Positions 1 to 64,000 of a DNA stretch of 64,000 nucleotides are shown here, piece after piece. A program made the position numbers and the translations under genes. Origin of the DNA: Shewanella pealeana ATCC 700345 (GTDB taxonomy: Bacteria; Pseudomonadota; Gammaproteobacteria; Enterobacterales; Shewanellaceae); assembly GCF_000018285.1 (NCBI RefSeq), contig NC_009901.1, forward strand, positions 3,471,001-3,535,000, read 5' to 3'. Under the pieces are notes generated by a model. The model ran no database searches. It was given only the letters and a program-made list of their open reading frames with translations, and had not been told where the DNA came from. The stretch's first letter is position 1; each line of letters opens with the position of its first letter.

Positions 1-213
1 TGGCTTATCGCGCCAGCACCAATCTTTGAGCGTGAAGTAGTAGATAAAGAATTAACTGAAATTAATTTATCAGTCAAAGAAATGGCAATCGATTTATCCG
101 TAATTGAGCTGAGTAAGCGACAACGCTCGCCGATGGCGGAGAAATTTATCAGCTTATGTGAAGAATATTTTTTCAACGAAAGTCAAAATAAAATAAGCAA
201 ATGTACAATGTGA
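1..213 (+). CDS. LysR-family transcriptional regulator, C-terminal fragment (cut by window start)
   Basis: Frame 1 is open from base 1 to a TGA at 211-213, giving 70 residues that begin WLIAPAPIFERE. The ending, with an SP-x-A-x-x-F-I-x-x-C/L pattern (RSPMAEKFISLCEEYF), is typical of the last helix of a LysR effector-binding domain, where a conserved aromatic and the RxSPAxxxFI motif close the fold. The DNA-binding helix-turn-helix and most of the sensor domain lie outside the window, so the regulated genes and the inducer cannot be inferred. The family call rests on this short tail only. The reading frame itself is clear. Confidence 0.6.
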   Translation, partial: WLIAPAPIFEREVVDKELTEINLSVKEMAIDLSVIELSKRQRSPMAEKFISLCEEYFFNESQNKISKCTM

Positions 214-629
214 ATGCCATCGTTCAAATTAAATTAATAACCACCCATATTAAATCAGTCATGGCCGCATTTACACTTAGTTAGAAAAGCGCAACCTTTG
301 CGTTAAGAGCTGAAAGATAGTTTGTGATCACAGCGTTACAACTAAGGGGCTAGCTCATTTCTGGACAAAAGCTATTCACCGCGAATAAAGGCTGCAATTC
401 GCAGTAAGCTCAGATGTCGCTACTTCTGTGGAACGCTATAAAGCCGTCCTTGGCCGCTCTGCGGTTTCATCCTTGAAACCGAAGCCCACAGCCGTACCGA
501 CATCTGAATCATCATCCTTCCGAATTAGTTATCTCAGATGTTTCAAACTCATTTCTGGACAGGAATTGCTTAGAGTTAAAACTCTTAAAGTGATGAATCT
601 CATTAGGGAAAATATGGCAAGCGGATATA
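214..629. other. Gene-free stretch between LysR tail and cassette array
   Basis: No convincing gene is present. The stretch holds one copy of a 42-bp repeat (455-496) and a 14-bp direct repeat, CTCATTTCTGGACA, at about 354-367 and 548-561. An open frame at 428-646 runs through the repeat and into the attC site and is not taken as a gene. The right edge is the end of the last attC, so this stretch is the sequence beyond the distal end of the cassette array. Confidence 0.5.
455..496 (-). repeat. 42-bp repeat, copy 1 (inverted relative to copy at 4900)
   Basis: Read on the minus strand this segment matches 4900-4941 at 40 of 42 positions. Its centre is a hairpin, GGTTTCA-4 nt-TGAAACC. Similarity continues more weakly to the left (about 432-454), where both copies carry an ACGCT-x-TAAA pattern followed by GTCC. 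The two copies face each other and bracket the cassette array plus IS element, about 4.4 kb in all. Confidence 0.75.
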
Positions 630-726
630 AGGTAACGCCGCATTAAGGTGTGAGCGGCGCTTGGCTATACTTGAGCGAAGCGAAAGCGCCAAGCGTTGCG
701 AATCACTCTTAAATGCTTTGTTATAA
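630..726 (-). other. Integron attC recombination site (distal, cassette 3)
   Basis: On the minus strand the site begins CTTATAACAAAGC and ends GGCGTTACCT, the R'' (xxxxAAC) and R' (GTTxxxx) core sites of an attC about 97 bp long. Between them lie the complementary arms GCTTGGC and GCCAAGC around a GCTTCGCTTCGCTC-type centre. The left part resembles Vibrio and Shewanella super-integron attC sites, which start TAACAAA. It lies just after the stop codon of the 752-1459 gene, as expected for a cassette. The last base of R' deviates from GTTRRRY. Confidence 0.8.
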
Positions 727-751
727 GCCATTTTTGAAGTCACAATAATAG

Positions 752-1459
752 TTATCGCTGACTTCTATAAGTGTACTTGTTGCTATTTAGGTCTTTCTTA
801 ATACCTATATTTTGGATATTCCCGTCAGAGATAATCACTGCACTGCAATTTATAGAGTCACCTTGTTTATAGGTAAATATTACATGATGTAGGTCACCTA
901 AGAGCTTTGATGCTAAGTCCTGGGCTGTAGATTTGCAAATTGGACCAAAGCGCTCCTTGTCTTGCTCCATCTGTTCGTCATGTTCTTTCATTGCCGCCAG
1001 TTCTTCTTGGGTAAACAATGGCTTTACAGGTTGATTAGCTTCTTTTTGTTTAGCCTCAGCAATAGCCTTACGCTTAGCTACCAACGACGGTGCTGGTATA
1101 GGAGCGTGATAAACTTTAACTTTGACCTTGTCAGTAGAAAAGTCTAGCTGAGTGTAGAGAGGACTACGACTCATAGTTATGCTGTCACCTTTCCATATTA
1201 TAGCTTGGCAACCAAGCACAGCTCCCTCACGATAGAGAACCTTAACTTCTCTCGCCTGAGTAGGGTGATTCAAAGACTTTACGTGATCAGACCATTTCAC
1301 AGCAGGATCATTTTTAAATGCATTAGACACATTTTTACAGTGGGTTAAGTCTGAAATTTGTTTAACGTCTGCGTGGGCATTTGAAGAGACTGAAATATTA
1401 AGACTAAAGACTATTGCCAGTGAGGATATTGATTTGCATGATTTTAGCTTCGCGAACAT
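752..1459 (-). CDS. Cassette-borne secreted protein of unknown function
   Basis: This 235-residue protein starts with a signal peptide: a basic N-terminus, a hydrophobic stretch IAIVFSL-like at residues 14-26, and an AHA-D cleavage site near residue 31. The mature part has two similar modules. Each is a Cys followed by a helix, a predicted beta-strand, and a second Cys in GCQAIIW or NCSAVII (residues about 41-85 and 174-215). They are joined by a lysine/glutamate-rich linker, residues 128-168. Paired cysteines suggest a disulfide in the periplasm. I do not recognise the family. The stop codon lies 26 bp from an attC site, so it is the gene of integron cassette 3. AAGGTG about 10 bp before the ATG could be the ribosome site. 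Confidence 0.75.
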   Translation of the reverse strand: MFAKLKSCKSISSLAIVFSLNISVSSNAHADVKQISDLTHCKNVSNAFKNDPAVKWSDHVKSLNHPTQAREVKVLYREGAVLGCQAIIWKGDSITMSRSPLYTQLDFSTDKVKVKVYHAPIPAPSLVAKRKAIAEAKQKEANQPVKPLFTQEELAAMKEHDEQMEQDKERFGPICKSTAQDLASKLLGDLHHVIFTYKQGDSINCSAVIISDGNIQNIGIKKDLNSNKYTYRSQR

Positions 1460-1578
1460 AGCCTAAATACACCTTATTTTTATTACTCAGCCACAGTCTA
1501 AGAGTAAGGGTTGTGATGACAATTAAAACGTAGTTTAACAGAATGAAGCCCCGAATCTGAGATAAACTCTCTCATGGC

Positions 1579-1660
1579 TTATAACGCCCAAATAATGGGC
1601 TAAAATGGAGCGAAGCGAACAGCCCGCTGTTTTTAGTCCTGATTAATTTGCTTGTTAGCT
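1579..1660 (-). other. Integron attC recombination site (cassette 2)
   Basis: Minus strand: R'' AGCTAAC begins the site next to the stop codon of the preceding gene (1661-1663), and R' in GGGCGTTATAAGCC ends it. The arms include GGGCT/AGCCC around a TTCGCTTCGCTCC centre, the same central motif as the other two sites. At about 82 bp it falls within the normal attC range. Confidence 0.8.
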
Positions 1661-2674
1661 TTAATTGTATTCCGAATACTGTTCAATTTGTCTTTTAAGG
1701 CCATTCATAACAGTATTTATAAGCGTATTAGGCCAGCCATATACTGCATAAGTGTTGAAGCTGCCTTGATTAATAATTTGCTTTCTACAATTCCAAGCAT
1801 TAGGAATGCCACTCGGAAATGAATCAGGGTGCACACCAAATTGCGCTTCTAAATTGTGCGTGTATAGGTTTCTAACTTCATACAAATACTTCTTCTTATC
1901 TGCTTCATTGCCAAATTCGGAAGTATCGTCATTAATTCCATTTTGATAAATTCTTATAGAGTTCAACAGTTCATTCAGATGATTTTTATCAAGTATGTTA
2001 TCAATGAAATTAAAAAAGGAGTTTTTGACTCCATATAACCTCTGATATTCTGAATGGTATAGCTCTGCTATTTTGTCTTGAGCTGTGTTTGTTGGTATTA
2101 AAACGTTGTCTCTTTCTGATTTATACTTACTCCCTTTAATCCAGCCTCCAAAATCAGTATATCTTTCTTTTTGACCCAGTAGGTCGAAACAAGTAAGACA
2201 GTGATATTCTATCAGCGGAGACCAATGAGAAGACAATCCTCGGCCCACATCAGGATTCATAAGAATTCTGCACAAATCCATTCTGTTAAGAACTCGCACC
2301 CATTTTCTAAATTGCTGACACTCAAGCTCCCTTGTTTTATGTAACTGCTTTGAACGAATCTTATTAGCAGAATACATAACGGATTTTTGAACCACATTCT
2401 TTGATACTTTATTTTCTACAAAGTGACCATTTAACTCGCCAAAGATATAATCGACTTCACCTTCGATATTAAGTGATCCGTCATGAACTTGAATAACGCA
2501 GCTTTTTTTTGCAATGTGCCCAATATAATATTTTTCAAACTTCTTCTTTGGGTGCAAGGCTACTTCTTTAGTATTTTCATTCACATATATGGCATCACCC
2601 AACTTTAAATAATCTATATTTAATTCACATTCAAAACGAAACGCTGTGTCGTAATATATTGTAACTAAGGTCAT
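1661..2674 (-). CDS. Cassette-borne hypothetical protein, possible HEPN-like C-terminus
   Basis: ATG at 2672-2674 is chosen because AGGA lies 5 bp upstream. A GTG start at 2698 would add eight residues. The product is about 337 residues, soluble and rich in Asn, Tyr and Lys. The N-terminal 90 residues look like beta strands. The rest is helical, with a CLTC pair near residue 160 (ATG numbering) and EVRNLYTHNLEAQ near residue 270. R-x4-H in a helix is the hallmark of HEPN domains, found in many RNases and toxin or defence proteins, but a six-residue pattern alone is weak evidence. The family is not recognised. The stop codon touches attC 1579-1660, making this cassette 2. Its low GC contrasts with the core genes. 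Confidence 0.7.
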   Translation of the reverse strand: MTLVTIYYDTAFRFECELNIDYLKLGDAIYVNENTKEVALHPKKKFEKYYIGHIAKKSCVIQVHDGSLNIEGEVDYIFGELNGHFVENKVSKNVVQKSVMYSANKIRSKQLHKTRELECQQFRKWVRVLNRMDLCRILMNPDVGRGLSSHWSPLIEYHCLTCFDLLGQKERYTDFGGWIKGSKYKSERDNVLIPTNTAQDKIAELYHSEYQRLYGVKNSFFNFIDNILDKNHLNELLNSIRIYQNGINDDTSEFGNEADKKKYLYEVRNLYTHNLEAQFGVHPDSFPSGIPNAWNCRKQIINQGSFNTYAVYGWPNTLINTVMNGLKRQIEQYSEYN

Positions 2675-2728
2675 GACATTCCTATGCTTTATAATCACCC
2701 ACTGACATTCAAGCGTTCCTCATACGAA

Positions 2729-2815
2729 AGCTAACGCCTTTAGCAGCGGCCGAGCAAAGCGAGGTCCAGACCAGCCGTCTTTTTGGCTGGGCCATGCTGG
2801 CTAAACTTGTTAGTT
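2729..2815 (-). other. Integron attC recombination site (cassette 1)
   Basis: On the minus strand the site begins AACTAACAAG, 5 bp after the stop of the 2820-3104 gene, and ends AAAGGCGTTAGCT. The internal arms pair CCAGCC-type with GGCTGG, with CTTTGCTCGGCC in the centre. About 87 bp. Core sites and orientation agree with the other two attC sites. Confidence 0.8.
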
Positions 2816-2819
2816 GCAT

Positions 2820-3104
2820 TTATTTTCTAGGCCCCAATATTACTCTTTTTATGGTGTTCTTGTTGTAGTTACCACCATATGACATTACCGCTTTGTGGAA
2901 CCGAGCCCCTGCCAAGTAAAACGGGAATAGAAAGACCGCCAACCACAACAGAAATAGCAGAACAAAAAGCGGAGCAGACCAATTTGAAATACTTACATCA
3001 GCTGCCCTTGAAATCATAGTGCCAGTTGTAAGAGCAACATATAATTGATAGCAGGCAAAAAGCCACAACAATGTACCGAAAAATATGTTCCAAGTTTTAT
3101 TCAT
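2820..3104 (-). CDS. Cassette-borne small membrane protein
   Basis: The ATG at 3102-3104 gives 94 residues. A TTG at 3113 is possible, but it lies inside the cassette boundary core. Two hydrophobic helices are visible (about residues 7-28 and 43-66), separated by a short polar loop, and the C-terminus is basic (KNTIKRVILGPRK), suggesting an inner-membrane protein with a cytoplasmic tail. No family recognised. It is the first gene of the three-cassette array. It has no obvious ribosome site, which is common in cassettes, and is followed directly by attC 2729-2815. Confidence 0.65.
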   Translation of the reverse strand: MNKTWNIFFGTLLWLFACYQLYVALTTGTMISRAADVSISNWSAPLFVLLFLLWLAVFLFPFYLAGARFHKAVMSYGGNYNKNTIKRVILGPRK

Positions 3105-3111
3105 AGTAAGC

Positions 3112-3118
3112 AACTAAC
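3112..3118 (-). other. Cassette boundary core site (attI or upstream attC edge)
   Basis: Minus-strand GTTAGTT here is the 5' junction of cassette 1. Upstream of it (3119-3190) there is no clear attC arm pairing, so this could be an attI or a decayed attC. No integrase gene is found beside it. Confidence 0.45.
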
Positions 3119-3578
3119 AGCTTATTATCTAGCTGCTCGATAATCTTCCGGCTAAAATTCAACTTAGCAGCAACCATAACAAGGCAACCGACTGTTTTAT
3201 ATTGATAAAACTAAAATATAAGACCAATTTTATTAATATCAAACCCGCAAAAGTGAGCATCTTGATGTCGAGAGGTCTCTACAATCTTTTACCAATAATT
3301 GTAAATTCAATAAGTTATCAAAAAACTAGAAGTTTATCGAGCATAAATCACCCGATTTTTGCTCACTTTACTCACGAGTCATCAACGTACAATTATAACT
3401 GTATATCTATCTAGTACTTTAAAGTCAGATCTGAGTGCCCAAGACATTAGAAAATATAAGGCGCTATTGCAGTTCTCCGGTCGAAAATTTCTATCGCTAA
3501 ATCGTTTTGGGGCATTTCCTCGTTAGAAACCGAACAGCTACAGCCAAAAGGTTCCACCAATTATCCCGTGTAGATAAT
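3119..3578. other. Gene-free AT-rich stretch between cassette array and IS element
   Basis: No gene is supported. The 70-codon frame at 3202-3414 is AT-rich, lacks a ribosome site and resembles nothing known. A 10-bp inverted pair, AAAGTGAGCA at about 3252-3261 and its complement near 3358-3367, is about 100 bp apart. A segment near 3463-3535 with CGTTAGAAAC at one end is only faintly attC-like. Confidence 0.4.
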
Positions 3579-4892
3579 TGGACTCCCCACTCTTTAATTC
3601 GTTACGGTATAAGTCAATTCTCACGAGATTTCGGAGTTTAAAATGAAAGGTACGATTGTTGGCGTTGATCTGGCTAAAAATGTAATTCAAGTTTGTGTCT
3701 TCACAAATAACAAGGTGCACTCAAATACTGAAATGACACCGAATGAATTTATCGACTGGCTGGCTAACTTTGCCACCGTAACCATCGTGTTCGAAGCTTG
3801 TGGAATGTCTAATTACTGGAAACAAAAAGCAATGACGTTTGGCCATGAGGCTAAGTTAATTTCAGCAAAGTTAGTCTCAGCTGTCAGGCAAAATCAAAAA
3901 ACAGACAAAAATGATGCTTTAGCGATTGTTCAGGCGGCACTCTTGCCCGAGGTCAACTTCATCACGGGTAAATCAGTCGAGCAGCAGCAACTGCAATCTA
4001 TTATGAGACTACGAGAGCTGGCTATTAAACAAAAAACGGCGATGACTAACCAGCTCACTTCATTATTAGCAGAGTTTAATCTGATGACGTCAACCAAACA
4101 TGGCGGCTTACGCGGTGTGATTGAATCAACGTTAGAAGACGCTGAAAATGATTTTTCTTCTGAGTTTCGTAACGCTCTTGCGGCGGCCTGGCAACAGTAT
4201 TTAGCTGTCGTCACATCTATAGCAACTTATGACCAGTGCTTGGAAAAGTCACTTAACACTCATCCTGAGGCTAAAAAACTATTAAAAATTGAAGGGGTGG
4301 GTACTCTCAATGCTATTAATCTTTATATCGCATTAGGTTGCGCTGATATTGGTGTTGTTTCCACAGGAAAAGATGCATCTGCCTGTATTGGATTAACGCC
4401 GATTCAATATTCTTCAGGTGGAAAGGCCAAACTGGGGTCCATAGGAAAACACGTTAAGAATAGCATTCTCAGAAGCCAGTTAATCACAGGTGCGTTGTCA
4501 GCGGTTAGTCAAATGGTCAAAAGAGAACCCAAAACGACGAAGGAGCGCTGGGTTCAGGCTTTGGTTGAGCGACGGGGTAAGAAATGCGCCGCGGTGGCGT
4601 TAGCCAATAAGACGGTCAGAACTGCCTATGCCATGCTTACACAGGGTACAGAATATAAAGCAGAGTTAATTTCAGCGTAAAAGCGTTCAAACAACAAAAA
4701 TGCACAATCGAAGATTAAAATCAGCCAGTTAAGGTAGCCCGTATCAAAGAGTCTTGAACTCGTCGTGTAGAATTATCAACTGGTTCGCGTAAATATCATA
4801 GAGCCTGAGTTCGCTACTCAATTGAGAGCTCGTACATAAGTTCGCATTTATTCTTTAAGAGTGCCTGTTTGTTGTTGACACAGGGGAGTCCA
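3579..4892 (+). mobile_element. IS110-family insertion sequence, IS1111 type
   Basis: A single transposase gene is enclosed by an inverted repeat: TGGACTCCCC at 3579-3588 and GGGGAGTCCA at 4883-4892. Such repeats are present in the IS1111 subgroup and absent from classical IS110 elements. The element is about 1.3 kb and the transposase is full length, so it may be active. In this group true ends often lie a few bases beyond the repeats, so the limits are approximate. No target duplication is expected or seen. Some IS1111 relatives insert in attC sites, and this copy sits 0.46 kb from a cassette boundary. Confidence 0.85.
3643..4680 (+). CDS. IS110/IS1111-family transposase
   Basis: This 345-residue protein has the DEDD (RuvC-like) catalytic set of IS110 transposases: Asp9 in VGVDLAKN, Glu51 in VFEACG, and Asp88/Asp91 in KTDKNDA. 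The C-terminal Transposase_20 part has a helix-hairpin-helix, IEGVGTLNAINL (about residues 216-227), and the GLTPIQYSSGGKAKLGSIGK block with the conserved serine region. Length and motifs are intact. It moves the element by a mechanism unlike DDE transposases and leaves no long target duplication. The start is ATG after CGGAG. It is the only gene inside the 3579-4892 element. Confidence 0.93.
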   Translation: MKGTIVGVDLAKNVIQVCVFTNNKVHSNTEMTPNEFIDWLANFATVTIVFEACGMSNYWKQKAMTFGHEAKLISAKLVSAVRQNQKTDKNDALAIVQAALLPEVNFITGKSVEQQQLQSIMRLRELAIKQKTAMTNQLTSLLAEFNLMTSTKHGGLRGVIESTLEDAENDFSSEFRNALAAAWQQYLAVVTSIATYDQCLEKSLNTHPEAKKLLKIEGVGTLNAINLYIALGCADIGVVSTGKDASACIGLTPIQYSSGGKAKLGSIGKHVKNSILRSQLITGALSAVSQMVKREPKTTKERWVQALVERRGKKCAAVALANKTVRTAYAMLTQGTEYKAELISA

Positions 4893-4899
4893 CATAAGA
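4681..4899. other. IS right-hand noncoding end
   Basis: About 200 bp between the transposase stop and the right inverted repeat. Long noncoding ends of this kind are normal in IS110 relatives, where they can encode guide or bridge RNAs. No specific structure could be confirmed by eye. Confidence 0.4.
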
Positions 4900-4941
4900 T
4901 ACGGCTGCGGGCTTCGGTTTCAGGGATGAAACCGCAGAGCG
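4900..4941 (+). repeat. 42-bp repeat, copy 2
   Basis: It matches 455-496 in inverted orientation at 40 of 42 positions and contains the hairpin CGGTTTCA-GGGA-TGAAACCG. It begins 7 bp after the right inverted repeat of the IS. The following sequence (to about 5060) continues as a longer repeat-like unit without a gene. Confidence 0.75.
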
Positions 4942-5068
4942 TATAGGGACATATTTACAGCGTCTCGCAGCAGTATCTGCACATGCCCGCTGGAGGCGAT
5001 TGATAGCCATGAAGCTAAAATGAAGAACACGTTTCCCCGTAGAGCCAGATCAGAGACAATGTGATGGT

Positions 5069-5192
5069 CAAGAGGGGGAAGCTGTTGCCCCCCTCTTGCC
5101 CAGGTGTGGGATGGAATCCCACGACGTTTATCAAGCGCAGCTTGATTGCTTAAGTTCAGGCGCAGCCTGATACCCTACTAGGGCTAAAGCCC
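5069..5192. repeat. Run of five tandem hairpins
   Basis: Five separate perfect inverted repeats follow each other: 5069-5098 (CAAGAGGGGG arms), 5106-5122 (GTGGGAT, loop GGA), 5130-5146 (ATCAAGC, loop GCA), 5156-5170 (TCAGGC, loop GCA) and 5181-5192 (GGGCT, loop AA). They fill the space downstream of lemA and may help stop or stabilise its transcript, but no T-tract follows any stem. Confidence 0.7.
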
Positions 5193-5203
5193 AGGCCAAT
5201 GGG

Positions 5204-5770
5204 CTATAAATTAGGTTTATACTCAAACCCAGCTTGTGCTTCACTATCACTAAAGCTTGCGATTTTCTGCTTACGTACCAAGATGCTATTAATAAGCGAG
5301 CCAGGGAACATCTCAATGGCGTTGTTAAAGTCTTCTACATTGGCGTTGAAAATACGAATTGCCGCACCAATCTGCTCTTGTTGCTCGCTAATTTCTGCCA
5401 TCAATTTCATGTACACATCAGATGCTTTAAGCTCTGGATAAGCTTCTACTGTGACTTTAAGGCCTTGCAATAACTCATTGGTGCGCTGCTCAGCTGCTGC
5501 GAGCTTTGCGGTATCAACACCGGCGCTCATATCAGCAATGGCGCTACGTAGCTCAGTCACCTTGGTTAATACTTCAGACTCGTGCAGTTTATATTGCTCG
5601 ACTAACTGCTCAACCAGAGGAATAATCTTATTCTTCTGGCGCTCTTGAGTCAGTACCGACGCCCATGCGCGATCCACAGCGTTATGTTTACCGATAATGC
5701 CGTTGTACACCATGATGATCGCGACGACCACTACGGCAACAACAATCAAGCCTATTACTGAACTATCCAT
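5204..5770 (-). CDS. lemA: LemA family protein
   Basis: This 188-residue protein has one N-terminal transmembrane helix (residues about 5-24, IGLIVVAVVVVAIIMVY) followed by YNGIIGKHNAVDRAWASV and long amphipathic helices, the architecture of the LemA family. The NxLVxxxNxVxxAWAxV block is the family signature. LemA proteins are membrane-anchored helical bundles of unclear biochemical role. The gene lies downstream of two DUF3137 membrane-protein genes on the same strand, 121 bp away. LemA and DUF3137 genes co-occur in several proteobacteria, so a shared envelope function is a reasonable inference. Confidence 0.9.
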   Translation of the reverse strand: MDSSVIGLIVVAVVVVAIIMVYNGIIGKHNAVDRAWASVLTQERQKNKIIPLVEQLVEQYKLHESEVLTKVTELRSAIADMSAGVDTAKLAAAEQRTNELLQGLKVTVEAYPELKASDVYMKLMAEISEQQEQIGAAIRIFNANVEDFNNAIEMFPGSLINSILVRKQKIASFSDSEAQAGFEYKPNL

Positions 5771-5806
5771 TTAACTTTCCTTTTTATCTTTTCTTTGACT
5801 AGTAGA

Positions 5807-5848
5807 GGGTATAACTCACTGGCTATAACCGAATGGGTATAACTGGGT
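5807..5848. repeat. Three imperfect 14-bp tandem repeats
   Basis: GGGTATAACTCACT, GGCTATAACCGAAT and GGGTATAACTGGGT lie head to tail between the DUF3137 gene and lemA. They share the core GGxTATAAC. They could be a duplicated -10-like or binding element upstream of lemA, or neutral sequence. Confidence 0.6.
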
Positions 5849-5891
5849 AAATTGTTTTGGGCTTAAAACGATTAAATACCTTGCCACCTAT

Positions 5892-7154
5892 TTAAGCGCT
5901 GACCTTAAAGTTGTTATCGCTATATCGCATCATCTCGTGCACTATTTCGAGCATTTGGTTCATTTGCTTTAACTCGGTATGTCCTGCTAATTCTTCGGCA
6001 AAGGCTTTAGGATTATCTAAACCATGTACCCGTTTAACCGCTAGTAAGTCATCGGTTACCGCCAAACACAGTCGTCCTTGTTGACCGAACTCAAATACTG
6101 GCTTTTTTAACTGCTTAGCAAATACAGCGAGCTTTTCTTCAACCGCAGGCGATAGCAAACGTGCTGCAACCATCAACTCCTTGGCATGCACTCGATATTG
6201 GCGATTAAACTCATTAGAAGCACTTTTATAGCGTTCACCTCGGCGTTTAATGCCAAAGTCATTGCTAATACTCATGTCCTCTGCAAACGGAAAATCTAAT
6301 AACACACCGTGGCGATAGTAGCTGTCTCTAACCGTTCGCGTAGTGGTTTTACCATTAGCGTCAGTGGTGGTTTCAGTGCGCTTTACAATGTAGTGAAAAC
6401 GATACAGCTGATAATCAAATTGATGAATATCGCCTTGATAAGTGCTTTTATAGAGGCTTTGAATTTCTCGTAGATCATTACCACGATCAAACTCTTTAAA
6501 ACTGGCTTCTAACTCTTTAGCCAGCTTTTTGCCCTCAAATGGCACTGCTTGTAGATTATTATTAAACAGCGCATCTTTTAAAAAGATGTTATCCGACAGC
6601 TTGTTACGCCACTTCATTCGGCTTCTAAGCCAAAACAGTATAATTACGCCTATCACGCCATTATGGGCAGCAAAACCTGAGCTCGGATACCACAAGCCCA
6701 AAAACGAGGCTAAGGTATCGAAATACATATCCCAATACCAATGCGGCCATTGTGGGATAAGATTTAGCGCCGCGCCCACAGCTGCCATCAATAGCATCCG
6801 TCCCCATTGTGGGCCGGGGATAGGTAAGCACTTACCCTTGTCTTCAAAATAGCGGGTTAATGTTGCTAAGCCCAACATCGGGTACCAGATCACACTGTAG
6901 CCCAGTGCGCTTTTAAGGATCTGCATCACAAAATCGGGGACCACTAACCCCAACTCAAAAGCTATCGGCAACAAGGCGAAAAACAACGAAAGCGCGCAGA
7001 AAAAACGATACCAGTTATCCCGGTAATCTAGTGGCCCCTCATGGTGCTCGACTCGATGCACTAATGCTATCAAGTCATCTTGGCTTTTTGCTGCTTCAAC
7101 ATCACCGCGAATAGCCGCAATATTGCGAGTCACTTGAGCGTTATAAGCCAGCAT
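5892..7154 (-). CDS. DUF3137-family membrane protein (second of tandem pair)
   Basis: The start at ATG 7152-7154 (MLAYNAQVTRN) is preferred because it aligns with the paralogue's start and follows GGGAG about 9 bp upstream. A start at 7175 adds seven residues. The 420-residue product has an N-terminal helix (SQDDLIALVHRVEHHEGPLD), two pairs of hydrophobic segments (residues about 50-160), and a soluble C-terminal half containing DALFNN, the repeated FDYQLYRFHYIVKRT-type strands and LLDFPFA. These are DUF3137 features. The function is unknown. It overlaps the end of the upstream paralogue by 14 bp, so the two are translated from one mRNA. lemA follows. Confidence 0.82.
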   Translation of the reverse strand: MLAYNAQVTRNIAAIRGDVEAAKSQDDLIALVHRVEHHEGPLDYRDNWYRFFCALSLFFALLPIAFELGLVVPDFVMQILKSALGYSVIWYPMLGLATLTRYFEDKGKCLPIPGPQWGRMLLMAAVGAALNLIPQWPHWYWDMYFDTLASFLGLWYPSSGFAAHNGVIGVIILFWLRSRMKWRNKLSDNIFLKDALFNNNLQAVPFEGKKLAKELEASFKEFDRGNDLREIQSLYKSTYQGDIHQFDYQLYRFHYIVKRTETTTDANGKTTTRTVRDSYYRHGVLLDFPFAEDMSISNDFGIKRRGERYKSASNEFNRQYRVHAKELMVAARLLSPAVEEKLAVFAKQLKKPVFEFGQQGRLCLAVTDDLLAVKRVHGLDNPKAFAEELAGHTELKQMNQMLEIVHEMMRYSDNNFKVSA

Positions 7155-8472
7155 GAGTGTTGATCTCCCTATCATTTAATTGCGTTGAGTCAGTTGTTTT
7201 ATTCGCATCACTTACAAAATTGTTATCCGACAGACGCATAAGCTCATGGATCGCTGCAAGCAGTTTTTGCACCCGCTTTAACTCGGTATGGCCGGCAATT
7301 TCCTTATAAAATTCATCTGGCTTTGCCAGTGAATGTTTACGTTTTTCAATAATCAGCTTACTGGTAGAGGCTATACACAAACGGCCATCGGGGGCGATCT
7401 CTACCATAGGCGAGATAAAATTGCGGTTGAGATCGAGTAAGGTTTCTATCATTGCGGGCGTTAAAAAGCGTGCTGCGGTGAGTTTATCGCAGGCCTGTAC
7501 TCGATAAATGTCATTAAATGCATTTGACTCTGTTTGATACTTTTCTTGATAAACCGAACCTTTAAGCTTTACCTCGTCTTCAGCATCTAGGCACAAACCG
7601 TTAGCGAATGGAAAATCGAGCAACATACCGTAACGGTCCCGATGCTCATGCACGGTTTTGGTTTTATAACCGCCATTACCATCAGAACTAGTTTGAGTGC
7701 GTTTTACCGTATATTGAAAGTGATAAAGCTTATAGTTAAAGCTGTGCTGCTCACCTTGATATTGCCCCTCAAACATCTGCTCTATATCACGCGTGCCACT
7801 ACCGCGACGAAACTCTGCAAACTGCTTTACAAGTGCATCTAGTTTGTCTTCGGGTGCAGGCTTACTCTGTGTTAAGCCATTATTAAATAACGCGTCACAG
7901 AGGAATATTTTATCGGAAAGATGTTTACGCCAATTAGCGCGATAATCTAACCATACCCAGGTGATTGAACTGGTGATGATCAGAATAAACCACAACGCAA
8001 ACTGCTGGTTGTCAATTTCTCCAACACTAATCACATAGCCAAAAATACGCAGCGCAGTCCAATAGGCTTCTGGCCATTCAGGTACATATATTGTCACCAG
8101 AGCCATTGCCGCCACCAGCAAAGCAAAGCTAACCGGCACGGGTATTGGTAGCCATCCGCGCTCGTGGCAAAAACTGACTAACAATGTGCTCAGCGCTACT
8201 GGAAGCCAATAACAAGAGTAATCAATCACTAACTTAGCTAATGGCTCAACTTGTTCATACCAGAGGCGCATAAAGATGAAGACGATACACAAGACGCTAG
8301 CGCTGATCAGTAACCACTTAATCCCGTGGGTGATCTTATCGCGGTAATCTAACGGCCCAGGATGATGTTTAACTTGAGTGATGATATCGAGCAGATCATC
8401 TTGTGAACTAGCTGCATCTACATCACTGCGTAACTTGGCAATATGCTTGGCAACTATTTGGTTATGCTGCAT
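7141..8472 (-). CDS. DUF3137-family membrane protein (first of tandem pair)
   Basis: This 443-residue protein resembles its downstream neighbour along the whole length: SQDDLLDI, HHPGPLDYRDK, DALFNNGL, YKLYHFQYTVKRTQTSSDGNG, GMLLDFPFANGL, AGHTELKRVQKLLAAIHELMRLSDNNF. Several hydrophobic segments lie at residues about 45-175, and the rest is soluble. It is a tandem duplicate that has diverged. No catalytic motif is visible and the biochemical role is unknown. It is the first gene of the apparent DUF3137-DUF3137-lemA operon. A TATAAT-like box lies within ATTATAATCC on the minus strand near 8555-8564, about 85 bp upstream. Confidence 0.82.
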   Translation of the reverse strand: MQHNQIVAKHIAKLRSDVDAASSQDDLLDIITQVKHHPGPLDYRDKITHGIKWLLISASVLCIVFIFMRLWYEQVEPLAKLVIDYSCYWLPVALSTLLVSFCHERGWLPIPVPVSFALLVAAMALVTIYVPEWPEAYWTALRIFGYVISVGEIDNQQFALWFILIITSSITWVWLDYRANWRKHLSDKIFLCDALFNNGLTQSKPAPEDKLDALVKQFAEFRRGSGTRDIEQMFEGQYQGEQHSFNYKLYHFQYTVKRTQTSSDGNGGYKTKTVHEHRDRYGMLLDFPFANGLCLDAEDEVKLKGSVYQEKYQTESNAFNDIYRVQACDKLTAARFLTPAMIETLLDLNRNFISPMVEIAPDGRLCIASTSKLIIEKRKHSLAKPDEFYKEIAGHTELKRVQKLLAAIHELMRLSDNNFVSDANKTTDSTQLNDREINTHAGL

Positions 8473-8778
8473 TGTGTGTCCTTTACCACTTTCCTTTTAC
8501 TTCTATCCTTTTACTACATGCACAAGGTTAGATTTAGAGCCGTATAATAAACGGGGATTATAATGAAAGGCGGCAATAACAACAGAGACTTAAGTCCGTT
8601 AACCTATAATTAAACACAAGTTTTTAGTTATTAACTCTGTCTCTACGCTATGTGGGCTATAAAGAAGCAATCACAGATATATCGAATAGCAAGGATCTTA
8701 AGGTTTCACTCCCTGATAGCGATGATAGCTTTCATTCAGGCAGGTATTAATCGGCAAAATTCAAAGAAGTTGACCAAT
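8473..8778. other. Intergenic region upstream of the DUF3137 operon
   Basis: It contains a likely promoter for the DUF3137-lemA operon (minus-strand -10-like TATAAT near 8558). Nothing else is recognisable. Confidence 0.4.
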
Positions 8779-8815
8779 AAAAAAGGCTAACACCATAACA
8801 GCGTTAACCTCTTTT
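8779..8815 (-). terminator. Rho-independent terminator, probably that of tdk
   Basis: On the minus strand GGTTAACGC (8809-8801) pairs with GTGTTAGCC (8793-8785) and is followed by TTTTTTATT. It lies about 290 bp beyond the tdk stop, because a MITE occupies the space between. Confidence 0.65.
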
Positions 8816-8833
8816 ATTTCTCTGGACTCAGTA

Positions 8834-9099
8834 ATACCAATCACTATAAAGATTTGGTCGCTCAGCGAGAGTTTAGCGGTTCTGAGGCTAGGCAACGAGT
8901 GAAGAGCATAGTTATTCTACGTTTAAGCTCGTTAACACAGTATCAGAGCCGCTAAAACTCGCCATTCTGGAGCGTTTTTGGCTGCCTACTTCTGCGTTGA
9001 ACAGCTTCACAAGGGAATAACCATTCTTTCAACTATTCGCCTTGAATTAGTTTGCCAAAAACCGCTCTGAGTAGATCAACTTCTTATACTGATTGGTAT
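8834..9099. mobile_element. MITE-like element, 266 bp
   Basis: The ends are perfect 10-bp inverted repeats: ATACCAATCA at 8834-8843 and TGATTGGTAT at 9090-9099. An internal inverted pair, GCGAGAGTTTAGCGGTTCTGA near 8876 and its near complement ending near 8967, gives a hairpin. No coding capacity. Elements with the same ATACCAATCA ends are familiar from Shewanella genomes. It inserted 5 bp after the tdk stop codon. Confidence 0.75.
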
Positions 9100-9104
9100 A
9101 AAAC

Positions 9105-9683
9105 CTAATCCCAGATAAATTCCCTGAAGTGCTTACGGCACACAGACTCGTAGCTTTCGTTACCACCAATCGCCACCTGCTCACCTTCACGCATTGGCTT
9201 ACCATTACCATCGAGGCGCACCACCATATTGGCTTTACGGCCGCAATGACAAATGGTTTTTAGCTCAACTAATTTGTCTGCCCAAGCTAACAAATATTGA
9301 CTACCACTGAATAATTCGCCCTGAAAGTCAGTTTTCAGGCCATAACAAAGCACTGGAATGTCGAGAATGTCGACTACATAAGTTAATTGCTTAACCTGCT
9401 CTTTGCTTAAGAACTGAGATTCATCAATCAATATACAGTGTAAGGTCTTTTCGGCGTGGCTAGTGCTGATCATCTGAGTCAGATTATCGTTGCTACCAAA
9501 GACTTGAGCGTCGGTTTCGATACCTAGACGTGAAGCCACTTTACCCACACCATAACGATCGTCAATTGACGCTGTCATCACTAAGGTATGCATTCCGCGT
9601 TCGCGGTAATTATAAGAAGACTGCAATAACGAAGTTGATTTACCCGCATTCATCGCTGAGTAATAGAAATATAGCTGCGCCAA
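9105..9683 (-). CDS. tdk: Thymidine kinase
   Basis: Salvages thymidine by ATP-dependent phosphorylation to dTMP in the cytoplasm. The 192-residue product is a typical type II thymidine kinase: P-loop SAMNAGKST (residues 9-17), the DESQF block with catalytic Glu88, the lasso and zinc-site segment [29 protein letters not shown] near the C-terminus, and the usual length. It is a single gene. Its stop codon is almost touched by the MITE at 8834-9099, which separates it from a terminator at 8779-8815. Confidence 0.97.
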
Positions 9684-10062
9684 ACTAATGTCCTTAAAGG
9701 TGGATTCGGCGCTAGTTTAGCACTATTCACAATAAAAAATCATCTTACAGGCCCCATTCAATGACGCTTTTCATCGAGAAAACGATAAAAATCTGCGCCT
9801 GACAATGTACTTAGATTTGAGTGAACTTTGGCAGGTACAGCTTAGAATTTTATTAAAGTGGTTAAATCTCACTATTTTGAATGTTGAAATAGGCATAAAC
9901 CATAGTGCAAACACTTAGTTACTCACCACCACATTATGTGACAAACACTACAAAACTCACACAAAACCATGCATCTGCGCACAAAATCAATCAAATTAAG
10001 ACACGTTTAATACTCAAATATTAGATTAAAAGCACAATTATAATAAAGGAAGTCAAAAATCT
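9684..10062. other. Divergent intergenic region between tdk and the M3 peptidase gene
   Basis: About 380 bp, AT-rich, expected to hold promoters for both flanking genes. AAAGGAAG precedes the peptidase start. No repeat, RNA gene or clear operator was found. Confidence 0.4.
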
Positions 10063-12198
10063 ATGCATAAGACAATCATTGCTGCGGCCATTGCCGCCAC
10101 CTTAGCCTTGAGTGGCTGCTCATCAACAGCTCCGTCTCAAAGTTCGTCGGTAGAGATGGTGCAAAGTCAAAACCCATTCCTTCAAGCAAGCAAGTTGCAA
10201 TATGAGGCGCCAGACTTCACTCTGATAAAAGATGAGCATTTTCAGCCTGCACTAGAGCTTGGGATCAAAGAGCATTATCAAGAGATCTTAACCATAGCTA
10301 ACAACCCTAAGGCGGCAACGTTTGAAAACACCATTGTGGCGATGGAGAAAAGCGGCGAACTACTCAACCGTACCTCAAAAGTGTTCTACAACTTAACTGG
10401 ATCGAACAGTAATCCAGAACTGCGCAAAATACAGGGCGAAATGGCCCCAAAAATGGCCGCCCACTCAGATAATATCAATCTCAACCCTGCTCTATTTAAA
10501 CGGATTGAGAGCCTCTATAAACAACGTGCGGATCTGAGCTTATCAGCGGAAGAAAATCGCTTAGTCGAGGTTTACTACAAGCGCTTTGTTCGCGCTGGTG
10601 CCAAGCTCACAGAAGATCAAAAACAGCAGATCCGAGTGCTCAATGAAGAGCAATCGACTCTGACCAATGAGTTTGCTCAGCGTTTAATGCGCCAGACAAA
10701 AGAGATTGCCGTCGTCGTCGACAGCAAGGAGCTACTAACTGGTTTGTCTGACAGCGCTATCCGCGCAGCAGCACAAGATGCAAAAGCAGCAGGCCATGAA
10801 GGTAAGTATCAACTTAATATTACCAATACCACTCGCCAACCCGTTTTGACTCAGTTACAAGACCGGGAGTTGCGTCAACAGATCTGGCAAGCCTCTGCTA
10901 ATCGTGGTCTTGAGGGTGATAATGAAACAGCCTCTTTAGTTGCTCGTCTAGCCCAACTGCGCGCCGAGCGAGCAGAGCTGCTTGGCTATGAAAACTGGGC
11001 CGAGTATCGCCTAGAGCCACAGATGGCTAAGACCCCAGAAGCGGTTTATAAGATGTTTGGCTCTATGGTGCCAGCTGTTGTTAAGAACACGCAAAAAGAA
11101 GCCAGCGATATTCAAGCCATGATCGACAAAACTGGCGGCGATTTTGAGCTAGCACCTTGGGACTGGGCTTATTACGCCGAATTAGTACGTAAAGAGAAGT
11201 TCGACCTAGATGAGAACGCCATCCGCCCCTATTTTGAATTTGACCGTGTACTTGAAGACGGCGTGTTCTTTACCCTCAAAGAGCTCTACGGCGTAACGCT
11301 AAAGCCACGCCCTGATCTGCCTGTTTACCATGAAGATGTGAAAGCCTACGAGATGTTTGATGAAGATGGTAGCAGCATGGCGATCTTCTATGCCGATTAC
11401 TTCTCTCGTGAAGGCAAGCGAGGTGGTGCATGGATGAGCTCGTTCGTGACGCAGTCGGAGTTACTTAATAGCAAGCCCGTTGTCGTTAACGTGATGAACA
11501 TTAAGAAGGCGCCAGCAGGCGAGCCAACTTTTGTCAGCTACGATGAAGTGACTACCATGTTCCATGAGATGGGCCACGGCACCCACGGCATGTTCTCGAA
11601 AGTCGTTTATCCAACTCTTTCAGGTACCGCGGTTTCACGTGACTTTGTTGAGTTTCCATCAACCTTCGAGGAAGATTGGGCTGCACATCCAAAAGTATTA
11701 GCCAACTATGCTAAGCACTATGAAACGGGTGAGCCTATCCCGCAGGAGCTACTCAGCAAGCTATTAAAATCGCGCAGCTTTAACCAAGGTTTCGACACCT
11801 TAGAGTATATGTCTGCCGCTCTTTTAGATCTTGAATGGCATACACTCAAGGCCGGTAGCCCACTGCAAGATGTTGCCAGCTTTGAGGCGGCAGCGCTTAA
11901 GAAGCACGGCGTCGATCTTGCTGCGGTTCCACCTCGCTATAAGTCGACCTACTTTGCCCACGCTTTCCCAGGTGGTTACTCTGCAAGCTACTACGCTTAT
12001 ATGTGGAGTGAAATCTTAGCGGCAGATGCCTTCGCCTACGTACAAACACAGGGCGGCTTAAATCGCGAAATAGGTATGAAGTTTAGAAAGACCATTCGTG
12101 AAGTGGGCAACACCGTTGCGCCTATGGATGCCTATAAGGCTTTCAGAGGCCAAGAGCCAACAACCGATGCCTTGTTAGAGCGTCGTGGCTTAAACTAA
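10063..12198 (+). CDS. dcp: M3 family peptidyl-dipeptidase, lipoprotein
   Basis: Zinc metallopeptidase of the M3 (thimet/Dcp) family, expected to remove dipeptides from peptide C-termini. It is 711 residues long. The N-terminus MHKTIIAAAIAATLALSGC has a lipobox (LSGC), so the protein is likely lipid-anchored in the envelope, unlike cytoplasmic E. coli Dcp. The zinc motif HEMGH is at residues 501-505, with the downstream Glu in DFVEFPST. The late segment HAFPGGYSASYYAYMWSE carries the conserved substrate-binding His/Tyr residues. It is followed by a strong terminator at 12239. The symbol is by similarity to Dcp. Confidence 0.9.
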   Translation: MHKTIIAAAIAATLALSGCSSTAPSQSSSVEMVQSQNPFLQASKLQYEAPDFTLIKDEHFQPALELGIKEHYQEILTIANNPKAATFENTIVAMEKSGELLNRTSKVFYNLTGSNSNPELRKIQGEMAPKMAAHSDNINLNPALFKRIESLYKQRADLSLSAEENRLVEVYYKRFVRAGAKLTEDQKQQIRVLNEEQSTLTNEFAQRLMRQTKEIAVVVDSKELLTGLSDSAIRAAAQDAKAAGHEGKYQLNITNTTRQPVLTQLQDRELRQQIWQASANRGLEGDNETASLVARLAQLRAERAELLGYENWAEYRLEPQMAKTPEAVYKMFGSMVPAVVKNTQKEASDIQAMIDKTGGDFELAPWDWAYYAELVRKEKFDLDENAIRPYFEFDRVLEDGVFFTLKELYGVTLKPRPDLPVYHEDVKAYEMFDEDGSSMAIFYADYFSREGKRGGAWMSSFVTQSELLNSKPVVVNVMNIKKAPAGEPTFVSYDEVTTMFHEMGHGTHGMFSKVVYPTLSGTAVSRDFVEFPSTFEEDWAAHPKVLANYAKHYETGEPIPQELLSKLLKSRSFNQGFDTLEYMSAALLDLEWHTLKAGSPLQDVASFEAAALKKHGVDLAAVPPRYKSTYFAHAFPGGYSASYYAYMWSEILAADAFAYVQTQGGLNREIGMKFRKTIREVGNTVAPMDAYKAFRGQEPTTDALLERRGLN

Positions 12199-12238
12199 GG
12201 CTAAGTCAGTTTATTGCTTGCCGATGTCATGATAAATG

Positions 12239-12264
12239 GCTCCCTTTAAAGGGAGCTTTTTTTA
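12239..12264 (+). terminator. Terminator of the M3 peptidase gene
   Basis: GCTCCCTTTAAAGGGAGC is a perfect palindrome followed by TTTTTTT. Confidence 0.9.
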
Positions 12265-12291
12265 TGGCTGAGCTAGATAAATTCAGCCCAC

Positions 12292-12320
12292 AAAAAAACC
12301 GCTCGATAAGGAGCGGCTTT
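12292..12320 (-). terminator. Terminator of the NhaC-type transporter gene
   Basis: On the minus strand GCCGCTC-loop-GAGCGG is followed by TTTTTTT. It faces the terminator at 12239, closing the convergent gene pair. Confidence 0.85.
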
Positions 12321-12360
12321 AGGAGAGTCGATTAGATTTTATAAGCAGCGACTAATACAA

Positions 12361-12410
12361 GCAGTATAGCGCTAGCAGTATAGCGCTAGCAGTATAGCGC
12401 TAGCAGTATA
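12361..12410. repeat. 14-bp tandem repeat, about 3.6 copies
   Basis: GCAGTATAGCGCTA is repeated exactly at 12361, 12375 and 12389, then GCAGTATA. Each unit contains the palindrome TAGCGCTA. It lies between the transporter stop and its terminator, so it would be in the 3' UTR. Copy number may vary between strains. Confidence 0.9.
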
Positions 12411-12445
12411 GAATCACCTTCTCATGCAATTTAGATTATAAACCC

Positions 12446-14026
12446 TTACTGTTTACACGCTGCATCTGGCGAACATGCCTTGATGCGCAGTACGATAATG
12501 CTAATCACAAACAGTACGCTACAAGCTATTAGGCCAGCTGTTACTGACTCAGTGAAGCCCAGTACTAAGTAACCTACCAAGCTAATGCCTGCAACGATTA
12601 AGGCATAAGGTAACTGAGTCATCACGTGGTCAATATGGTGACAGTTTGCACCTGTTGACGACAAAATCGTGGTATCAGAAATCGGTGAACAGTGGTCACC
12701 AAATACCGCACCAGCGAGTACTGACGCAAGCATAGGTAGCATCATTCCGGTATGACTACCCATCGCCATATCGGCAGCGATTGGTAACATGATACCGAAG
12801 GTACCCCAGCTGGTACCGGTCGAGAATGCGGTTAGGCCTGCAAGAATAAATAGCACGGCAGGTAACATAGCAAAAGGAATATTGCCTGTTGCTAAGCTCG
12901 CCATATATTTACCGGTTTCAAGCTGACCAATCACACCGGCGATTGTCCAAGCAAACAGTAGAATATAAATCGCAGGTAGCATCGACTTAGCACCTTCAAA
13001 CAGCCCTTTAGCGATCATCAATTTCTCTACGCCTTGGTAGATAACCAAAGCTAAAGTAACCGCTAGACCAATTGCAGCACCGAAGAACAATGATGAACCC
13101 ACATCGGTATTTTCGAATGCACCAATTAGGCTAAATGCTTGGCCCTTTGCCGCTAGCGCATCGCCGCCGCTGCTAACCATAAAGTAGAAAGTGGCAAACA
13201 CTAATACTGTGATAGGTAGGAATAGCCCCATGATCTTACCGGTATCCGCTTCTGGTAAGTCTGAATTGGCTCCTGGTGGTAGACCTTTAGATTCGTCATA
13301 AAGCTCGCCCTTCTGCGCTTTTAATTCATGTTGGCGCATTGGACCAATATCTAGACCCATCAAGGCAACACAAAGTAGCAGCAAGAGTGCAAAAATGGCG
13401 TAGAAGTTCATTGGGATCATCTGTACGAACACACTTAAGTGTCCTGTATCTGTGAAGCCGTGAGCCGTAAGAATGCCGCCAATCAAGGCGATAATATAAG
13501 CCCCCCAGCTCGATACTGGCGAGATAACACAAATCGGCGCTGCTGTAGAATCAAGCAGGTAAGCGAGTTTGCTGCGTGAGATGTAGTAACGGTCGGTCAG
13601 TGGTCTGGCGACGCTACCCACAACTAAGCTGTTAAAGTAGTCATCGATAAACACAACACAACCTAAGAACATAGTCAGTAGTTTAGCATCACGTTTATTG
13701 CGGATATGGGTACGAGCCCAATCGGCAAAGGCTCTGGCCGAGCCACTAACGGTGATTAGCGCGGTGATCATTCCAAGTAACACTAAGAAACCAAGAATAT
13801 ATAGGTTCCAACTGTTCAAGGCGCCATCATCCCAAACCAGAGCTGACACCTTTTCACCAAGGTACTGCGCTGTTTGCATGGCAGAGAAATCGGTAAGCAG
13901 CAATGCCCCCAATACGATACCCACACCCAAAGACAGTAAAACACGGCGCGTTAACATCGCCAGTACGATTGCCACTACCGGAGGCAGTAGCGACAGAGCC
14001 GAATCGGCATAGCTTATAATTGTCAT
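12446..14026 (-). CDS. NhaC-family transporter, probable lysine transporter
   Basis: A 526-residue inner-membrane protein of the NhaC Na+/H+ antiporter family, with about 11-12 hydrophobic segments. The conserved FLGCVVFIDDYFNSLVVGSVARP block and the STGTSWGTFGIMLPIAADM and GAVFGDHCSPISDTTILSSTGANC blocks are diagnostic. By sequence alone it would be called a sodium/proton antiporter. The 5' leader carries a lysine riboswitch (14106-14325), and NhaC-type genes behind L-boxes in gamma-proteobacteria have been proposed to take up lysine (LysW), so lysine transport is the better inference. The start ATG has a weak upstream purine stretch, GAAGAAATT. Sequestration by the riboswitch is possible. 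Confidence 0.88.
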   Translation of the reverse strand: MTIISYADSALSLLPPVVAIVLAMLTRRVLLSLGVGIVLGALLLTDFSAMQTAQYLGEKVSALVWDDGALNSWNLYILGFLVLLGMITALITVSGSARAFADWARTHIRNKRDAKLLTMFLGCVVFIDDYFNSLVVGSVARPLTDRYYISRSKLAYLLDSTAAPICVISPVSSWGAYIIALIGGILTAHGFTDTGHLSVFVQMIPMNFYAIFALLLLLCVALMGLDIGPMRQHELKAQKGELYDESKGLPPGANSDLPEADTGKIMGLFLPITVLVFATFYFMVSSGGDALAAKGQAFSLIGAFENTDVGSSLFFGAAIGLAVTLALVIYQGVEKLMIAKGLFEGAKSMLPAIYILLFAWTIAGVIGQLETGKYMASLATGNIPFAMLPAVLFILAGLTAFSTGTSWGTFGIMLPIAADMAMGSHTGMMLPMLASVLAGAVFGDHCSPISDTTILSSTGANCHHIDHVMTQLPYALIVAGISLVGYLVLGFTESVTAGLIACSVLFVISIIVLRIKACSPDAACKQ

Positions 14027-14105
14027 TTTTTAATTTCTTCGCTAAATACGAATGGAGGCCGACTGAACTGGTGGGATATAGCATAGATATCTGTTTACAC
14101 CTGCC

Positions 14106-14325
14106 CTATCAGTAGCGCTCCATAGCCATATTAATGGTTCGTCATTAATATAAAAATTCTTATCTTCCAGATAAGAAATACTATGGCAGTGCTGTCCCTA
14201 TTTGGTCACAGCCCCAGCAACTAGCCCCGATATGCTATGTCACTTCGGCATCAAATCCTTTCTCGATAGATCAGCGGCATCACCCTACTTATCGATACTG
14301 ATATTTAATGCACCTCTACTTCTCA
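14106..14325 (-). promoter_or_regulatory. Lysine riboswitch (L-box)
   Basis: On the minus strand the leader shows the L-box blocks in order: AGTAGAGGTGC (near 14320), GTAGGGTGATGCCG, GATGCCGAAGTGACATAGC, GCTGGGGCTGTGACC (near 14210), GCACTGCCATAGTATTT and CTATGGAGCGCTACTG (14125-14110). The last block closes helix P1 with the first. Lysine binding is expected to lower expression of the downstream transporter. The switch ends about 80 bp before the start codon, and no T-tract terminator is seen, so control may be at translation. Confidence 0.88.
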
Positions 14326-14371
14326 GGACGCAATTTAAGGCTAGCTCAAAAAGCGTGACGGACATAAAAAC

Positions 14372-14409
14372 ATAAGCGGCTTTAGAGATGCTACCCTAAA
14401 GCCGCTTAT
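14372..14409 (-). terminator. Terminator of etfBA
   Basis: ATAAGCGGCTTTAG and its exact complement (14396-14409) form a 14-bp stem. On the minus strand it is followed by GTTTTTATG. It lies 110 bp beyond the etfA stop. Confidence 0.75.
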
Positions 14410-14521
14410 CGTGACACAGATCACGAACAATACCAAATTAACTCACATCCACTAACAAGCTGACTACTAGTGTGAAACAACTTCACGCTGCATAGGTGTT
14501 GCACAGGATATAATCATTAGA

Positions 14522-15445
14522 TTAAAGCTTGGCTAATAATTCAGGTACCGCTTCAAACAGATCCGCCTCTAAACCGTAATCCGCAATTTGGAAAATCGGC
14601 GCCTCAGGGTCTTTGTTAATTGCCACTATCACCTTAGAGTCTTTCATGCCTGCTAAGTGTTGGATAGCACCAGAAATACCGACGGCAATATACAAGTCAG
14701 GCGCAACTATCTTACCAGTCTGACCCACCTGTAAGTCGTTTGGTACAAAGCCTGCGTCAACTGCAGCGCGAGATGCACCAACGGCGCCACCTAGCTTATC
14801 TGCTAGTTGCTCAAGAATACCAAAGTTTTCGCTGTTACCTAGGGCACGGCCGCCTGAAACAACTACCGACGCACTGCCTAGCTCTGGACGCTCAGATTCA
14901 GTTAGGCTCTGTTCAACAAACTCAGATTGTGCCGCCATGTCTTGGGCAAGGGGCACACGCTCTGCATTGCCATCTGTTGCGACAGCATCAAACGCACTCG
15001 AACGTACCGTCATCACTTTCTTATCGTCTAGGCTCTGAACCGTTGCAAGCACGCTACCGGCGTAGATAGGACGGACGAATGTATCGCTGCTAACCACTTC
15101 TACAACTTCTGAGAGTTGAGACACATCCAAAAGTGCAGCCACTCGCGGCAGCACATCTTTACCAAAACTTGAGGCTGGCGCTAACACATGCTCATAATCA
15201 GACGCGACGCCAAGCACTAGTTCAGAAATATTTTCAGCGAGATGATTGGCATACGATGCTGAATCGGCAAGCAGTACATTACGCACACCTGTTAACTGTT
15301 GCGCTTCGCTTGCCACGCCATCACAGTTATGTCCGACTACTAATACGTCTATATCTCCACCAATGGCTTGACCGCATGCAACCACTTTAGCGGTATCTAG
15401 CTTTAAACTGGCGTTATCGTGTTCTGCTAATATTAAAATTGCCAT
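14522..15445 (-). CDS. etfA: Electron transfer flavoprotein alpha subunit
   Basis: FAD-binding subunit of the ETF heterodimer, which passes electrons from acyl-CoA and related dehydrogenases to ETF-ubiquinone oxidoreductase. It is 307 residues long. The C-terminal FAD domain has the diagnostic [40 protein letters not shown] and [21 protein letters not shown] segments. The ATG overlaps the etfB stop by one base (TAATG), so the two subunits are translationally coupled. A terminator follows at 14372-14409. Likely induced for fatty-acid or branched-chain amino-acid breakdown (see operator at 16299). Confidence 0.97.
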
Positions 15446-16194
15446 TAGATCACCTTCGCTTCATTCTTTAACTTTTCAACCAACTCTTCTACAGACGCAA
15501 CCATCACACCACCGCTACGCTCAGCTGGTGGGGCAACCTTAAGGATATTCTGGTGAGACTTAAGGGTGACATCAAAATCTGCTGGTGTCAGAGCTTCAAG
15601 AGGTTTGCGCTTTGCTTTCATAATATTAGGAAGCTTGGCATAGCGTGGCTCATTTAGACGAAGGTCCGCAGTCACAACCGCTGGCAGTGGCAACCTGATT
15701 GTTTGTAGGCCACCATCGATTTCACGGATCACAACGAGCTTATCACCATCGAGTTTAACTTCTGAGGCAAACGTTGCTTGTGGCATCTTGGCAATAGCGG
15801 CAAGCATCTGTCCGGTTTGATTGTTATCACCGTCAATTGACTGCTTACCTAAGATAACCAACTCTGCCTGCTCTTTTTGTTGCACAGCATGAATCAGCTT
15901 GGCGATCGACAGCGGCACTAAGTCCTCTTCTGTTTCGATATGAATGGCACGGTCTGCTCCCAACGCAAGCGCTGTTCTTAACTGCTCTTGGGATGCTTTA
16001 GGGCCGATGCTTAATACGACAATTTCAGAGGCGCTTCCTGCTTCCTTTAAACGAACGGCTTCTTCAACGGCAATTTCACAAAAAGGGTTAATCGCCATTT
16101 TTAGGTTTGCGGTATCAACACCAGTATTGTCAGCATTAACCCTGACTTTTACATTGGCATCGACGACACGTTTAACTGGCACCAATACTTTCAT
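15445..16194 (-). CDS. etfB: Electron transfer flavoprotein beta subunit
   Basis: The 249-residue partner of EtfA, carrying the AMP-binding part of the heterodimer. Recognisable segments are the [20 protein letters not shown]-terminus, [49 protein letters not shown] and the recognition-loop region [21 protein letters not shown]. It is first in a two-gene operon and runs directly into etfA. GGAAG lies just before the ATG. A 16-bp palindrome 105 bp upstream may be a regulator site. Confidence 0.97.
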
Positions 16195-16298
16195 AGGGCT
16201 TCCTTCTTACGTCTCTTATAATGTTCGAAATTAAGTAACGAGCCACAGGTATAACGCTGTTGCGACTATTACCGAAATTAAAGCCACTTTACGTGCTG

Positions 16299-16314
16299 TT
16301 AACGTTAACGTCAA
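16299..16314. promoter_or_regulatory. Palindromic operator candidate (LiuR-like) upstream of etfBA
   Basis: TTAACGTTAACGTCAA is palindromic except for one pair and is close to the TTTACGTNNACGTAAA type of site described for LiuR, a MerR-family regulator of branched-chain amino-acid breakdown in Shewanella and relatives. ETF genes belong to that regulon in some species. The match is by eye. Confidence 0.45.
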
Positions 16315-16540
16315 CCAAGTTTCAAACACCTGTCCACCCAGCTTGACACAACATAAGCCTTTATTGAATTAAACACTCTTAAAACATTTATTAACCCACA
16401 ATGATAGTTAAGTTATTCATATTAACGATTTAACGATATAAATAATTCAAAAATAATATTTGATCCTTATCCAAATAGTTTCTATTATTTAAGCCAATAG
16501 AGTTATTACCTATCTTATTCTTAATTGGACCTAAATAATT
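16315..16540. other. AT-rich promoter region of hns
   Basis: The bases between the etfB upstream region and hns are strongly AT-rich with A/T runs (for example near 16430-16470), the kind of curved sequence bound by H-NS itself. No other element was recognised. Confidence 0.4.
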
Positions 16541-16933
16541 ATGAGCGATTTTCTTGAAATATTGACACATGGTCGTCGTTTTAAAGCTGCAGTGAAAGAC
16601 TTGTCACTAAATGATTTAAAAGAACTATCAGTGAAGTTAGAAAAAATCATTGAAGAAAAATCTTCTCAAGATGCTGCAGAACAAGAAGCGATGGCTGAGC
16701 GTAATGCTAAAATCGAAGAGATCCGTAAGCAAATGGAAGCTATCGGTTTATCTGTTGACGATATTGGTGGCGCTGCCGTTAAAGCCGCTCCTAAGAAGCG
16801 TGCTCCTCGTCCAGCTAAATATCAAATTGAAGTTGATGGCGAAATGGTACAGTGGACTGGTCAAGGCCGTATGCCAACTGTATTTAAGAACCAACTTGAG
16901 AACGGCCGTACAATGGAAGACTTCTTGATCTAA
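16541..16933 (+). CDS. hns: H-NS family nucleoid-associated protein
   Basis: A DNA-binding protein of 130 residues that silences AT-rich and foreign DNA and compacts the nucleoid. It has an N-terminal coiled-coil oligomerisation region (residues 1-65, MSDFLEILTHGRRFKAAVKD) and a basic linker (PKKRAPRPAKYQ). The C-terminal domain carries the WTGQGRMPTVF loop with the Q/R-G-R-x-P hook that enters the minor groove. It is a single gene with its own promoter in the very AT-rich 16195-16540 region, as usual for self-silenced hns, and a terminator at 16955. StpA/H-NS paralogues cannot be separated by sequence alone. Confidence 0.93.
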   Translation: MSDFLEILTHGRRFKAAVKDLSLNDLKELSVKLEKIIEEKSSQDAAEQEAMAERNAKIEEIRKQMEAIGLSVDDIGGAAVKAAPKKRAPRPAKYQIEVDGEMVQWTGQGRMPTVFKNQLENGRTMEDFLI

Positions 16934-16954
16934 TATCGAGTCATCCAAACTAAG

Positions 16955-16979
16955 AGCCCTGCGATTGCGGGGCTTTTTC
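16955..16979 (+). terminator. Terminator of hns
   Basis: AGCCCTGCGATTGCGGGGCT is followed by TTTTTC; the stem is AGCCC(T)/(G)GGGCT. Confidence 0.85.
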
Positions 16980-17090
16980 ATTTTAGGTTAAAATTTTCAC
17001 ATTGGTCGTTACAATTACTGCTTAGTCATTGTTAATAAGTTAGGATATGCTCATCATTTCCCTGTTTATCTAACAATAATAAGTAGAATA

Positions 17091-20000
17091 ATGCGTAAAC
17101 ATATAATCACATCTCCTATCGCTTTACTTAGCTTGTTATATAGCCAAGCGCTATTTGCTAATGAGCAATTGTCCGACAACACCCCCAGACTCACGGCATT
17201 AAGCCATGCAAACCTGATGCTGGCACCAGGCAACATGCTAAAAGATGCTACCCTATTGATTGAAAACAATAAAATCAAAGCCGTCATTAAGGATAACGAT
17301 ATTCCCGATGGGGCATTTGAAATAGATTTGTCGGGGCACACTATATATTCAGGCTTTATTGATCCCTTTACTGAATATGCCATCGACTATGAAAGAGAGA
17401 TTCAAGATAAATCAGGCCCCGTATATGAAATTAAACGTATCGGCGGTAACGCAAGCAATGGTGCAATCCATTCAGAGATGCAGTGGTTCAATTATGTCTA
17501 TCCAGATAAAGAACAAGCAAAGAAATGGGTTGATAATGGTTTTACCAGTGTCCAGTCTAGCTATTTAGATGGAATATTTCGCGGGCAGGGTGTGACATTA
17601 TCGTTAGCCAATAAGAAGGCTAATGATGTTATTTATAATGCACATACGAGCCAATTTATGGCCTTTAACAAAGGCTCTTCTGTTCAAGATTATCCACAAT
17701 CTTTAATGGGCAGTATGGCATTAATTAGACAAACCTTGTCCGATGCAAACTGGTATAACCAAAATAAGAATAAAAGTTCTGGAGAGACGGTTGAGTTTAA
17801 TATTGCATTTGAGCGGCTAGCCGACGCCAAAAAGCAAAGTTTCATCTTTGAAACTAAAAACCTCAATAATCAGCTCAGAGCTGCTCAATTATTAAACCAA
17901 CATGAGTTAAGCGGCAGCCTAATTGGCAATGGTCGTGAATATGCAAGATTAACGGAATTAAAGTCCTACCCTTTCAGCCTCGTCCTGCCACTTAATTATC
18001 CCGCCGCACCTGAAATAATCGACGGTGATAGTGAGCGTGAAGTCAGCCTAGCTCAATTAAGGCATTGGGAGCGCGCCCCAAGTAATTTAGCCAAGGTTGC
18101 AGATGCCGAAATTCCGTTCGCATTAACTCAATACGGAATAGAGTCTGATAAATTTTGGCCAAGGCTTAAATTAGCCGTTGAAAGAGGTTTGTCTGAAGAA
18201 GCGGCCCTAGCCGCATTAACCACCGACGCCGCTGAAATATCAGGGATCGATCATTTAGCGGGTAAACTCGAACCTGGCTTTATGGCAGACTTGGTCATCA
18301 GCGACGGTAATATTTTCGATGACGGTAAGATTGTCAGTATCTGGTTACAGGGTGAAGAGCGCCAGCTTATCAATCGCAATAGAGCCCTACTCGACAAGCC
18401 CTATCAGCTGCAGCTTAACGAGCTGGCCTTCGATCTCAACATTAGCCAATCTCCGTCTTTAAGTGGTACGCTTTCTAGCGGTGAGAATACCATTGAGCTA
18501 GCCAACCTTGATTACCAACAAGGACGGCTCACGTTTAGCGCCGACCTATCTGAGGCGGGATTTAAAGGCGTTAGTCGCTTCACCCTCTGGTTAGATGACC
18601 AAGGCCTGACGGGTAGACTGCTCGACAGCAGTAACCAAACCATTCCTTTTGGTGGAATAAAGCTCAAGCCAGTTACTATAGAGAGTAAGCAAGATAAGCC
18701 AACGCAAACCGCGCTTATTTCCAAGCTAACTTCGCCTAATGTGGCTTATGGTTTAAATGAGCGCCCGGCGCTAGATAAGGTACATATAAAAAACGCCACT
18801 ATCTGGACCTCAGATAAGAGCGGCGTACTCAGCAATAGCGATCTGATCATTGCCCGAGGAAAAATTGAAGAGATAGGCCAAAACCTCAAGACCCCTTCTG
18901 GCTATGCCAGTATCGATGCCACAGGTAAGCATGTCACCGCTGGCATTATCGACGAGCACTCTCATATTGCCCTTAACGGCGGTACAAACGAAGGCACTGA
19001 CGCTATCACCTCTGAGGTGCGTATTGGCGATGTGATCAACCCAGATGATATCGCCATCTACCGCGGTCTTGCTGGCGGTGTCACCACAGCACAGATCCTT
19101 CACGGCAGCGCCAACCCCATTGGTGGCCAAGCGCAGATCATTCAGCTTAAATGGGGCGATAATGCCGAGCAACTGAAGTTTGAAGATGCGCCAGCAAGCA
19201 TTAAGTTTGCCTTAGGTGAAAACGTTAAACAGAGTAACTGGGGTGACGATTATACCCGTCGCTTCCCTCAGAGCCGCATCGGGGTTAAATCCCTATTTAG
19301 CGAGGCTTTCAACGAAGCACTCGCCTATCGCAAGGCTCACTCCGATTATAAAAAAATGCGCTCAAGCGAGCGCAGGCGCACGGTCGCGCCGCAGTATAAC
19401 TATCGCTTAGAAGCAATTGCTGAGGTGTTAGAACAAACCCGCAATATTCATATTCACTCTTATGTGCAATCTGAAATACTGATGTTCTTGCGGCTTGCCG
19501 AGGCGTACAACTTCAAAGTCAGCACCTTTACCCATATTCTGGAGGGCTATAAGGTCGCCGATGAGATGGCCGAGCACGGCGCCCATGCCTCCACTTTCTC
19601 CGATTGGTGGGCATACAAGTTTGAAGTCTATGATGCTATCCCACAGAACACCTGCTTGATGCAAAACAAAGGCGTTCTCACCAGCATCAACTCCGACGAC
19701 TATGAAATGCAGCGCCGACTTAACCAGGAAGCGGCAAAGTCGATGATGTATTGCGGCATGGCGGCAGAAGATGCGTGGAAGATGATCACCATCAACCCTG
19801 CTATTCAACTCGGTATTGAAGACAAGGTCGGCTCATTGGTTGAAGGTAAACAAGCCGATATCGTGTTATGGGATCACCAGCCACTTTCTGTTTACGCCAA
19901 GGTCGACTCTACCTGGATTAGCGGCCGCCGCTATTTCAGCCGCGAACAAGACAGAACTGCACAAACTGAGGTTGCAACAGAGCGCGCTGCACTTATCCAA

Positions 20001-20123
20001 AAAGTCCTTCGCAGCGATGATGCCCATAAACAAGGCGAAACCCCGATAGAGTTAACCGAGCCTGAATGGCACTGCGATACCCACTTTAATGCATGGCAGC
20101 AGTCAGCCAAAGGAGCACTGTAA
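17091..20123 (+). CDS. Secreted two-domain amidohydrolase
   Basis: A 1010-residue protein with a signal peptide (cleavage after LFA near residue 24). It contains two amidohydrolase-superfamily modules. The first (residues about 40-450) lacks the HxH metal motif, reading SGFIDPFTEY where active members have D-x-H-x-H. The second (about 560-970) is complete: GIIDEHSHIALNGG with HSH, HIHSYVQSE, FTHILEGYK, and the catalytic Asp in TSINSDDYE. The C-terminal GKQADIVLWD is typical of the family. It is probably a periplasmic metal-dependent amide or peptide hydrolase; the substrate is unknown. Its stop overlaps the next gene's start (TAATG), and that gene is a related, degenerate protein. Confidence 0.88.
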   Translation: MRKHIITSPIALLSLLYSQALFANEQLSDNTPRLTALSHANLMLAPGNMLKDATLLIENNKIKAVIKDNDIPDGAFEIDLSGHTIYSGFIDPFTEYAIDYEREIQDKSGPVYEIKRIGGNASNGAIHSEMQWFNYVYPDKEQAKKWVDNGFTSVQSSYLDGIFRGQGVTLSLANKKANDVIYNAHTSQFMAFNKGSSVQDYPQSLMGSMALIRQTLSDANWYNQNKNKSSGETVEFNIAFERLADAKKQSFIFETKNLNNQLRAAQLLNQHELSGSLIGNGREYARLTELKSYPFSLVLPLNYPAAPEIIDGDSEREVSLAQLRHWERAPSNLAKVADAEIPFALTQYGIESDKFWPRLKLAVERGLSEEAALAALTTDAAEISGIDHLAGKLEPGFMADLVISDGNIFDDGKIVSIWLQGEERQLINRNRALLDKPYQLQLNELAFDLNISQSPSLSGTLSSGENTIELANLDYQQGRLTFSADLSEAGFKGVSRFTLWLDDQGLTGRLLDSSNQTIPFGGIKLKPVTIESKQDKPTQTALISKLTSPNVAYGLNERPALDKVHIKNATIWTSDKSGVLSNSDLIIARGKIEEIGQNLKTPSGYASIDATGKHVTAGIIDEHSHIALNGGTNEGTDAITSEVRIGDVINPDDIAIYRGLAGGVTTAQILHGSANPIGGQAQIIQLKWGDNAEQLKFEDAPASIKFALGENVKQSNWGDDYTRRFPQSRIGVKSLFSEAFNEALAYRKAHSDYKKMRSSERRRTVAPQYNYRLEAIAEVLEQTRNIHIHSYVQSEILMFLRLAEAYNFKVSTFTHILEGYKVADEMAEHGAHASTFSDWWAYKFEVYDAIPQNTCLMQNKGVLTSINSDDYEMQRRLNQEAAKSMMYCGMAAEDAWKMITINPAIQLGIEDKVGSLVEGKQADIVLWDHQPLSVYAKVDSTWISGRRYFSREQDRTAQTEVATERAALIQKVLRSDDAHKQGETPIELTEPEWHCDTHFNAWQQSAKGAL

Positions 20124-21526
20124 TGACGTTAAATGCCTCTTTTAGAGCCACTGCTTTTAAGCAAACAATTTTGAAGCAGACTATCGCCCTACTAAGCCTG
20201 CCACTGTGTTTTATGGCCAATGCCCATGACATGCTGCCGGCTAAGGCGCAAAGCCAAACCATACTATTTACTAATGCTACGGTGCACACCGTTACTAATG
20301 GCGTGATGCAAGACAGCGATGTACTGATTGCTGATGGTAAAGTTATTGCCGTGGCGCAAGACTTAGATGTAGCCAAAGCTGAAGTAACTGAGCCAGCAAC
20401 AAGCAATTCATCAAACACGTCATTAAACTCCTCAATGAGCCAGGACTATTCAGAGCTGCTTGATGGTGTACAAATTATCGATGCCAGTGGTAAACACCTG
20501 TATCCTGGGTTAATTGCGCTGGATACCACCATGGGCCTGATTGAAGTGGAGATGATGCGCCCAAGCAATGACGCCTACGAGGTGGGTGACATCAACCCTC
20601 AGCTAGAGGCTATTTCAGCCTTTAACCCTGACTCGGAGATCATTCCAACGGTCAGAGTCAATGGTATTACCCATGCCCAAGTCGTACCTCAGGGTGATGG
20701 GTTAGCCGGACAATCTGCGCTAGTGTCGATGGACAGCTGGACTGTTGAAGATGCCTTAGTCGAATCGAATAAGCAGTTCCACCTTTACTGGCCTCATATT
20801 CGTTGGTTATCCAAAGATAGCGACAAACGTAAGGAACAACAGCAAGATTTAAAGCTTCGAATCGAGAAGGTTTACGCCGCGTTTCTAGATGGTCAGCGTT
20901 ATCAGCTTGCCGCCAAGTCGGGCAATGTGAATAAGAAAGATCTTCGCTGGCAGGCTTTAGCGCCACTCTATGAAGGCAAGGCGCAGCTATTTGTTCATGC
21001 TCAGTCGCAAAAGCAGATTGAGGAAGCTATCGCCCTAAGCAAACAGTTTGGTTTTAAGTTGGTGATTGTTGGTGGTTACGACGCCTGGCGCGTCGCTGGC
21101 GCACTTGCCGAAGTTAACGCCAAGGTGATTTATAACCGAACGCTAACGCTGCCTAAACGTAACGATGAACCGATCGATCTGGCCTTTAAAATTCCTGCTC
21201 TACTCAAGCAGGCTCAGGTGCCGTTTGCCCTCGCCTTCTCGTCTGACTGGAATAGCCGCAATCTGCCTTTTGCCGCTGGGCAAACTGTTGCCTATGGCTT
21301 AACCAAAGAGGAAGCGCTAAAGAGCATCACCTTAGATGCAGCCAAAGTGTTAGATATCCATGATATGGGAGCGATAGCACCGGGTTTTAGAGCCAATATT
21401 ATCTTGGCAACGGGTGACATATTGGACCCAATGCAGGCAGGTATTGAGTCAATCTATATCGATGGTCGTAAAATTGATCTTAATAATCGTCATCAACAGC
21501 TTTATCAAAAGTACCTAAAGCGCTAA
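20123..21526 (+). CDS. Secreted amidohydrolase-like protein, metal site degenerate
   Basis: The start is ATG 20123-20125, preceded by AAAGGAG and overlapping the previous stop. The product is 467 residues with a signal peptide (ALLSLPLCFMANAHD). The fold of an amidohydrolase is visible (composite beta domain with VLIADGKVIAVAQDL, C-terminal GAIAPGFRANIILATGDI), but the HxH position reads YPGLIALDTTMGL, so metal binding is doubtful. It resembles the N-terminal module of the upstream protein. The translational coupling suggests the two form a complex in the periplasm, with this one as a non-catalytic partner. Confidence 0.85.
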   Translation: MTLNASFRATAFKQTILKQTIALLSLPLCFMANAHDMLPAKAQSQTILFTNATVHTVTNGVMQDSDVLIADGKVIAVAQDLDVAKAEVTEPATSNSSNTSLNSSMSQDYSELLDGVQIIDASGKHLYPGLIALDTTMGLIEVEMMRPSNDAYEVGDINPQLEAISAFNPDSEIIPTVRVNGITHAQVVPQGDGLAGQSALVSMDSWTVEDALVESNKQFHLYWPHIRWLSKDSDKRKEQQQDLKLRIEKVYAAFLDGQRYQLAAKSGNVNKKDLRWQALAPLYEGKAQLFVHAQSQKQIEEAIALSKQFGFKLVIVGGYDAWRVAGALAEVNAKVIYNRTLTLPKRNDEPIDLAFKIPALLKQAQVPFALAFSSDWNSRNLPFAAGQTVAYGLTKEEALKSITLDAAKVLDIHDMGAIAPGFRANIILATGDILDPMQAGIESIYIDGRKIDLNNRHQQLYQKYLKR

Positions 21527-21565
21527 AATTTCAAACTTATAGTGCGAATAAAGCCTAACGGTAGG

Positions 21566-21594
21566 AAAAGTGCTCATTATGAGCACTTTTTTAT
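21566..21594 (+). terminator. Terminator of the amidohydrolase operon
   Basis: AAGTGCTCATTATGAGCACTT is a perfect palindrome followed by TTTTATT. Confidence 0.9.
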
Positions 21595-21652
21595 TGCAGC
21601 TTTATTCATCAAAACGGCTCATTCACCTCAATAATAAAACAGGCCAACGATC

Positions 21653-22036
21653 ATGAAATACCTATTACCTTCAGTTTTTATTCTTTTGCTCGGTGGCTGT
21701 GCGGGTGAGTACACCTTTAACAGTAATCTCGATAGCGATGCCATTAATGATTATTTTAAGGCATCCGATGTCACTGTCTATGAAGGTACACTTCAGCCTG
21801 TAGGCCCTTTTGAAGTGAAAGGCATGGTCGAAGGTGAAACCTGCCAAGTATCAGAAAATGATGCTCCGGCCTCGGTCAGTGAAGCACGCACTCTGGCTCG
21901 CCGAGCTGCAGCCGATAAACAGGCCAACGGACTAGTGATCAAAAACTGTTTATTGATTGAAGAAGCCAGTCAAAATTGCGTAAGCCGAGCGCTTTGTGTC
22001 GGCCAAGCGATTGTGACAACCAACATCCAACAGTAA
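21653..22036 (+). CDS. rcsF: RcsF-like outer-membrane lipoprotein
   Basis: This 127-residue lipoprotein has the lipobox LLGGC (Cys16). After a linker come the four conserved cysteines of RcsF: C in GETCQVSENDAP, C in VIKNCLL, and the pair in QNCVSRALCVGQA. In E. coli these form two disulfides, and RcsF reports envelope stress to the Rcs phosphorelay via IgaA. The SxxxARxxxxxxA helix pattern (SVSEARTLARRAAADKQAN) also agrees. The protein is slightly shorter than E. coli RcsF, with a short linker. It lies 28 bp upstream of trmO, the same neighbour as in E. coli, which supports the call. Confidence 0.85.
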   Translation: MKYLLPSVFILLLGGCAGEYTFNSNLDSDAINDYFKASDVTVYEGTLQPVGPFEVKGMVEGETCQVSENDAPASVSEARTLARRAAADKQANGLVIKNCLLIEEASQNCVSRALCVGQAIVTTNIQQ

Positions 22037-22063
22037 TTATTTACTATTTTATAAGTAGCCTTA

Positions 22064-22834
22064 ATGTCTTTTAGTAACCAAATTCAAGCCGTCGCCTATT
22101 GCCGCACTCCTTATAAACAAAAGTTTGGTATCCCCAGACAACCAGGTTTGGTAAGCGCTGCACGCGGCTTTGTCGAGTTAGCCCCGCCCTTTAACCAAAT
22201 TGATGCAGTTAGAGGCTTAGAGCAATACTCACATTTATGGCTGCTATTTTGCTTCCATGAAAACTTAGCGGCAGGCTGGAAGACAACGGTTCGTCCTCCA
22301 AGGCTGGGTGGCAATGAAAAGCTTGGCGTGTTTGCCACTCGCTCGACCTTCAGACCTAACGGCATCGGTCAGTCAGTGGTAAAACTGCATGCTGTGCATA
22401 CCCATAACGGTAAGGTCAGTCTCGAGATCTCTGGTATGGATCTGCTCGACGGCACACCGATTATCGACATTAAGCCCTATATTCCGTTTTCAGATTCTAT
22501 CGAGAATGCTCAAGGCGGTATTGCCCAGGACGCCCCGGTTTTAGCCAATGTTTACTTCAATCAGCAAGCACAAACTCAGCTTGAAAAATATCTGCAAAAC
22601 CCCGCTTACCCGCGCCTTGCTGAATTAATTGAAGGGGTGTTAGCCCAAGATCCACGCCCAGCCTATAAGAAGGCCAAAGCCGATCCAAAGCTTTATCAAG
22701 TCGCATTATATGACTTAGATATCTTATGGGTGATCACAGATAAAGGTATTGAAGTCACTGAACTGCGCCCGTCAACGATTGGTAAAGATTTACCGTCTGC
22801 TCCGCAATCAGTTCAGCCAACATCGCAGAGTTAA
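22064..22834 (+). CDS. trmO: tRNA (t6A37) N6-methyltransferase
   Basis: SAM-dependent enzyme that methylates t6A37 to m6t6A in tRNA-Thr(GGU), formerly TsaA/YaeB. It is 256 residues long. The beta-barrel UPF0066 domain has FATRSTFRPNGIGQSVVKL (residues about 91-109) and DLLDGTPIIDIKPYIPFSDS. The C-terminal domain contains LEGVLAQDPRPAYKK-type residues (DPRPAY is diagnostic). It follows rcsF as in E. coli and is followed after 8 bp by an acyltransferase gene, so the three are probably co-transcribed. Confidence 0.95.
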   Translation: MSFSNQIQAVAYCRTPYKQKFGIPRQPGLVSAARGFVELAPPFNQIDAVRGLEQYSHLWLLFCFHENLAAGWKTTVRPPRLGGNEKLGVFATRSTFRPNGIGQSVVKLHAVHTHNGKVSLEISGMDLLDGTPIIDIKPYIPFSDSIENAQGGIAQDAPVLANVYFNQQAQTQLEKYLQNPAYPRLAELIEGVLAQDPRPAYKKAKADPKLYQVALYDLDILWVITDKGIEVTELRPSTIGKDLPSAPQSVQPTSQS

Positions 22835-22842
22835 GCAAACCT

Positions 22843-23472
22843 ATGGAAAAGCCAGCAGTAACTAAGCCCGATTACCGAACTCAGCATCAAAAGCGCTTGT
22901 CTTACATGCCTTGGCTTTATTTCTCACTAAAAGAGAAACATCTTCAGTGGGCCAAGCCATGGCAAGCTGAAGTGCAAGCTCATTTTAGTGCGGTAGAAAC
23001 CATCTCTATTGGCGATAACTGTTTCGTGGCGCCAGAGGCGAACCTTTTTGCAGAGCCTGGACGTGATATCAATATCGGCAATCAATGTATGATAGCCGCT
23101 GACAGCTTCTTGCACGGCCCTATTACATTAGGCAATGAAGTGGCGATTAATCACGGTTGCTCCCTCGATGGTGGCCGTCACGGGATCAAGATAGGCAATC
23201 AAACCCGCATCGCTAATAACGTTACCATCTACGCCTTTAATCACGGTATGGCGCCCGATACCCCAATCTATCAACAAGCCTCTAACTCCAAAGGTGTGGT
23301 GATAGGGGAAGACGTATGGATTGGCGCTCAAGCGGGGATTGTGGATGGTGTCACCATAGGTAATCACGCCGTAATAGGCATGGGGGCCGTGGTGACCAAA
23401 GATGTGGCCGACTACGCGATTGTGGCGGGTAATCCAGCTCGAGTAATTGGCGATAGACGAGAAAAGCGCTAA
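22843..23472 (+). CDS. Hexapeptide-repeat acyltransferase (maltose/galactoside O-acetyltransferase-like)
   Basis: This 209-residue protein forms a left-handed beta-helix: repeated [IV]G-x-x-x-x units run from about residue 45 to 190 (ISIGDNCFVAPEANLF, INIGNQCMIAADSF, ITLGNEVAINHG, VVIGEDVWIGAQAGI, VTIGNHAVIGMGAVV). The closing DYAIVAGNPARVIGDRR is the usual end of the maltose/galactoside acetyltransferase group. Its candidate catalytic His is in the NHG segments. It transfers an acetyl or acyl group from CoA to a hydroxyl of a sugar or similar acceptor; the acceptor is unknown. It starts 8 bp after the trmO stop. Confidence 0.85.
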   Translation: MEKPAVTKPDYRTQHQKRLSYMPWLYFSLKEKHLQWAKPWQAEVQAHFSAVETISIGDNCFVAPEANLFAEPGRDINIGNQCMIAADSFLHGPITLGNEVAINHGCSLDGGRHGIKIGNQTRIANNVTIYAFNHGMAPDTPIYQQASNSKGVVIGEDVWIGAQAGIVDGVTIGNHAVIGMGAVVTKDVADYAIVAGNPARVIGDRREKR

Positions 23473-23768
23473 CAGCGTCACTCTCGTTAAATTTCAAATC
23501 TACCAATGTGAAAGTATAAAAGTGACTATCGATTTAAATCACTTTCAATTTAGGTCACTTTATGCTCTTTTCTAAAAAATATACACGTCCATAGCTCGCC
23601 GCAGTAAAGATTGTTCCCCGTCATTTCCACTGTTTTAATTTTCGTTTACCAACAAATTTGAGCCGCAACATGTATCCGCCTATATTTAAGGCTTATGTTT
23701 AAGACTTATGTCTACGGCTTGTGGTTACGGCTTAGATTTTCCAATACTTGGTTTTTTATGGAGGGGTT
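23473..23768. other. Intergenic region upstream of the Usp gene
   Basis: It holds AAAGTGACTATCGATTTAAATCACTTT-like arms near 23519-23548, perhaps the terminator of the trmO operon. A run of similar short words (GGCTTATG, GACTTATG, GGCTTGTG, GGCTTAG) lies near 23687-23734. No gene was seen. Confidence 0.35.
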
Positions 23769-24212
23769 ATGGGTACTCACGATATCTTGTGTCCGATAGA
23801 TTTTTCAGAAACATCGACTCATGCCTTAGGTTATGCCGTAGAGATGGCAAGCTTATATAAGGTCAACATTAGGCTATTAAATGTGATGTCCCTACCTAAC
23901 GTTGCACCGGATTTTGGCATAGTGATAAACGGCCCAACCGAGCAGTTTCAAGATCCTGAAGCCTATGCCAACGATAAGATAAAACAGATTGTGGCAGAGG
24001 TGCGAGAGCAAATGCCTAGAGGGTTAATGGTACATACCAACGTTCGCAGTGGCGGCGTAGTCGAGCAAATTTTAGAGGAAGCTGACGAGCAAAAAGTGGG
24101 CATGATAGTGATTGCTAGCAATGGTTTAACAGGCCTGTCTCACCTGTTAAACCCCAACGTCGCCGAGGCCATCGCCAATCAGGCTAAGTGTCCTGTTCTC
24201 GTCGTTAAATAA
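23769..24212 (+). CDS. Universal stress protein family
   Basis: The start is ATG 23769, directly after the GGAGGGG ribosome site. An upstream TTG would add seven residues. The product is 147 residues, a single Usp domain: DILCPIDFSETSTHALGYAVEMA at the start and MIVIASNGLTGLSHLL...CPVLVVK at the end. The G-2x-G-9x-G(S/T) nucleotide motif is incomplete: GLTG is present, but the later G-S position reads A-E. ATP binding is therefore doubtful, as in the UspA-type class. It is a single gene and a general stress role is assumed. Confidence 0.9.
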   Translation: MGTHDILCPIDFSETSTHALGYAVEMASLYKVNIRLLNVMSLPNVAPDFGIVINGPTEQFQDPEAYANDKIKQIVAEVREQMPRGLMVHTNVRSGGVVEQILEEADEQKVGMIVIASNGLTGLSHLLNPNVAEAIANQAKCPVLVVK

Positions 24213-24301
24213 TCCTATCTACTAGCATGCATTAATGATGCTTTGTAGCCAGCTTAAAGGCTAAGGCTTATCACTTAAGGTTAGGACATAACACTGCATA
24301 C

Positions 24302-24592
24302 TTAATAAAAGAAAATCACAAGGGCGATAAACGCGCTGACGACGCCTAAAAAGCTCAAGCCTCGTAGCACTGTCGATGAATACTGATTCTGGATCTCTGG
24401 GTACATATAAAAGAAGTATGAAATGGAAGGTATGCCAATATAAAAACTACCTAACCTTGAATTTAGGGGTAAGGTTAGCGTTGCTAACGTTACTGCGTAG
24501 GCGAGAAAAAACAGGGTAAAGCACCACTCTGAACGGCCGAATTGCTTGTACTTAAAAGGCACGATAAGTAGCGGTAAAAATATCAATTGCAT
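24302..24592 (-). CDS. Possible small membrane protein
   Basis: A 96-codon frame with three or four hydrophobic segments (residues about 2-13, 24-45, 50-62, 75-95) and charged short loops (KYKQFGRSEW). No clear ribosome site precedes the ATG and no family is recognised. The hydrophobic pattern is regular enough to be a real inner-membrane protein, but a chance frame is possible. It stands alone between the Usp gene and the nitrilase gene. Confidence 0.45.
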   Translation of the reverse strand: MQLIFLPLLIVPFKYKQFGRSEWCFTLFFLAYAVTLATLTLPLNSRLGSFYIGIPSISYFFYMYPEIQNQYSSTVLRGLSFLGVVSAFIALVIFFY

Positions 24593-24732
24593 TATCTAAA
24601 CTTGTCTCTGAAAAAGCCCTTGGATAGAGCGACTACATCCTGCCTTAATCTAACACCTAGTTCACTAATGGGAAACTGGTATAAAAGGTGCTCTCACGCA
24701 AAAGTTAACACTGCTGAGTAAGTTTCGCTTAG

Positions 24733-25677
24733 TTAGCTCTGATTCTTAAAGCTGACTGGTGACTGACGAGACTTATCGACTTCTAATTTAAACACATCCG
24801 GCCTAGAATAATGCCCTGCAACATCCAGCGCCCGCTTTGAGCTAGCCGCCTTTGCCACATCAATATCTAACAGTAAATAGCCCTTCTCTTTAGACATGGG
24901 GCCTGCCATGATTTCGCCATTTGGGGAGACGATGAGCGAGTCTCCGGGATTAATCCAATCCTCATCTGCCGGGTAGAGTCTATCGAGATCGGGAAAGTCT
25001 TCTGGTAGATCTTTTCTTTGCAGCGCGACACCACAGCACAGTACCCAACACTTTCCCTCTCTAGCAATATGCTGCATAGTGCCAATCCAAGCTTCACCGC
25101 TGTCATAGGTTGGTGCGATATATATTTCTACCCCCTGTGAATATAGGGCGTACCTCGCCAGTGGCATATAATTTTCCCAGCATATGAGGCTCGCTATTTT
25201 TCCTACTGGCGTAGCAATCACGTTTAGCCCATGGCCATCACCAAAGCCCCAAACCATACGCTCCGGATTCGTCGGCATAAGCTTACGGTGATGGTTAACG
25301 ATTTTCCCTTGGGGATCGATAGTGATGGCGGTGTTATAGATGGTCGACTGGCTATTAGCATTATCTCGCTCGTTTAACCCACAAACTAGAGTCACAGCTC
25401 TCTGTTTGGCCGCCTCTAATAGCGGCTTAAGATCATCCGATGACATATCCACCGAGTTTTGTAGCAAACGCGTATGTAAGGCTTCACTCACGCCCCAGTC
25501 CGCCCCAGGTCTTAAGCGCCATATCCAGGCTGGGTATCCTGGAATAAATGCCTCAGGGAAAACAATAAGTTCAGCACCTTTTTCTGATACCGAATGAACA
25601 ATTTCTACGGCTTTTTGAATCGTTGCTTTCTTATCTAGCACACAGGGCGCCTCTTGAATAATTGCGACTTTTTTCAT
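24733..25677 (-). CDS. Nitrilase family carbon-nitrogen hydrolase
   Basis: The start is ATG 25675-25677, eight bases after GGGAG. An upstream ATG at 25722 would add 15 residues without a ribosome site. The 314-residue product has the full Glu-Lys-Cys triad: Glu42 in VFPEAFIPGYP, Lys in HHRKLMPT, and Cys in SLICWENYMPLARYAL. The CWENYMP context is that of true nitrilases (plant, fungal and bacterial arylaceto/aliphatic type) rather than omega-amidases. It probably converts an organic nitrile to the acid and ammonia in the cytoplasm; the substrate cannot be predicted. The gene stands alone on its strand. Confidence 0.92.
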   Translation of the reverse strand: MKKVAIIQEAPCVLDKKATIQKAVEIVHSVSEKGAELIVFPEAFIPGYPAWIWRLRPGADWGVSEALHTRLLQNSVDMSSDDLKPLLEAAKQRAVTLVCGLNERDNANSQSTIYNTAITIDPQGKIVNHHRKLMPTNPERMVWGFGDGHGLNVIATPVGKIASLICWENYMPLARYALYSQGVEIYIAPTYDSGEAWIGTMQHIAREGKCWVLCCGVALQRKDLPEDFPDLDRLYPADEDWINPGDSLIVSPNGEIMAGPMSKEKGYLLLDIDVAKAASSKRALDVAGHYSRPDVFKLEVDKSRQSPVSFKNQS

Positions 25678-26085
25678 GATTTGCTCCCTTGTAATGAACG
25701 GTTTAGTTAATGGCGTGTTCATTGACGTATTAAAAGGATGGCGCCAGAAAGTTTTAACTCGAGGCTAGCCAGCATATTCAAGTTTAGCTTAATCGAAACA
25801 GATGGCTTTGCCGCCCTCTCAAACCCGAGCATTGCGATTACCGACGCTCCTATAATTAACGGCATAATGAACGACTGAGAAAGTAATAATGGCAAAGCGT
25901 CAGTGCAAGTCTATACGGCGCTGTATTGCTTAATTTTTAGTAACTTAATGCTGTTCGTTTTCACGCAATAGTCCATTGAGACAAAACAAAGCCAATAAAT
26001 TCCACCTAATCGCGAAATCCATAGGTGACAGAACCCCTACAAATGATAAAATAGCGCCCATTCAACTCAAATTTGGACACCGGTA
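25678..26085. other. Divergent promoter region between nitrilase and proS
   Basis: About 400 bp without a gene. A TATAATTAAC segment near 25850 and GATAAAATAG near 26045 are -10-like on the plus strand. No operator or repeat was recognised. Confidence 0.4.
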
Positions 26086-27798
26086 ATGCGCGTAAGCAAG
26101 TACCTGCTATCAACTCAAAAAGAAACTCCTGCAAACGCAGAAGTCGTTAGTCATCAGTTAATGTTACGTGCGGGCATGATCCGTCGTAACGCATCAGGCT
26201 TATACAGCTGGTTGCCGACAGGTTTGCGTGTACTACGTAAAATCGAAGCGATTGTTCGTGAAGAAATGAACAAGGCCGGCTCAGTTGAAATTCTTATGCC
26301 TATGGTTCAACCAGCTGACCTTTGGGTTGAAACGGGTCGTTTTGAAAAATTTGGTCCTGAGCTACTTCGTTTCCAAGACCGTCACAACCGTGACTTCGTA
26401 CTTGGCCCAACTCACGAAGAAGTGATCACCGATATCGTGCGTAAAGAGGTTAACTCATACAAGCAGTTACCACTTAACCTATACCAAATTCAAACCAAAT
26501 TCCGTGACGAAGTTCGTCCACGTTTTGGTGTAATGCGTTCACGTGAATTCTTGATGAAAGATGCATATTCTTTCCATATCGATCAAGAAACTATGGATGA
26601 AACCTATGAAGCGATGTTCCAAGCTTATAGCAACATTCTTACTCGCTTAGGCCTAGCTTTCCGTCCAGTTATGGCTGATACGGGTTCTATCGGTGGCAGC
26701 ATGTCACACGAGTTCCACGTATTGGCTAACAGTGGTGAAGACTTAATCGCTTACTCAACGGAAAGCGATTACGCGGCAAACATTGAAAAATGTGAAGCGC
26801 CTCTGCCAACTGAAACACGTCAAGCCGCAACCAGCGAAATGACGTTAGTTGACACACCAAACGCTAAGACAATTGCTGAACTTGTAGAACAGCACGGTAT
26901 TGCGATTGAGAAAACAGTTAAGACACTAATCGTTAAAGGTGCGACTGAAGAAGCGCCATTAGTGGCTATCGTTATTCGTGGCGACCACGAGCTAAACGAA
27001 GTTAAAGCTGAAAAGTTAGATGCAGTATTAGCACCATTTGAGTTTGCTGATGAAGCGGCTATCCGTGATGCTATTGGCGCAGGCACAGGTTCTATCGGTC
27101 CTGTTGGCCTAAATATGCCAGTATTTGTTGACCACAGCGTTAGCATCATGAGCGACTTTGGCGCCGGTGCAAACCAAGATGGCAAGCACTACTTCGGCAT
27201 TAACTGGGAGCGCGATCTACCAGAAGCACCAGCATTCGATTTACGTAACATCATCGAAGGTGAGCCTAGCCCATGTGGTAAAGGCACTATCGCCCTACTT
27301 CGCGGTATTGAAGTCGGCCATATCTTCCAGTTAGGTACTAACTACTCTGAAGCGATGAATGCCAACGTACTTGACCAAAATGGTAAGTCACAGACTCTAC
27401 TAATGGGTTGTTACGGTGTGGGTGTAAGCCGTATGGTAGCTGCTGCAATTGAGCAAAACAATGATGATCGCGGTATTATCTGGCCTGAAGCGATTGCACC
27501 GTTCACAGTTGGTATTTTGCCAATGAACATGCACAAGTCGCATCGCGTTAAAGATATCGCAGAGCAGCTTTATCAAGACCTAAACGATGCAGGTATCGAA
27601 GTGATGTTCGATGACCGTAAAGAGCGTCCAGGCGTGATGTTTGCTGATATGGAGCTTATCGGTATTCCACACGTTGTGGTTATTGGTGATCGTAACATCG
27701 ATAACGGCATGTTCGAATACAAGAACCGTCGTACTGGTGAGAAGCAAGATATTCCACTAGACCAAATCGTTGAGTTCTTAAAAGCGCAACAAGCTTAA
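26086..27798 (+). CDS. proS: Prolyl-tRNA synthetase
   Basis: Class II aminoacyl-tRNA synthetase that charges tRNA-Pro. It is 570 residues long, the bacterial (ProS type 1) form with the inserted editing domain. The catalytic core has motif 2 in [26 protein letters not shown] (residues about 139-164) and motif 3 in [20 protein letters not shown]. The YbaK-like editing insertion spans about residues 225-395 and includes KTLIVKG and GDHELNEVK, which clear Ala-tRNA-Pro. The C-terminal anticodon-binding domain contains [27 protein letters not shown] strong terminator follows. Confidence 0.98.
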
Positions 27799-27835
27799 TC
27801 GTCTGCACACTTAACAGACCGTTCGCTAGAACAAT

Positions 27836-27869
27836 AAAAAACGCCGATGACATCATCGGCGTTTTTTTT
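27836..27869 (+). terminator. Terminator of proS
   Basis: ACGCCGATGA and TCATCGGCGT form a 10-bp stem flanked by A6 and T8, so it may work in both directions. Confidence 0.95.
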
Positions 27870-28016
27870 GTAAATACATCCGCTAAAACTGACTCCCGAT
27901 ACAAATTTGTTTAAGTTTCGCACTAACAACTTGAAGATCCTTGTTGACTCACATATTCTAAAATCAAGCAGATTTTTTGAATAAGTTTTAGTTTTCAAGC
28001 GATAAGGAGCGTCTAA

Positions 28017-29141
28017 TTGCCAAATAAAACGGCCCTAGTACTAGGTGGTGGTGGCGCAAGAGCCGCCTATCAAGTTGGCGTGCTCAAGGCTATAGTGCAG
28101 TTTTATCCTCGTAACCATGGCATTCCTTTTAGAATTGTCTGCGGCACTTCCGCAGGTGCAATTAACGCGACCTCTATCGCTACCCATGCGTCTTGCTTCC
28201 ACTTAGGAGTGCGTAAACTTGAATGGGTATGGCGTCACATCCATGCCCGAAAAGTCTATCAAGCATCGATTCATGGCGTGCTAAATCACTTAAGTAAAAT
28301 GGCCTTAAAAGGGCTACAAAGTGATGGCGCATCTAGCAGTGCTGGCAGCCTATTTAATAGCGATCCTTTAAGAACATTACTCAACGATTTAATTAGCTTC
28401 GAGCGAATCGACCGTAATATTAATAGCGGCGCACTGGAAGCCGTTAGTCTCGACACCTCATGCTATAACAACTCGCGTTCAGTCACTTTTTTTCAGGCTA
28501 ACGCCCATGTTGAGAATTGGCAAAGAGATAGACGACACGGATTGCGTACCCGCTTAAATACTGATCATCTACTGGCAAGCTCAGCTATCCCTATGGTATT
28601 TCCCTCTGTGCGTTTAAATCAGGAATACTACGGTGATGGCTCAGTACATCAGTTGGCGCCACTCAGCAGCCCCATTCATCTGGGAGCAGAAAAAATCATG
28701 GTGATTAACCTTGAAAGCCCCCATAAGATTCAGCCGAAAGAGCTTGAGCACCACCCAAAGACAGCAACAATAGCGGGTCACTTACTCGATACTATTTTCT
28801 CTGATACGCTCAATAGCGATCTAGAAAGGCTAGAAAGGATCAATAGCACCCTAGATTTGATCCCTGAAGCAAGTAAAAGCAAATTAGCGCTGAAAAATAT
28901 TGAAACCTTAGTGATTAAACCTAGCGAAGATCTCAGTGCAATGGCATCACGGTACTTTCAAGATATGCCATTCGCCATTAAATCTATGATGAAGGTGCTT
29001 GGAATAAACGAGCACTCTGATTCGAGTATCGTTTCTTATCTACTGTTTGAGCAAGGCTACTGCAGTGCTTTAATAGAATTGGGCTATGAAGATGCCATGT
29101 GTCAGATTGATGAAATTAAGCACTTTTTTAATATCAATTAA
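28017..29141 (+). CDS. Patatin-like phospholipase
   Basis: Serine hydrolase with a Ser-Asp dyad, expected to release fatty acids from lipids. The 374-residue product starts at TTG (28017), 7 bp after AAGGAG; no ATG is suitably placed. It has the oxyanion motif GGGGARAAYQVGVL (residues 9-22), the nucleophile in CGTSAGAIN (GxSxG) and the dyad Asp in YYGDGSVHQ. The C-terminal 150 residues are helical and less conserved. No signal peptide. The 3' end overlaps the convergent GDSL hydrolase gene by 8 bp. This could be a cell-internal lipase or an effector. Confidence 0.9.
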   Translation: MPNKTALVLGGGGARAAYQVGVLKAIVQFYPRNHGIPFRIVCGTSAGAINATSIATHASCFHLGVRKLEWVWRHIHARKVYQASIHGVLNHLSKMALKGLQSDGASSSAGSLFNSDPLRTLLNDLISFERIDRNINSGALEAVSLDTSCYNNSRSVTFFQANAHVENWQRDRRHGLRTRLNTDHLLASSAIPMVFPSVRLNQEYYGDGSVHQLAPLSSPIHLGAEKIMVINLESPHKIQPKELEHHPKTATIAGHLLDTIFSDTLNSDLERLERINSTLDLIPEASKSKLALKNIETLVIKPSEDLSAMASRYFQDMPFAIKSMMKVLGINEHSDSSIVSYLLFEQGYCSALIELGYEDAMCQIDEIKHFFNIN

Positions 29142-29862
29142 CGTCAGAGCTGCTTTCTTGCGCCAAAAGCACATTCACCACGCTCTTTCCCCAGTCTTTA
29201 TAAATTAACTCTCCCGGATGAAAGCCATCAGTCGCCATTGCATCACAATTAAGTTGATGCCCAAAATCTAACAGAGTAAACCTTGGTTCTCGCTGTGCAT
29301 AACGCAGTAACTGGCGATTGAAGGCTTGACTGCGCTGACCTAGAAACCAACGCAATGGCTGCGGCAGCACGGGAAAATCTCCCATAGGTGGCACTCGCGT
29401 CAGGATCAGGTGCCGGCAGTTCAACTCTCGAGTTATAAGCTCAATTAAAGCTTGTTGTTGTCTTATCCATTTATTGACGGTTAATGGACTTAGAACATCA
29501 TTTACACCAAGCGAAACAACCACAGCCTCAAAGCGCATGCCATGCTGATTAGCTAACGCTTGTTGCAACATATCAATTGTCTGCGCAGTGTTATGGCCAG
29601 ACTTAGCTAATAAACGCCAATCGACCTGATATAACTGAGCAAGATGATTAACAACAACGCCTGTTAATGCTTGATTCTGATATTCGACACCGACTCCCGC
29701 TGCCGCGCTATCACCTAAAATTAATACCGACATTGCTTTGCCTTCACCAGCAGAGCCATGCCTTGGACCTGCTGCTTCGGGTAATTGAGGGGTGATTTTC
29801 TTAACTATTCGGCCCTGAAAAAATAGGATGGGCGCTAGCAAGATAAACAAAAGATAATGCAC
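29134..29862 (-). CDS. SGNH/GDSL-family hydrolase
   Basis: This 242-residue protein has an N-terminal hydrophobic helix (residues 2-16, LLFILLAPILFF) that may anchor or export it. The SGNH blocks are in order: GDSAAAGVGVE (Ser nucleophile), a Gly in the LLAKSGHNTAQT block, SLGVNDVL (Asn) and DGFHPGELIYKDWG (Asp/His). This makes it a lipase/esterase or acyl-thioesterase of the TesA-like type. The substrate is unknown. It converges with the patatin gene, overlapping by 8 bp. A pairing of two lipid hydrolases is suggestive but not proof of a shared path. Confidence 0.88.
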   Translation of the reverse strand: MHYLLFILLAPILFFQGRIVKKITPQLPEAAGPRHGSAGEGKAMSVLILGDSAAAGVGVEYQNQALTGVVVNHLAQLYQVDWRLLAKSGHNTAQTIDMLQQALANQHGMRFEAVVVSLGVNDVLSPLTVNKWIRQQQALIELITRELNCRHLILTRVPPMGDFPVLPQPLRWFLGQRSQAFNRQLLRYAQREPRFTLLDFGHQLNCDAMATDGFHPGELIYKDWGKSVVNVLLAQESSSDVN

Positions 29863-29939
29863 TAGACCACTCCTTGCTTTTACGACTGCTTAAGCTAATA
29901 ACAAACAACTATAGCCAATCTTTGCTCTCTAGCCGCAAC

Positions 29940-31889
29940 CTAACCTTGCAAAAGAAATATCTCCGCTTTCTCTATTCGTCTTGGCTTGCCTAACAAGATC
30001 AGAATATCACCGGACTTTATCTTCCAATCTAATTCTGGATTTTCAACTTCTGCACCAGCTCGCCTTACCGCTCTTAACTCCACCTTGAGTTTACTCCAAG
30101 GGATCTGGGATAAGGTCTGCCCCACCGCGTTAGCGCCTTTTGGTAAAGCAACCGCATGCAATAGTTCCAAGGTTAAGTCAGTTTCCGCTCCAGAAAAAAA
30201 GCCGTGTAAGTATTGATAATGATTTCTCCGCTCGGATTCTAGCCGCTTTAAAATTCGTGCCAGGGGCACACCACACTGATACAGTACCTGCGACACCAAC
30301 ATCAAGCTACCTTCGAGTGTTTCAGGGATCACTTGACTGGCACCCGCCTTTTCTAACTCTTCCATTCCTGAGTCATCACGGGTGCGAACGAGAATTTTAG
30401 CTTCTGGAGCAAGCTGCCGGCATAGGGGCAAGACCTCTTCGAGTATTCTCTCGCTGCTGAAGGTCAACACGATGAGTTTTGCTTCGCGGATCTTGGCCTG
30501 CTTAAGGATGCTTCTCTTGCAGACATCCCCAAAATAAACTGGCTCTCCTGCCGTTTTCGCCTCAGAAACCCTTTTGGGGTCAAGATCTAACACTAAATAG
30601 GGGATCGCCTCTGTTTTCATAAATCGTGCAATGGTCTGGCCGACGCGACCATAGCCCAAGATTAGAACTAGGTCTCCCTTAGTGTCGACCTGAACATTAA
30701 GCGGCTCACTCTTCTCAGCCTTAGGCTTTAGCCCTTGAAGCATTCTGGCAATGTCTACACTATGGCGTACCAACCAAGGCGCTAATGCCATAGATAAAAC
30801 CGCAACCATCACCAACATGGTACTGGTTTTAGCGTCCAATAACTGATAGTTGACTGCCAGCGCCAGCACCACAAAACTGAATTCTCCCACTTGCGCCAAA
30901 CTCAGTGCCGTTGCCACCGAAGAGCGAAAAGACTCTTTAGCAAGCTTAAGTAATGAATAGATAATAAGTGACTTACCTAAGATAACAGCAATCAAAATTA
31001 AGATGATTTGCCACCAAAACTGCGCGACTAATCTAAAGTCCAACAGCATGCCTATTGATATGAAAAACAATCCCATCAATAGATCTCTAAACGGGCGAAT
31101 ATCGGCCTCGAGCTGACGCCGATACTGACTCTCCCCCAATAACATCCCCGCCATAAAGGCGCCCAATGCCATAGATAAACCCAGCCACTGGGTTATTGCT
31201 CCAGTCACTAAGGCAACGACTAAAGTCGATAGTACAAATAGCTCATTAGAGCGTGAGCGCGCCACCTCATCGAATAATTTAGGCAAAGCCCACTTACCAA
31301 ACGCCATCAAGGCAATAAAGGCGAGAACCCCTTTGAGCAAACCGTAAACCACATCGCTCCACATCAAGGCGTCACCATCGCTTGCCAAGATGGGCATAAG
31401 AATCAGCAGGGGAACAACGGCAATATCTTGAAATAACAGCACACTTACGGAGAGCTCACCATGGCGTCGCCTCAGCCAACCTTGTTCATTGAGGAGTTTA
31501 AGCACAATCGCTGTAGAAGAAAGTGCGATTGCAGAACCAACGATAACAGACTCGGTTACGCTAAGATTACATAACAGCGCGATTGCCATGCTCAAAACGG
31601 TGGTCACAACGACTTGAGCGCTACCTAGACCAAATACAGTACGGCGCATCGCCCAAAGTCTTGGTAAAGAAAACTCGAGACCTAGGCTAAACATCAGTAA
31701 CACAACGCCGAGCTCGGCAACCGACTGCATCTGATGCTGAGTAAACCAATGAAAACCACTTGGACCGCTTATCACACCTGTCACTAGATACGCCAAAATA
31801 GCGGGTAATTCGGCGCGCCTTAATATGGCAATTGAAACAATGGCAATGACCAGCATCAGCAATATTTGGATCAGAAAGCTGTGTTCCAT
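29940..31889 (-). CDS. CPA2-family monovalent cation:proton antiporter (KefB/KefC-like)
   Basis: This 649-residue protein has an N-terminal membrane domain of about 12 helices (residues 1-380, with ELGVVLLMFSLGLEFSLPRL and SSTAIVLKLL). A cytoplasmic TrkA-N (RCK) domain follows, with the nucleotide motif LILGYGRVGQTIARF (about residues 410-424), and then a TrkA-C domain (about 555-645, PKGANAVGQTLSQI...GDILILLG). The family exports K+ or Na+ in exchange for protons and is often gated by nucleotide or glutathione ligands. The TrkA-C tail distinguishes it from E. coli KefB/KefC. It is a single gene. Confidence 0.9.
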   Translation of the reverse strand: MEHSFLIQILLMLVIAIVSIAILRRAELPAILAYLVTGVISGPSGFHWFTQHQMQSVAELGVVLLMFSLGLEFSLPRLWAMRRTVFGLGSAQVVVTTVLSMAIALLCNLSVTESVIVGSAIALSSTAIVLKLLNEQGWLRRRHGELSVSVLLFQDIAVVPLLILMPILASDGDALMWSDVVYGLLKGVLAFIALMAFGKWALPKLFDEVARSRSNELFVLSTLVVALVTGAITQWLGLSMALGAFMAGMLLGESQYRRQLEADIRPFRDLLMGLFFISIGMLLDFRLVAQFWWQIILILIAVILGKSLIIYSLLKLAKESFRSSVATALSLAQVGEFSFVVLALAVNYQLLDAKTSTMLVMVAVLSMALAPWLVRHSVDIARMLQGLKPKAEKSEPLNVQVDTKGDLVLILGYGRVGQTIARFMKTEAIPYLVLDLDPKRVSEAKTAGEPVYFGDVCKRSILKQAKIREAKLIVLTFSSERILEEVLPLCRQLAPEAKILVRTRDDSGMEELEKAGASQVIPETLEGSLMLVSQVLYQCGVPLARILKRLESERRNHYQYLHGFFSGAETDLTLELLHAVALPKGANAVGQTLSQIPWSKLKVELRAVRRAGAEVENPELDWKIKSGDILILLGKPRRIEKAEIFLLQG

Positions 31890-32186
31890 GCGTGCGGTGT
31901 TCTCCTTAGCCCATCGATATCCGTCAAAATATCGACACCAATATTTTCCATTCGATTAACTAGAGATTAACTGAATGACAAATAAAGACAAATGATTATT
32001 CCTATCACACCAATTTCCATCTGTTCTTGCTGTTGTTCAAGTTCAATACAGTTAAGGGAAGTGATAATAAAAAAGATAACAACGAACCCTACAAAGATAA
32101 TACACCACAGTAAAGGCACGATTTTTGCTTACTTAGACAAGGTAAGTCATATTGACGCTGTAACAAAACACTGGGAGAAAAAACCA
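31890..32186. other. Divergent intergenic region between antiporter and cyclase genes
   Basis: About 300 bp that must hold the promoters of both genes. No repeat, RNA or operator was recognised. The open frame through it is considered chance. Confidence 0.35.
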
Positions 32187-33068
32187 ATGGAACTTGGCTT
32201 AGCAACAGAGTCCTTCCCTATCAAGTATCGCCAGCAGACTGAGATAGGAATGTCGACGTCGTTGGATATCGATCTTGTCAATATTATCCAACAACTGCAT
32301 CAACACTTAGATCCAAGGACAGTGTTTGCCTGCTTTGGCCAGATAATGGGACAACATTTGCCGCTTTACGGTGTACGTCTGACTTATAAACAATATCAGT
32401 TTCATTGGGGTCAAACATACGGCTATGCCTTCGAGCAAAAACTGACCTTTTCCGACCAGCAAGTTACCATTAACTATAATCTAAAAGCTGCCTTAGTGCC
32501 GTCGCAAACCTTGATGTTAAATCAGCTTAAAGACCTAGTGTTACAACCGCTTATTAACGCCATTCAATATCAAGAAATGTCACAGCAAGCCATGTATGAT
32601 GCGCTCACTAAGCTAGGTAATCGTCATTACTACCAACAATCTCTAAAAAAGGAGATTGCCCGAGCCAAACGTAACCAAAGCAGCTTTTCTCTTATCGTCT
32701 TAGATTTAGACAATTTTAAACAACTTAATGACGATTTTGGGCATCAATTAGGTGACAGCGCCTTAGTTGAATTTGCCGACATGCTCAATGCCACGATAAG
32801 AGACACTGACCAAGCATTTAGAATTGGTGGTGATGAGTTTACTTTGCTAGTACAAGCCGATGTTGATGAGGCTCGAGTTTTATGCAATCGCATCCTCGAT
32901 GCACTTCTCAATCATCACTACTTAGAAAAGTATCAAGTAAGCACCAGTATGGGGGTTACTCAATGGAAAGATAAAGATACTGAAAGTAGCCTATATCAGC
33001 GCGCCGATAATGCCTTATATGAAGCAAAAGCGGCAGGTAGACAATGCTACCAAATTTGTGCCGCTTAG
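32187..33068 (+). CDS. Diguanylate cyclase (GGDEF)
   Basis: The ATG at 32187 with GGGAG 10 bp upstream gives 293 residues. The longer open frame from 31992 adds 65 residues with no homology or ribosome site and is rejected. The N-terminal 130 residues are of unknown type without membrane helices. The GGDEF domain (about residues 135-290) starts DALTKLGNRHYYQQSL and has the intact RIGGDEFTLL active site. The inhibitory I-site RxxD is present as RDTD five residues before it. It makes cyclic di-GMP, with likely product inhibition. It is probably soluble and the input signal is unknown. Confidence 0.92.
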   Translation: MELGLATESFPIKYRQQTEIGMSTSLDIDLVNIIQQLHQHLDPRTVFACFGQIMGQHLPLYGVRLTYKQYQFHWGQTYGYAFEQKLTFSDQQVTINYNLKAALVPSQTLMLNQLKDLVLQPLINAIQYQEMSQQAMYDALTKLGNRHYYQQSLKKEIARAKRNQSSFSLIVLDLDNFKQLNDDFGHQLGDSALVEFADMLNATIRDTDQAFRIGGDEFTLLVQADVDEARVLCNRILDALLNHHYLEKYQVSTSMGVTQWKDKDTESSLYQRADNALYEAKAAGRQCYQICAA

Positions 33069-33114
33069 AAGCAGTCAGATGAATGAAGAATTGTAGACAG
33101 GGCTAACTGCCCAC

Positions 33115-34524
33115 TCAAGCGTGTCTAAGACTCAGATTGAGTCCCAAAGCTTGGTTGCTCGCTAAATAGGATTTCTCTACCCAATAACCACAAGCCGCCA
33201 CCAGTTTACCGTCAAAACACAGCAGAGGCACTCGTCCACGCTCCCAAGGGGGTAATTCGAGTTCTTGCCACAACTTCTTTAGCTCGCGACCTTTGCTACG
33301 GTTATGGGGCTGACATCGCGTACTACCAGGCAGTGCAAATACAATGGAAACCTGTTCTAAGTCAGTTGGTAATCTAAGTCGAGCGCCAGTTGTACAAGTT
33401 TGTGCAAATAGATGGCTACCGGTTGGCAATAAAACGTCACCACTCAATAACACTTCAATATTATTAAGTGCTAACGCTGGATAGGTTTTCTTCGCTTTAT
33501 GCTGCGTTGAAATTAGCGATAAAAAATATCCATCTCGTTTAAAGCGCCTGATGACCACATCTGCTAGGCGTATTTCAACACTCGCATCAGCCTTTGCCTC
33601 TAACAACTGAGTTAAGATCTCCTCACCTTGTACCTTAGATGGCGGAGCAAAGCCTAACGACTCCATATGGCCACGCAGCAACAGGGACTGCCAGGCCTTA
33701 GAATAAGTTGCGAGCTTGTCTAAATCTAAGGTGCACTCCCCGGCTTTGTGATGCTGAAGTTGCGGTAATCTAACTGCAGTCTCTTCATCGATAACCGATT
33801 GCTGCAGTGCACATATTTCGGCGCTGCGACTAGCCGTTGCCGCAATGGCACTCCAGCGCTGCTTAAGTGTTGGAATAACTTCTAAGCGAAGAAAGTTTCT
33901 GTCGTACTTATCATCGAAATTACTTTCATCTTCAATATGGGAAATATTGTGCTGTTTTGCGTAGACTTCAATCTCTACTTTACTGAAATCTAGCAGTGGC
34001 CTAATCAGCCAGTGTTGTTGTTCAAAGCACTGCACCTTGCCCATGGCGGCCAAGCCTTTAGGGCCGAGACCTCGCTTTAATGCCAGCAAAACGGTTTCGA
34101 GCTGGTCGTCTTGATGGTGCGCAGTCATCAACACATCACCTTGCTCAAGCTCAGATAACAGTGCCTGATATCGAACAGTGCGAGCCTGCGCCTCTACACT
34201 CACCCGTGGGGCGAGCTTAACCTCGACTCGCTTAATAGCGCAGCCGAGTTCATAGTACTGAGCCTGAGAAGCGCAGTGCTTTGCCCATGAGTCAGCATTG
34301 AGGCTTAAGCCGTGATGAACATGAACCAGAAGACACTCAATATCCAAATTGGCTTTAGCGAACTGTGAAAGGCCGTGAGCCAATATTTCAGAGTCGACGC
34401 CACCACTGTACGCCAGCACCAGCTTGCGCCTTTTCTGGCACACTTGTTCGCCTGTTACCTCGGTGTTTATTGAGCGCTGAGGTAACAACTTCATGCACTC
34501 TGAGATAGAAGCCGAGATATCCAT
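33115..34524 (-). CDS. tilS: tRNA(Ile)-lysidine synthetase
   Basis: Joins lysine to C34 of tRNA-Ile(CAU) using ATP, changing codon and amino-acid identity. It is essential. The product is 469 residues. The PP-loop SGGVDSEIL (about residues 40-48) and TAHHQDDQLETVLLALKRG are the N-type ATP pyrophosphatase signatures. The C-terminal TilS domains (TilS and TilS_C) include the RLPTDLEQVSIVF-like segment and the conserved GRELKKLWQELELPPWERGRVPLL. It lies 41 bp after the end of the dnaE reading direction on the same strand. In E. coli, accA, ldcC and yaeR lie between these two genes. Confidence 0.96.
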   Translation of the reverse strand: MDISASISECMKLLPQRSINTEVTGEQVCQKRRKLVLAYSGGVDSEILAHGLSQFAKANLDIECLLVHVHHGLSLNADSWAKHCASQAQYYELGCAIKRVEVKLAPRVSVEAQARTVRYQALLSELEQGDVLMTAHHQDDQLETVLLALKRGLGPKGLAAMGKVQCFEQQHWLIRPLLDFSKVEIEVYAKQHNISHIEDESNFDDKYDRNFLRLEVIPTLKQRWSAIAATASRSAEICALQQSVIDEETAVRLPQLQHHKAGECTLDLDKLATYSKAWQSLLLRGHMESLGFAPPSKVQGEEILTQLLEAKADASVEIRLADVVIRRFKRDGYFLSLISTQHKAKKTYPALALNNIEVLLSGDVLLPTGSHLFAQTCTTGARLRLPTDLEQVSIVFALPGSTRCQPHNRSKGRELKKLWQELELPPWERGRVPLLCFDGKLVAACGYWVEKSYLASNQALGLNLSLRHA

Positions 34525-34565
34525 ATTAGAAAGCCATTACCTTAAAAAGAGTTTTAAAAACAGTA

Positions 34566-37500
34566 TTAAAAAACGATCTTAACTTTGCCTGAACCTGTTA
34601 ACGACTCTAGCGCCAACATAAGCTCATCGGTCGGGTTTACGCGCCACTCATCACCTAGGGTAAATTGCGCTTGTGATTGTGGCTGAGCATAGTTTATCAA
34701 CACAGGCACAGCTCCTGCTTTCCATGGCTCTACTGCAGCCTTGAATTCATTCAACCACAGGGCATTAACCTTATCTGATTGCAGCTCCACCTCTACCGCA
34801 TTAGCAAAGTGACTTCTTGCCTCGCCCATATCGATGATATTACGCGCCGTCATCCGGTTACCACCGGAGAAATCATCAAAACTCACCTCTCCTTCGATAA
34901 TCAAAATACGGTCTTTCTCGAGCAGATGATTAAACTTCTCGAAAGCCTCGGTAAATAGCATCACCTCTAAACGTGCGCTCTTATCGTCAAGCGTAACAAG
35001 TCCCATCTTAGAGCCACGCTTGGTCATCATCACACGGGTTGCAACCACAAGACCGGCGGCCTTCATTGTCTTACCGCGCTCCGTTGGGTGGACATCTTTC
35101 AAGCGACCTGATGTATAGTGTTTTAGCTCTTTCAAATACTGATTAATCGGGTGACCTGTCAGATACAGACCTAAGGTATCTCGCTCACCTTCTAACCAGA
35201 CTTTGTCAGGCCAAGGCGTACACTCAACAAATTGCTGCTTACTGTCTTCGGGCTCGCTATTAAGCAAACCAAACATATCGTGCTGGCCGATAGCTTCGGC
35301 TTTGGCATGTTGATCCGCTGCGCGAATCGCCTCTGGCAAGGTTGCCATCATTGCCGCACGATGCGGACCTAAGTTATCGAGTGCACCAGCGCAGATTAGC
35401 TTTTCAATCACGCGGCGGTTAAGTTTTTTTAAGTCGATACGAGCACAGAAATCAAACAAGTCGATAAAAGGTCCGTTCTCACGTGCTTTAAGAATAGAAT
35501 CAACTGGGCCTTCACCCACGCCTTTAACTGCGCCAATGCCATAAACAATGTTTAAGTCATCATCGACGGTAAATCTAAACAAGCCCTTGTTTACATCGGG
35601 TGGTAGCAATGGCATTCCCATGCGCTCACACTCATCAACTAAGGTCACGATCTTGTCGGTGTTATCCATATCCGCCGACATTACCGCCGCCATAAACTGC
35701 GCCGGATAATGCGTCTTTAGCCACAGAGTTTGATAAGAAACCAAGGCATAAGCGGCGGAGTGTGATTTGTTAAAACCGTAACCCGCGAACTTTTCCACCA
35801 AGTCGAAGATTTTCATCGACAGGGGTCCATCTACACCGTTTTCTATTGCACCCGCTTCAAACGTACCACGCTGCTTGGCCATCTCTTCAGGTTTTTTCTT
35901 ACCCATGGCACGACGAAGCATGTCGGCGCCACCCAAGGTATAACCGGCGAGCACCTGCGCAATCTGCATTACCTGTTCTTGATACAGAATAATGCCGTAA
36001 GTAGGTGATAACAGCTCTTTTAGCGACTCATGCTGATATTCAGCATCAGGATATGACACCTCTTCTCGACCGTGCTTACGCTCGATAAAGTTATCAACCA
36101 TGCCAGACTGCAGAGGGCCCGGTCTAAACAGAGCAACCAGTGCGATCATATCTTCGAAACAATCTGGCTGAAGACGCTTAATCAAGTCTTTCATACCACG
36201 GGATTCCAGCTGGAATACCGCAGTGGTTTCATAGCGCTGTAATAACTTAAAACACTTAGGATCGGTCAGTGAAATCGACTCGATACGAACCCGCTCTTCA
36301 CCATTCTTGTCTTTGACGCTGTTCACCATCTGTAGTGCCCAGTCGATAATGGTCAGCGTCCTTAGGCCCAAAAAGTCGAACTTAACAAGACCAGCTGTTT
36401 CAACATCGTTCTTGTCGAACTGAGTGACCGGATTTAAGCCTTCTGTATCGCAGTAAATAGGAGAAAAGTCGGTGATTTTCGTCGGCGCGATGACCACACC
36501 ACCGGCGTGCTTACCCGCGTTACGGGTTACACCTTCAAGAATACGACACATGTCGATGAGATCTTTAACATCTTCATCGCCATCATAAGATTCTTGTAAG
36601 CCTGGCTCGACCTCGAATGCTTTAGCCAAAGTCATACCAGGCTCAGCCGGGATCATTTTAGAGATACGATCGACGAAACCATAGGGGTGGCCAAGCACAC
36701 GGCCTACGTCTCGAATTACCGCTTTAGCAGCCATGGTACCAAAAGTAATGATCTGAGATACCGCGTCACGACCATAAAGGTCTGCTACGTGATCGATTAC
36801 CTCGTCACGTCTATCCATACAAAAATCGACGTCGAAGTCGGGCATTGATACACGTTCAGGGTTTAGAAATCGCTCGAACAGTAAATCGTATTCGAGTGGG
36901 TCTAAATCGGTAATTTTAAGGGCGTAAGCCACCAAGGAACCGGCGCCTGAACCACGACCTGGGCCAATTGGGATATCGTTATCTTTGCCCCATTGAATAA
37001 ACTCCATTACGATAAGGAAGTAACCCGGGAAACCCATCTGGTTGATTACTTTAAGCTCAATATCGAGACGCTCATCGTATTCAGGGCGCTTCTCCGCTCT
37101 GACTTCAGGGTCAGGAAAAAGAAACTCTAGTCGCTCCTCTAAGCCCTTTTCTGATACATCTACTAAAAAGTCTTCAATGGTCAAGTCGCCCGTAGGGAAG
37201 TTAGGCAGAAAGTACTCGTGCAGTCTTACTGTAGCGTTACAACGCTTAGCAATTTCGACCGTATTTTGAATCGCTTCAGGAATATCTTCAAACAGCTCAC
37301 ACATCTCATCGCTGCTTTTAAAATACTGCTGGTCGCTGTATTTCTTCGGTCTGCGGGGGTCGGCAAGGGTAAAACCATCGTAGATGGCCACTCGAATTTC
37401 GTGGGCGTCAAACTGCTCTGGCTTGTTAAATACCACCTGATTGGTAGCGACCACTGGCAAGTCTTTTTGCTCAGCAAGTGCGATAGCCATGTGTAAATAG

Positions 37501-38036
37501 CGCTCTTCGTCAGGACGACCGGTACGCAACAACTCTAAATAATATCTATCGGGGAAATGAGTCTTATAGAACTCAATTAGTGAGTCCACCTGGTTTTGGT
37601 TCTCTTTCAATAACGCACGGCCGACATCGCCATCTTTAGCGCCCGAAAGCAAAATGAGACCTTCGCTATACTTGGCTAGCCACTCGTGATCGATCACCGC
37701 TTTATCGTTGATGTTACCGCGAAGATAAGCGTCACTGATCAACAAGGTCAGATTTGAATAACCTGTGTTATCCATCGCTAAAGCTGTAATAGAGCAAAAT
37801 TCATCGAACCCCGGGACTTTGACCCAAAAGTCGGTGCCGATGATTGGCTTAACACCGTTACCATGACAAGCCTCGTAAAACTTAACCAAACCACACATAT
37901 TTGTTTGATCAGTTAACGCAACTGCCGGCATCCCAAGTTCAGCCACTTTAGCAATAATGGGCTTAACTTTAGACAGTCCATCAGACATTGAAAAGTCGCT
38001 GTGGACGCGCAAGTGAACAAAACGTGGTTCAGACAT
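34566..38036 (-). CDS. dnaE: DNA polymerase III alpha subunit
   Basis: Replicative polymerase, C-family. Starting at ATG 38034-38036 ([16 protein letters not shown]) gives 1157 residues, matching E. coli (1160). The longer frame adds 21 unrelated residues. The domains run in order. The PHP domain is N-terminal ([13 protein letters not shown]). The palm and catalytic aspartates are in [14 protein letters not shown], with [18 protein letters not shown] before them. Fingers with [10 protein letters not shown] and [17 protein letters not shown] follow, then the beta-clamp-binding region (QHDMFGLL) and an OB fold near residues 980-1070. It is in the cluster rnhB-dnaE-tilS. Confidence 0.98.
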
Positions 38037-38208
38037 AATATGGAGTATCTTTCTATTTGATAGTTGAAGACTGCTAGTCAATCTTACAGAGTAAAACATG
38101 GGGTGACTGCAAACAAGTTTAACTGCAATCTCAGAGGCTGATGAGTTATTTTTCCGGCAAAAAAGAGGCTATGGCGAGCGATTTTTTTACCGGAAAATGA
38201 TTCTGAGC
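38037..38208 (-). promoter_or_regulatory. rnhB-dnaE spacer with a hairpin
   Basis: Arms TTTTTCCGGCAAAAAA (about 38149-38164) and TTTTTTTACCGGAAAA (about 38182-38197) pair imperfectly and could form a terminator- or attenuator-like stem between rnhB and dnaE. dnaE therefore likely has its own promoter in the remaining bases. Confidence 0.45.
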
Positions 38209-38820
38209 TTAAGCCAATGCCTCGCGTACGGGTCTAAAGCTTTTACGATGTTCAGGTAGTACGCCGTGCTGTGCTAACGCTTCAAAATGAGCTTTGGTCG
38301 GGTATCCCTTATGCTTTTCAAAGCCATACTCAGGATACAGCAAAGCAAGGGCATCCATTTCGCGGTCACGGACAACCTTAGCTATGATGGAGGCTGCACT
38401 AATCGCATCGATAAGGCCGTCACCTTTAATGATAGCATGGCTTTCAACGCCAAAGTCTGGTGTGCGGTTGCCGTCAACTAGCACGCTACTTGGCTTAATA
38501 TTTAGACCTGCTACTGCACGTTGCATCGCTAACATAGTAGCGTGCAAAATATTAAGCTCATCAATCTCGGCTGGTGTGGCAGAACCAACACTGACACTTA
38601 AGGCTTTTTGCTGAATTTGTTCAAACAGCAACTCACGCTTTTTCTCTGATAGCTTCTTAGAATCATTTAATCCCTCAATAGGATTGTTTGGATCTAAAAT
38701 TACCGCGGCAGTCACCACGTTGCCAATCAAAGGCCCACGGCCTACTTCATCGACACCGGCATATTGTCCGACACAAATTTGAGCTATCTGCTCAGGTGTA
38801 ATACCTTTAATCACCGCCAT
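38209..38820 (-). CDS. rnhB: Ribonuclease HII
   Basis: Cleaves the RNA strand of RNA-DNA hybrids and starts removal of single ribonucleotides from DNA. It is 203 residues long. The active-site carboxylates are visible in [12 protein letters not shown] (Asp24, Glu25) and ALDNP-equivalent [12 protein letters not shown] (Asp). The last is in [14 protein letters not shown]. The C-terminal [21 protein letters not shown] is a family hallmark. Its ATG overlaps the lpxB stop by one base, so it is translated with lpxB. Confidence 0.97.
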
Positions 38821-39971
38821 TAGACATTATCCTCTACTAACTTAATCACTGCATCAGCGGCTCGTGCGCTGGCATCACAGCGAAGGCCCTTATGCATCTG
38901 CATAAAGCGGTCATACATTGGGGTAAAGTCATTATCTAGCTGAGTTGCAACAGCCGCCGCTATTTTCTCTGGCGTACAGTCAGCTTGAATAAGCTCCTCA
39001 ACCACATCATCATCCGCAAGGAGATTTGGCAAGGAGTAACGCTTAGTGAGCATCATGCCTTTAGCAATGCGATAAGTGATTGGGCTGACTCGATAAGCCA
39101 CTACCATAGGGCGCTTAACAAGCATGGCCTCTAATGTTGCCGTCCCCGAGGCCAACAGTATGCAGTCAGCGGCAGCCATTACCTCTCGTGAATGACCTTC
39201 AATTAAATGGATCTCTAGATCCGGTGCATGCTCACGTAACGCTTGCTCAAATTGATCGCGACGCTTCTGGTTAACTAATGGCGTGACGAACTTAATATCA
39301 GGATAGCGCAGCTTGATTAGGCTAGCCGCTTTGACAAACGGCTCGGCCAACATCTTGAGCTCGCCACCGCGAGATCCGGGTAATATTGCTAAGTACTCGG
39401 CTTCTTTATCAAGCCCAAGTAATTCACGGGCCTGTGCTTTATCACTTTCAAGCTCAATATCATCGGCTAACGTATGACCAACAAAGGTACAAGGCACCTG
39501 ATATTCATCATAAAACGCTTTTTCAAAAGGCAGCAGTGACAACACCATGTCGGTTGCCTTGGCAATTTTGAAAATACGCTTTGGTCGCCATGCCCACACA
39601 GATGGGCTAACGTAATGAACCGTTTTAATACCGCGGTTCTTAAGCTTTAGCTCTAGTCCAATATTAAAGTCTGGCGCATCGATACCGATAAAACAGTCTG
39701 GTTGTGTCTTAACCAACTCATCGATCAGCGTTGCCCGTACTTTTAGTAATCTTGGCAAACGCGATAAAACTTCCACAATGCCCATAACAGCCAACTCTTC
39801 ATAAGAGAAGATTGACTCAAAACCAAGGGCTTCCATGCGGGGCCCACCAATGCCAACAAATTTAGCATCTGGGTACTGCTTTTGCAGTGCTTTAATTAAG
39901 CCTGCACCTAAAATGTCACCCGAGATCTCTCCGGCAACCATTGCAAATACACGAGGATTGTTTGAACTCAT
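38820..39971 (-). CDS. lpxB: Lipid A disaccharide synthase
   Basis: Inverting glycosyltransferase (GT19) that joins UDP-2,3-diacylglucosamine and lipid X to form the lipid A disaccharide, at the inner face of the inner membrane. It is 383 residues long. The N-terminus has [16 protein letters not shown], and typical segments are [43 protein letters not shown] and [13 protein letters not shown]. It sits between lpxA and rnhB in the conserved order. Confidence 0.97.
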
Positions 39972-40038
39972 AGAAAGGCGTCTGTCACTGATGAGATGAA
40001 AACAAAGAACCCGCTTTTACACGGGTTCAGGTCTTGGA

Positions 40039-40809
40039 CTAGCGAATGATGCCTCGTTGAGAGGAAGCAACAAAGTCTATAAGTGACTCAACCTGCTCAT
40101 CATCCACTGCAGCCTCTTTAAGCTGCTCAATCGCTTCAGCAACCGTTAAGCTGCTGCGATACAAAGTCTTATAGGCTCTGCGAACCGAAAGCTGAGACTC
40201 TTTAGAGAAGCCTCGACGCTTCATGCCCTCGATATTCAAACCTCTAGGAATGGCTGGTTGACCCGATGCCATTACAAATGGAGGTACATCATTTAGGATC
40301 AATGAACTACCAGCGGTAAACGCATGTGCACCAATATGCACAAACTGATGAACGCCTGTCATGCCGCCTAAAATAGCCCAGTCACCAACGTGTACATGGC
40401 CTGCGATCGAAGCGTTATTCGCCATAATCACATTGCTGCCTACCACACAGTCATGGGCAATATGCACATAAGCCATAAATAGGTTATTTGAGCCAATACG
40501 TGTTTCCCACTCATCCTGAGTCGTACCGCGGTGAATCGTTACCGATTCGCGGATCACGTTATTATCACCAATTATCAAACGAGTTGCCTCGCCCGCATAC
40601 TTTTTATCTTGGCAATCTTCACCTACAGAGGCGAACTGGTAGAACTTATTGCCTTTACCAATAACGGTAGGTCCTTTCACAACAACGTGTGAGCTGAACC
40701 AGCAATCATCACCAATCTCAACGTCAGCACCGATATAAGTCCAAGGACCGATCGTCACATTGTTGCCAATCTTGGCATCTGGGTGGATGTAAGCTAATTT
40801 ATCAATCAC
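40039..40809 (-). CDS. lpxA: UDP-N-acetylglucosamine acyltransferase
   Basis: First step of lipid A synthesis: transfers 3-hydroxyacyl from ACP to the 3-OH of UDP-GlcNAc. It is 256 residues long. A left-handed beta-helix of hexapeptide repeats (residues about 1-190, such as [14 protein letters not shown]) is followed by a helical C-terminus. The catalytic His is in [13 protein letters not shown] and the acyl-ruler region in [21 protein letters not shown]. Its start overlaps the end of fabZ by four bases. Confidence 0.98.
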
Positions 40810-41267
40810 TTAGAAATCTCTCTACGTGCACACATGATCTCGGCTGAACAAACTACCTCGCCATCCACTTTAGCAACGCCAGTAAACACGCCAATCCCGC
40901 GGCGCTCTTTAATCATTTGCACTTCAAAATGAAGTTGGTCACCTGGTTCAACTACACGCTTAAAACGCGCTTTGTCGATTCCGGCGAAATAGTATAACGC
41001 GTCATTAGACGGCTCTTCACTCATGGTTTTAAAAGCCAACAAGCCAGTTGCCTGTGCCATCGCTTCTAAAATCAGTACACCAGGCATCACAGGCTGAACC
41101 GGGAAGTGTCCCTGAAAAAATGGCTCATTGATGGTGACGTTCTTAATGGCATGTAGGGTTTCACCTGGAGTGAAATCTAGCACTCTATCGATCAATAAAA
41201 ATGGATACCTATGAGGTAAAAATTTTAGGATCTCTTTAATATCCATTGTATTCAATTGATTTGACAC
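40806..41267 (-). CDS. fabZ: 3-hydroxyacyl-ACP dehydratase
   Basis: Dehydrates 3-hydroxyacyl-ACP in fatty-acid synthesis, competing with LpxA/LpxD for the shared substrate. GTG at 41265-41267 is the likely start (AAAGGA 8 bp upstream), giving 153 residues. An inner ATG at 41246 lacks a ribosome site, and the 41303 start is too long for the family. The hot-dog fold motif is [14 protein letters not shown], and the catalytic His and Glu are in [20 protein letters not shown]. It lies between lpxD and lpxA. Confidence 0.96.
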
Positions 41268-41303
41268 GAATTTTTCCTTTATCTGCTCACTGCAGTCATT
41301 CAT

Positions 41304-42320
41304 TTACTTTACGTTATTTTCCAGTGTTTTCACACGTTGGAATAGCGTATCTAACTGTCTAAAACGCACGGTATTCTTACGCCAAAGCTTATTATCCATC
41401 GCAACTGTGGCTGATGAATAAACGCCTTTATCGCGGATAATACTGGTAACATTGGTGCCACCAGAAATATGAACGCCATCAGCAATAGTTAAATGTCCTG
41501 AAATCGCACTATTACCACCAATAATACAATGCTTACCGATAGTCACGCTGCCTGCGACAACAGTACAGCCCGCAATAGCCGTATTAGCGCCGATGATATC
41601 GTTATGAGCGATCTGAACTTGGTTGTCGATAATCACACCATCATGGATTTCAGTATGCTCGATGGCACCTCTATCCACAGTCGTGTTTGCACCGATCTCA
41701 ACCCTGTCACCAATGCGAACGCCACCTGTTTGTGGAATTTTAATCCATTGACCACGCTCGTTAGCATAGCCAAAGCCATCGGACCCCAAAACTGCGCCAG
41801 AGTGGATAATACAATCTTGGCCTAGATGGACATTGTGGTATACGGTAACGTTTGCCCACAAGCGAGTATTTGAGCCAATAACACTGTCTTGACCAATAAC
41901 ACTACCAGCACCAATCTGTACATTGTTGCCTAGAATAACATTCTCACCAATGACCGCGTTAGCACCAATCGCCACACCTTCGCCTAACATAGCTGATTCA
42001 GCTATTTGCGCTGAAGGGTGAATATTATCGGCTGCCTTTGGTGTTGTATCGAGAAACTGTGCGATGCGTGCAAAACCCACGTAAGGATCTTTTAATACAA
42101 TCGCATTACCTGTGTAGCTTTCTGCATCTGTAGGCGTCATCAAGATCGCCGACGCAGCTGTGGTTTGCAGCTGCGAGCGATATTTAGAATTTGCCAAGAA
42201 AGAGATTTGACCTGGACCTGCACCGTCCAAGGTGCCTACAGCTGAGATCTCAACTGTATCATCACCTTGAACATCTGCATTTAAATGGTCAGCCAGTACT
42301 CTTAAAGTATAGCTTTTCAT
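41304..42320 (-). CDS. lpxD: UDP-3-O-acylglucosamine N-acyltransferase
   Basis: Third step of lipid A synthesis: adds a 3-hydroxyacyl chain to the amine. It is 338 residues long. The N-terminal uridine-binding domain (to about residue 100, with ISFLANSKYRSQL) precedes a long beta-helix (residues about 105-290). The catalytic His region is QVQIAHNDIIGANTAIAG, and a C-terminal helix closes the protein. Four bases separate it from skp. Confidence 0.98.
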   Translation of the reverse strand: MKSYTLRVLADHLNADVQGDDTVEISAVGTLDGAGPGQISFLANSKYRSQLQTTAASAILMTPTDAESYTGNAIVLKDPYVGFARIAQFLDTTPKAADNIHPSAQIAESAMLGEGVAIGANAVIGENVILGNNVQIGAGSVIGQDSVIGSNTRLWANVTVYHNVHLGQDCIIHSGAVLGSDGFGYANERGQWIKIPQTGGVRIGDRVEIGANTTVDRGAIEHTEIHDGVIIDNQVQIAHNDIIGANTAIAGCTVVAGSVTIGKHCIIGGNSAISGHLTIADGVHISGGTNVTSIIRDKGVYSSATVAMDNKLWRKNTVRFRQLDTLFQRVKTLENNVK

Positions 42321-42324
42321 CTAT

Positions 42325-42831
42325 TTACTTGCCTTTACCTAAAGCTTCAACCACTTTGTTACTGATGTCAGCGCTAGGCTTAACATAGATAACGGCGCCG
42401 CGTTGAAGCACCATGTCATACTGCTCTTTTTCAGCAATAGAGTTAATTGTCTTTTGAACTTCTAGAAGCAGCTTGTTTTGCTCTTCACCGTTACGACGAC
42501 GCATATCTTCATCTAACGCTTTGCCCTTTAATTGTAGCTCAGCTTTCATAGACTCCATTTTACGCATCATGTCAGTCTTCTGAGACTCGCTCATTAGCGC
42601 CGCATCACGTTGTTGCTTTTCAAGCAAACTACGAAGCTCTTCCTGCATTTTTTGCACGGCTGCAACACGATCACCAAACTCAGCTTTTAATGTCTCATTC
42701 ACTTGCTCACGCTGAGGTAACTGCTCAAATACAGCCTGCATATCAACTACTGCAATCTTCTCTGCATGCGCCGCTAAAGGTGCACCCATAAGAACCATAA
42801 CCATCACTGCGCGATTCAACATCTTATTCAA
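42325..42831 (-). CDS. skp: Periplasmic chaperone Skp (OmpH)
   Basis: Trimeric chaperone that carries unfolded outer-membrane proteins through the periplasm to BamA. TTG at 42829-42831, six bases after AAAGGAG, is the probable start (168 residues). ATG at 42822 is the alternative, and the longer open frame lacks support. Signal peptide: MLNRAVMVMVLMGAPLAAHA-E. The mature part is EKIAVVDMQAVFEQLPQ followed by a long charged coiled coil (residues about 55-125) that forms the tentacles, ending in VVLGKG-like YVKPSADISNKVVEAL. It lies directly after bamA. Confidence 0.93.
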   Translation of the reverse strand: MNKMLNRAVMVMVLMGAPLAAHAEKIAVVDMQAVFEQLPQREQVNETLKAEFGDRVAAVQKMQEELRSLLEKQQRDAALMSESQKTDMMRKMESMKAELQLKGKALDEDMRRRNGEEQNKLLLEVQKTINSIAEKEQYDMVLQRGAVIYVKPSADISNKVVEALGKGK

Positions 42832-42880
42832 AACATACTCCTTTATCTCAGCAAAACTTGCCGATTTTTTTAAATTGATT

Positions 42881-45364
42881 TTAGAAAGTTTTACCAATAT
42901 TAAACGAGAAGATCTCTGTTTCATCATCCTCGTATTCCTTGATTGGCCATGCCAAGCTAAACACCATAGGTCCCATCGGTGATAACCACTGCACGCTCAT
43001 GCCCCAAGAGGCACGAATACGGCTCGGATCGCTATAATCTTGCAGTCTATCAAACTCTTCAACCGGAAGATAACGATATGAATCGTAGTCAAACTCAGTG
43101 TCCCATACGTTACCAGCATCGACGAAGAAACTAGTCCGCACAGAATTTGTATAAGCCTCGTCCAAGAATGGTGTTGGCACAATTAACTCTAAGCTTGCTG
43201 TTGCAATGGCGTTACCACCAATTGAACGACCAGAGCTAACCTGAATTTGGTTAGGATCACCTGGCAAGCTACAACCTTCTCCCGATGGATCCGGTGAACA
43301 TGGTTCACTTCCTCGGTACAAGTAGAACGAACGCGGACCGACCGAGTTAGATTTAAAGCCTCGAAGCGAACTACTACCACCTGAGTAATAGTTTTCCCAG
43401 AACGGTAGAATTTGGTCGTTATCATTGAACTGACCGTAACCGTTACCGTAACCTAAGCGACCACGCGCTAGCATAACAAAACTGTGCTTACGATCGATCG
43501 GGAAATAGAAGCTAGTGTCAAAGTCTGCTTTAAAATACTGCAGATCCGAACCTGGCACAGTCATCTTACCGTTCAAACGTTGTGATGAACCATCTGATGG
43601 GAAGGTTCCTCGGTTCAAGTTACTACGTGACCAACCTAGACTCAGTTCGAAGTTATCAAAACTTAAACCTGCATTGGGATCATCACTATCACGATAAATA
43701 TCGTAGAAGCGAATCGCCTGCTCATAGGCTGAAATTTCAGAAATTTCGTTATGACGATAACCGATACCACCGTTAATACGGTTATATTCGTTAATAGGGA
43801 AACCAGAGTTTAATGACACACCATAAGAACTGTTCTTATAGGCTTCAAGGTTTGCCTCGTCTGCATCAAACTCACTCCAGTAGATGCTACCACCTAAGCT
43901 GACACCATCTTTAGTAAAGTAAGGGTCGGTGTAGTTGATATTAACGTTCTTCGAGTACTTGTTAGTGTTTAAGTTAACACCCGCTTGGTTACCCGTACCT
44001 AAGAAGTTACTCTGCTGTACGCCAAACTGTAGGCTTAGCCCTGATTCAGTACCGTAACCTACACCTGCGTTAAATGACCCAGATGGCTGCTCTTTAACGT
44101 TAAATGCCACATCAACTAAATCGTCTGTACCTGGTACTTGTACCGTTTCTGTATCAACGGTCTCAAAGTAACCTAGACGGTTAAGGTTTGATTTAGACAA
44201 TTCAACTTGCGCAGAGTTAAGCCATGCACCTTCCATCTGGCGTAACTGACGACGCATCACTTCATCTTTAGTAACTGTGTTACCAGTGAAGCTGATGTTT
44301 CGTACATAAACGCGCTTACCAGGGTTGATGTTGATATTAAGATTAACTTCTTTAGTCTCATCATCAATTTCTGGATAGGTTTTTACTTCTGGATAAGCGT
44401 AACCGAATCGACCTAGGTATTTACCGTACATCTCTTCGGTAAATGTCACATCGCCGCCGTTATACATGTCACCAGCCTTTAATGGCAAGATGGCTTCTAA
44501 CACCTCTTCCTTACCCATTAAGTCGCCAGTTAGATTAACGTCTTTGACTTTATACTGTTCACCTTCATCAACGTTAATCGTAATGTAGAGGCCTTTACGA
44601 TCAGGTGTCATTGCAACCTGAGTAGAAGTCACGTCAAAACGGATATAACCACGGTTTTGATAGTAGGTCTTAATTGTTTCAAGGTCAGCTTGCAGCTTCT
44701 GCTTCTGATAGCGACGTTCACCGAACAGATCCCACCAAGCGACATAATCTTTAAGTTCTAGCATGCCAATCAACTCAGCATCACTAAACTCGGTGTTACC
44801 CACGACATTGATCTGGCGAATTTCAGCGGCTAGACCTTCGGTAAAGGTAAACTTAAGCTCAACTCGGTTACGAGGTAAGTTAATGATCTCTGCCTTTACT
44901 TTAGCGCCGTACTTGCCTACACCGTAATAGAAATCTTGTAAGCCTTTTTCGATACCAGATAGCATGGTGCGGTCTAGCGACTCACCGACTTTTACGCCGG
45001 AGCCATCAAGACTCTCTTGCAACTGCTCATCTTTAATATCTTTGTTACCTTCGAAGGTAACTGAGCTAATGGTTGGACGCTCGGTGACTTTAACTACGAG
45101 CACGTTTCCGTCTCGCAGCACTTCTATTTTTTCGAAGTTAGTTGACGCATACAAGCTTTTAATCGCCTGCTGCAATTTTAATTGATCAACAGTATCCCCA
45201 ACCTTTACAGGTAGGTTAAGCAAAGCCGCACCGAGTGCCACTCGCTGTAAACCTTCAACTTGGATATCAGCTACTTCAAAAGGTTGGAATGTCTCTGCCC
45301 AACCGTTCCCTGAAAAAGACGCTCCGACTAATAACATCGAGGCAAAAAGTTTATTCAATCTCAT
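42881..45364 (-). CDS. bamA: Outer membrane protein assembly factor BamA
   Basis: Central Omp85 subunit of the BAM complex that inserts beta-barrel proteins in the outer membrane. It is 827 residues long with a signal peptide (cleaved after GWA near residue 23). Five POTRA domains span about residues 25-425, and a 16-strand barrel follows. The loop-6 motif is present as SSSLRGFKSNSVGPR (RGF), and the C-terminal strand ends in Phe (FNIGKTF). It lies between rseP and skp in the conserved order. Confidence 0.98.
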   Translation of the reverse strand: MRLNKLFASMLLVGASFSGNGWAETFQPFEVADIQVEGLQRVALGAALLNLPVKVGDTVDQLKLQQAIKSLYASTNFEKIEVLRDGNVLVVKVTERPTISSVTFEGNKDIKDEQLQESLDGSGVKVGESLDRTMLSGIEKGLQDFYYGVGKYGAKVKAEIINLPRNRVELKFTFTEGLAAEIRQINVVGNTEFSDAELIGMLELKDYVAWWDLFGERRYQKQKLQADLETIKTYYQNRGYIRFDVTSTQVAMTPDRKGLYITINVDEGEQYKVKDVNLTGDLMGKEEVLEAILPLKAGDMYNGGDVTFTEEMYGKYLGRFGYAYPEVKTYPEIDDETKEVNLNININPGKRVYVRNISFTGNTVTKDEVMRRQLRQMEGAWLNSAQVELSKSNLNRLGYFETVDTETVQVPGTDDLVDVAFNVKEQPSGSFNAGVGYGTESGLSLQFGVQQSNFLGTGNQAGVNLNTNKYSKNVNINYTDPYFTKDGVSLGGSIYWSEFDADEANLEAYKNSSYGVSLNSGFPINEYNRINGGIGYRHNEISEISAYEQAIRFYDIYRDSDDPNAGLSFDNFELSLGWSRSNLNRGTFPSDGSSQRLNGKMTVPGSDLQYFKADFDTSFYFPIDRKHSFVMLARGRLGYGNGYGQFNDNDQILPFWENYYSGGSSSLRGFKSNSVGPRSFYLYRGSEPCSPDPSGEGCSLPGDPNQIQVSSGRSIGGNAIATASLELIVPTPFLDEAYTNSVRTSFFVDAGNVWDTEFDYDSYRYLPVEEFDRLQDYSDPSRIRASWGMSVQWLSPMGPMVFSLAWPIKEYEDDETEIFSFNIGKTF

Positions 45365-45395
45365 AAAGCACTTCTAATTATTTGTCTGTCCTTGC

Positions 45396-46766
45396 TCAGA
45401 GTCGGGAAAAGTCATTGAAAAGCGCTACACTCATCAACATCAGCAGCATAGCTGCCCCAATTCTGAATCCAATTTCCTGTACCTTCTCCGGTACAGGCCT
45501 GCCTGTAATTACCTCTACGAAGTAATACAAAAGGTGTCCCCCATCTAACACTGGCAAAGGCAATAAGTTAATAATGCCTAAGTTCACGCTTATCAATGCA
45601 AGGAAACCTAAAAAGTATACCAGTCCGACGTTTGCGCTATTTCCAGCACCTTGTGCAATAGAAATAGGACCGCTCAAGTTTTTAACTGAAACGTCACCAG
45701 TAAGTAACTTGCCGATCATCTTAATGCTGACAGAGACAAGTTGCCATGTTTTATCGACCGCAACCGGAAATGAATCTAAAAACCCATACTCCAATTGCAC
45801 TTTCATATTCTCAGGCCAAGGTTCTGAAGTCGGTGCCACACCGATAACGCCTTCGAGTTTACCTTCGCTATTTTCTCGTGATTTAGGTGTAACCTTAATT
45901 GCAAACTGCTCACCGTCTCTTCGTACCGTAATGGTGACAGGCTTATTCGCTGAGCCTTGGATTATCTCCACGAACCGAGGCCAATCTTTATAAGTTTCGC
46001 CGTCAATCGCAACTAAGGTATCTCCAACCTTAATCCCTGCCAGTCCCGCTGCGCCATCTTCACTGACCAAGCCAAGCTTAGGGAGAATAGCCGGACGATA
46101 CATGCCAAGACCAATTGCGGTGATCGGTAACTCTTTCTCTGGATTAACCTTCCAGTCTTGAGTATCTAAAGAATAGGTTTTCTCATCGCCTGAAGAGCCC
46201 TCTAAACGAGACAATGGCGCAACAGTGATATCGACTCTACTGTCACCAATATGTCCAGCTAAAGCAAGGTTAACCTCTTCCCAGTCTCTGACCTTTTGAG
46301 TACCAACCGCCATCACCTGCATCGGCTCTTTCACCACGATTTGTGCCGCAGGTGTACCTGCAACAGTCGAGTCAATAACGGGTTTAATAGCGGGCACACC
46401 AATGAGATACATGGCGTAGAGAGCAATAATGGCGAAAAGGAAGTTAGCGATGGGGCCAGCGCTAACGATTGCGATTCGCTGCCAGACAGATTTACGGTTA
46501 AAAGCTTGATCTTTTAGTTCTTCAGGGACATCGTCGACACGCTCATCGAGCATCTTAACGTAGCCACCAAGTGGGATAGCAGCAACAACGTATTCTGTAC
46601 CGTCTCGGCCTGTTTTACGCCAAATAGCTTTACCAAAGCCGATGGAGAAGCGTTCAACTTTAACACCACAGCGACGTGCTACCCAAAAGTGCCCATATTC
46701 ATGGGCAGCAATTAAAATCCCTAAAGCAACAATAAAAGAACCTAAGTTCCATAAAAAATCGATCAT
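45396..46766 (-). CDS. rseP: Site-2 protease RseP
   Basis: Inner-membrane zinc protease that cuts RseA after DegS to release sigma-E. It is 456 residues long. The zinc motif HEYGH (about residues 22-26) is in the first membrane helix, and the second metal ligand is in the later LPVLDGGHLLYY helix. Two PDZ domains lie between (residues about 115-310; GLAGIKVGDTLVAIDG). The C-terminal helix is hydrophobic. It is downstream of dxr and upstream of bamA, whose failure sigma-E senses. Confidence 0.97.
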   Translation of the reverse strand: MIDFLWNLGSFIVALGILIAAHEYGHFWVARRCGVKVERFSIGFGKAIWRKTGRDGTEYVVAAIPLGGYVKMLDERVDDVPEELKDQAFNRKSVWQRIAIVSAGPIANFLFAIIALYAMYLIGVPAIKPVIDSTVAGTPAAQIVVKEPMQVMAVGTQKVRDWEEVNLALAGHIGDSRVDITVAPLSRLEGSSGDEKTYSLDTQDWKVNPEKELPITAIGLGMYRPAILPKLGLVSEDGAAGLAGIKVGDTLVAIDGETYKDWPRFVEIIQGSANKPVTITVRRDGEQFAIKVTPKSRENSEGKLEGVIGVAPTSEPWPENMKVQLEYGFLDSFPVAVDKTWQLVSVSIKMIGKLLTGDVSVKNLSGPISIAQGAGNSANVGLVYFLGFLALISVNLGIINLLPLPVLDGGHLLYYFVEVITGRPVPEKVQEIGFRIGAAMLLMLMSVALFNDFSRL

Positions 46767-46780
46767 TCCTTTCCTCTGAA

Positions 46781-47971
46781 CTAATTCAGCTTAGTAATAG
46801 CGTTTAATGTGTATTGACGACTTTGAAAGTCTAAAGCCAAGATATCATCAATACAGTTTAATGGATGCGTCGCCGTATTCATTAAGCTTTGTTCGTTTAT
46901 TTTTGCTATATCGGTAAAGCGGATCTTGCCATCTAAAAATGCCTGCACAGAGATTTCATTGGCGGCGTTTAATACGGTTGTCGCTTCTTGCCCTTGCTTA
47001 CATGCTTCTATCGCCAATGCTAAACAGGGGAACCTATTAAAATCAGGTTCTAAGAAGCTTAACTGTCCGACTTTAAAAAAGTCTAAAGGTTCAACTCCCG
47101 AGCTAATTCTTTGTGGAAATGACATACAATGGGCAATCGGTGTACGCATATCTGGATTCCCCAATTGCGCTAACACTGAGCCATCACGGTATTGCACCAT
47201 AGAATGAATCACACTTTGAGGGTGAATCACAACCTTTAACTGGTCGCTACTTGCATTAAACAACCAACGCGCCTCAATATATTCGAGACCTTTATTCATC
47301 ATGGTCGCAGAATCAACCGAGATCTTACGCCCCATAGACCAATTAGGGTGTTTACAGGCCTGATCAGGCGTCATATTTACCAGTGACGATAAATCTGAGG
47401 TTAAAAACGGACCACCAGAACCTGTCAGCAAAATATGAGAAACCCCTGCACCAGTTAGGTCACAACGACCTATCTCAAGCTGTGAACGCTCAGATAAACA
47501 CTGGAAAATAGCGTTGTGTTCACTATCTACCGGCAATACTTGTGCGCCAGAGTTTTGCATCGCTTCAATAAACAGCTGGCCAGACATGACTAACGATTCT
47601 TTGTTAGCCAGCAATACTCGTTTACCCGCATTAACCGCGGCGAGAGTTGAAGGTAGACCCGCGGCGCCGACAATGGCCGCCATCACGGTATCAACCTCAC
47701 TGCAGCTCACAAGAGACAACAGCTCATCTTCACCAGTAGTCACTTCAATTTTGAGATGACTTGGAAGTTGCTGCTTGAGCGCTTGAGCCGCTTTTGCATC
47801 GACCATATGGGCAATCTTAGGCTGATGCGCAATACAGATCTCTAGCATTTTGGCGACATTAGTATTTGCCACTAACGCAAAAACCTTGTACTGCTCAGGA
47901 TTACACGCCACAACATTCAAGGTGCTTGCACCAATGGAGCCTGTTGCGCCTAAAATCACCATATTTTGCAT
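46781..47971 (-). CDS. dxr: 1-deoxy-D-xylulose 5-phosphate reductoisomerase
   Basis: NADPH- and metal-dependent second step of the MEP isoprenoid pathway (also called IspC). It is 396 residues long. The NADPH site is [13 protein letters not shown], with [12 protein letters not shown] next. The metal-binding and substrate segments are [23 protein letters not shown] and [28 protein letters not shown]. The C-terminal helical domain includes [12 protein letters not shown]. It supplies isoprenoid precursors used by UppS in the same cluster. Confidence 0.98.
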
Positions 47972-47975
47972 TTAG

Positions 47976-48833
47976 TTACATCCAAAAAGCTATATAGATT
48001 AATGTGAATACTGGTAGGGCAGCCGTTAAGCTATCGATGCGATCTAACACGCCACCATGACCTGGAAGAATGCTGCCAGAATCTTTAATCTTAGCGACGC
48101 GCTTAAACATACTTTCAGATAAATCACCAACAGCCGAGGCTAAGGCGATAAAGAGTGTCACGCCGATAATTAAACCTATCTCCTGCTCAGGAGAGAAATA
48201 CATCACCCCCGCAACCACGATCATTGTGGTTAACAAGCCACCAAGCAAGCCTTCAATGGTTTTCGCTGGACTCACATTTGGCATCAACTTACGCTTACCA
48301 AACTTTTTCCCCGCAAAATAGGCGCCAGAGTCTGTCGCCCAAACGACCAACATCACCAAGAAGACCAAGATCCCACCGTAATACGGTGAAGCTTGAGTAC
48401 TAAGAGCCTTAAGGGAGATAAGTGACACGAAGCATGGGATCAGCGTCAACTGACCAAACATCGATTTAAGCATGTGACTCTTTTCCCAGAAGCGAGCGCT
48501 TTTAGGGAAGGACAACACCATGATAAAGGAGATAAACCACCAGAAACCACCAATGAGGATGACCCCTAAGAATATCGGGTGCATCATGCCTCGTAGCCAA
48601 ATTTCATCGGTTGGTACTAAGATATTCAGCGCGGTTAACAAGACGCCAATAGTGACTGTGAAACTCCACTGAGTCATTTCACAGTTACTATCGATAATAC
48701 GCCCCCACTCTTTAGCGGCGATTAAAAAGACTCCCAATAGTGCCCAAGAAAAATACTCAGTAGGTAGACCGAAGATGGCACCAAAAACTAAGGGGATTAA
48801 CCAAATTGCTGTTATTATTCGTTGTTTTAGCAA
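47976..48833 (-). CDS. cdsA: Phosphatidate cytidylyltransferase
   Basis: Makes CDP-diacylglycerol from CTP and phosphatidate in the inner membrane, the precursor of all phospholipids. It is 285 residues long with about eight hydrophobic segments. The signature S-x8-R-x2-K-R-x4-K-D-x12-GGxxDRxD is present near the end as RVAKIKDSGSILPGHGGVLDRIDSL. Other marks are ATDSGAYFAGKKFG and SPAKTIEG. Four bases lie between its stop and dxr. Confidence 0.97.
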   Translation of the reverse strand: MLKQRIITAIWLIPLVFGAIFGLPTEYFSWALLGVFLIAAKEWGRIIDSNCEMTQWSFTVTIGVLLTALNILVPTDEIWLRGMMHPIFLGVILIGGFWWFISFIMVLSFPKSARFWEKSHMLKSMFGQLTLIPCFVSLISLKALSTQASPYYGGILVFLVMLVVWATDSGAYFAGKKFGKRKLMPNVSPAKTIEGLLGGLLTTMIVVAGVMYFSPEQEIGLIIGVTLFIALASAVGDLSESMFKRVAKIKDSGSILPGHGGVLDRIDSLTAALPVFTLIYIAFWM

Positions 48834-48853
48834 AAAACTTCCCTCACAAATTA

Positions 48854-49654
48854 TTACAAAGATCGGATGGTATCGATTTGAGTTCCTGTCAAACCGAATC
48901 GACGCTGACGATTAGCAAAAATAGCAATCGCGTCTTTAAACGCATCCTCATCAAAATCCGGCCACAAGGTGTCAGTAAAGACTAACTCAGCATAAGCAGC
49001 TTGCCACAAGACAAAATTACTTATGCGATAGTCACCACCGGTACGGATCATTAAATCAACTTCGGCTTGATTTTGCATGCACAAATGCTCACTTAAGGCC
49101 TCTTCGGTAAACTGAGTGCTGCTCATTTCGCCAGATTCAACCTTCGCAGCCAATTTTTGTGCCGCTTGCATAATGTCCCAACGGCCACCATAGTTGGCTG
49201 CCACGTTAAGCACTAAATCTTTATTGTCGGCCGTTTTCTCTTCTGCCGCAGCAATTTGCTTTTGCAAACGCGGAGAAAATCGACTGATATCACCGATAAT
49301 ATTGAGGCGAACCCCATTGTTGTGCAGCAACTTAAGTTCACGCTGCAACACGGTAAAAAATAGTTCCATTAACAAACTGACTTCTTTGTCAGGTCTGCGC
49401 CAGTTTTCGCTAGAAAACGCAAACAAAGTTAATGATTCAACCCCTAAATTACGGGCCGTACTTACTGCTCGTCTAACAGCCTTCACACCAGCTTTATGGC
49501 CAATAACTCGAGGCTTTCCCTGAGCCTGTGCCCAACGCCCGTTACCATCCATGATGATAGCAACATGTTTAGGGATCGACTGTTTTACCAAGGCGGATAT
49601 TTCGCTTGGTAAGGTCTGTGTCACTTCAGTGTCAGACTGGGAATCGATTGACAT
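48854..49654 (-). CDS. uppS: Undecaprenyl diphosphate synthase
   Basis: Condenses farnesyl diphosphate with eight isopentenyl units to form C55-PP, the lipid carrier for peptidoglycan and O-antigen (IspU). It is 266 residues long. The catalytic Asp is in [12 protein letters not shown] (about residue 35). Later blocks are [23 protein letters not shown] and [21 protein letters not shown], where most family members read GGEH/GGEx. The GGDY variant is tolerated in Shewanella. It is followed by cdsA. Confidence 0.97.
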
Positions 49655-49671
49655 CTATTACAACCCTTAAA

Positions 49672-49710
49672 AATAGACAAACGCCGTGTAGTATACCTCT
49701 ACACGGCGTC
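49672..49710 (-). terminator. Terminator between frr and uppS
   Basis: On the minus strand ACGCCGTGTAG-loop-CTACACGGCGT gives an 11-bp stem followed by TTGTCTATTTTT. It lies downstream of frr, so uppS and later genes need read-through or their own promoter in the gap. Confidence 0.8.
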
Positions 49711-49905
49711 TTAACTCTAGGGCATGTTGACTATTCGAGTTCAATTTTTACTCAAGCTCAGCGCTTTTATTACAAGGCGTGAGCTATGAAGCTTAATAAG
49801 CTAGGCGAAAAGTTTGCTATCTCTCACTAAAAAAGCAAGAAACACTCAAAAGCGTATTAAAAACCAACTCAAACGGTGAACACCCCTTTAACTGAAGAGC
49901 TCTAT

Positions 49906-50463
49906 TTAGAACTCCATCAGTTCCTTTTCTTTAGCAGCCAGAATTTCATCAATCAGCTTGATGTGAGCATCAGTTAACTTCTGCACGTCATCTTCACTGC
50001 GACGAACATCATCTTCTGTACACTCTTTCTCTTTCTCTAACTCTTTTACATTTGAGTTAGCGTCACGACGTACGTTACGAATCGCAATACGGCCGTTCTC
50101 GGCTTCAGCGCGAACAACCTTAATAAGATCTTTACGACGCTCTTCAGTCAATGCAGGTAATGGAATGCGAATTGTCGCCCCCGCTGACATTGGGTTCAGA
50201 CCAAGATCTGAACTCATGATTGCTTTTTCAACAGCTGCAATCATAGTACGGTCGAATACTGATACAGTTAATGTACGCGCATCGCCAATAGATACACTTG
50301 CAACTTGCTTAAGCGGAGTGAGCGAACCGTAGTAAGGTACTTGGATGGTATCCAATAAGCTTGGATGTGCACGGCCGGTACGAACTTTAGCCATTTGAGT
50401 TTTTGTCGACTCAACACACTTGTCCATGCGAGTTTGCGCATCGCTTTTAATTTCGTTTATCAC
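49906..50463 (-). CDS. frr: Ribosome recycling factor
   Basis: Splits post-termination ribosomes together with EF-G. It is 185 residues long, the usual size. Family blocks include [55 protein letters not shown] and the C-terminal [24 protein letters not shown]. It is between pyrH and uppS. A 250-bp gap to uppS holds a terminator. Confidence 0.98.
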
Positions 50464-50495
50464 GTTATATGTCCTTTTAAGTCACTAAATATAGC

Positions 50496-51224
50496 TTAAA
50501 CAGCTTTAATCATTGTGCCTTCTTGCTCGCCCATGATAACGCGGCGCAGTGCACCAGGTTTATTCATGTTAAAAACGAGCAATGGCATATTATGGTCTCT
50601 GGCCATAGTGAATGCAGCCAAATCCATTACTTTCAATTCTTTTTCGAGTACTTCATTGTACCCCATAACATCATACTTGACGGCTTCTGGATTTTTAACT
50701 GGATCATCTGAATAAACGCCGTCAACTTTGGTGCCTTTAATCACTACTTCTGCTTCAATCTCGATACCGCGTAAACACGCAGCAGAGTCAGTCGTACAGA
50801 ATGGGTTACCTGTACCAGCAGCAAAAATAACAACACGGCCTGATTTAAGCAAACTAATTGCTTCAGCCCAGTTATAGTCATCACACACGCCTTTAAGCGG
50901 AATAGCTGACATTAAACGTGCATTTACATATGCACGGTGCAACGAATCACGCATTGCTAAGCCGTTCATCACTGTTGCCAACATGCCCATGTGATCGCCC
51001 ACTACACGGTTCATACCCGCGTTCGCTAGACCTTCGCCACGGAACAAGTTACCACCGCCAATGACAACACCCACTTGAATACCTAGCTCAACTAGCTCTT
51101 TGATCTCCTGCCCCATACGATCAAGCACTTTAGGATCAATGCCGAAGCCTTCTTCACCCATTAGGGCTTCACCACTTAGTTTTAAAAGAACACGACGAAA
51201 AGCAGGTTTAGGATTGGTACTCAT
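50496..51224 (-). CDS. pyrH: UMP kinase
   Basis: Phosphorylates UMP to UDP. The bacterial hexameric form belongs to the amino-acid kinase family, is activated by GTP and inhibited by UTP. It is 242 residues long. The N-terminus is [20 protein letters not shown], the glycine-rich loop is [13 protein letters not shown], and the nucleotide site is [19 protein letters not shown]. It lies downstream of tsf and upstream of frr in the conserved translation cluster. Confidence 0.98.
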
Positions 51225-51318
51225 ATTTATTAGTCCTGATTATGGCGATAGGGGATCTACACTGGAATAGTTTTACCGAATGTTACTTAACAAGACAAAA
51301 ACTATTCGAGTATATACG

Positions 51319-51348
51319 ATAAGACCGCAGCAATTGCTACGGTCTTAT
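51319..51348 (-). other. Hairpin between tsf and pyrH
   Basis: ATAAGACCG and CGGTCTTAT enclose AGCAATTGCT-type inner pairing, forming a long stem 19 bp after the tsf stop codon in the direction of transcription. There is no T-tract, so it may protect the rpsB-tsf message end rather than terminate. Confidence 0.5.
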
Positions 51349-51366
51349 GTTTGCTAAATAAGGAGA

Positions 51367-52218
51367 TTAAGCCTTAGTAGTAGCAGCGATTTGTGCAGCT
51401 ACTTCAGCAGCAAAATCTTCTTCTTTTCTTTCGATGCCTTCACCAACTTCTAAACGAATGAAGTTAGTTACTGAAGCGCCTTTCTCTTTAAGAATTTCGC
51501 CAACAGTTTTCTTTGGTTCCATGATGAAAGCTTGACCAGTAAGAGAAACCTCACCAGTGAACTTCTTCATACGACCGATAACCATCTTCTCAGCGATTTC
51601 AGCAGGCTTGCCTTCGTTCATAGCGATTTCGATTTGAAGAGCTTTTTCTTTCTCAACAACTTCCGCAGGAACATCTGAAGGGTTAACGTATTCAGGCTTA
51701 GAAGCAGCAACGTGCATAGCAACGTGCTTTAGAGTCTCTTCATCAGCAACACCGGCAACAACAACACCGATACGCTCGCCGTGACGGTATTCAGCTAGGT
51801 TTGCACCATCGATGTACTCAACACGACGTACGTTGATGTTTTCACCGATTTTAGCAACTAGAGCAACACGAGTTTCTTCAAACTGCTCTTTTAGTGCTTC
51901 GATAGTTACTTTAGATGCTGCAGCAACATCTAGTACTTCGTTAGCAAATGCTAGGAAGTTAGAATCTTTTGCAACGAAGTCAGTTTGACAGTTAACTTCT
52001 AGTAGAGCAGCGTAACCTTCGCCTTGCTTGATAAGGATAGTACCTTCAGCAGCGATGTTACCCGCTTTTTTAGCAGCCTTAGCAGCACCGCTCTTACGCA
52101 TGTTATCAATTGCTAACTCGATGTCACCGTTAGTTTCAGTCAGTGCTTTTTTACAGTCCATCATGCCAGCGCCAGTGCGGTCACGAAGTTCTTTAACTTG
52201 GGCAGCAGTAATTGCCAT
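51367..52218 (-). CDS. tsf: Elongation factor Ts
   Basis: Nucleotide exchange factor for EF-Tu. Starting at [18 protein letters not shown] (ATG 52216-52218) gives 283 residues, the family length. The longer frame adds 20 unrelated residues. The N-terminal UBA-like domain has [12 protein letters not shown], and the [10 protein letters not shown] motif that invades the EF-Tu nucleotide site is at about residues 80-89. It follows rpsB, separated by an attenuator-like hairpin. Confidence 0.98.
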
Positions 52219-52262
52219 TGCTAAATCCTCTACAGATAATTTTTCAAATTCAATAGATAAGA

Positions 52263-52300
52263 AACAGGGGCCAATCATATTTAATGAAAGAGCCCCTGTT
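52263..52300 (-). terminator. Attenuator/terminator between rpsB and tsf
   Basis: AACAGGGGC and GCCCCTGTT give a 9-bp stem with a 20-base loop. On the minus strand it is followed by TTC only, so it is probably leaky, as expected where tsf is expressed from the rpsB promoter. Confidence 0.6.
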
Positions 52301-52352
52301 CACCAATCATGTATCTTGGTTAATAAGGGTGATGAAAATTCATCGACCGTTA

Positions 52353-53081
52353 TTATTCAGCTTCTACGAAACCGTCTTGCTCAGCTTGAACAGCTAGGTC
52401 TTGACCACGGCCAGCTTTCGCAGCAGCAGCAACAGACTGAGTGTATAGACGGATAGAACGCATAGCATCATCATTACCAGGAATGATGTAGTTGATACCG
52501 TCTGGAGAAGAGTTTGTATCAACAACAGCAACAACAGGAATACCTAAGTTGTTAGCTTCTTTAATAGCGATATGCTCGTGGTCAGCACCGATAACGAAAA
52601 TTACGTCTGGTAGGCCAGCCATGTTCTTGATACCACCTAGAGACTTCTCTAGCTTATCAAGTTCACGAGTACGCATTAGCGCTTCTTTCTTAGTCAGCTT
52701 GTCGAAAGTACCGTCTACAGACTGGCTTTCAAGGTCTTTAAGACGCTTGATTGATTGACGAACTGTTTTCCAGTTAGTCAACATACCACCTAACCAACGG
52801 TGATCAACATAGTACTGGTCACAAGAAACAGCAGCTTCTTTGATAGCTTCGCTTGCAGCACGCTTAGTACCAACAAAAAGAACTTTACCTTTCTTAGATG
52901 CAACGTTGCTGATGAAAGCAAGTGCTTCGTTGAACATTGGTACAGTGTGCTCTAGGTTGATGATGTGTACACCGTTACGAGCGCCGAAGATGAATGGCTT
53001 CATCTTTGGGTTCCAGTAACGTGTCTGGTGACCGAAGTGAACACCGGCTTGTAGCATGTCGCGCATTGAAACTGTAGTCAT
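52353..53081 (-). CDS. rpsB: 30S ribosomal protein S2
   Basis: Structural protein of the small subunit. The start [21 protein letters not shown] (ATG 53079-53081) gives 242 residues. The longer open frame lies in the leader. Family blocks: [53 protein letters not shown], and [24 protein letters not shown]. It is first in the long minus-strand cluster and diverges from map. S2 represses its own operon via the leader in E. coli. Confidence 0.98.
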
Positions 53082-53230
53082 TTTATTTACCTTAAATAAA
53101 TTAGGGGTTAGACCTCCACATATCCCATATCTTCGACCCAATAAGGGCACCCCGAAGAACGTGTCGATATGTGTGTGATTTAGTATTTATCAATAGCCAT
53201 GTATAATGGCCGCCATCTTAACTCGGGCGA
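53082..53230 (-). promoter_or_regulatory. rpsB promoter and 5' leader
   Basis: On the minus strand a TTGACT box near 53265 and CATTATACATGG near 53200-53210 resemble promoter elements. The transcribed part contains a TTCTTCGGGGTGCCC...GGGTCGAAGA structure (about 53155-53120) and TGGAGGTCTAACCCC just before the gene. Gamma-proteobacterial rpsB leaders form an S2-binding structure here. The match is by eye. Confidence 0.45.
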
Positions 53231-53388
53231 ACCACCTTGAGGTGGGATCGACAAGAGTCAAACATAACGGCGCGCTTTATACCATAATTTGAAAAAAAGC
53301 ACAAATATTTACGTCGTTTTTTGGACAAAATCGTTATATCGAAACACGACTAATTTTAGACATTGAAAGACATTAAGAGACATTAGAA
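53231..53388. other. Divergent rpsB-map spacer
   Basis: Contains the stem CCACCTTGAGGTGG near 53232 and AT-rich promoter sequence before map. Confidence 0.3.
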
Positions 53389-54189
53389 ATGAGTATAGTA
53401 ATTAAGACTGCTGAAGAGATTGAAAAGATGCGTGCCGCGGGTAAGCTGGCCGCTCAAGTGCTCGAGATGATCGCCCCGCACGTAAAAGCAGGCGTAACCA
53501 CAAACGAGCTTAACGATATTTGTGCCAAATATACCGAAGAGCAGGACGCGATTTCAGCTCCACTTGATTATCATGGTTTCCCGAAATCTATTTGTACTTC
53601 AATCAACAATGTGATCTGTCATGGTATTCCAAGCGATCGTCCTCTCGTTGATGGCGATATCGTCAATATCGATATCACGGTAATCAAAGATGGTTACCAC
53701 GGTGACACTTCAAAAATGTTCCTTATTGGCGATGTAAACCCAAAGAACGTCCGTCTTTGCCGCATCGCCCAAGAAGCACTTTACACCAGCATTAAAAAAG
53801 TAAAGCCTGGCATGAAACTCGGTGAGATCGGTACCTTGATTGAAAAATTCATCAAGTCGAAGAAGACCGGCCTTGAGAAGTACAGCATTGTTACCGATTA
53901 CTGCGGCCATGGTATTGGTGCTGGCTTCCATGAAGAGCCACAAGTTATGCACTATAAAAATAATGACAAAACCGTACTTAAAGCTGGCATGTGTTTTACT
54001 ATCGAGCCGATGATCAATGCCGGTCGTCACACTAGTGTTTTAGATAAGAAAGACAACTGGACGGTTACCACTTCTGACGGTAAAAATTCAGCTCAGTGGG
54101 AACACACGCTTTTGGTCACTCAGACTGGCGTAGAAGTGTTAACCTTAAGAGAAGAAGAAAAAGAGCTACCAAGAGTGATTAACCACTAA
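53389..54189 (+). CDS. map: Methionine aminopeptidase, type I
   Basis: Removes the N-terminal Met from new proteins. It is 266 residues long. The five metal ligands are visible: Asp in VNIDITVIKDG, Asp in HGDTSKMF, His in GHGIGAGFHEEPQV, Glu in FTIEPMINAG and Glu in AQWEHTLLVT. It is divergent from rpsB and followed by a strong terminator, then glnD, the E. coli order. Confidence 0.98.
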   Translation: MSIVIKTAEEIEKMRAAGKLAAQVLEMIAPHVKAGVTTNELNDICAKYTEEQDAISAPLDYHGFPKSICTSINNVICHGIPSDRPLVDGDIVNIDITVIKDGYHGDTSKMFLIGDVNPKNVRLCRIAQEALYTSIKKVKPGMKLGEIGTLIEKFIKSKKTGLEKYSIVTDYCGHGIGAGFHEEPQVMHYKNNDKTVLKAGMCFTIEPMINAGRHTSVLDKKDNWTVTTSDGKNSAQWEHTLLVTQTGVEVLTLREEEKELPRVINH

Positions 54190-54220
54190 TTTTCGTTACC
54201 TCTTTGTAGGCTAAGTTTAG

Positions 54221-54248
54221 AAAGGCGTGATGATTCACGCCTTTTTTG
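54221..54248 (+). terminator. Terminator of map
   Basis: AAAGGCGTGATGATTCACGCCTTTTTT: stem GGCGTGA/TCACGCC followed by T6. Confidence 0.93.
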
Positions 54249-54420
54249 TATCTATATATCCTTTAAAAGAGATTAATCTCCATGCAATTTTCTGCACCAA
54301 AATAAAGCAAGTGACTCGATTAATGCCCAGCTAAATATTAATCATGATAAAGCCCTTTAAATTCGTGGTTTTTGCATAGATAATCGTTGCCAACGGATCC
54401 GTTCTCGAAGAAGAGATTTG

Positions 54421-56976
54421 ATGAATAGTGCTCAATCTGCCAAAAACGCTTTAATCGACTTAAACAAAACGATACTGGAAAGCTTTAACGCAAAATCAGA
54501 TATTCGCTCGATAGTGAGTACTCGCTGTCAACATGTCGATAAGCTACTTCAGCAGCAATGGAGTGCGCACAATCTACAACAATACCCCATAGCTCTGGTT
54601 GCCGTAGGCGGCTATGGACGAGGAGAGCTACATCCTCAATCCGATGTGGATCTACTGTTTTTGACAGAAGGCGAGTTATCTCATGACGCCGAACAGGCAT
54701 TAAGTGCCTTCATCGCCTTTATTTGGGATGCGGGGCTAGAGGTAGGCCATAGCGTTCGCAGTATTGAAGAAACGTTAGAACAAGGCCGCGCCGATATCAC
54801 TGTTGCGACCAATCTACTCGAGTCGCGCCTTTTATGCGGCCCTCAAGCCCTATTCACCCTACTCTATCGCAATATTCGGCAAGATAATTTTTGGCCAAGT
54901 AGTGATTTTTATGTTGCCAAAAAAAATGAGCAAATGGCCCGACATAACCGAGCCAATGCATTTGACTTAGAACCGAATTTAAAAAGTTGCCCTGGCGGCC
55001 TTAGAGATATTCAGACTGTCGCTTGGGTCGCCATGCGTCACTTCAATGCTGAAAAGTTTGAAGAGTTGGTTTACCACGGCTTTTTAGACCCTATCGAACT
55101 CGATGAACTGCTAGAGGCGCAAGACTTTTTATGGCAACTGCGCTGTTCACTGCATTTAGTTTCAGGACGGGACGAAAACCGGCTATTGTTTGATCTACAG
55201 CCTCAAGTCGCCAAGTTGATGGGCTATGAAGATGGTACCCAATTGGCAGTTGAACAGATGATGAAGAACTATTACCGCACCGTAAGGCGCGTAATGGAGC
55301 TCAATCAGATGCTGCTTCAGCTGTTCAAACGCGCCACTTTAGGTCATATCAAAGCGCTCGAAGTTGTACCAATCGATGATAATTTCCAACGACGTGGAAA
55401 ATTCATAGAAAGCCTAAGCAGTGAACTGTTTGATAACCCTGAAAACATCTTAAACCTGTTTCTGTGTGTGGCTAAGAACTCAAACATTCAAGCTATCTAT
55501 GCAGTCACATTACGCAGTTTGCGCCGCGCACGACGTGCCCAGCCTCAGGCACTAATGTATCACGACTCTTGCCGTCAGTTGTTTATGCAGATCCTGCGTC
55601 ACCCTCGCGGTATCGTGGCACTTTCTCTTATGCATAAACACGGCGTACTGTCGGCATACCTCCCGGCTTGGCGTGCGATCGAAGGTCAGATGCAATTTGA
55701 CCTATTCCATGCCTATACCGTTGACGAGCATACCCATAGATTACTACTGAACATCGAAAGTTTTTCTCAGCCGGATCAGAAAGAAGAGTTTCCTCTAGGT
55801 TCAGTACTGATAAACCAATTGCCTAAGAAAGGCTTATTGGTACTGGCAGCAATTTTTCACGACATTGCCAAAGGTCGCGGTGGCGATCACAGCAAGCTTG
55901 GTGCAACTGATGCGCTTGATTTTTGCAAGTTACATGGAATGAACGATCATGATGGTCGCTTAGTCAGCTGGTTAGTTGAAAATCACCTAGTGATGTCTGT
56001 TACTGCCCAGCGCCGTGATATTTCCGATCCCGATGTGGTTGCAGATTTTGCTGAACGTGTACGCGATGCGGTGCATTTAAGTTACCTATATTGTTTAACC
56101 GTGGCAGATATCTGTGCCACCAACGAGCGAACCTGGAACAGCTGGAAAGGTTCACTACTACGTGATCTTTATTTTTCAACTCAGAGAGTCCTCTCTCGAG
56201 GCAAAGAAAAGCCAGTCGATATCCGCGCTCGGGTGCGTGAACACCAGGCTAAAGCGAAGAAAGAGTTACTGCGACGCGGCATCAAAGAGAAAGATCTAGA
56301 CGCGTTATGGCAACGTTTTAAAGCCGATTATTTTCTGCGTAGCCAACCTAATCAGATTGCTTGGCATGCAGAAGCCATCATCAAGCATAAGCAAAATGAA
56401 ACCTTAGTTCTGATCTCTAAACATGTGACGCGCGGCGGTACTGAGCTGTTTGTCTATGGCAAAGATAAACCCAAGCTATTTGCCACCGTGATGGCAATAT
56501 TAGATAATAAAAATATTACGGTTCATGACGCTAGTATCATGACTTCCAAAGACAACTATGCACTAGACTCTTTTGTTATTTTGGAACAAGATGGCGAGCC
56601 AGTATCGCAACTGTCTCGGATCCAAGGGATCAAGAAGACGTTAATAAAAGCTTTAAGTAATGAAACGCCTAAGTTGCCAAAATTTAGAAATCTTTCAAGA
56701 AAGATGAAACCTTTTAAAGTTGCAACCCAAGTGAGTTTCCCTACAACCCGTAGCCATGGTAAAAGTATGATGGAGCTCATTGCTCTCGACTCCCCAGGGT
56801 TACTAGCCAGAGTCGGTGAAGTATTTTATCGCTGTGAAGTGACGTTACTCGCGGCAAAAATCACCACCATTGGTGAAAGAGCTGAAGATTTCTTTTTGTT
56901 GCAAAGCGCCGATGGCCAGCAACTAAATGACACGCAACAAAACACATTACGTGAAGCACTTATGAGTGCTTTATAG
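54421..56976 (+). CDS. glnD: Bifunctional uridylyltransferase/uridylyl-removing enzyme
   Basis: Senses glutamine and adds or removes UMP on PII proteins, controlling nitrogen metabolism. ATG 54421 gives 851 residues. The nucleotidyltransferase domain has [19 protein letters not shown] (about residues 68-86). The HD hydrolase domain has [14 protein letters not shown] (about 480-493). Two C-terminal ACT domains bind glutamine, beginning at [20 protein letters not shown] and [19 protein letters not shown]. It lies between map and dapD as in E. coli. Confidence 0.98.
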
Positions 56977-57008
56977 ATTTATCATTAAACAAAATATGGG
57001 AGAAGTTA

Positions 57009-57833
57009 ATGGAGGCTTTACGCCAACGAATTGAGGCGGCTTTTGAAGCGCGCGCAGAGATAACTCCGGCAACAGTTGAGCCAAGTGTTCGCGCTGATGT
57101 TGAAAAAGCGATTGCCATGTTAGACACTGGCGAAGCGAGAGTTGCTGAAAAAATTAATGGCGAATGGCATGTTCACCAGTGGCTGAAAAAAGCGGTACTA
57201 CTTTCATTCCGCATTTTCGACAACGGCGTAATTGAAGGCGCAGAAACCAAATACTTCGACAAAGTACCAATGAAGTTTGCTGATTACGACGAAGCGCGTT
57301 TCCGTAAAGAAGCTATTCGTGTTGTACCACCAGCAGCGGTACGTAAGGGCTCATTTATTGGCAAGAACACAGTGCTAATGCCATCTTACGTTAACCTTGG
57401 TGCTTTTGTTGATGAAGGCACTATGGTTGATACTTGGGCGACTGTTGGCTCTTGTGCTCAAATTGGTAAGAATGTTCACTTATCTGGCGGTGTCGGGATC
57501 GGTGGCGTTTTAGAGCCTCTACAAGCCGGCCCTACCATTATTGAAGATAACTGTTTCATCGGTGCACGCTCTGAAATCGTTGAAGGCGTTATCGTTGAAG
57601 AAGGCAGCGTTATCTCTATGGGCGTATATATCGGCCAAAGCACACGCATTTTTGACCGTGAAACAGGCGAAGTTCATTATGGCCGTGTTCCAGCAGGTTC
57701 TGTCGTTGTGGCCGGTAACCTACCCTCTAAGTGTGGTACTTACAGCCTATACGCCGCCATTATCGTTAAGAAAGTTGATGCAAAAACCCGCGGCAAAGTG
57801 GGTATTAACGAGCTATTACGTATCGTAGACTAA
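57009..57833 (+). CDS. dapD: Tetrahydrodipicolinate N-succinyltransferase
   Basis: Succinylates tetrahydrodipicolinate in the lysine and diaminopimelate pathway. It is 274 residues long. The helical N-terminal domain is followed by a left-handed beta-helix (residues about 105-240: [30 protein letters not shown]). Active-site segments are [15 protein letters not shown] and [10 protein letters not shown]. It begins 32 bp after glnD and is probably co-transcribed. A terminator follows. Confidence 0.98.
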
Positions 57834-57862
57834 GCGCTTATAGCTAACCGCTAAGTTGACTC

Positions 57863-57890
57863 AAAAATCCCGCCTTAGGCGGGATTTTTC
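57863..57890 (+). terminator. Terminator of glnD-dapD
   Basis: AAAAATCCCGCCTTAGGCGGGATTTTTC: an 8-bp GC-rich stem flanked by A and T runs, working in both directions. Confidence 0.95.
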
Positions 57891-58043
57891 TTATTCTTTC
57901 ACAATTGACACACTTTGACATCTACAGACACACTCTGTGCTCTGTTCAACATTTTGATACAACTCTCCCCCCCTTATTTAGGTGAACATAGGACATTAAG
58001 CTTTACTCAAGAGTGAACCCCAATGAGAGTGAAGGAGCAAGAC

Positions 58044-58388
58044 ATGATTAAAACGTACGTTTTAGCAGGAGCCGCGCTAGCAATGTCATTTGGCGCTTCG
58101 GCAGCTATGTCATCTCAATTAGAAAACACACTAATCGCCGTTTGTAAGGCTGGAGCGAGTAACAGTGTTTTCCAATTTAATAGGACGATGAAAGATTATC
58201 GTATCAATAAACGCAGAGTGTTTCCCCGCTTAGTCTGTAATGGTGAGAGTTTCTATAACTTCACGGTAAGTGCAGGGGCCGACAAGACGGCTAAAAAAAT
58301 TGCCCCATATAACCGAGGAACAGTGACGATTAAAGATATCGCGATGACAGAATATGATGCCGAGGTTTATGCAGTCAATTATGAATAA
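58044..58388 (+). CDS. DUF3718 secreted small protein
   Basis: The ATG at 58044, preceded by AAGGAG, gives 114 residues. An upstream ATG adds seven. Signal peptide: MIKTYVLAGAALAMSFGASA. The mature part has two cysteines (AVCKAGASN and RLVCNGESFYNF), which may form a disulfide, and the RINKRRVFPRLVCNGESFYNFT block seen in the DUF3718 family of Shewanella and Vibrio. The role is unknown and the location probably periplasmic. It is a single gene with a terminator at 58413. Confidence 0.8.
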   Translation: MIKTYVLAGAALAMSFGASAAMSSQLENTLIAVCKAGASNSVFQFNRTMKDYRINKRRVFPRLVCNGESFYNFTVSAGADKTAKKIAPYNRGTVTIKDIAMTEYDAEVYAVNYE

Positions 58389-58412
58389 GTGATTTATGGC
58401 ATGTAAAGCAGT

Positions 58413-58439
58413 AAAAGAGGCTGACGCCTCTTTTCTTTT
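58413..58439 (+). terminator. Terminator after the DUF3718 gene
   Basis: AAGAGGC-TGAC-GCCTCTT followed by TTCTTTT. Confidence 0.88.
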
Positions 58440-58513
58440 GTCTAAAACTTATCAATTACATGGGCTATGAAGGCTAGCTAGGGCTAGCGAATATAACCCA
58501 ATAAATAGCAGTG

Positions 58514-58978
58514 TTAAGCAGCAAGTTCGGTATCTATCAGCAGATTCCAACACGGTAGCCAAGCTAGGGCCTCGACTTCAGGCTCCATTGTTTCACCCGC
58601 GTCTATTTTTAAAAACTCTCCTAGCTGTTTCGCCCCTAACTCTTCAAATAGACCTAAGAGTTGCTCTGCCGCACCGCAGTAGGTTTCATAGCTAGAATCC
58701 CCTAACCCAATCAATCCAAACTTAAGCTTAGGTAGATAAGGAGCCTTCGATTTCATCTCGTTAAACCAAGGCTGAATATCATCCGGAAGATCACCTTGGC
58801 CGGTTGTGGAGCAGATGATTAAGAGCAGCTCGTCTTCAGGTGGTACAAAACCGACAAGTTGCTCTGGTTGGTAAAGACAAGTCTCTCGGCCTAACTCAAG
58901 CAAAGCCTGCTCAAGCATCTCTGCAACGTATTGAGCGCCACCATAAACTGTCCCAAAAACTAGATTCACTTTTTTCAT
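58514..58978 (-). CDS. yqcA: Flavodoxin YqcA
   Basis: A 154-residue FMN-binding flavodoxin. The phosphate loop region is VFGTVYGGAQYVAE (about residues 8-21), and the isoalloxazine loops are STTGQGDLPDD and LIGLGDSSYETYCGAAEQL. MioC is similar, but the gene lies downstream of truC and yqcC, as yqcA does in E. coli, which decides the name. It carries electrons for an unidentified partner. A gap of 350 bp without a gene separates it from truC, unlike the tight E. coli operon. Confidence 0.88.
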   Translation of the reverse strand: MKKVNLVFGTVYGGAQYVAEMLEQALLELGRETCLYQPEQLVGFVPPEDELLLIICSTTGQGDLPDDIQPWFNEMKSKAPYLPKLKFGLIGLGDSSYETYCGAAEQLLGLFEELGAKQLGEFLKIDAGETMEPEVEALAWLPCWNLLIDTELAA

Positions 58979-59329
58979 GTTTTACTTCGCCTAAAAGCCT
59001 TTTAGTTATATCCTTACCATACTGTACTGATAAACGTTGCGGCAAGCGTTGTCGCAATCAAGAAGTGAATGCTAACAGGGATCCACCTCAATGAGACACT
59101 CTTGCAGACAAAGACACCGTAAACATCTTCAGCGCAGCGCCCACGTTCGCAGGATGTGCTATTTCCATACGGTGCAGTGCTTCAAATTAAGTATGACCCC
59201 GATTAGTAACCTTGAACTCGACTCCAGCAAAGATAACACTCAACAGAAATCATAGTTCCAATAGAAAATATAGTGCTATTTCACTAGGTTTTTAGCTATA
59301 ACTGCTAAGCCGATTACTGATTGCGACTA
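58979..59329. other. Gene-free gap between truC and yqcA
   Basis: 350 bp with no open frame of note. On the minus strand the last 30 bp carry TAAGGA near the yqcA start. The rest has no palindrome or repeat found elsewhere in this window. It may be an inserted repeat or hold an independent yqcA promoter. Confidence 0.35.
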
Positions 59330-60184
59330 TCAGGCTATAATAATCGGCTGAGCGTCCAGGGATAGTGTCTCCTCATGCCAACCTAGACCTTCAAACAAAC
59401 TTAACCACTCCGCCTCAAGCTCGGTCTCTACGCTCATGCGCTCACCGCTCCTAGGGTGATTAAAGCTCAGTTTCTTGGCGATTAGCCACAATCTATTGAT
59501 GCCAAAATGAGAACGGAAGAACTTATTCTGTTTACCGTCGCCATGAGTAGTATCACCCAGAATAGGGTGGCGTAAATGTGCCATATGACGTCTTAATTGA
59601 TGCTTACGACCAGTGTGAGGAGAAAGTTGAACTAAAGCGTAACGACTGGTTGCATAACGACCCGAAGAGAAAGGGATCTCACTGTTCAATAATGGCTTAT
59701 AGCTAGTTACTGCATCTTGCGCAGCCTTGTTAGGATCCACATCTTTATCGCCTAGCTCATCAAGCTCCTCTTTGAGGGCATAGTCTAGCGTACCCGCCTC
59801 ATGCATGTTGCCACGAACAATCGCTAGATACTCCTTATCGACCGTATGAGCAGCAAACTGCTCACACAGGACATTAGCCATTTCACTGCTTTTGGCAAAC
59901 AACAAAATACCTGACGTCGGTCTATCTAGCCTATGCACCGGGAATACGTGACAACCAACTAGATCTCGAGTCAGTTGCATAGCAAAGAATCGCTCACGTC
60001 TGGCAAGATAACTGCGGTGCACCAACAAGCCTGCAGGCTTGTGGATCACCACAATATCATCATCTTCAAATAGCACTTCGATATGCGGCGCTATCTCTTG
60101 TTCTTCATCTTGACATAAGTCTTGTTCGAGTAGGCTCTCATCAAGTTGTTCACTTTGAGAGGGATTTTTAGTGTTATCACTCAT
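59330..60184 (-). CDS. truC: tRNA pseudouridine(65) synthase
   Basis: RluA-family enzyme that isomerises U65 in tRNA-Ile and tRNA-Asp. It is 284 residues long. Catalytic Asp is in the HRLDRPTSGILLFAKS motif (about residues 83-98). VLFEDDDIVVIHKPAGLLVHRS is the typical first strand, and SPHTGRKHQLRRHMAHLRHPILGD the later RNA-binding block. A short acidic N-terminal extension (about 25 residues) is unusual. It is downstream of yqcC by 23 bp. Confidence 0.93.
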   Translation of the reverse strand: MSDNTKNPSQSEQLDESLLEQDLCQDEEQEIAPHIEVLFEDDDIVVIHKPAGLLVHRSYLARRERFFAMQLTRDLVGCHVFPVHRLDRPTSGILLFAKSSEMANVLCEQFAAHTVDKEYLAIVRGNMHEAGTLDYALKEELDELGDKDVDPNKAAQDAVTSYKPLLNSEIPFSSGRYATSRYALVQLSPHTGRKHQLRRHMAHLRHPILGDTTHGDGKQNKFFRSHFGINRLWLIAKKLSFNHPRSGERMSVETELEAEWLSLFEGLGWHEETLSLDAQPIIIA

Positions 60185-60207
60185 TGTATATATCTCTTGT
60201 AATACCG

Positions 60208-60528
60208 TTATGGTGCATGACTCAACAATGCATCTAGCTCAGTGAGCAGCTGAATGACTCGCTTATACTCAATGTTAGCGGCCCAAACATGTTCCGCCAT
60301 TGGTGCTATCGATATCGCTGTCGGTAGCGGCATTTGATTGTCTATCAAGTAATGCATTTTCGGTAAGAATATAAACTGTAACCATTGCTCAAATGGCATC
60401 ACATCGCACGCAAATGGCGTAGTGCTAGCCAACGCTTGCTCTGTTGGTGCAACTGTACTTAACAAGCCTTGTTTCGCCAACTCGGTTTCTAAAGCTAATA
60501 GCTTTTCCCTTGCATTTACAGTTCTCAA
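60208..60528 (-). CDS. yqcC: YqcC family protein
   Basis: A 106-residue helical protein of the YqcC family (Pfam DUF446). It shows TPFACDVMPFEQWLQFIFLPKMHYLIDNQMPLP, conserved in the family, and an NIEYKRVIQLLTELDALL C-terminal helix. The function is unknown. It begins the yqcC-truC-yqcA transcript, divergent from the DUF3549 gene. Confidence 0.9.
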   Translation of the reverse strand: MRTVNAREKLLALETELAKQGLLSTVAPTEQALASTTPFACDVMPFEQWLQFIFLPKMHYLIDNQMPLPTAISIAPMAEHVWAANIEYKRVIQLLTELDALLSHAP

Positions 60529-60649
60529 TTCGCCCCTCTCACTGTCATCAATTTAATCTTTTCACCGCTGGAAAATTCGCGCGAGATGATACCATCTAGA
60601 CTGACTTATCCCTATAATATGCGCTAATTAACCTACACTCGATAACGAT

Positions 60650-61663
60650 ATGACTCAAATAACAACTCTCAGCGATTTTTTAAAAACGGCTAATACTCAA
60701 TTCCAAGTTTACGACATGGGCCGTCGAGTACAACATATCGATATGATGGCGTTTCATCAGATAGAAGAGCTACACTGCCCTTACCCTGCACCTATCCAAG
60801 GACACGCGCAGTTTGCCATTGTGTTCTGGGATGCCAGCCAGCAACACTATATTTGGTTTATTAAACTTCCTCTCGATGAGCGTGGATTATTGTCTCCTGC
60901 ACCACGAACACAATTCATCAAAATGATTGTTGAAGCCCTAGGTCGTGATCCGACTCAGCCTCTAACCGAGCAGCAGCAAGAGCAATTAGCTAATCATCCA
61001 TTTAATTTTAAACCGAGCCAAGAGAAACTGGCTGTCTTTAACGCCTTAGTCCGCAAGCAACTAGGCCAAAAAGCATCGCCACAGTATGAGTTTGCTTATC
61101 AATACCTGTCAGGGCAACATCCGAGTGAAAACTGGCAAAATATCGGCCTACAAGGCATTGCTGATGTGTGCATCAGAGCCAACGAGCTTGACCACCAAGC
61201 CCAGCTGACAAACGGCTTTGATAATTGGGCTATAGAGGTTCAAGTTGCGGTGTGCCAATGTTTAGAGCACTTAAATATTGATGAAACACTGGCGATGAAA
61301 ATATTGAATAAGTTCGATAGTGCTGAAGATAGCGATAAGGCCTATTTTCTGCGTGCTTTAGCGTCCCGCCCTGAACTTAGTCAACAAGCAATTGCGAGCT
61401 TAAATAACGCTAACGCTTTATCCGCCGAGATGCTCATTACTATTGCAGCACGTAACTGGTCGGCATTAAAAGATGAGCAAACTCTCACTATCTACTTAGA
61501 AGCCTTAGCAAAACAGCAACAACACTTCTTTAACCAGATTTTTGCTGATATTGTGGCTATTCCATTAATTCGCACTCAGCTACTCGCTCAACTACGTAAT
61601 CCAAATCGTAGCACAGAGCTTGCAACTGCAATCGGCGGTTTGTTCAAGGTAACGAAAGGATGA
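60650..61663 (+). CDS. DUF3549 family protein
   Basis: A 337-residue protein, soluble, mostly helical after residue 100. The N-terminal block has YDMGRRVQHIDMMAFHQIE and AQFAIVFWD...YIWFIKLPLDERGLL, typical of DUF3549 proteins in Shewanella and Vibrio. The C-terminal half looks like HEAT-type repeated helices (for example ALASRPELSQQAIASL). The role is unknown. Its stop overlaps the start of the DUF3301 gene (ATGA), and the pair is conserved beside yqcC. Confidence 0.85.
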   Translation: MTQITTLSDFLKTANTQFQVYDMGRRVQHIDMMAFHQIEELHCPYPAPIQGHAQFAIVFWDASQQHYIWFIKLPLDERGLLSPAPRTQFIKMIVEALGRDPTQPLTEQQQEQLANHPFNFKPSQEKLAVFNALVRKQLGQKASPQYEFAYQYLSGQHPSENWQNIGLQGIADVCIRANELDHQAQLTNGFDNWAIEVQVAVCQCLEHLNIDETLAMKILNKFDSAEDSDKAYFLRALASRPELSQQAIASLNNANALSAEMLITIAARNWSALKDEQTLTIYLEALAKQQQHFFNQIFADIVAIPLIRTQLLAQLRNPNRSTELATAIGGLFKVTKG

Positions 61664-62055
61664 TGACAGATTTTTTGATTATTGCCGCAGTGATCATGGT
61701 TGCTGCATTTTTTTGGCAATTGAGGCAAATGGCTGAAATAAGCCGTGTTTTTACTAATAAAGAGTGCCAAAAACAAAAAGTTCAGCTGCTCGCGATTGCA
61801 CAAGAATCCGCAAAACCTAGCCTTGGCGGCAGCAGTGGATTGACCTGGAAAGTTAAATATCTATTTGAATTTAGCACCGATGGTATCAATCAGTATCGTG
61901 GTAACTTATGGATGCACGGTAAAAAGATACAAAAAATACAGTGGCCAATATTCCCTGAGCCAGAGTGGAGTGAAGCGCCAGAGGCGAAGGGGTCGTTAGG
62001 TGGTGGATGTGGCGGACGCTCTCGAGGTGGTTGTAATTCAGGCCGTTGTAAATAA
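61660..62055 (+). CDS. DUF3301 family membrane-anchored protein
   Basis: A 131-residue protein. One N-terminal membrane helix (residues 4-21, FLIIAAVIMVAAFFWQL) precedes a soluble domain with WKVKYLFEFSTDG...YRGNLWMHGKKIQKIQWP, the DUF3301 signature. The tail is rich in Gly and Cys (GGGCGGRSRGGCNSGRCK), suggesting metal binding or thiol chemistry; this is inference only. It is translationally coupled to the DUF3549 gene. A bidirectional terminator follows. Confidence 0.85.
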   Translation: MMTDFLIIAAVIMVAAFFWQLRQMAEISRVFTNKECQKQKVQLLAIAQESAKPSLGGSSGLTWKVKYLFEFSTDGINQYRGNLWMHGKKIQKIQWPIFPEPEWSEAPEAKGSLGGGCGGRSRGGCNSGRCK

Positions 62056-62081
62056 ATATCCGCAACACCAGCCCTGAATGA

Positions 62082-62450
62082 AGTAAAGGCACGGCCCCAG
62101 AGGAGACGTGCCTTTTCTATTTTTGTGTAAGCTCATCCAGCTATATGAGTGCTCCCTGCACCATCCATGCGTAACTTTGCTCCTGCATCATCCATGAACC
62201 TTACTCTTCCTTGTACCTTACGATACATGTCCATTTGTTCTCGGTATTCCATTTACCAAGCTTGCTCTATCCTGAGCGTGCCCAACATCTTCCTTGAGAA
62301 TCCATTCAGATACCTTCCGTAGCATTCCACCTTCCTAGGTAGTAAACCTTCCATCCTGGAGTGTTTAGCCGCCCTTGGTCGTATCCTTAGATGTCGTTCC
62401 TTCAACACCAGATTATCCTGAACCTTTGAGATAACCAGCTTCCTTGCACA
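62082..62450 (-). ncRNA. csrC: CsrB/CsrC-family regulatory RNA (copy A)
   Basis: Read on the minus strand this gene-free stretch has about 18 GGA motifs, many as AGGA or GGATG. Several sit in loops of short stems: GCTCAGGATAGAGC (62277-62264), TTCAGGATAATCTGG, and CTCCAGGATGGA near 62360. It ends in a terminator (GGCACG...CGTGCC, T-rich) at 62085-62115. Such RNAs sequester the translational regulator CsrA. The 5' end, at about 62450, is set by a TATTTATAT-like -10 and is approximate. A UvrY-type palindrome lies about 170-180 bp upstream. The csrC symbol is by convention, since B and C cannot be told apart. Confidence 0.85.
62085..62122. terminator. Bidirectional terminator between the DUF3301 gene and csrC-type RNA
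   Basis: AAAGGCACG (62085-62093) and CGTGCCTTT (62107-62115) form a 9-bp stem. On the plus strand TTTTCTATTTTTG follows, serving the DUF3301 gene. On the minus strand it ends the RNA with TTTACTTC. Confidence 0.88.
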
Positions 62451-62619
62451 TATAAATAATAATTCAAAAGTTAACTAAAAATACGGGGTTAAACATTTAT
62501 TTAACATGCCAGTTATCAAGCGTCACGATTGCACTACTTGTTAATTAACTGTATTTAATGAGTTTATTGATAAATCCCTAGACTTAACAACCATAAGTAG
62601 GACTCATTTCTTACGAAGC
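62451..62619. other. Promoter region of copy A RNA
   Basis: AT-rich, no gene. Holds the presumed promoter of the RNA at 62082-62450 between the UvrY-type site and the RNA start. Confidence 0.5.
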
Positions 62620-62637
62620 TGTAAGAGATCTCTCACA
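62620..62637. promoter_or_regulatory. UvrY/GacA-type binding site for copy A RNA
   Basis: TGTAAGAGATCTCTCACA is an 18-bp near-perfect palindrome matching the TGTRAG-N6-CTYACA site that UvrY (GacA/SirA) binds upstream of csrB/csrC in enterobacteria. It lies about 170-180 bp before the predicted RNA start, the spacing known for E. coli. Confidence 0.75.
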
Positions 62638-62670
62638 TCAAAGTAACTAATAGTCCTAATCAGCATTGGA

Positions 62671-63000
62671 AAAAGAAAGGGCGTACCATTCGGTACGCCC
62701 TAGCACTACTTTATTTTAGCTTTCCCGCTATAAACGTGCATTCCCTGCATCATCCTTGGTTAACTTGCTTCCAGCATCTTCCTTGTAAATCCATTTATAT
62801 CCTTGTACTTACGTACCGAATCCTTTCATTAGCTTATCCTAAGCTAAATTCCTCTTCCTGAGGTTGTCCTTGTTGCATCCTGCAAAACCATTATGTTCAA
62901 CTAAAAAAGCTTGATAAGCATAAGTTTAGGCAAAAATAATTGGTTTCATTACTAAACAACTAGAAAGAGCTAAGTGCTATCCTTAGTACTCGTCACTTTC
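62671..63000 (-). ncRNA. csrB: CsrB/CsrC-family regulatory RNA (copy B)
   Basis: On the minus strand, about 13 GGA motifs alternate with short stems. Perfect examples with AGGA in the loop are TTAGCTTAGGATAAGCTAA (62847-62829), CCTCAGGAAGAGG (62863-62851) and TTGCAGGATGCAA (near 62884-62872). The 12-mer GGATGATGCAGG near the 3' part is shared with copy A. The terminator GGGCGTACC-GAAT-GGTACGCCC-TTTCTTTTT is at 62700-62671. The 5' end is approximate: an AGGA hairpin at about 62990 suggests a start near 63000. E. coli csrB also lies beside yqcC. Confidence 0.87.
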
Positions 63001-63170
63001 TGATGATAAGTTTACTCATAAACCTAAGATTTTTCTTACCGAACATTAAAGACACATGTGCACAACAAACAACCAACAAGACGAGCTTTGCATAACATAT
63101 TGATTTTTAGATATTTAAAACCCAGAGCCAACTATTATCTTCATGTTCCCCAATTTATCTCCCACAGCAA

Positions 63171-63188
63171 GGTGAGAGATCTCGCACA
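63171..63188. promoter_or_regulatory. UvrY/GacA-type binding site for copy B RNA
   Basis: GGTGAGAGATCTCGCACA shares the AGAGATCTC core and 14 of 18 positions with the site at 62620. It lies about 180 bp before the proposed start of copy B. Confidence 0.65.
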
Positions 63189-63212
63189 TAATCACTGTCT
63201 CAAAGCGAATAA

Positions 63213-63515
63213 TCAGTACTTTCTATGAGTTAGCGCTCTATACAACATTACCCAATCCGCCATAAAGCTATACAAAGGGTATTTGAAAGTCGCTGGCCTA
63301 TTTTGCTCAAAAACAAAGTGCCCGATCCAAGCAAAGCCATAACCTATTACGGGTAACAGCAATAACATGCCCCATTGCGAATTTAACACACAATAAACTA
63401 GTGTTAGGATCACCAAGCAACTTCCAATGTAGTGAAGTATTCGGCATGTCTTATCTTGGTGTTGCGAAAGATAAAAAGGATAAAACTCAGCAAATGAGGA
63501 GTAAGGTTTATTCAT
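63213..63515 (-). CDS. Mpo1-like (DUF962) membrane protein
   Basis: A 100-residue protein with two or three hydrophobic helices and the DUF962 signature: an early FYLSQHQDKTCRILHYIG with conserved His residues, then GYGFAWIGHFVFEQNRPATFKYPLYSFMADW. In yeast the relative Mpo1 is an iron-dependent dioxygenase acting on 2-hydroxy fatty acids; the histidines are kept here. The bacterial role is not established. The gene overlaps the GNAT gene by eight bases and is probably co-transcribed with it. Confidence 0.9.
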   Translation of the reverse strand: MNKPYSSFAEFYPFYLSQHQDKTCRILHYIGSCLVILTLVYCVLNSQWGMLLLLPVIGYGFAWIGHFVFEQNRPATFKYPLYSFMADWVMLYRALTHRKY

Positions 63516-64000
63516 TCACCAGTCCTCTATAGAACAGTAGCTCTCCGCTTACTTTACCTATGGTAAGGGGCTCTATCATTTCAAAACCATGGTGTGTAAA
63601 TAGTTTGATATGAGCGGAATGGTTGGCAAATACTCCGATGCCATCAAGATGAGGCTGTTCATCACACCAACTCAGTACGGCGTTCACCAGTAGTCCACCA
63701 TAGCCCTTACCTTGCTCATTATTGGCAATCGCGATAAATTGCAAAATACCGCACTGCTTGCTGGGCAAGTTTTCGATTATTTGGTTTTCTTTATTAATCA
63801 GGGCTTGAGTTGATTGCCAGCCTGCACTTAACAGCATTTTTAGCCGCCAGTGCCAATAACGAGCCTCACCTAAGGGCACTTGTTGAGTCACGATACAGGC
63901 TACCCCCACCAATCGCGCCCCTGCGAACATACCAATAAGCGCTTGCTCTTGTTGCCACAATTCATTCAATTCTTCTCTAATAGCGCCACGCAATTTTTGT
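63508..64000 (-). CDS. GNAT-family N-acetyltransferase, 5' end outside window
   Basis: The frame is open to the window end. A TTG near 63993 is unlikely to be the true start, because upstream codons are still coding-like and GNAT N-termini are longer. At least 161 residues are visible. The acetyl-CoA loop QGKGYGGLLVNAVLSWC (Q/RxxGxG/A) near residue 97 is the family mark, with HIKLFTHHGFEMIEPL typical of the end. The acceptor is unknown. It shares an operon with the Mpo1-like gene. Confidence 0.85.
   Translation of the reverse strand, partial: QKLRGAIREELNELWQQEQALIGMFAGARLVGVACIVTQQVPLGEARYWHWRLKMLLSAGWQSTQALINKENQIIENLPSKQCGILQFIAIANNEQGKGYGGLLVNAVLSWCDEQPHLDGIGVFANHSAHIKLFTHHGFEMIEPLTIGKVSGELLFYRGLVNE

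Follow-up and report, generated by a model that had tools for sequence, protein, structure and literature searches.

Two tandem CsrB-type RNA genes in Shewanella pealeana, probable counterparts of csrB1 and csrB2

In Shewanella oneidensis MR-1, the genes csrB1 and csrB2 flank a transposase gene (SO_1616), as reported in 2011 (PMC3171408). According to the available text of that report, the two genes had been predicted in an earlier paper cited there, and Northern signals were obtained for both RNAs. Their expression fell more than 100-fold when uvrY or barA was mutated, and a csrB1 csrB2 double deletion gave growth like that of the uvrY mutant. Growth phase altered csrB1 and not csrB2, and a third predicted RNA (CsrC) was independent of BarA/UvrY (PMC3171408). 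The same report states that csrB1 and csrB2 are adjacent in other species, for example S. putrefaciens CN-32; the pair is thus already known for Shewanella. Other sources touch on the genus briefly in their available parts: PMC4682653 names Shewanella a single time, when listing BarA/UvrY homologues that had been missed, and PMC5471319 gives a hit of the CsrC model for S. piezotolerans and is silent on the locus described here.

Neighbouring duplicates of CsrA/RsmA sponge RNAs are also found in rsmX-1/rsmX-2 of Pseudomonas brassicacearum (PMC7911923) and csrB2/csrB3 of Aliivibrio salmonicida (PMC6262261). However, the rsmX RNAs are only about 110 nt long (PMC7911923), and the copies of the Vibrio csrB duplications are in separate synteny groups (PMC6262261). 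Three Csr RNAs are described in Pseudoalteromonas (PMC11882849), and sibling sRNAs are treated in PMC4211561. Enterobacterial CsrB (RF00018) is likewise a GGA-rich sponge RNA near yqcC-truC, but in that arrangement there is one copy, without a DUF3549 or DUF3301 hit between. An order-level relative (G173, L130) has this single type, with a 329-bit csrB match and a box directly before yqcC and truC.

In the present study, we analyzed a stretch of 64,000 nucleotides of the S. pealeana ATCC 700345 genome (the window). No ORF of at least 60 aa lies wholly inside 62056-63212, in agreement with an earlier note on this DNA in which the stretch was called gene-free. The minus strand carries two putative CsrB-type sRNAs: RNA A, proximal to the DUF3301 gene (62077-62449, about 370 nt, with both ends predicted), and RNA B, proximal to the Mpo1-like gene (about 62672-62994, about 320 nt, with an uncertain start). 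They are on the same strand with about 220 bp between them. The DUF3301 gene (61660-62055, plus strand, PF11743) is the convergent neighbour of RNA A, and the Mpo1-like gene (63213-63515, minus strand, PF06127) lies upstream of RNA B. The locus had been described as lying beside yqcC; it does belong to the yqcC-truC neighbourhood, although two genes, for DUF3549 and DUF3301, separate the yqcC-type gene (DUF446; 60208-60528, minus strand, PF04287) from RNA A. The element also continues beyond the span proposed earlier (62082-63000), because the box of RNA B is at 63171-63188. The gene order GNAT, Mpo1-like, csrB, csrB, DUF3301, DUF3549, yqcC, truC recurs in the fetched Shewanella loci, and all 16 named loci of the DUF3301 protein relatives (68-98% identity) are from Shewanella.

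We propose, with a probability of about 0.94, that RNAs A and B are the counterparts of Shewanella csrB1/csrB2, namely separately transcribed, BarA/UvrY-switched CsrA sponges that go back to an ancient duplication. As in S. oneidensis, where control by BarA/UvrY is documented (PMC3171408), there are two csrB genes at one locus with UvrY/GacA-type boxes; however, SO_1616 lies between the copies in MR-1 and nothing lies between A and B here. By analogy with the published relatives, A and B are probably transcribed, dependent on UvrY and able to titrate CsrA, an ability for which genetic support exists in the case of the S. oneidensis RNAs (PMC11045786).

In a permissive Rfam scan covering 61900-63300, Infernal matched RF00018 (CsrB/RsmB) over the full model to both RNA B (62.5 bits, E 5.5e-16, 63025-62669, model 1-356) and RNA A (31.1 bits, E 1.7e-6, 62411-62075, model 1-356), in each case below the gathering score of 71. 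For this reason the two are missing from the gathering-threshold scan of the window, which gave no CsrB and listed only a lysine riboswitch (14105-14326, minus strand, 112.3 bits) and a t44 RNA (53107-53195, minus strand, 76.9 bits), both ordinary. For each segment the top-scoring member of the clan was RF00018, two lower overlapping clan matches being omitted from the output, and the idea of a csrB paired with a csrC was not borne out. In E. coli, csrC is at a different locus from csrB.

Across Shewanella, RF00018 matched at E <= 1 in 95 of 97 genomes, and the gathering score was exceeded in 4 of the 97; annotation that relies on this score would therefore leave the locus empty in most of them. 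At least two matches anywhere in the genome were found in 62/97, a count made with strict filters that dropped one of the two in the S. pealeana genome. The genome G092, without a match under the strict filters, gave one weak match (19.4 bits) in a fuller search, and G079 gave no CsrB match in either the strict or the fuller RF00018 search. In the fuller search of the S. pealeana genome, A and B were recovered, the remainder being short matches of about 15 bits. A third csrB in this genome was considered and rejected, the candidate consisting of just two overlapping short matches at one place (15.7 and 14.3 bits). Additional weak matches unlinked to the locus were seen elsewhere in the genus, at G001:C53:57308-57567 (32.8 bits) and G043:C1:105165-105415 (25.4 bits); these are possible further csrB-like genes.

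The minus strand of 62056-63230 contains 39 GGA and 21 AGGA, compared with 4 GGA on the plus strand. The RNA A segment (62075-62450) and the RNA B segment (62670-63010) contain 10 AGGA apiece, whereas their shuffles averaged 3.5 and 2.6, respectively; neither count was equalled in 500 dinucleotide shuffles, and the count of GGA alone was equalled in 1/500 (A) and 0/500 (B). When both strands of the window were scanned in steps of 50 bases, the AGGA-richest 350-nt windows were those at the locus of A and B. Together with the two RF00018 matches, this AGGA excess bears out the earlier description of two GGA-rich RNAs arranged head to tail on the minus strand. The 12-mer GGATGATGCAGG, which had been noted as common to them, is indeed present in RNA A (62182-62193, minus strand) and RNA B (62744-62755, minus strand), and two copies arose in 0/100 shuffles. 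Since both Rfam scores are below the gathering score, one might ask if the GGA richness is due to chance or to an unrelated transcript. However, the AGGA counts reached in none of 500 shuffles, the lack of an inner ORF, and the recurrence of two GGA-rich boxed units at this position in 44 of the 51 genomes scored (see below) make this scarcely conceivable.

In both RNAs, many of the AGGA/GGA sites are predicted to be unpaired, either in loops or in single-stranded parts. The mean unpaired fraction of GGA was 0.64 in RNA A (background 0.43; as high in 2/5000 permutations) and 0.63 in RNA B (background 0.40; 16/5000). In the minimum-energy folds, 6 of the 20 GGA of A and 4 of the 14 of B are in hairpin loops, compared with a background fraction of 0.06; the earlier note had described several AGGA-loop stems in each RNA. 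The fold as a whole is better conserved in B: the consensus fold of the 19 rows for B had an energy of -109.9, against a mean of -37.8 for 20 column-permuted alignments, while that of 19 A rows (-64.3) was no better than the column-permuted mean (-66.7). Single-sequence folding relative to shuffles was weakly better for A (z -1.46) and gave z -3.39 for B. Two-sided changes were seen in 13/70 pairs of A and 6/56 pairs of B, these being raw counts without a control.

The predicted start of RNA A at about 62449 is based on the conservation of a -10 element and a GTGCAAGGAAGC-like block in a 19-row alignment. The -10-like element, TATTAT (62456-62461, minus strand), was read from the sequence, falls in a conserved block of the alignment and is absent from the promoter scan list. 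Upstream of it is the promoter-region element ATGTTAAATAAATGTTTAA (62489-62507, minus strand), of which the ATGTTAAAT part is conserved in the 19 rows; the complete 19-mer has no second occurrence in the window. At the other end, a terminator-like hairpin (about 62085-62115, minus strand) was read from the sequence and has a 9-bp stem in the folds, and the terminator scan listed it on neither strand. Judged visually, the hairpin has a poor T-run when read on the minus strand and a stronger one in the opposite direction, which makes it a weak terminator for RNA A that may also serve the plus-strand DUF3301 gene.

For RNA B, the start at about 62994 follows from a TATCAT that is kept in the nearest relatives. 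In 19 rows, conservation of RNA B is poor in the 5' part and strong from about 62888 on. A possible alternative is a start near 62883, giving an RNA of about 210 nt, where the sigma-70 scan found a promoter-like pair with 9 of 12 letters; this pair is weak, because the scan found 5 sites against a shuffle mean of 5.8. The intrinsic terminator of RNA B (62678-62701, minus strand), with a 10-bp stem and a U-rich tail, was found both by the scan and in the fold; over 61500-64000 the scan gave 5 sites against a shuffle mean of 2.2. Thus, of the two terminators claimed in the earlier note, that of B agrees with a scan match and that of A is reduced to the weak, possibly shared hairpin. As A and B are on the same strand and so close together, they could be made as one long read-through RNA instead of two sRNAs. 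The terminator at the end of B and the separate box and -10-like element of A speak for two transcripts. In S. oneidensis, too, Northern sizes were read as separate transcripts, although the transposase gene intervenes in that species and further bands, of about 600 and 700, were seen for csrB2 (PMC3171408, available text). We regard a single read-through RNA as very unlikely.

Upstream of each gene is a palindromic box of the UvrY/GacA type described in PMC3171408. The box of RNA A, TGTGAGAGATCTCTTACA (62620-62637, minus strand), has no mismatch and sits about 170 bp upstream of the predicted start; that of RNA B, TGTGCGAGATCTCTCACC (63171-63188, minus strand), has one mismatch, and both are kept in relatives. 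In the 5.17-Mb single-contig genome, the pattern TGTNNGAGATCTCNNACA occurs without mismatch at one place, the RNA A box, and with one mismatch at two places, the RNA B box and G000:C1:4210586-4210603, the latter a UvrY-like box beyond the csrB locus. With up to two mismatches, 12 places were found against 9 for the reversed control, and thus weak boxes alone are little proof. The genome has one CsrA-family match, over the cut-off (92.5 bits), and one match over the cut-off for each of the UvrY (417 bits) and BarA (1372 bits) families, the others being under it. The features by which a BarA/UvrY-controlled Csr sRNA is recognized, that is, a box upstream of each gene and csrA, uvrY and barA in the genome, are therefore all found here. 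On the model of the relatives, BarA would phosphorylate UvrY, which would bind the box upstream of each csrB gene and turn on both; the AGGA/GGA sites of each RNA, several of them in hairpin loops, would then bind CsrA, withdrawing it from mRNA leaders by titration.

We counted boxed units, each defined as a box (up to two mismatches) followed by at least five AGGA, at loci that were best-scoring or hand-picked and hence not a random sample. From 66 distinct Shewanella genomes, including that of S. pealeana, 15 were left out; the remaining 59 entries, less 8 duplicate fetches, gave 51 distinct scored genomes, with two units in 44, one in 6 and three in 1 (G043). Of those left out, 14 had an Mpo1-to-DUF3301 stretch longer than 2300 bases (the copies being more widely spaced or one flank not being found), and one, G073 (L014), was removed by hand. 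Among these 15, a pair of GGA clusters within a single stretch is seen in ten (G095, G049, G086, G044, G056, G068, G020, G035, G061 and G023), G055 has a strong and a weak cluster, G025 and G052 have two lone clusters at separate places, and in G073 and G005 a single cluster is present. In G025 (L052/L053) and G052 (L054/L055), the csrB copies are widely separated and the flanking genes are shared out, half beside each copy, as if a rearrangement had broken the locus between the two. Four of the six one-unit genomes (G001, G028, G042 and G060) have another GGA cluster that lacks a box within two mismatches, and G094 has one merged GGA cluster. In the sixth, G011 (L063, about 5125-6084), there is one merged AGGA cluster, and the second of two perfect boxes is followed by fewer than five AGGA; its B copy may have been lost or much reduced. 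In L039 of G043 (4020-5767), the middle one of three boxed csrB units is nearly identical to A and, judged from the sequence, is a recent extra duplication.

The A and B units themselves are much less alike, their best local matches being 47/63 and 29/35 bases. In a tree of 91 units from the 45 genomes with at least two boxed units (45 A, 45 B and 1 middle copy), the A copies cluster together and so do the B copies, the exception being a long-branched B row (G026) that falls within the A group. Label changes numbered 3 for A and 2 for B, against shuffled means of 30.7 and 30.6, and were as low in 0/500 shuffles; support values are SH-aLRT only, and several B branches are very long. Because of this grouping, the A/B duplication is most likely older than the sampled Shewanella species, and the pair would mostly have been kept in the same place since then. 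The low A-B similarity and the tree speak against a recent duplication, and the local duplication suspected before does not stand as a recent or unusual event, the pair being published for the genus.

B copies account for most of the longest terminal branches in the tree. Taken with the variable 5' part of B and the reduced second unit of G011, this raises the possibility that a single functional CsrB is left and that the faster-changing B is decaying. However, B outscores A against Rfam in S. pealeana and has the better conserved fold. Furthermore, both RNAs work in S. oneidensis, where the double mutant regains siderophore synthesis when either one is supplied in trans (PMC11045786, available text), although B may be the counterpart of either csrB1 or csrB2 of that species. 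Decay of B is therefore improbable, and two working sponges remain the preferred reading.

A more tentative suggestion, which we consider doubtful at present, is that the two RNAs divide the work, with A answering UvrY in one way and the faster-changing B, with its lineage-specific 5' sequence, taking other inputs. The distance from the A box to the first AGGA is about 175 bp in many species, A has its own conserved element in the promoter region, and the unequal conservation of the upstream regions makes a regulatory difference between A and B plausible. A and B have also remained distinct, and the sampled genomes give no clear indication of gene conversion between them. The growth-phase variation of csrB1 and its lack in csrB2 (PMC3171408, available text) would fit such a division, A being the counterpart of one or the other. 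With sibling CsrA sponges conserved side by side, the locus may be useful for understanding why bacteria keep several of them.

Beyond the genus, a match was found in 109 of 197 order-level genomes, from which 15 stretches were picked by hand, those of G173, G171 and G105 among them. In G171 (family f15), a boxed double csrB lies between an Mpo1-like gene and DUF3549-yqcC-truC, and in G105 (family f10), a boxed double csrB adjoins DUF3549-yqcC-truC. Several other order-level stretches have tandem csrB genes in different neighbourhoods. In one order-level relative (G104, L117), five tandem CsrB-type RNAs lie about 0.7 kb apart on the minus strand (3891-6916), each scoring 80-91 bits, over the gathering score, and units 3 and 4 are 98% identical. 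A box with up to two mismatches is present there only upstream of the first unit, and the others keep the half TGTGAGAGATC.
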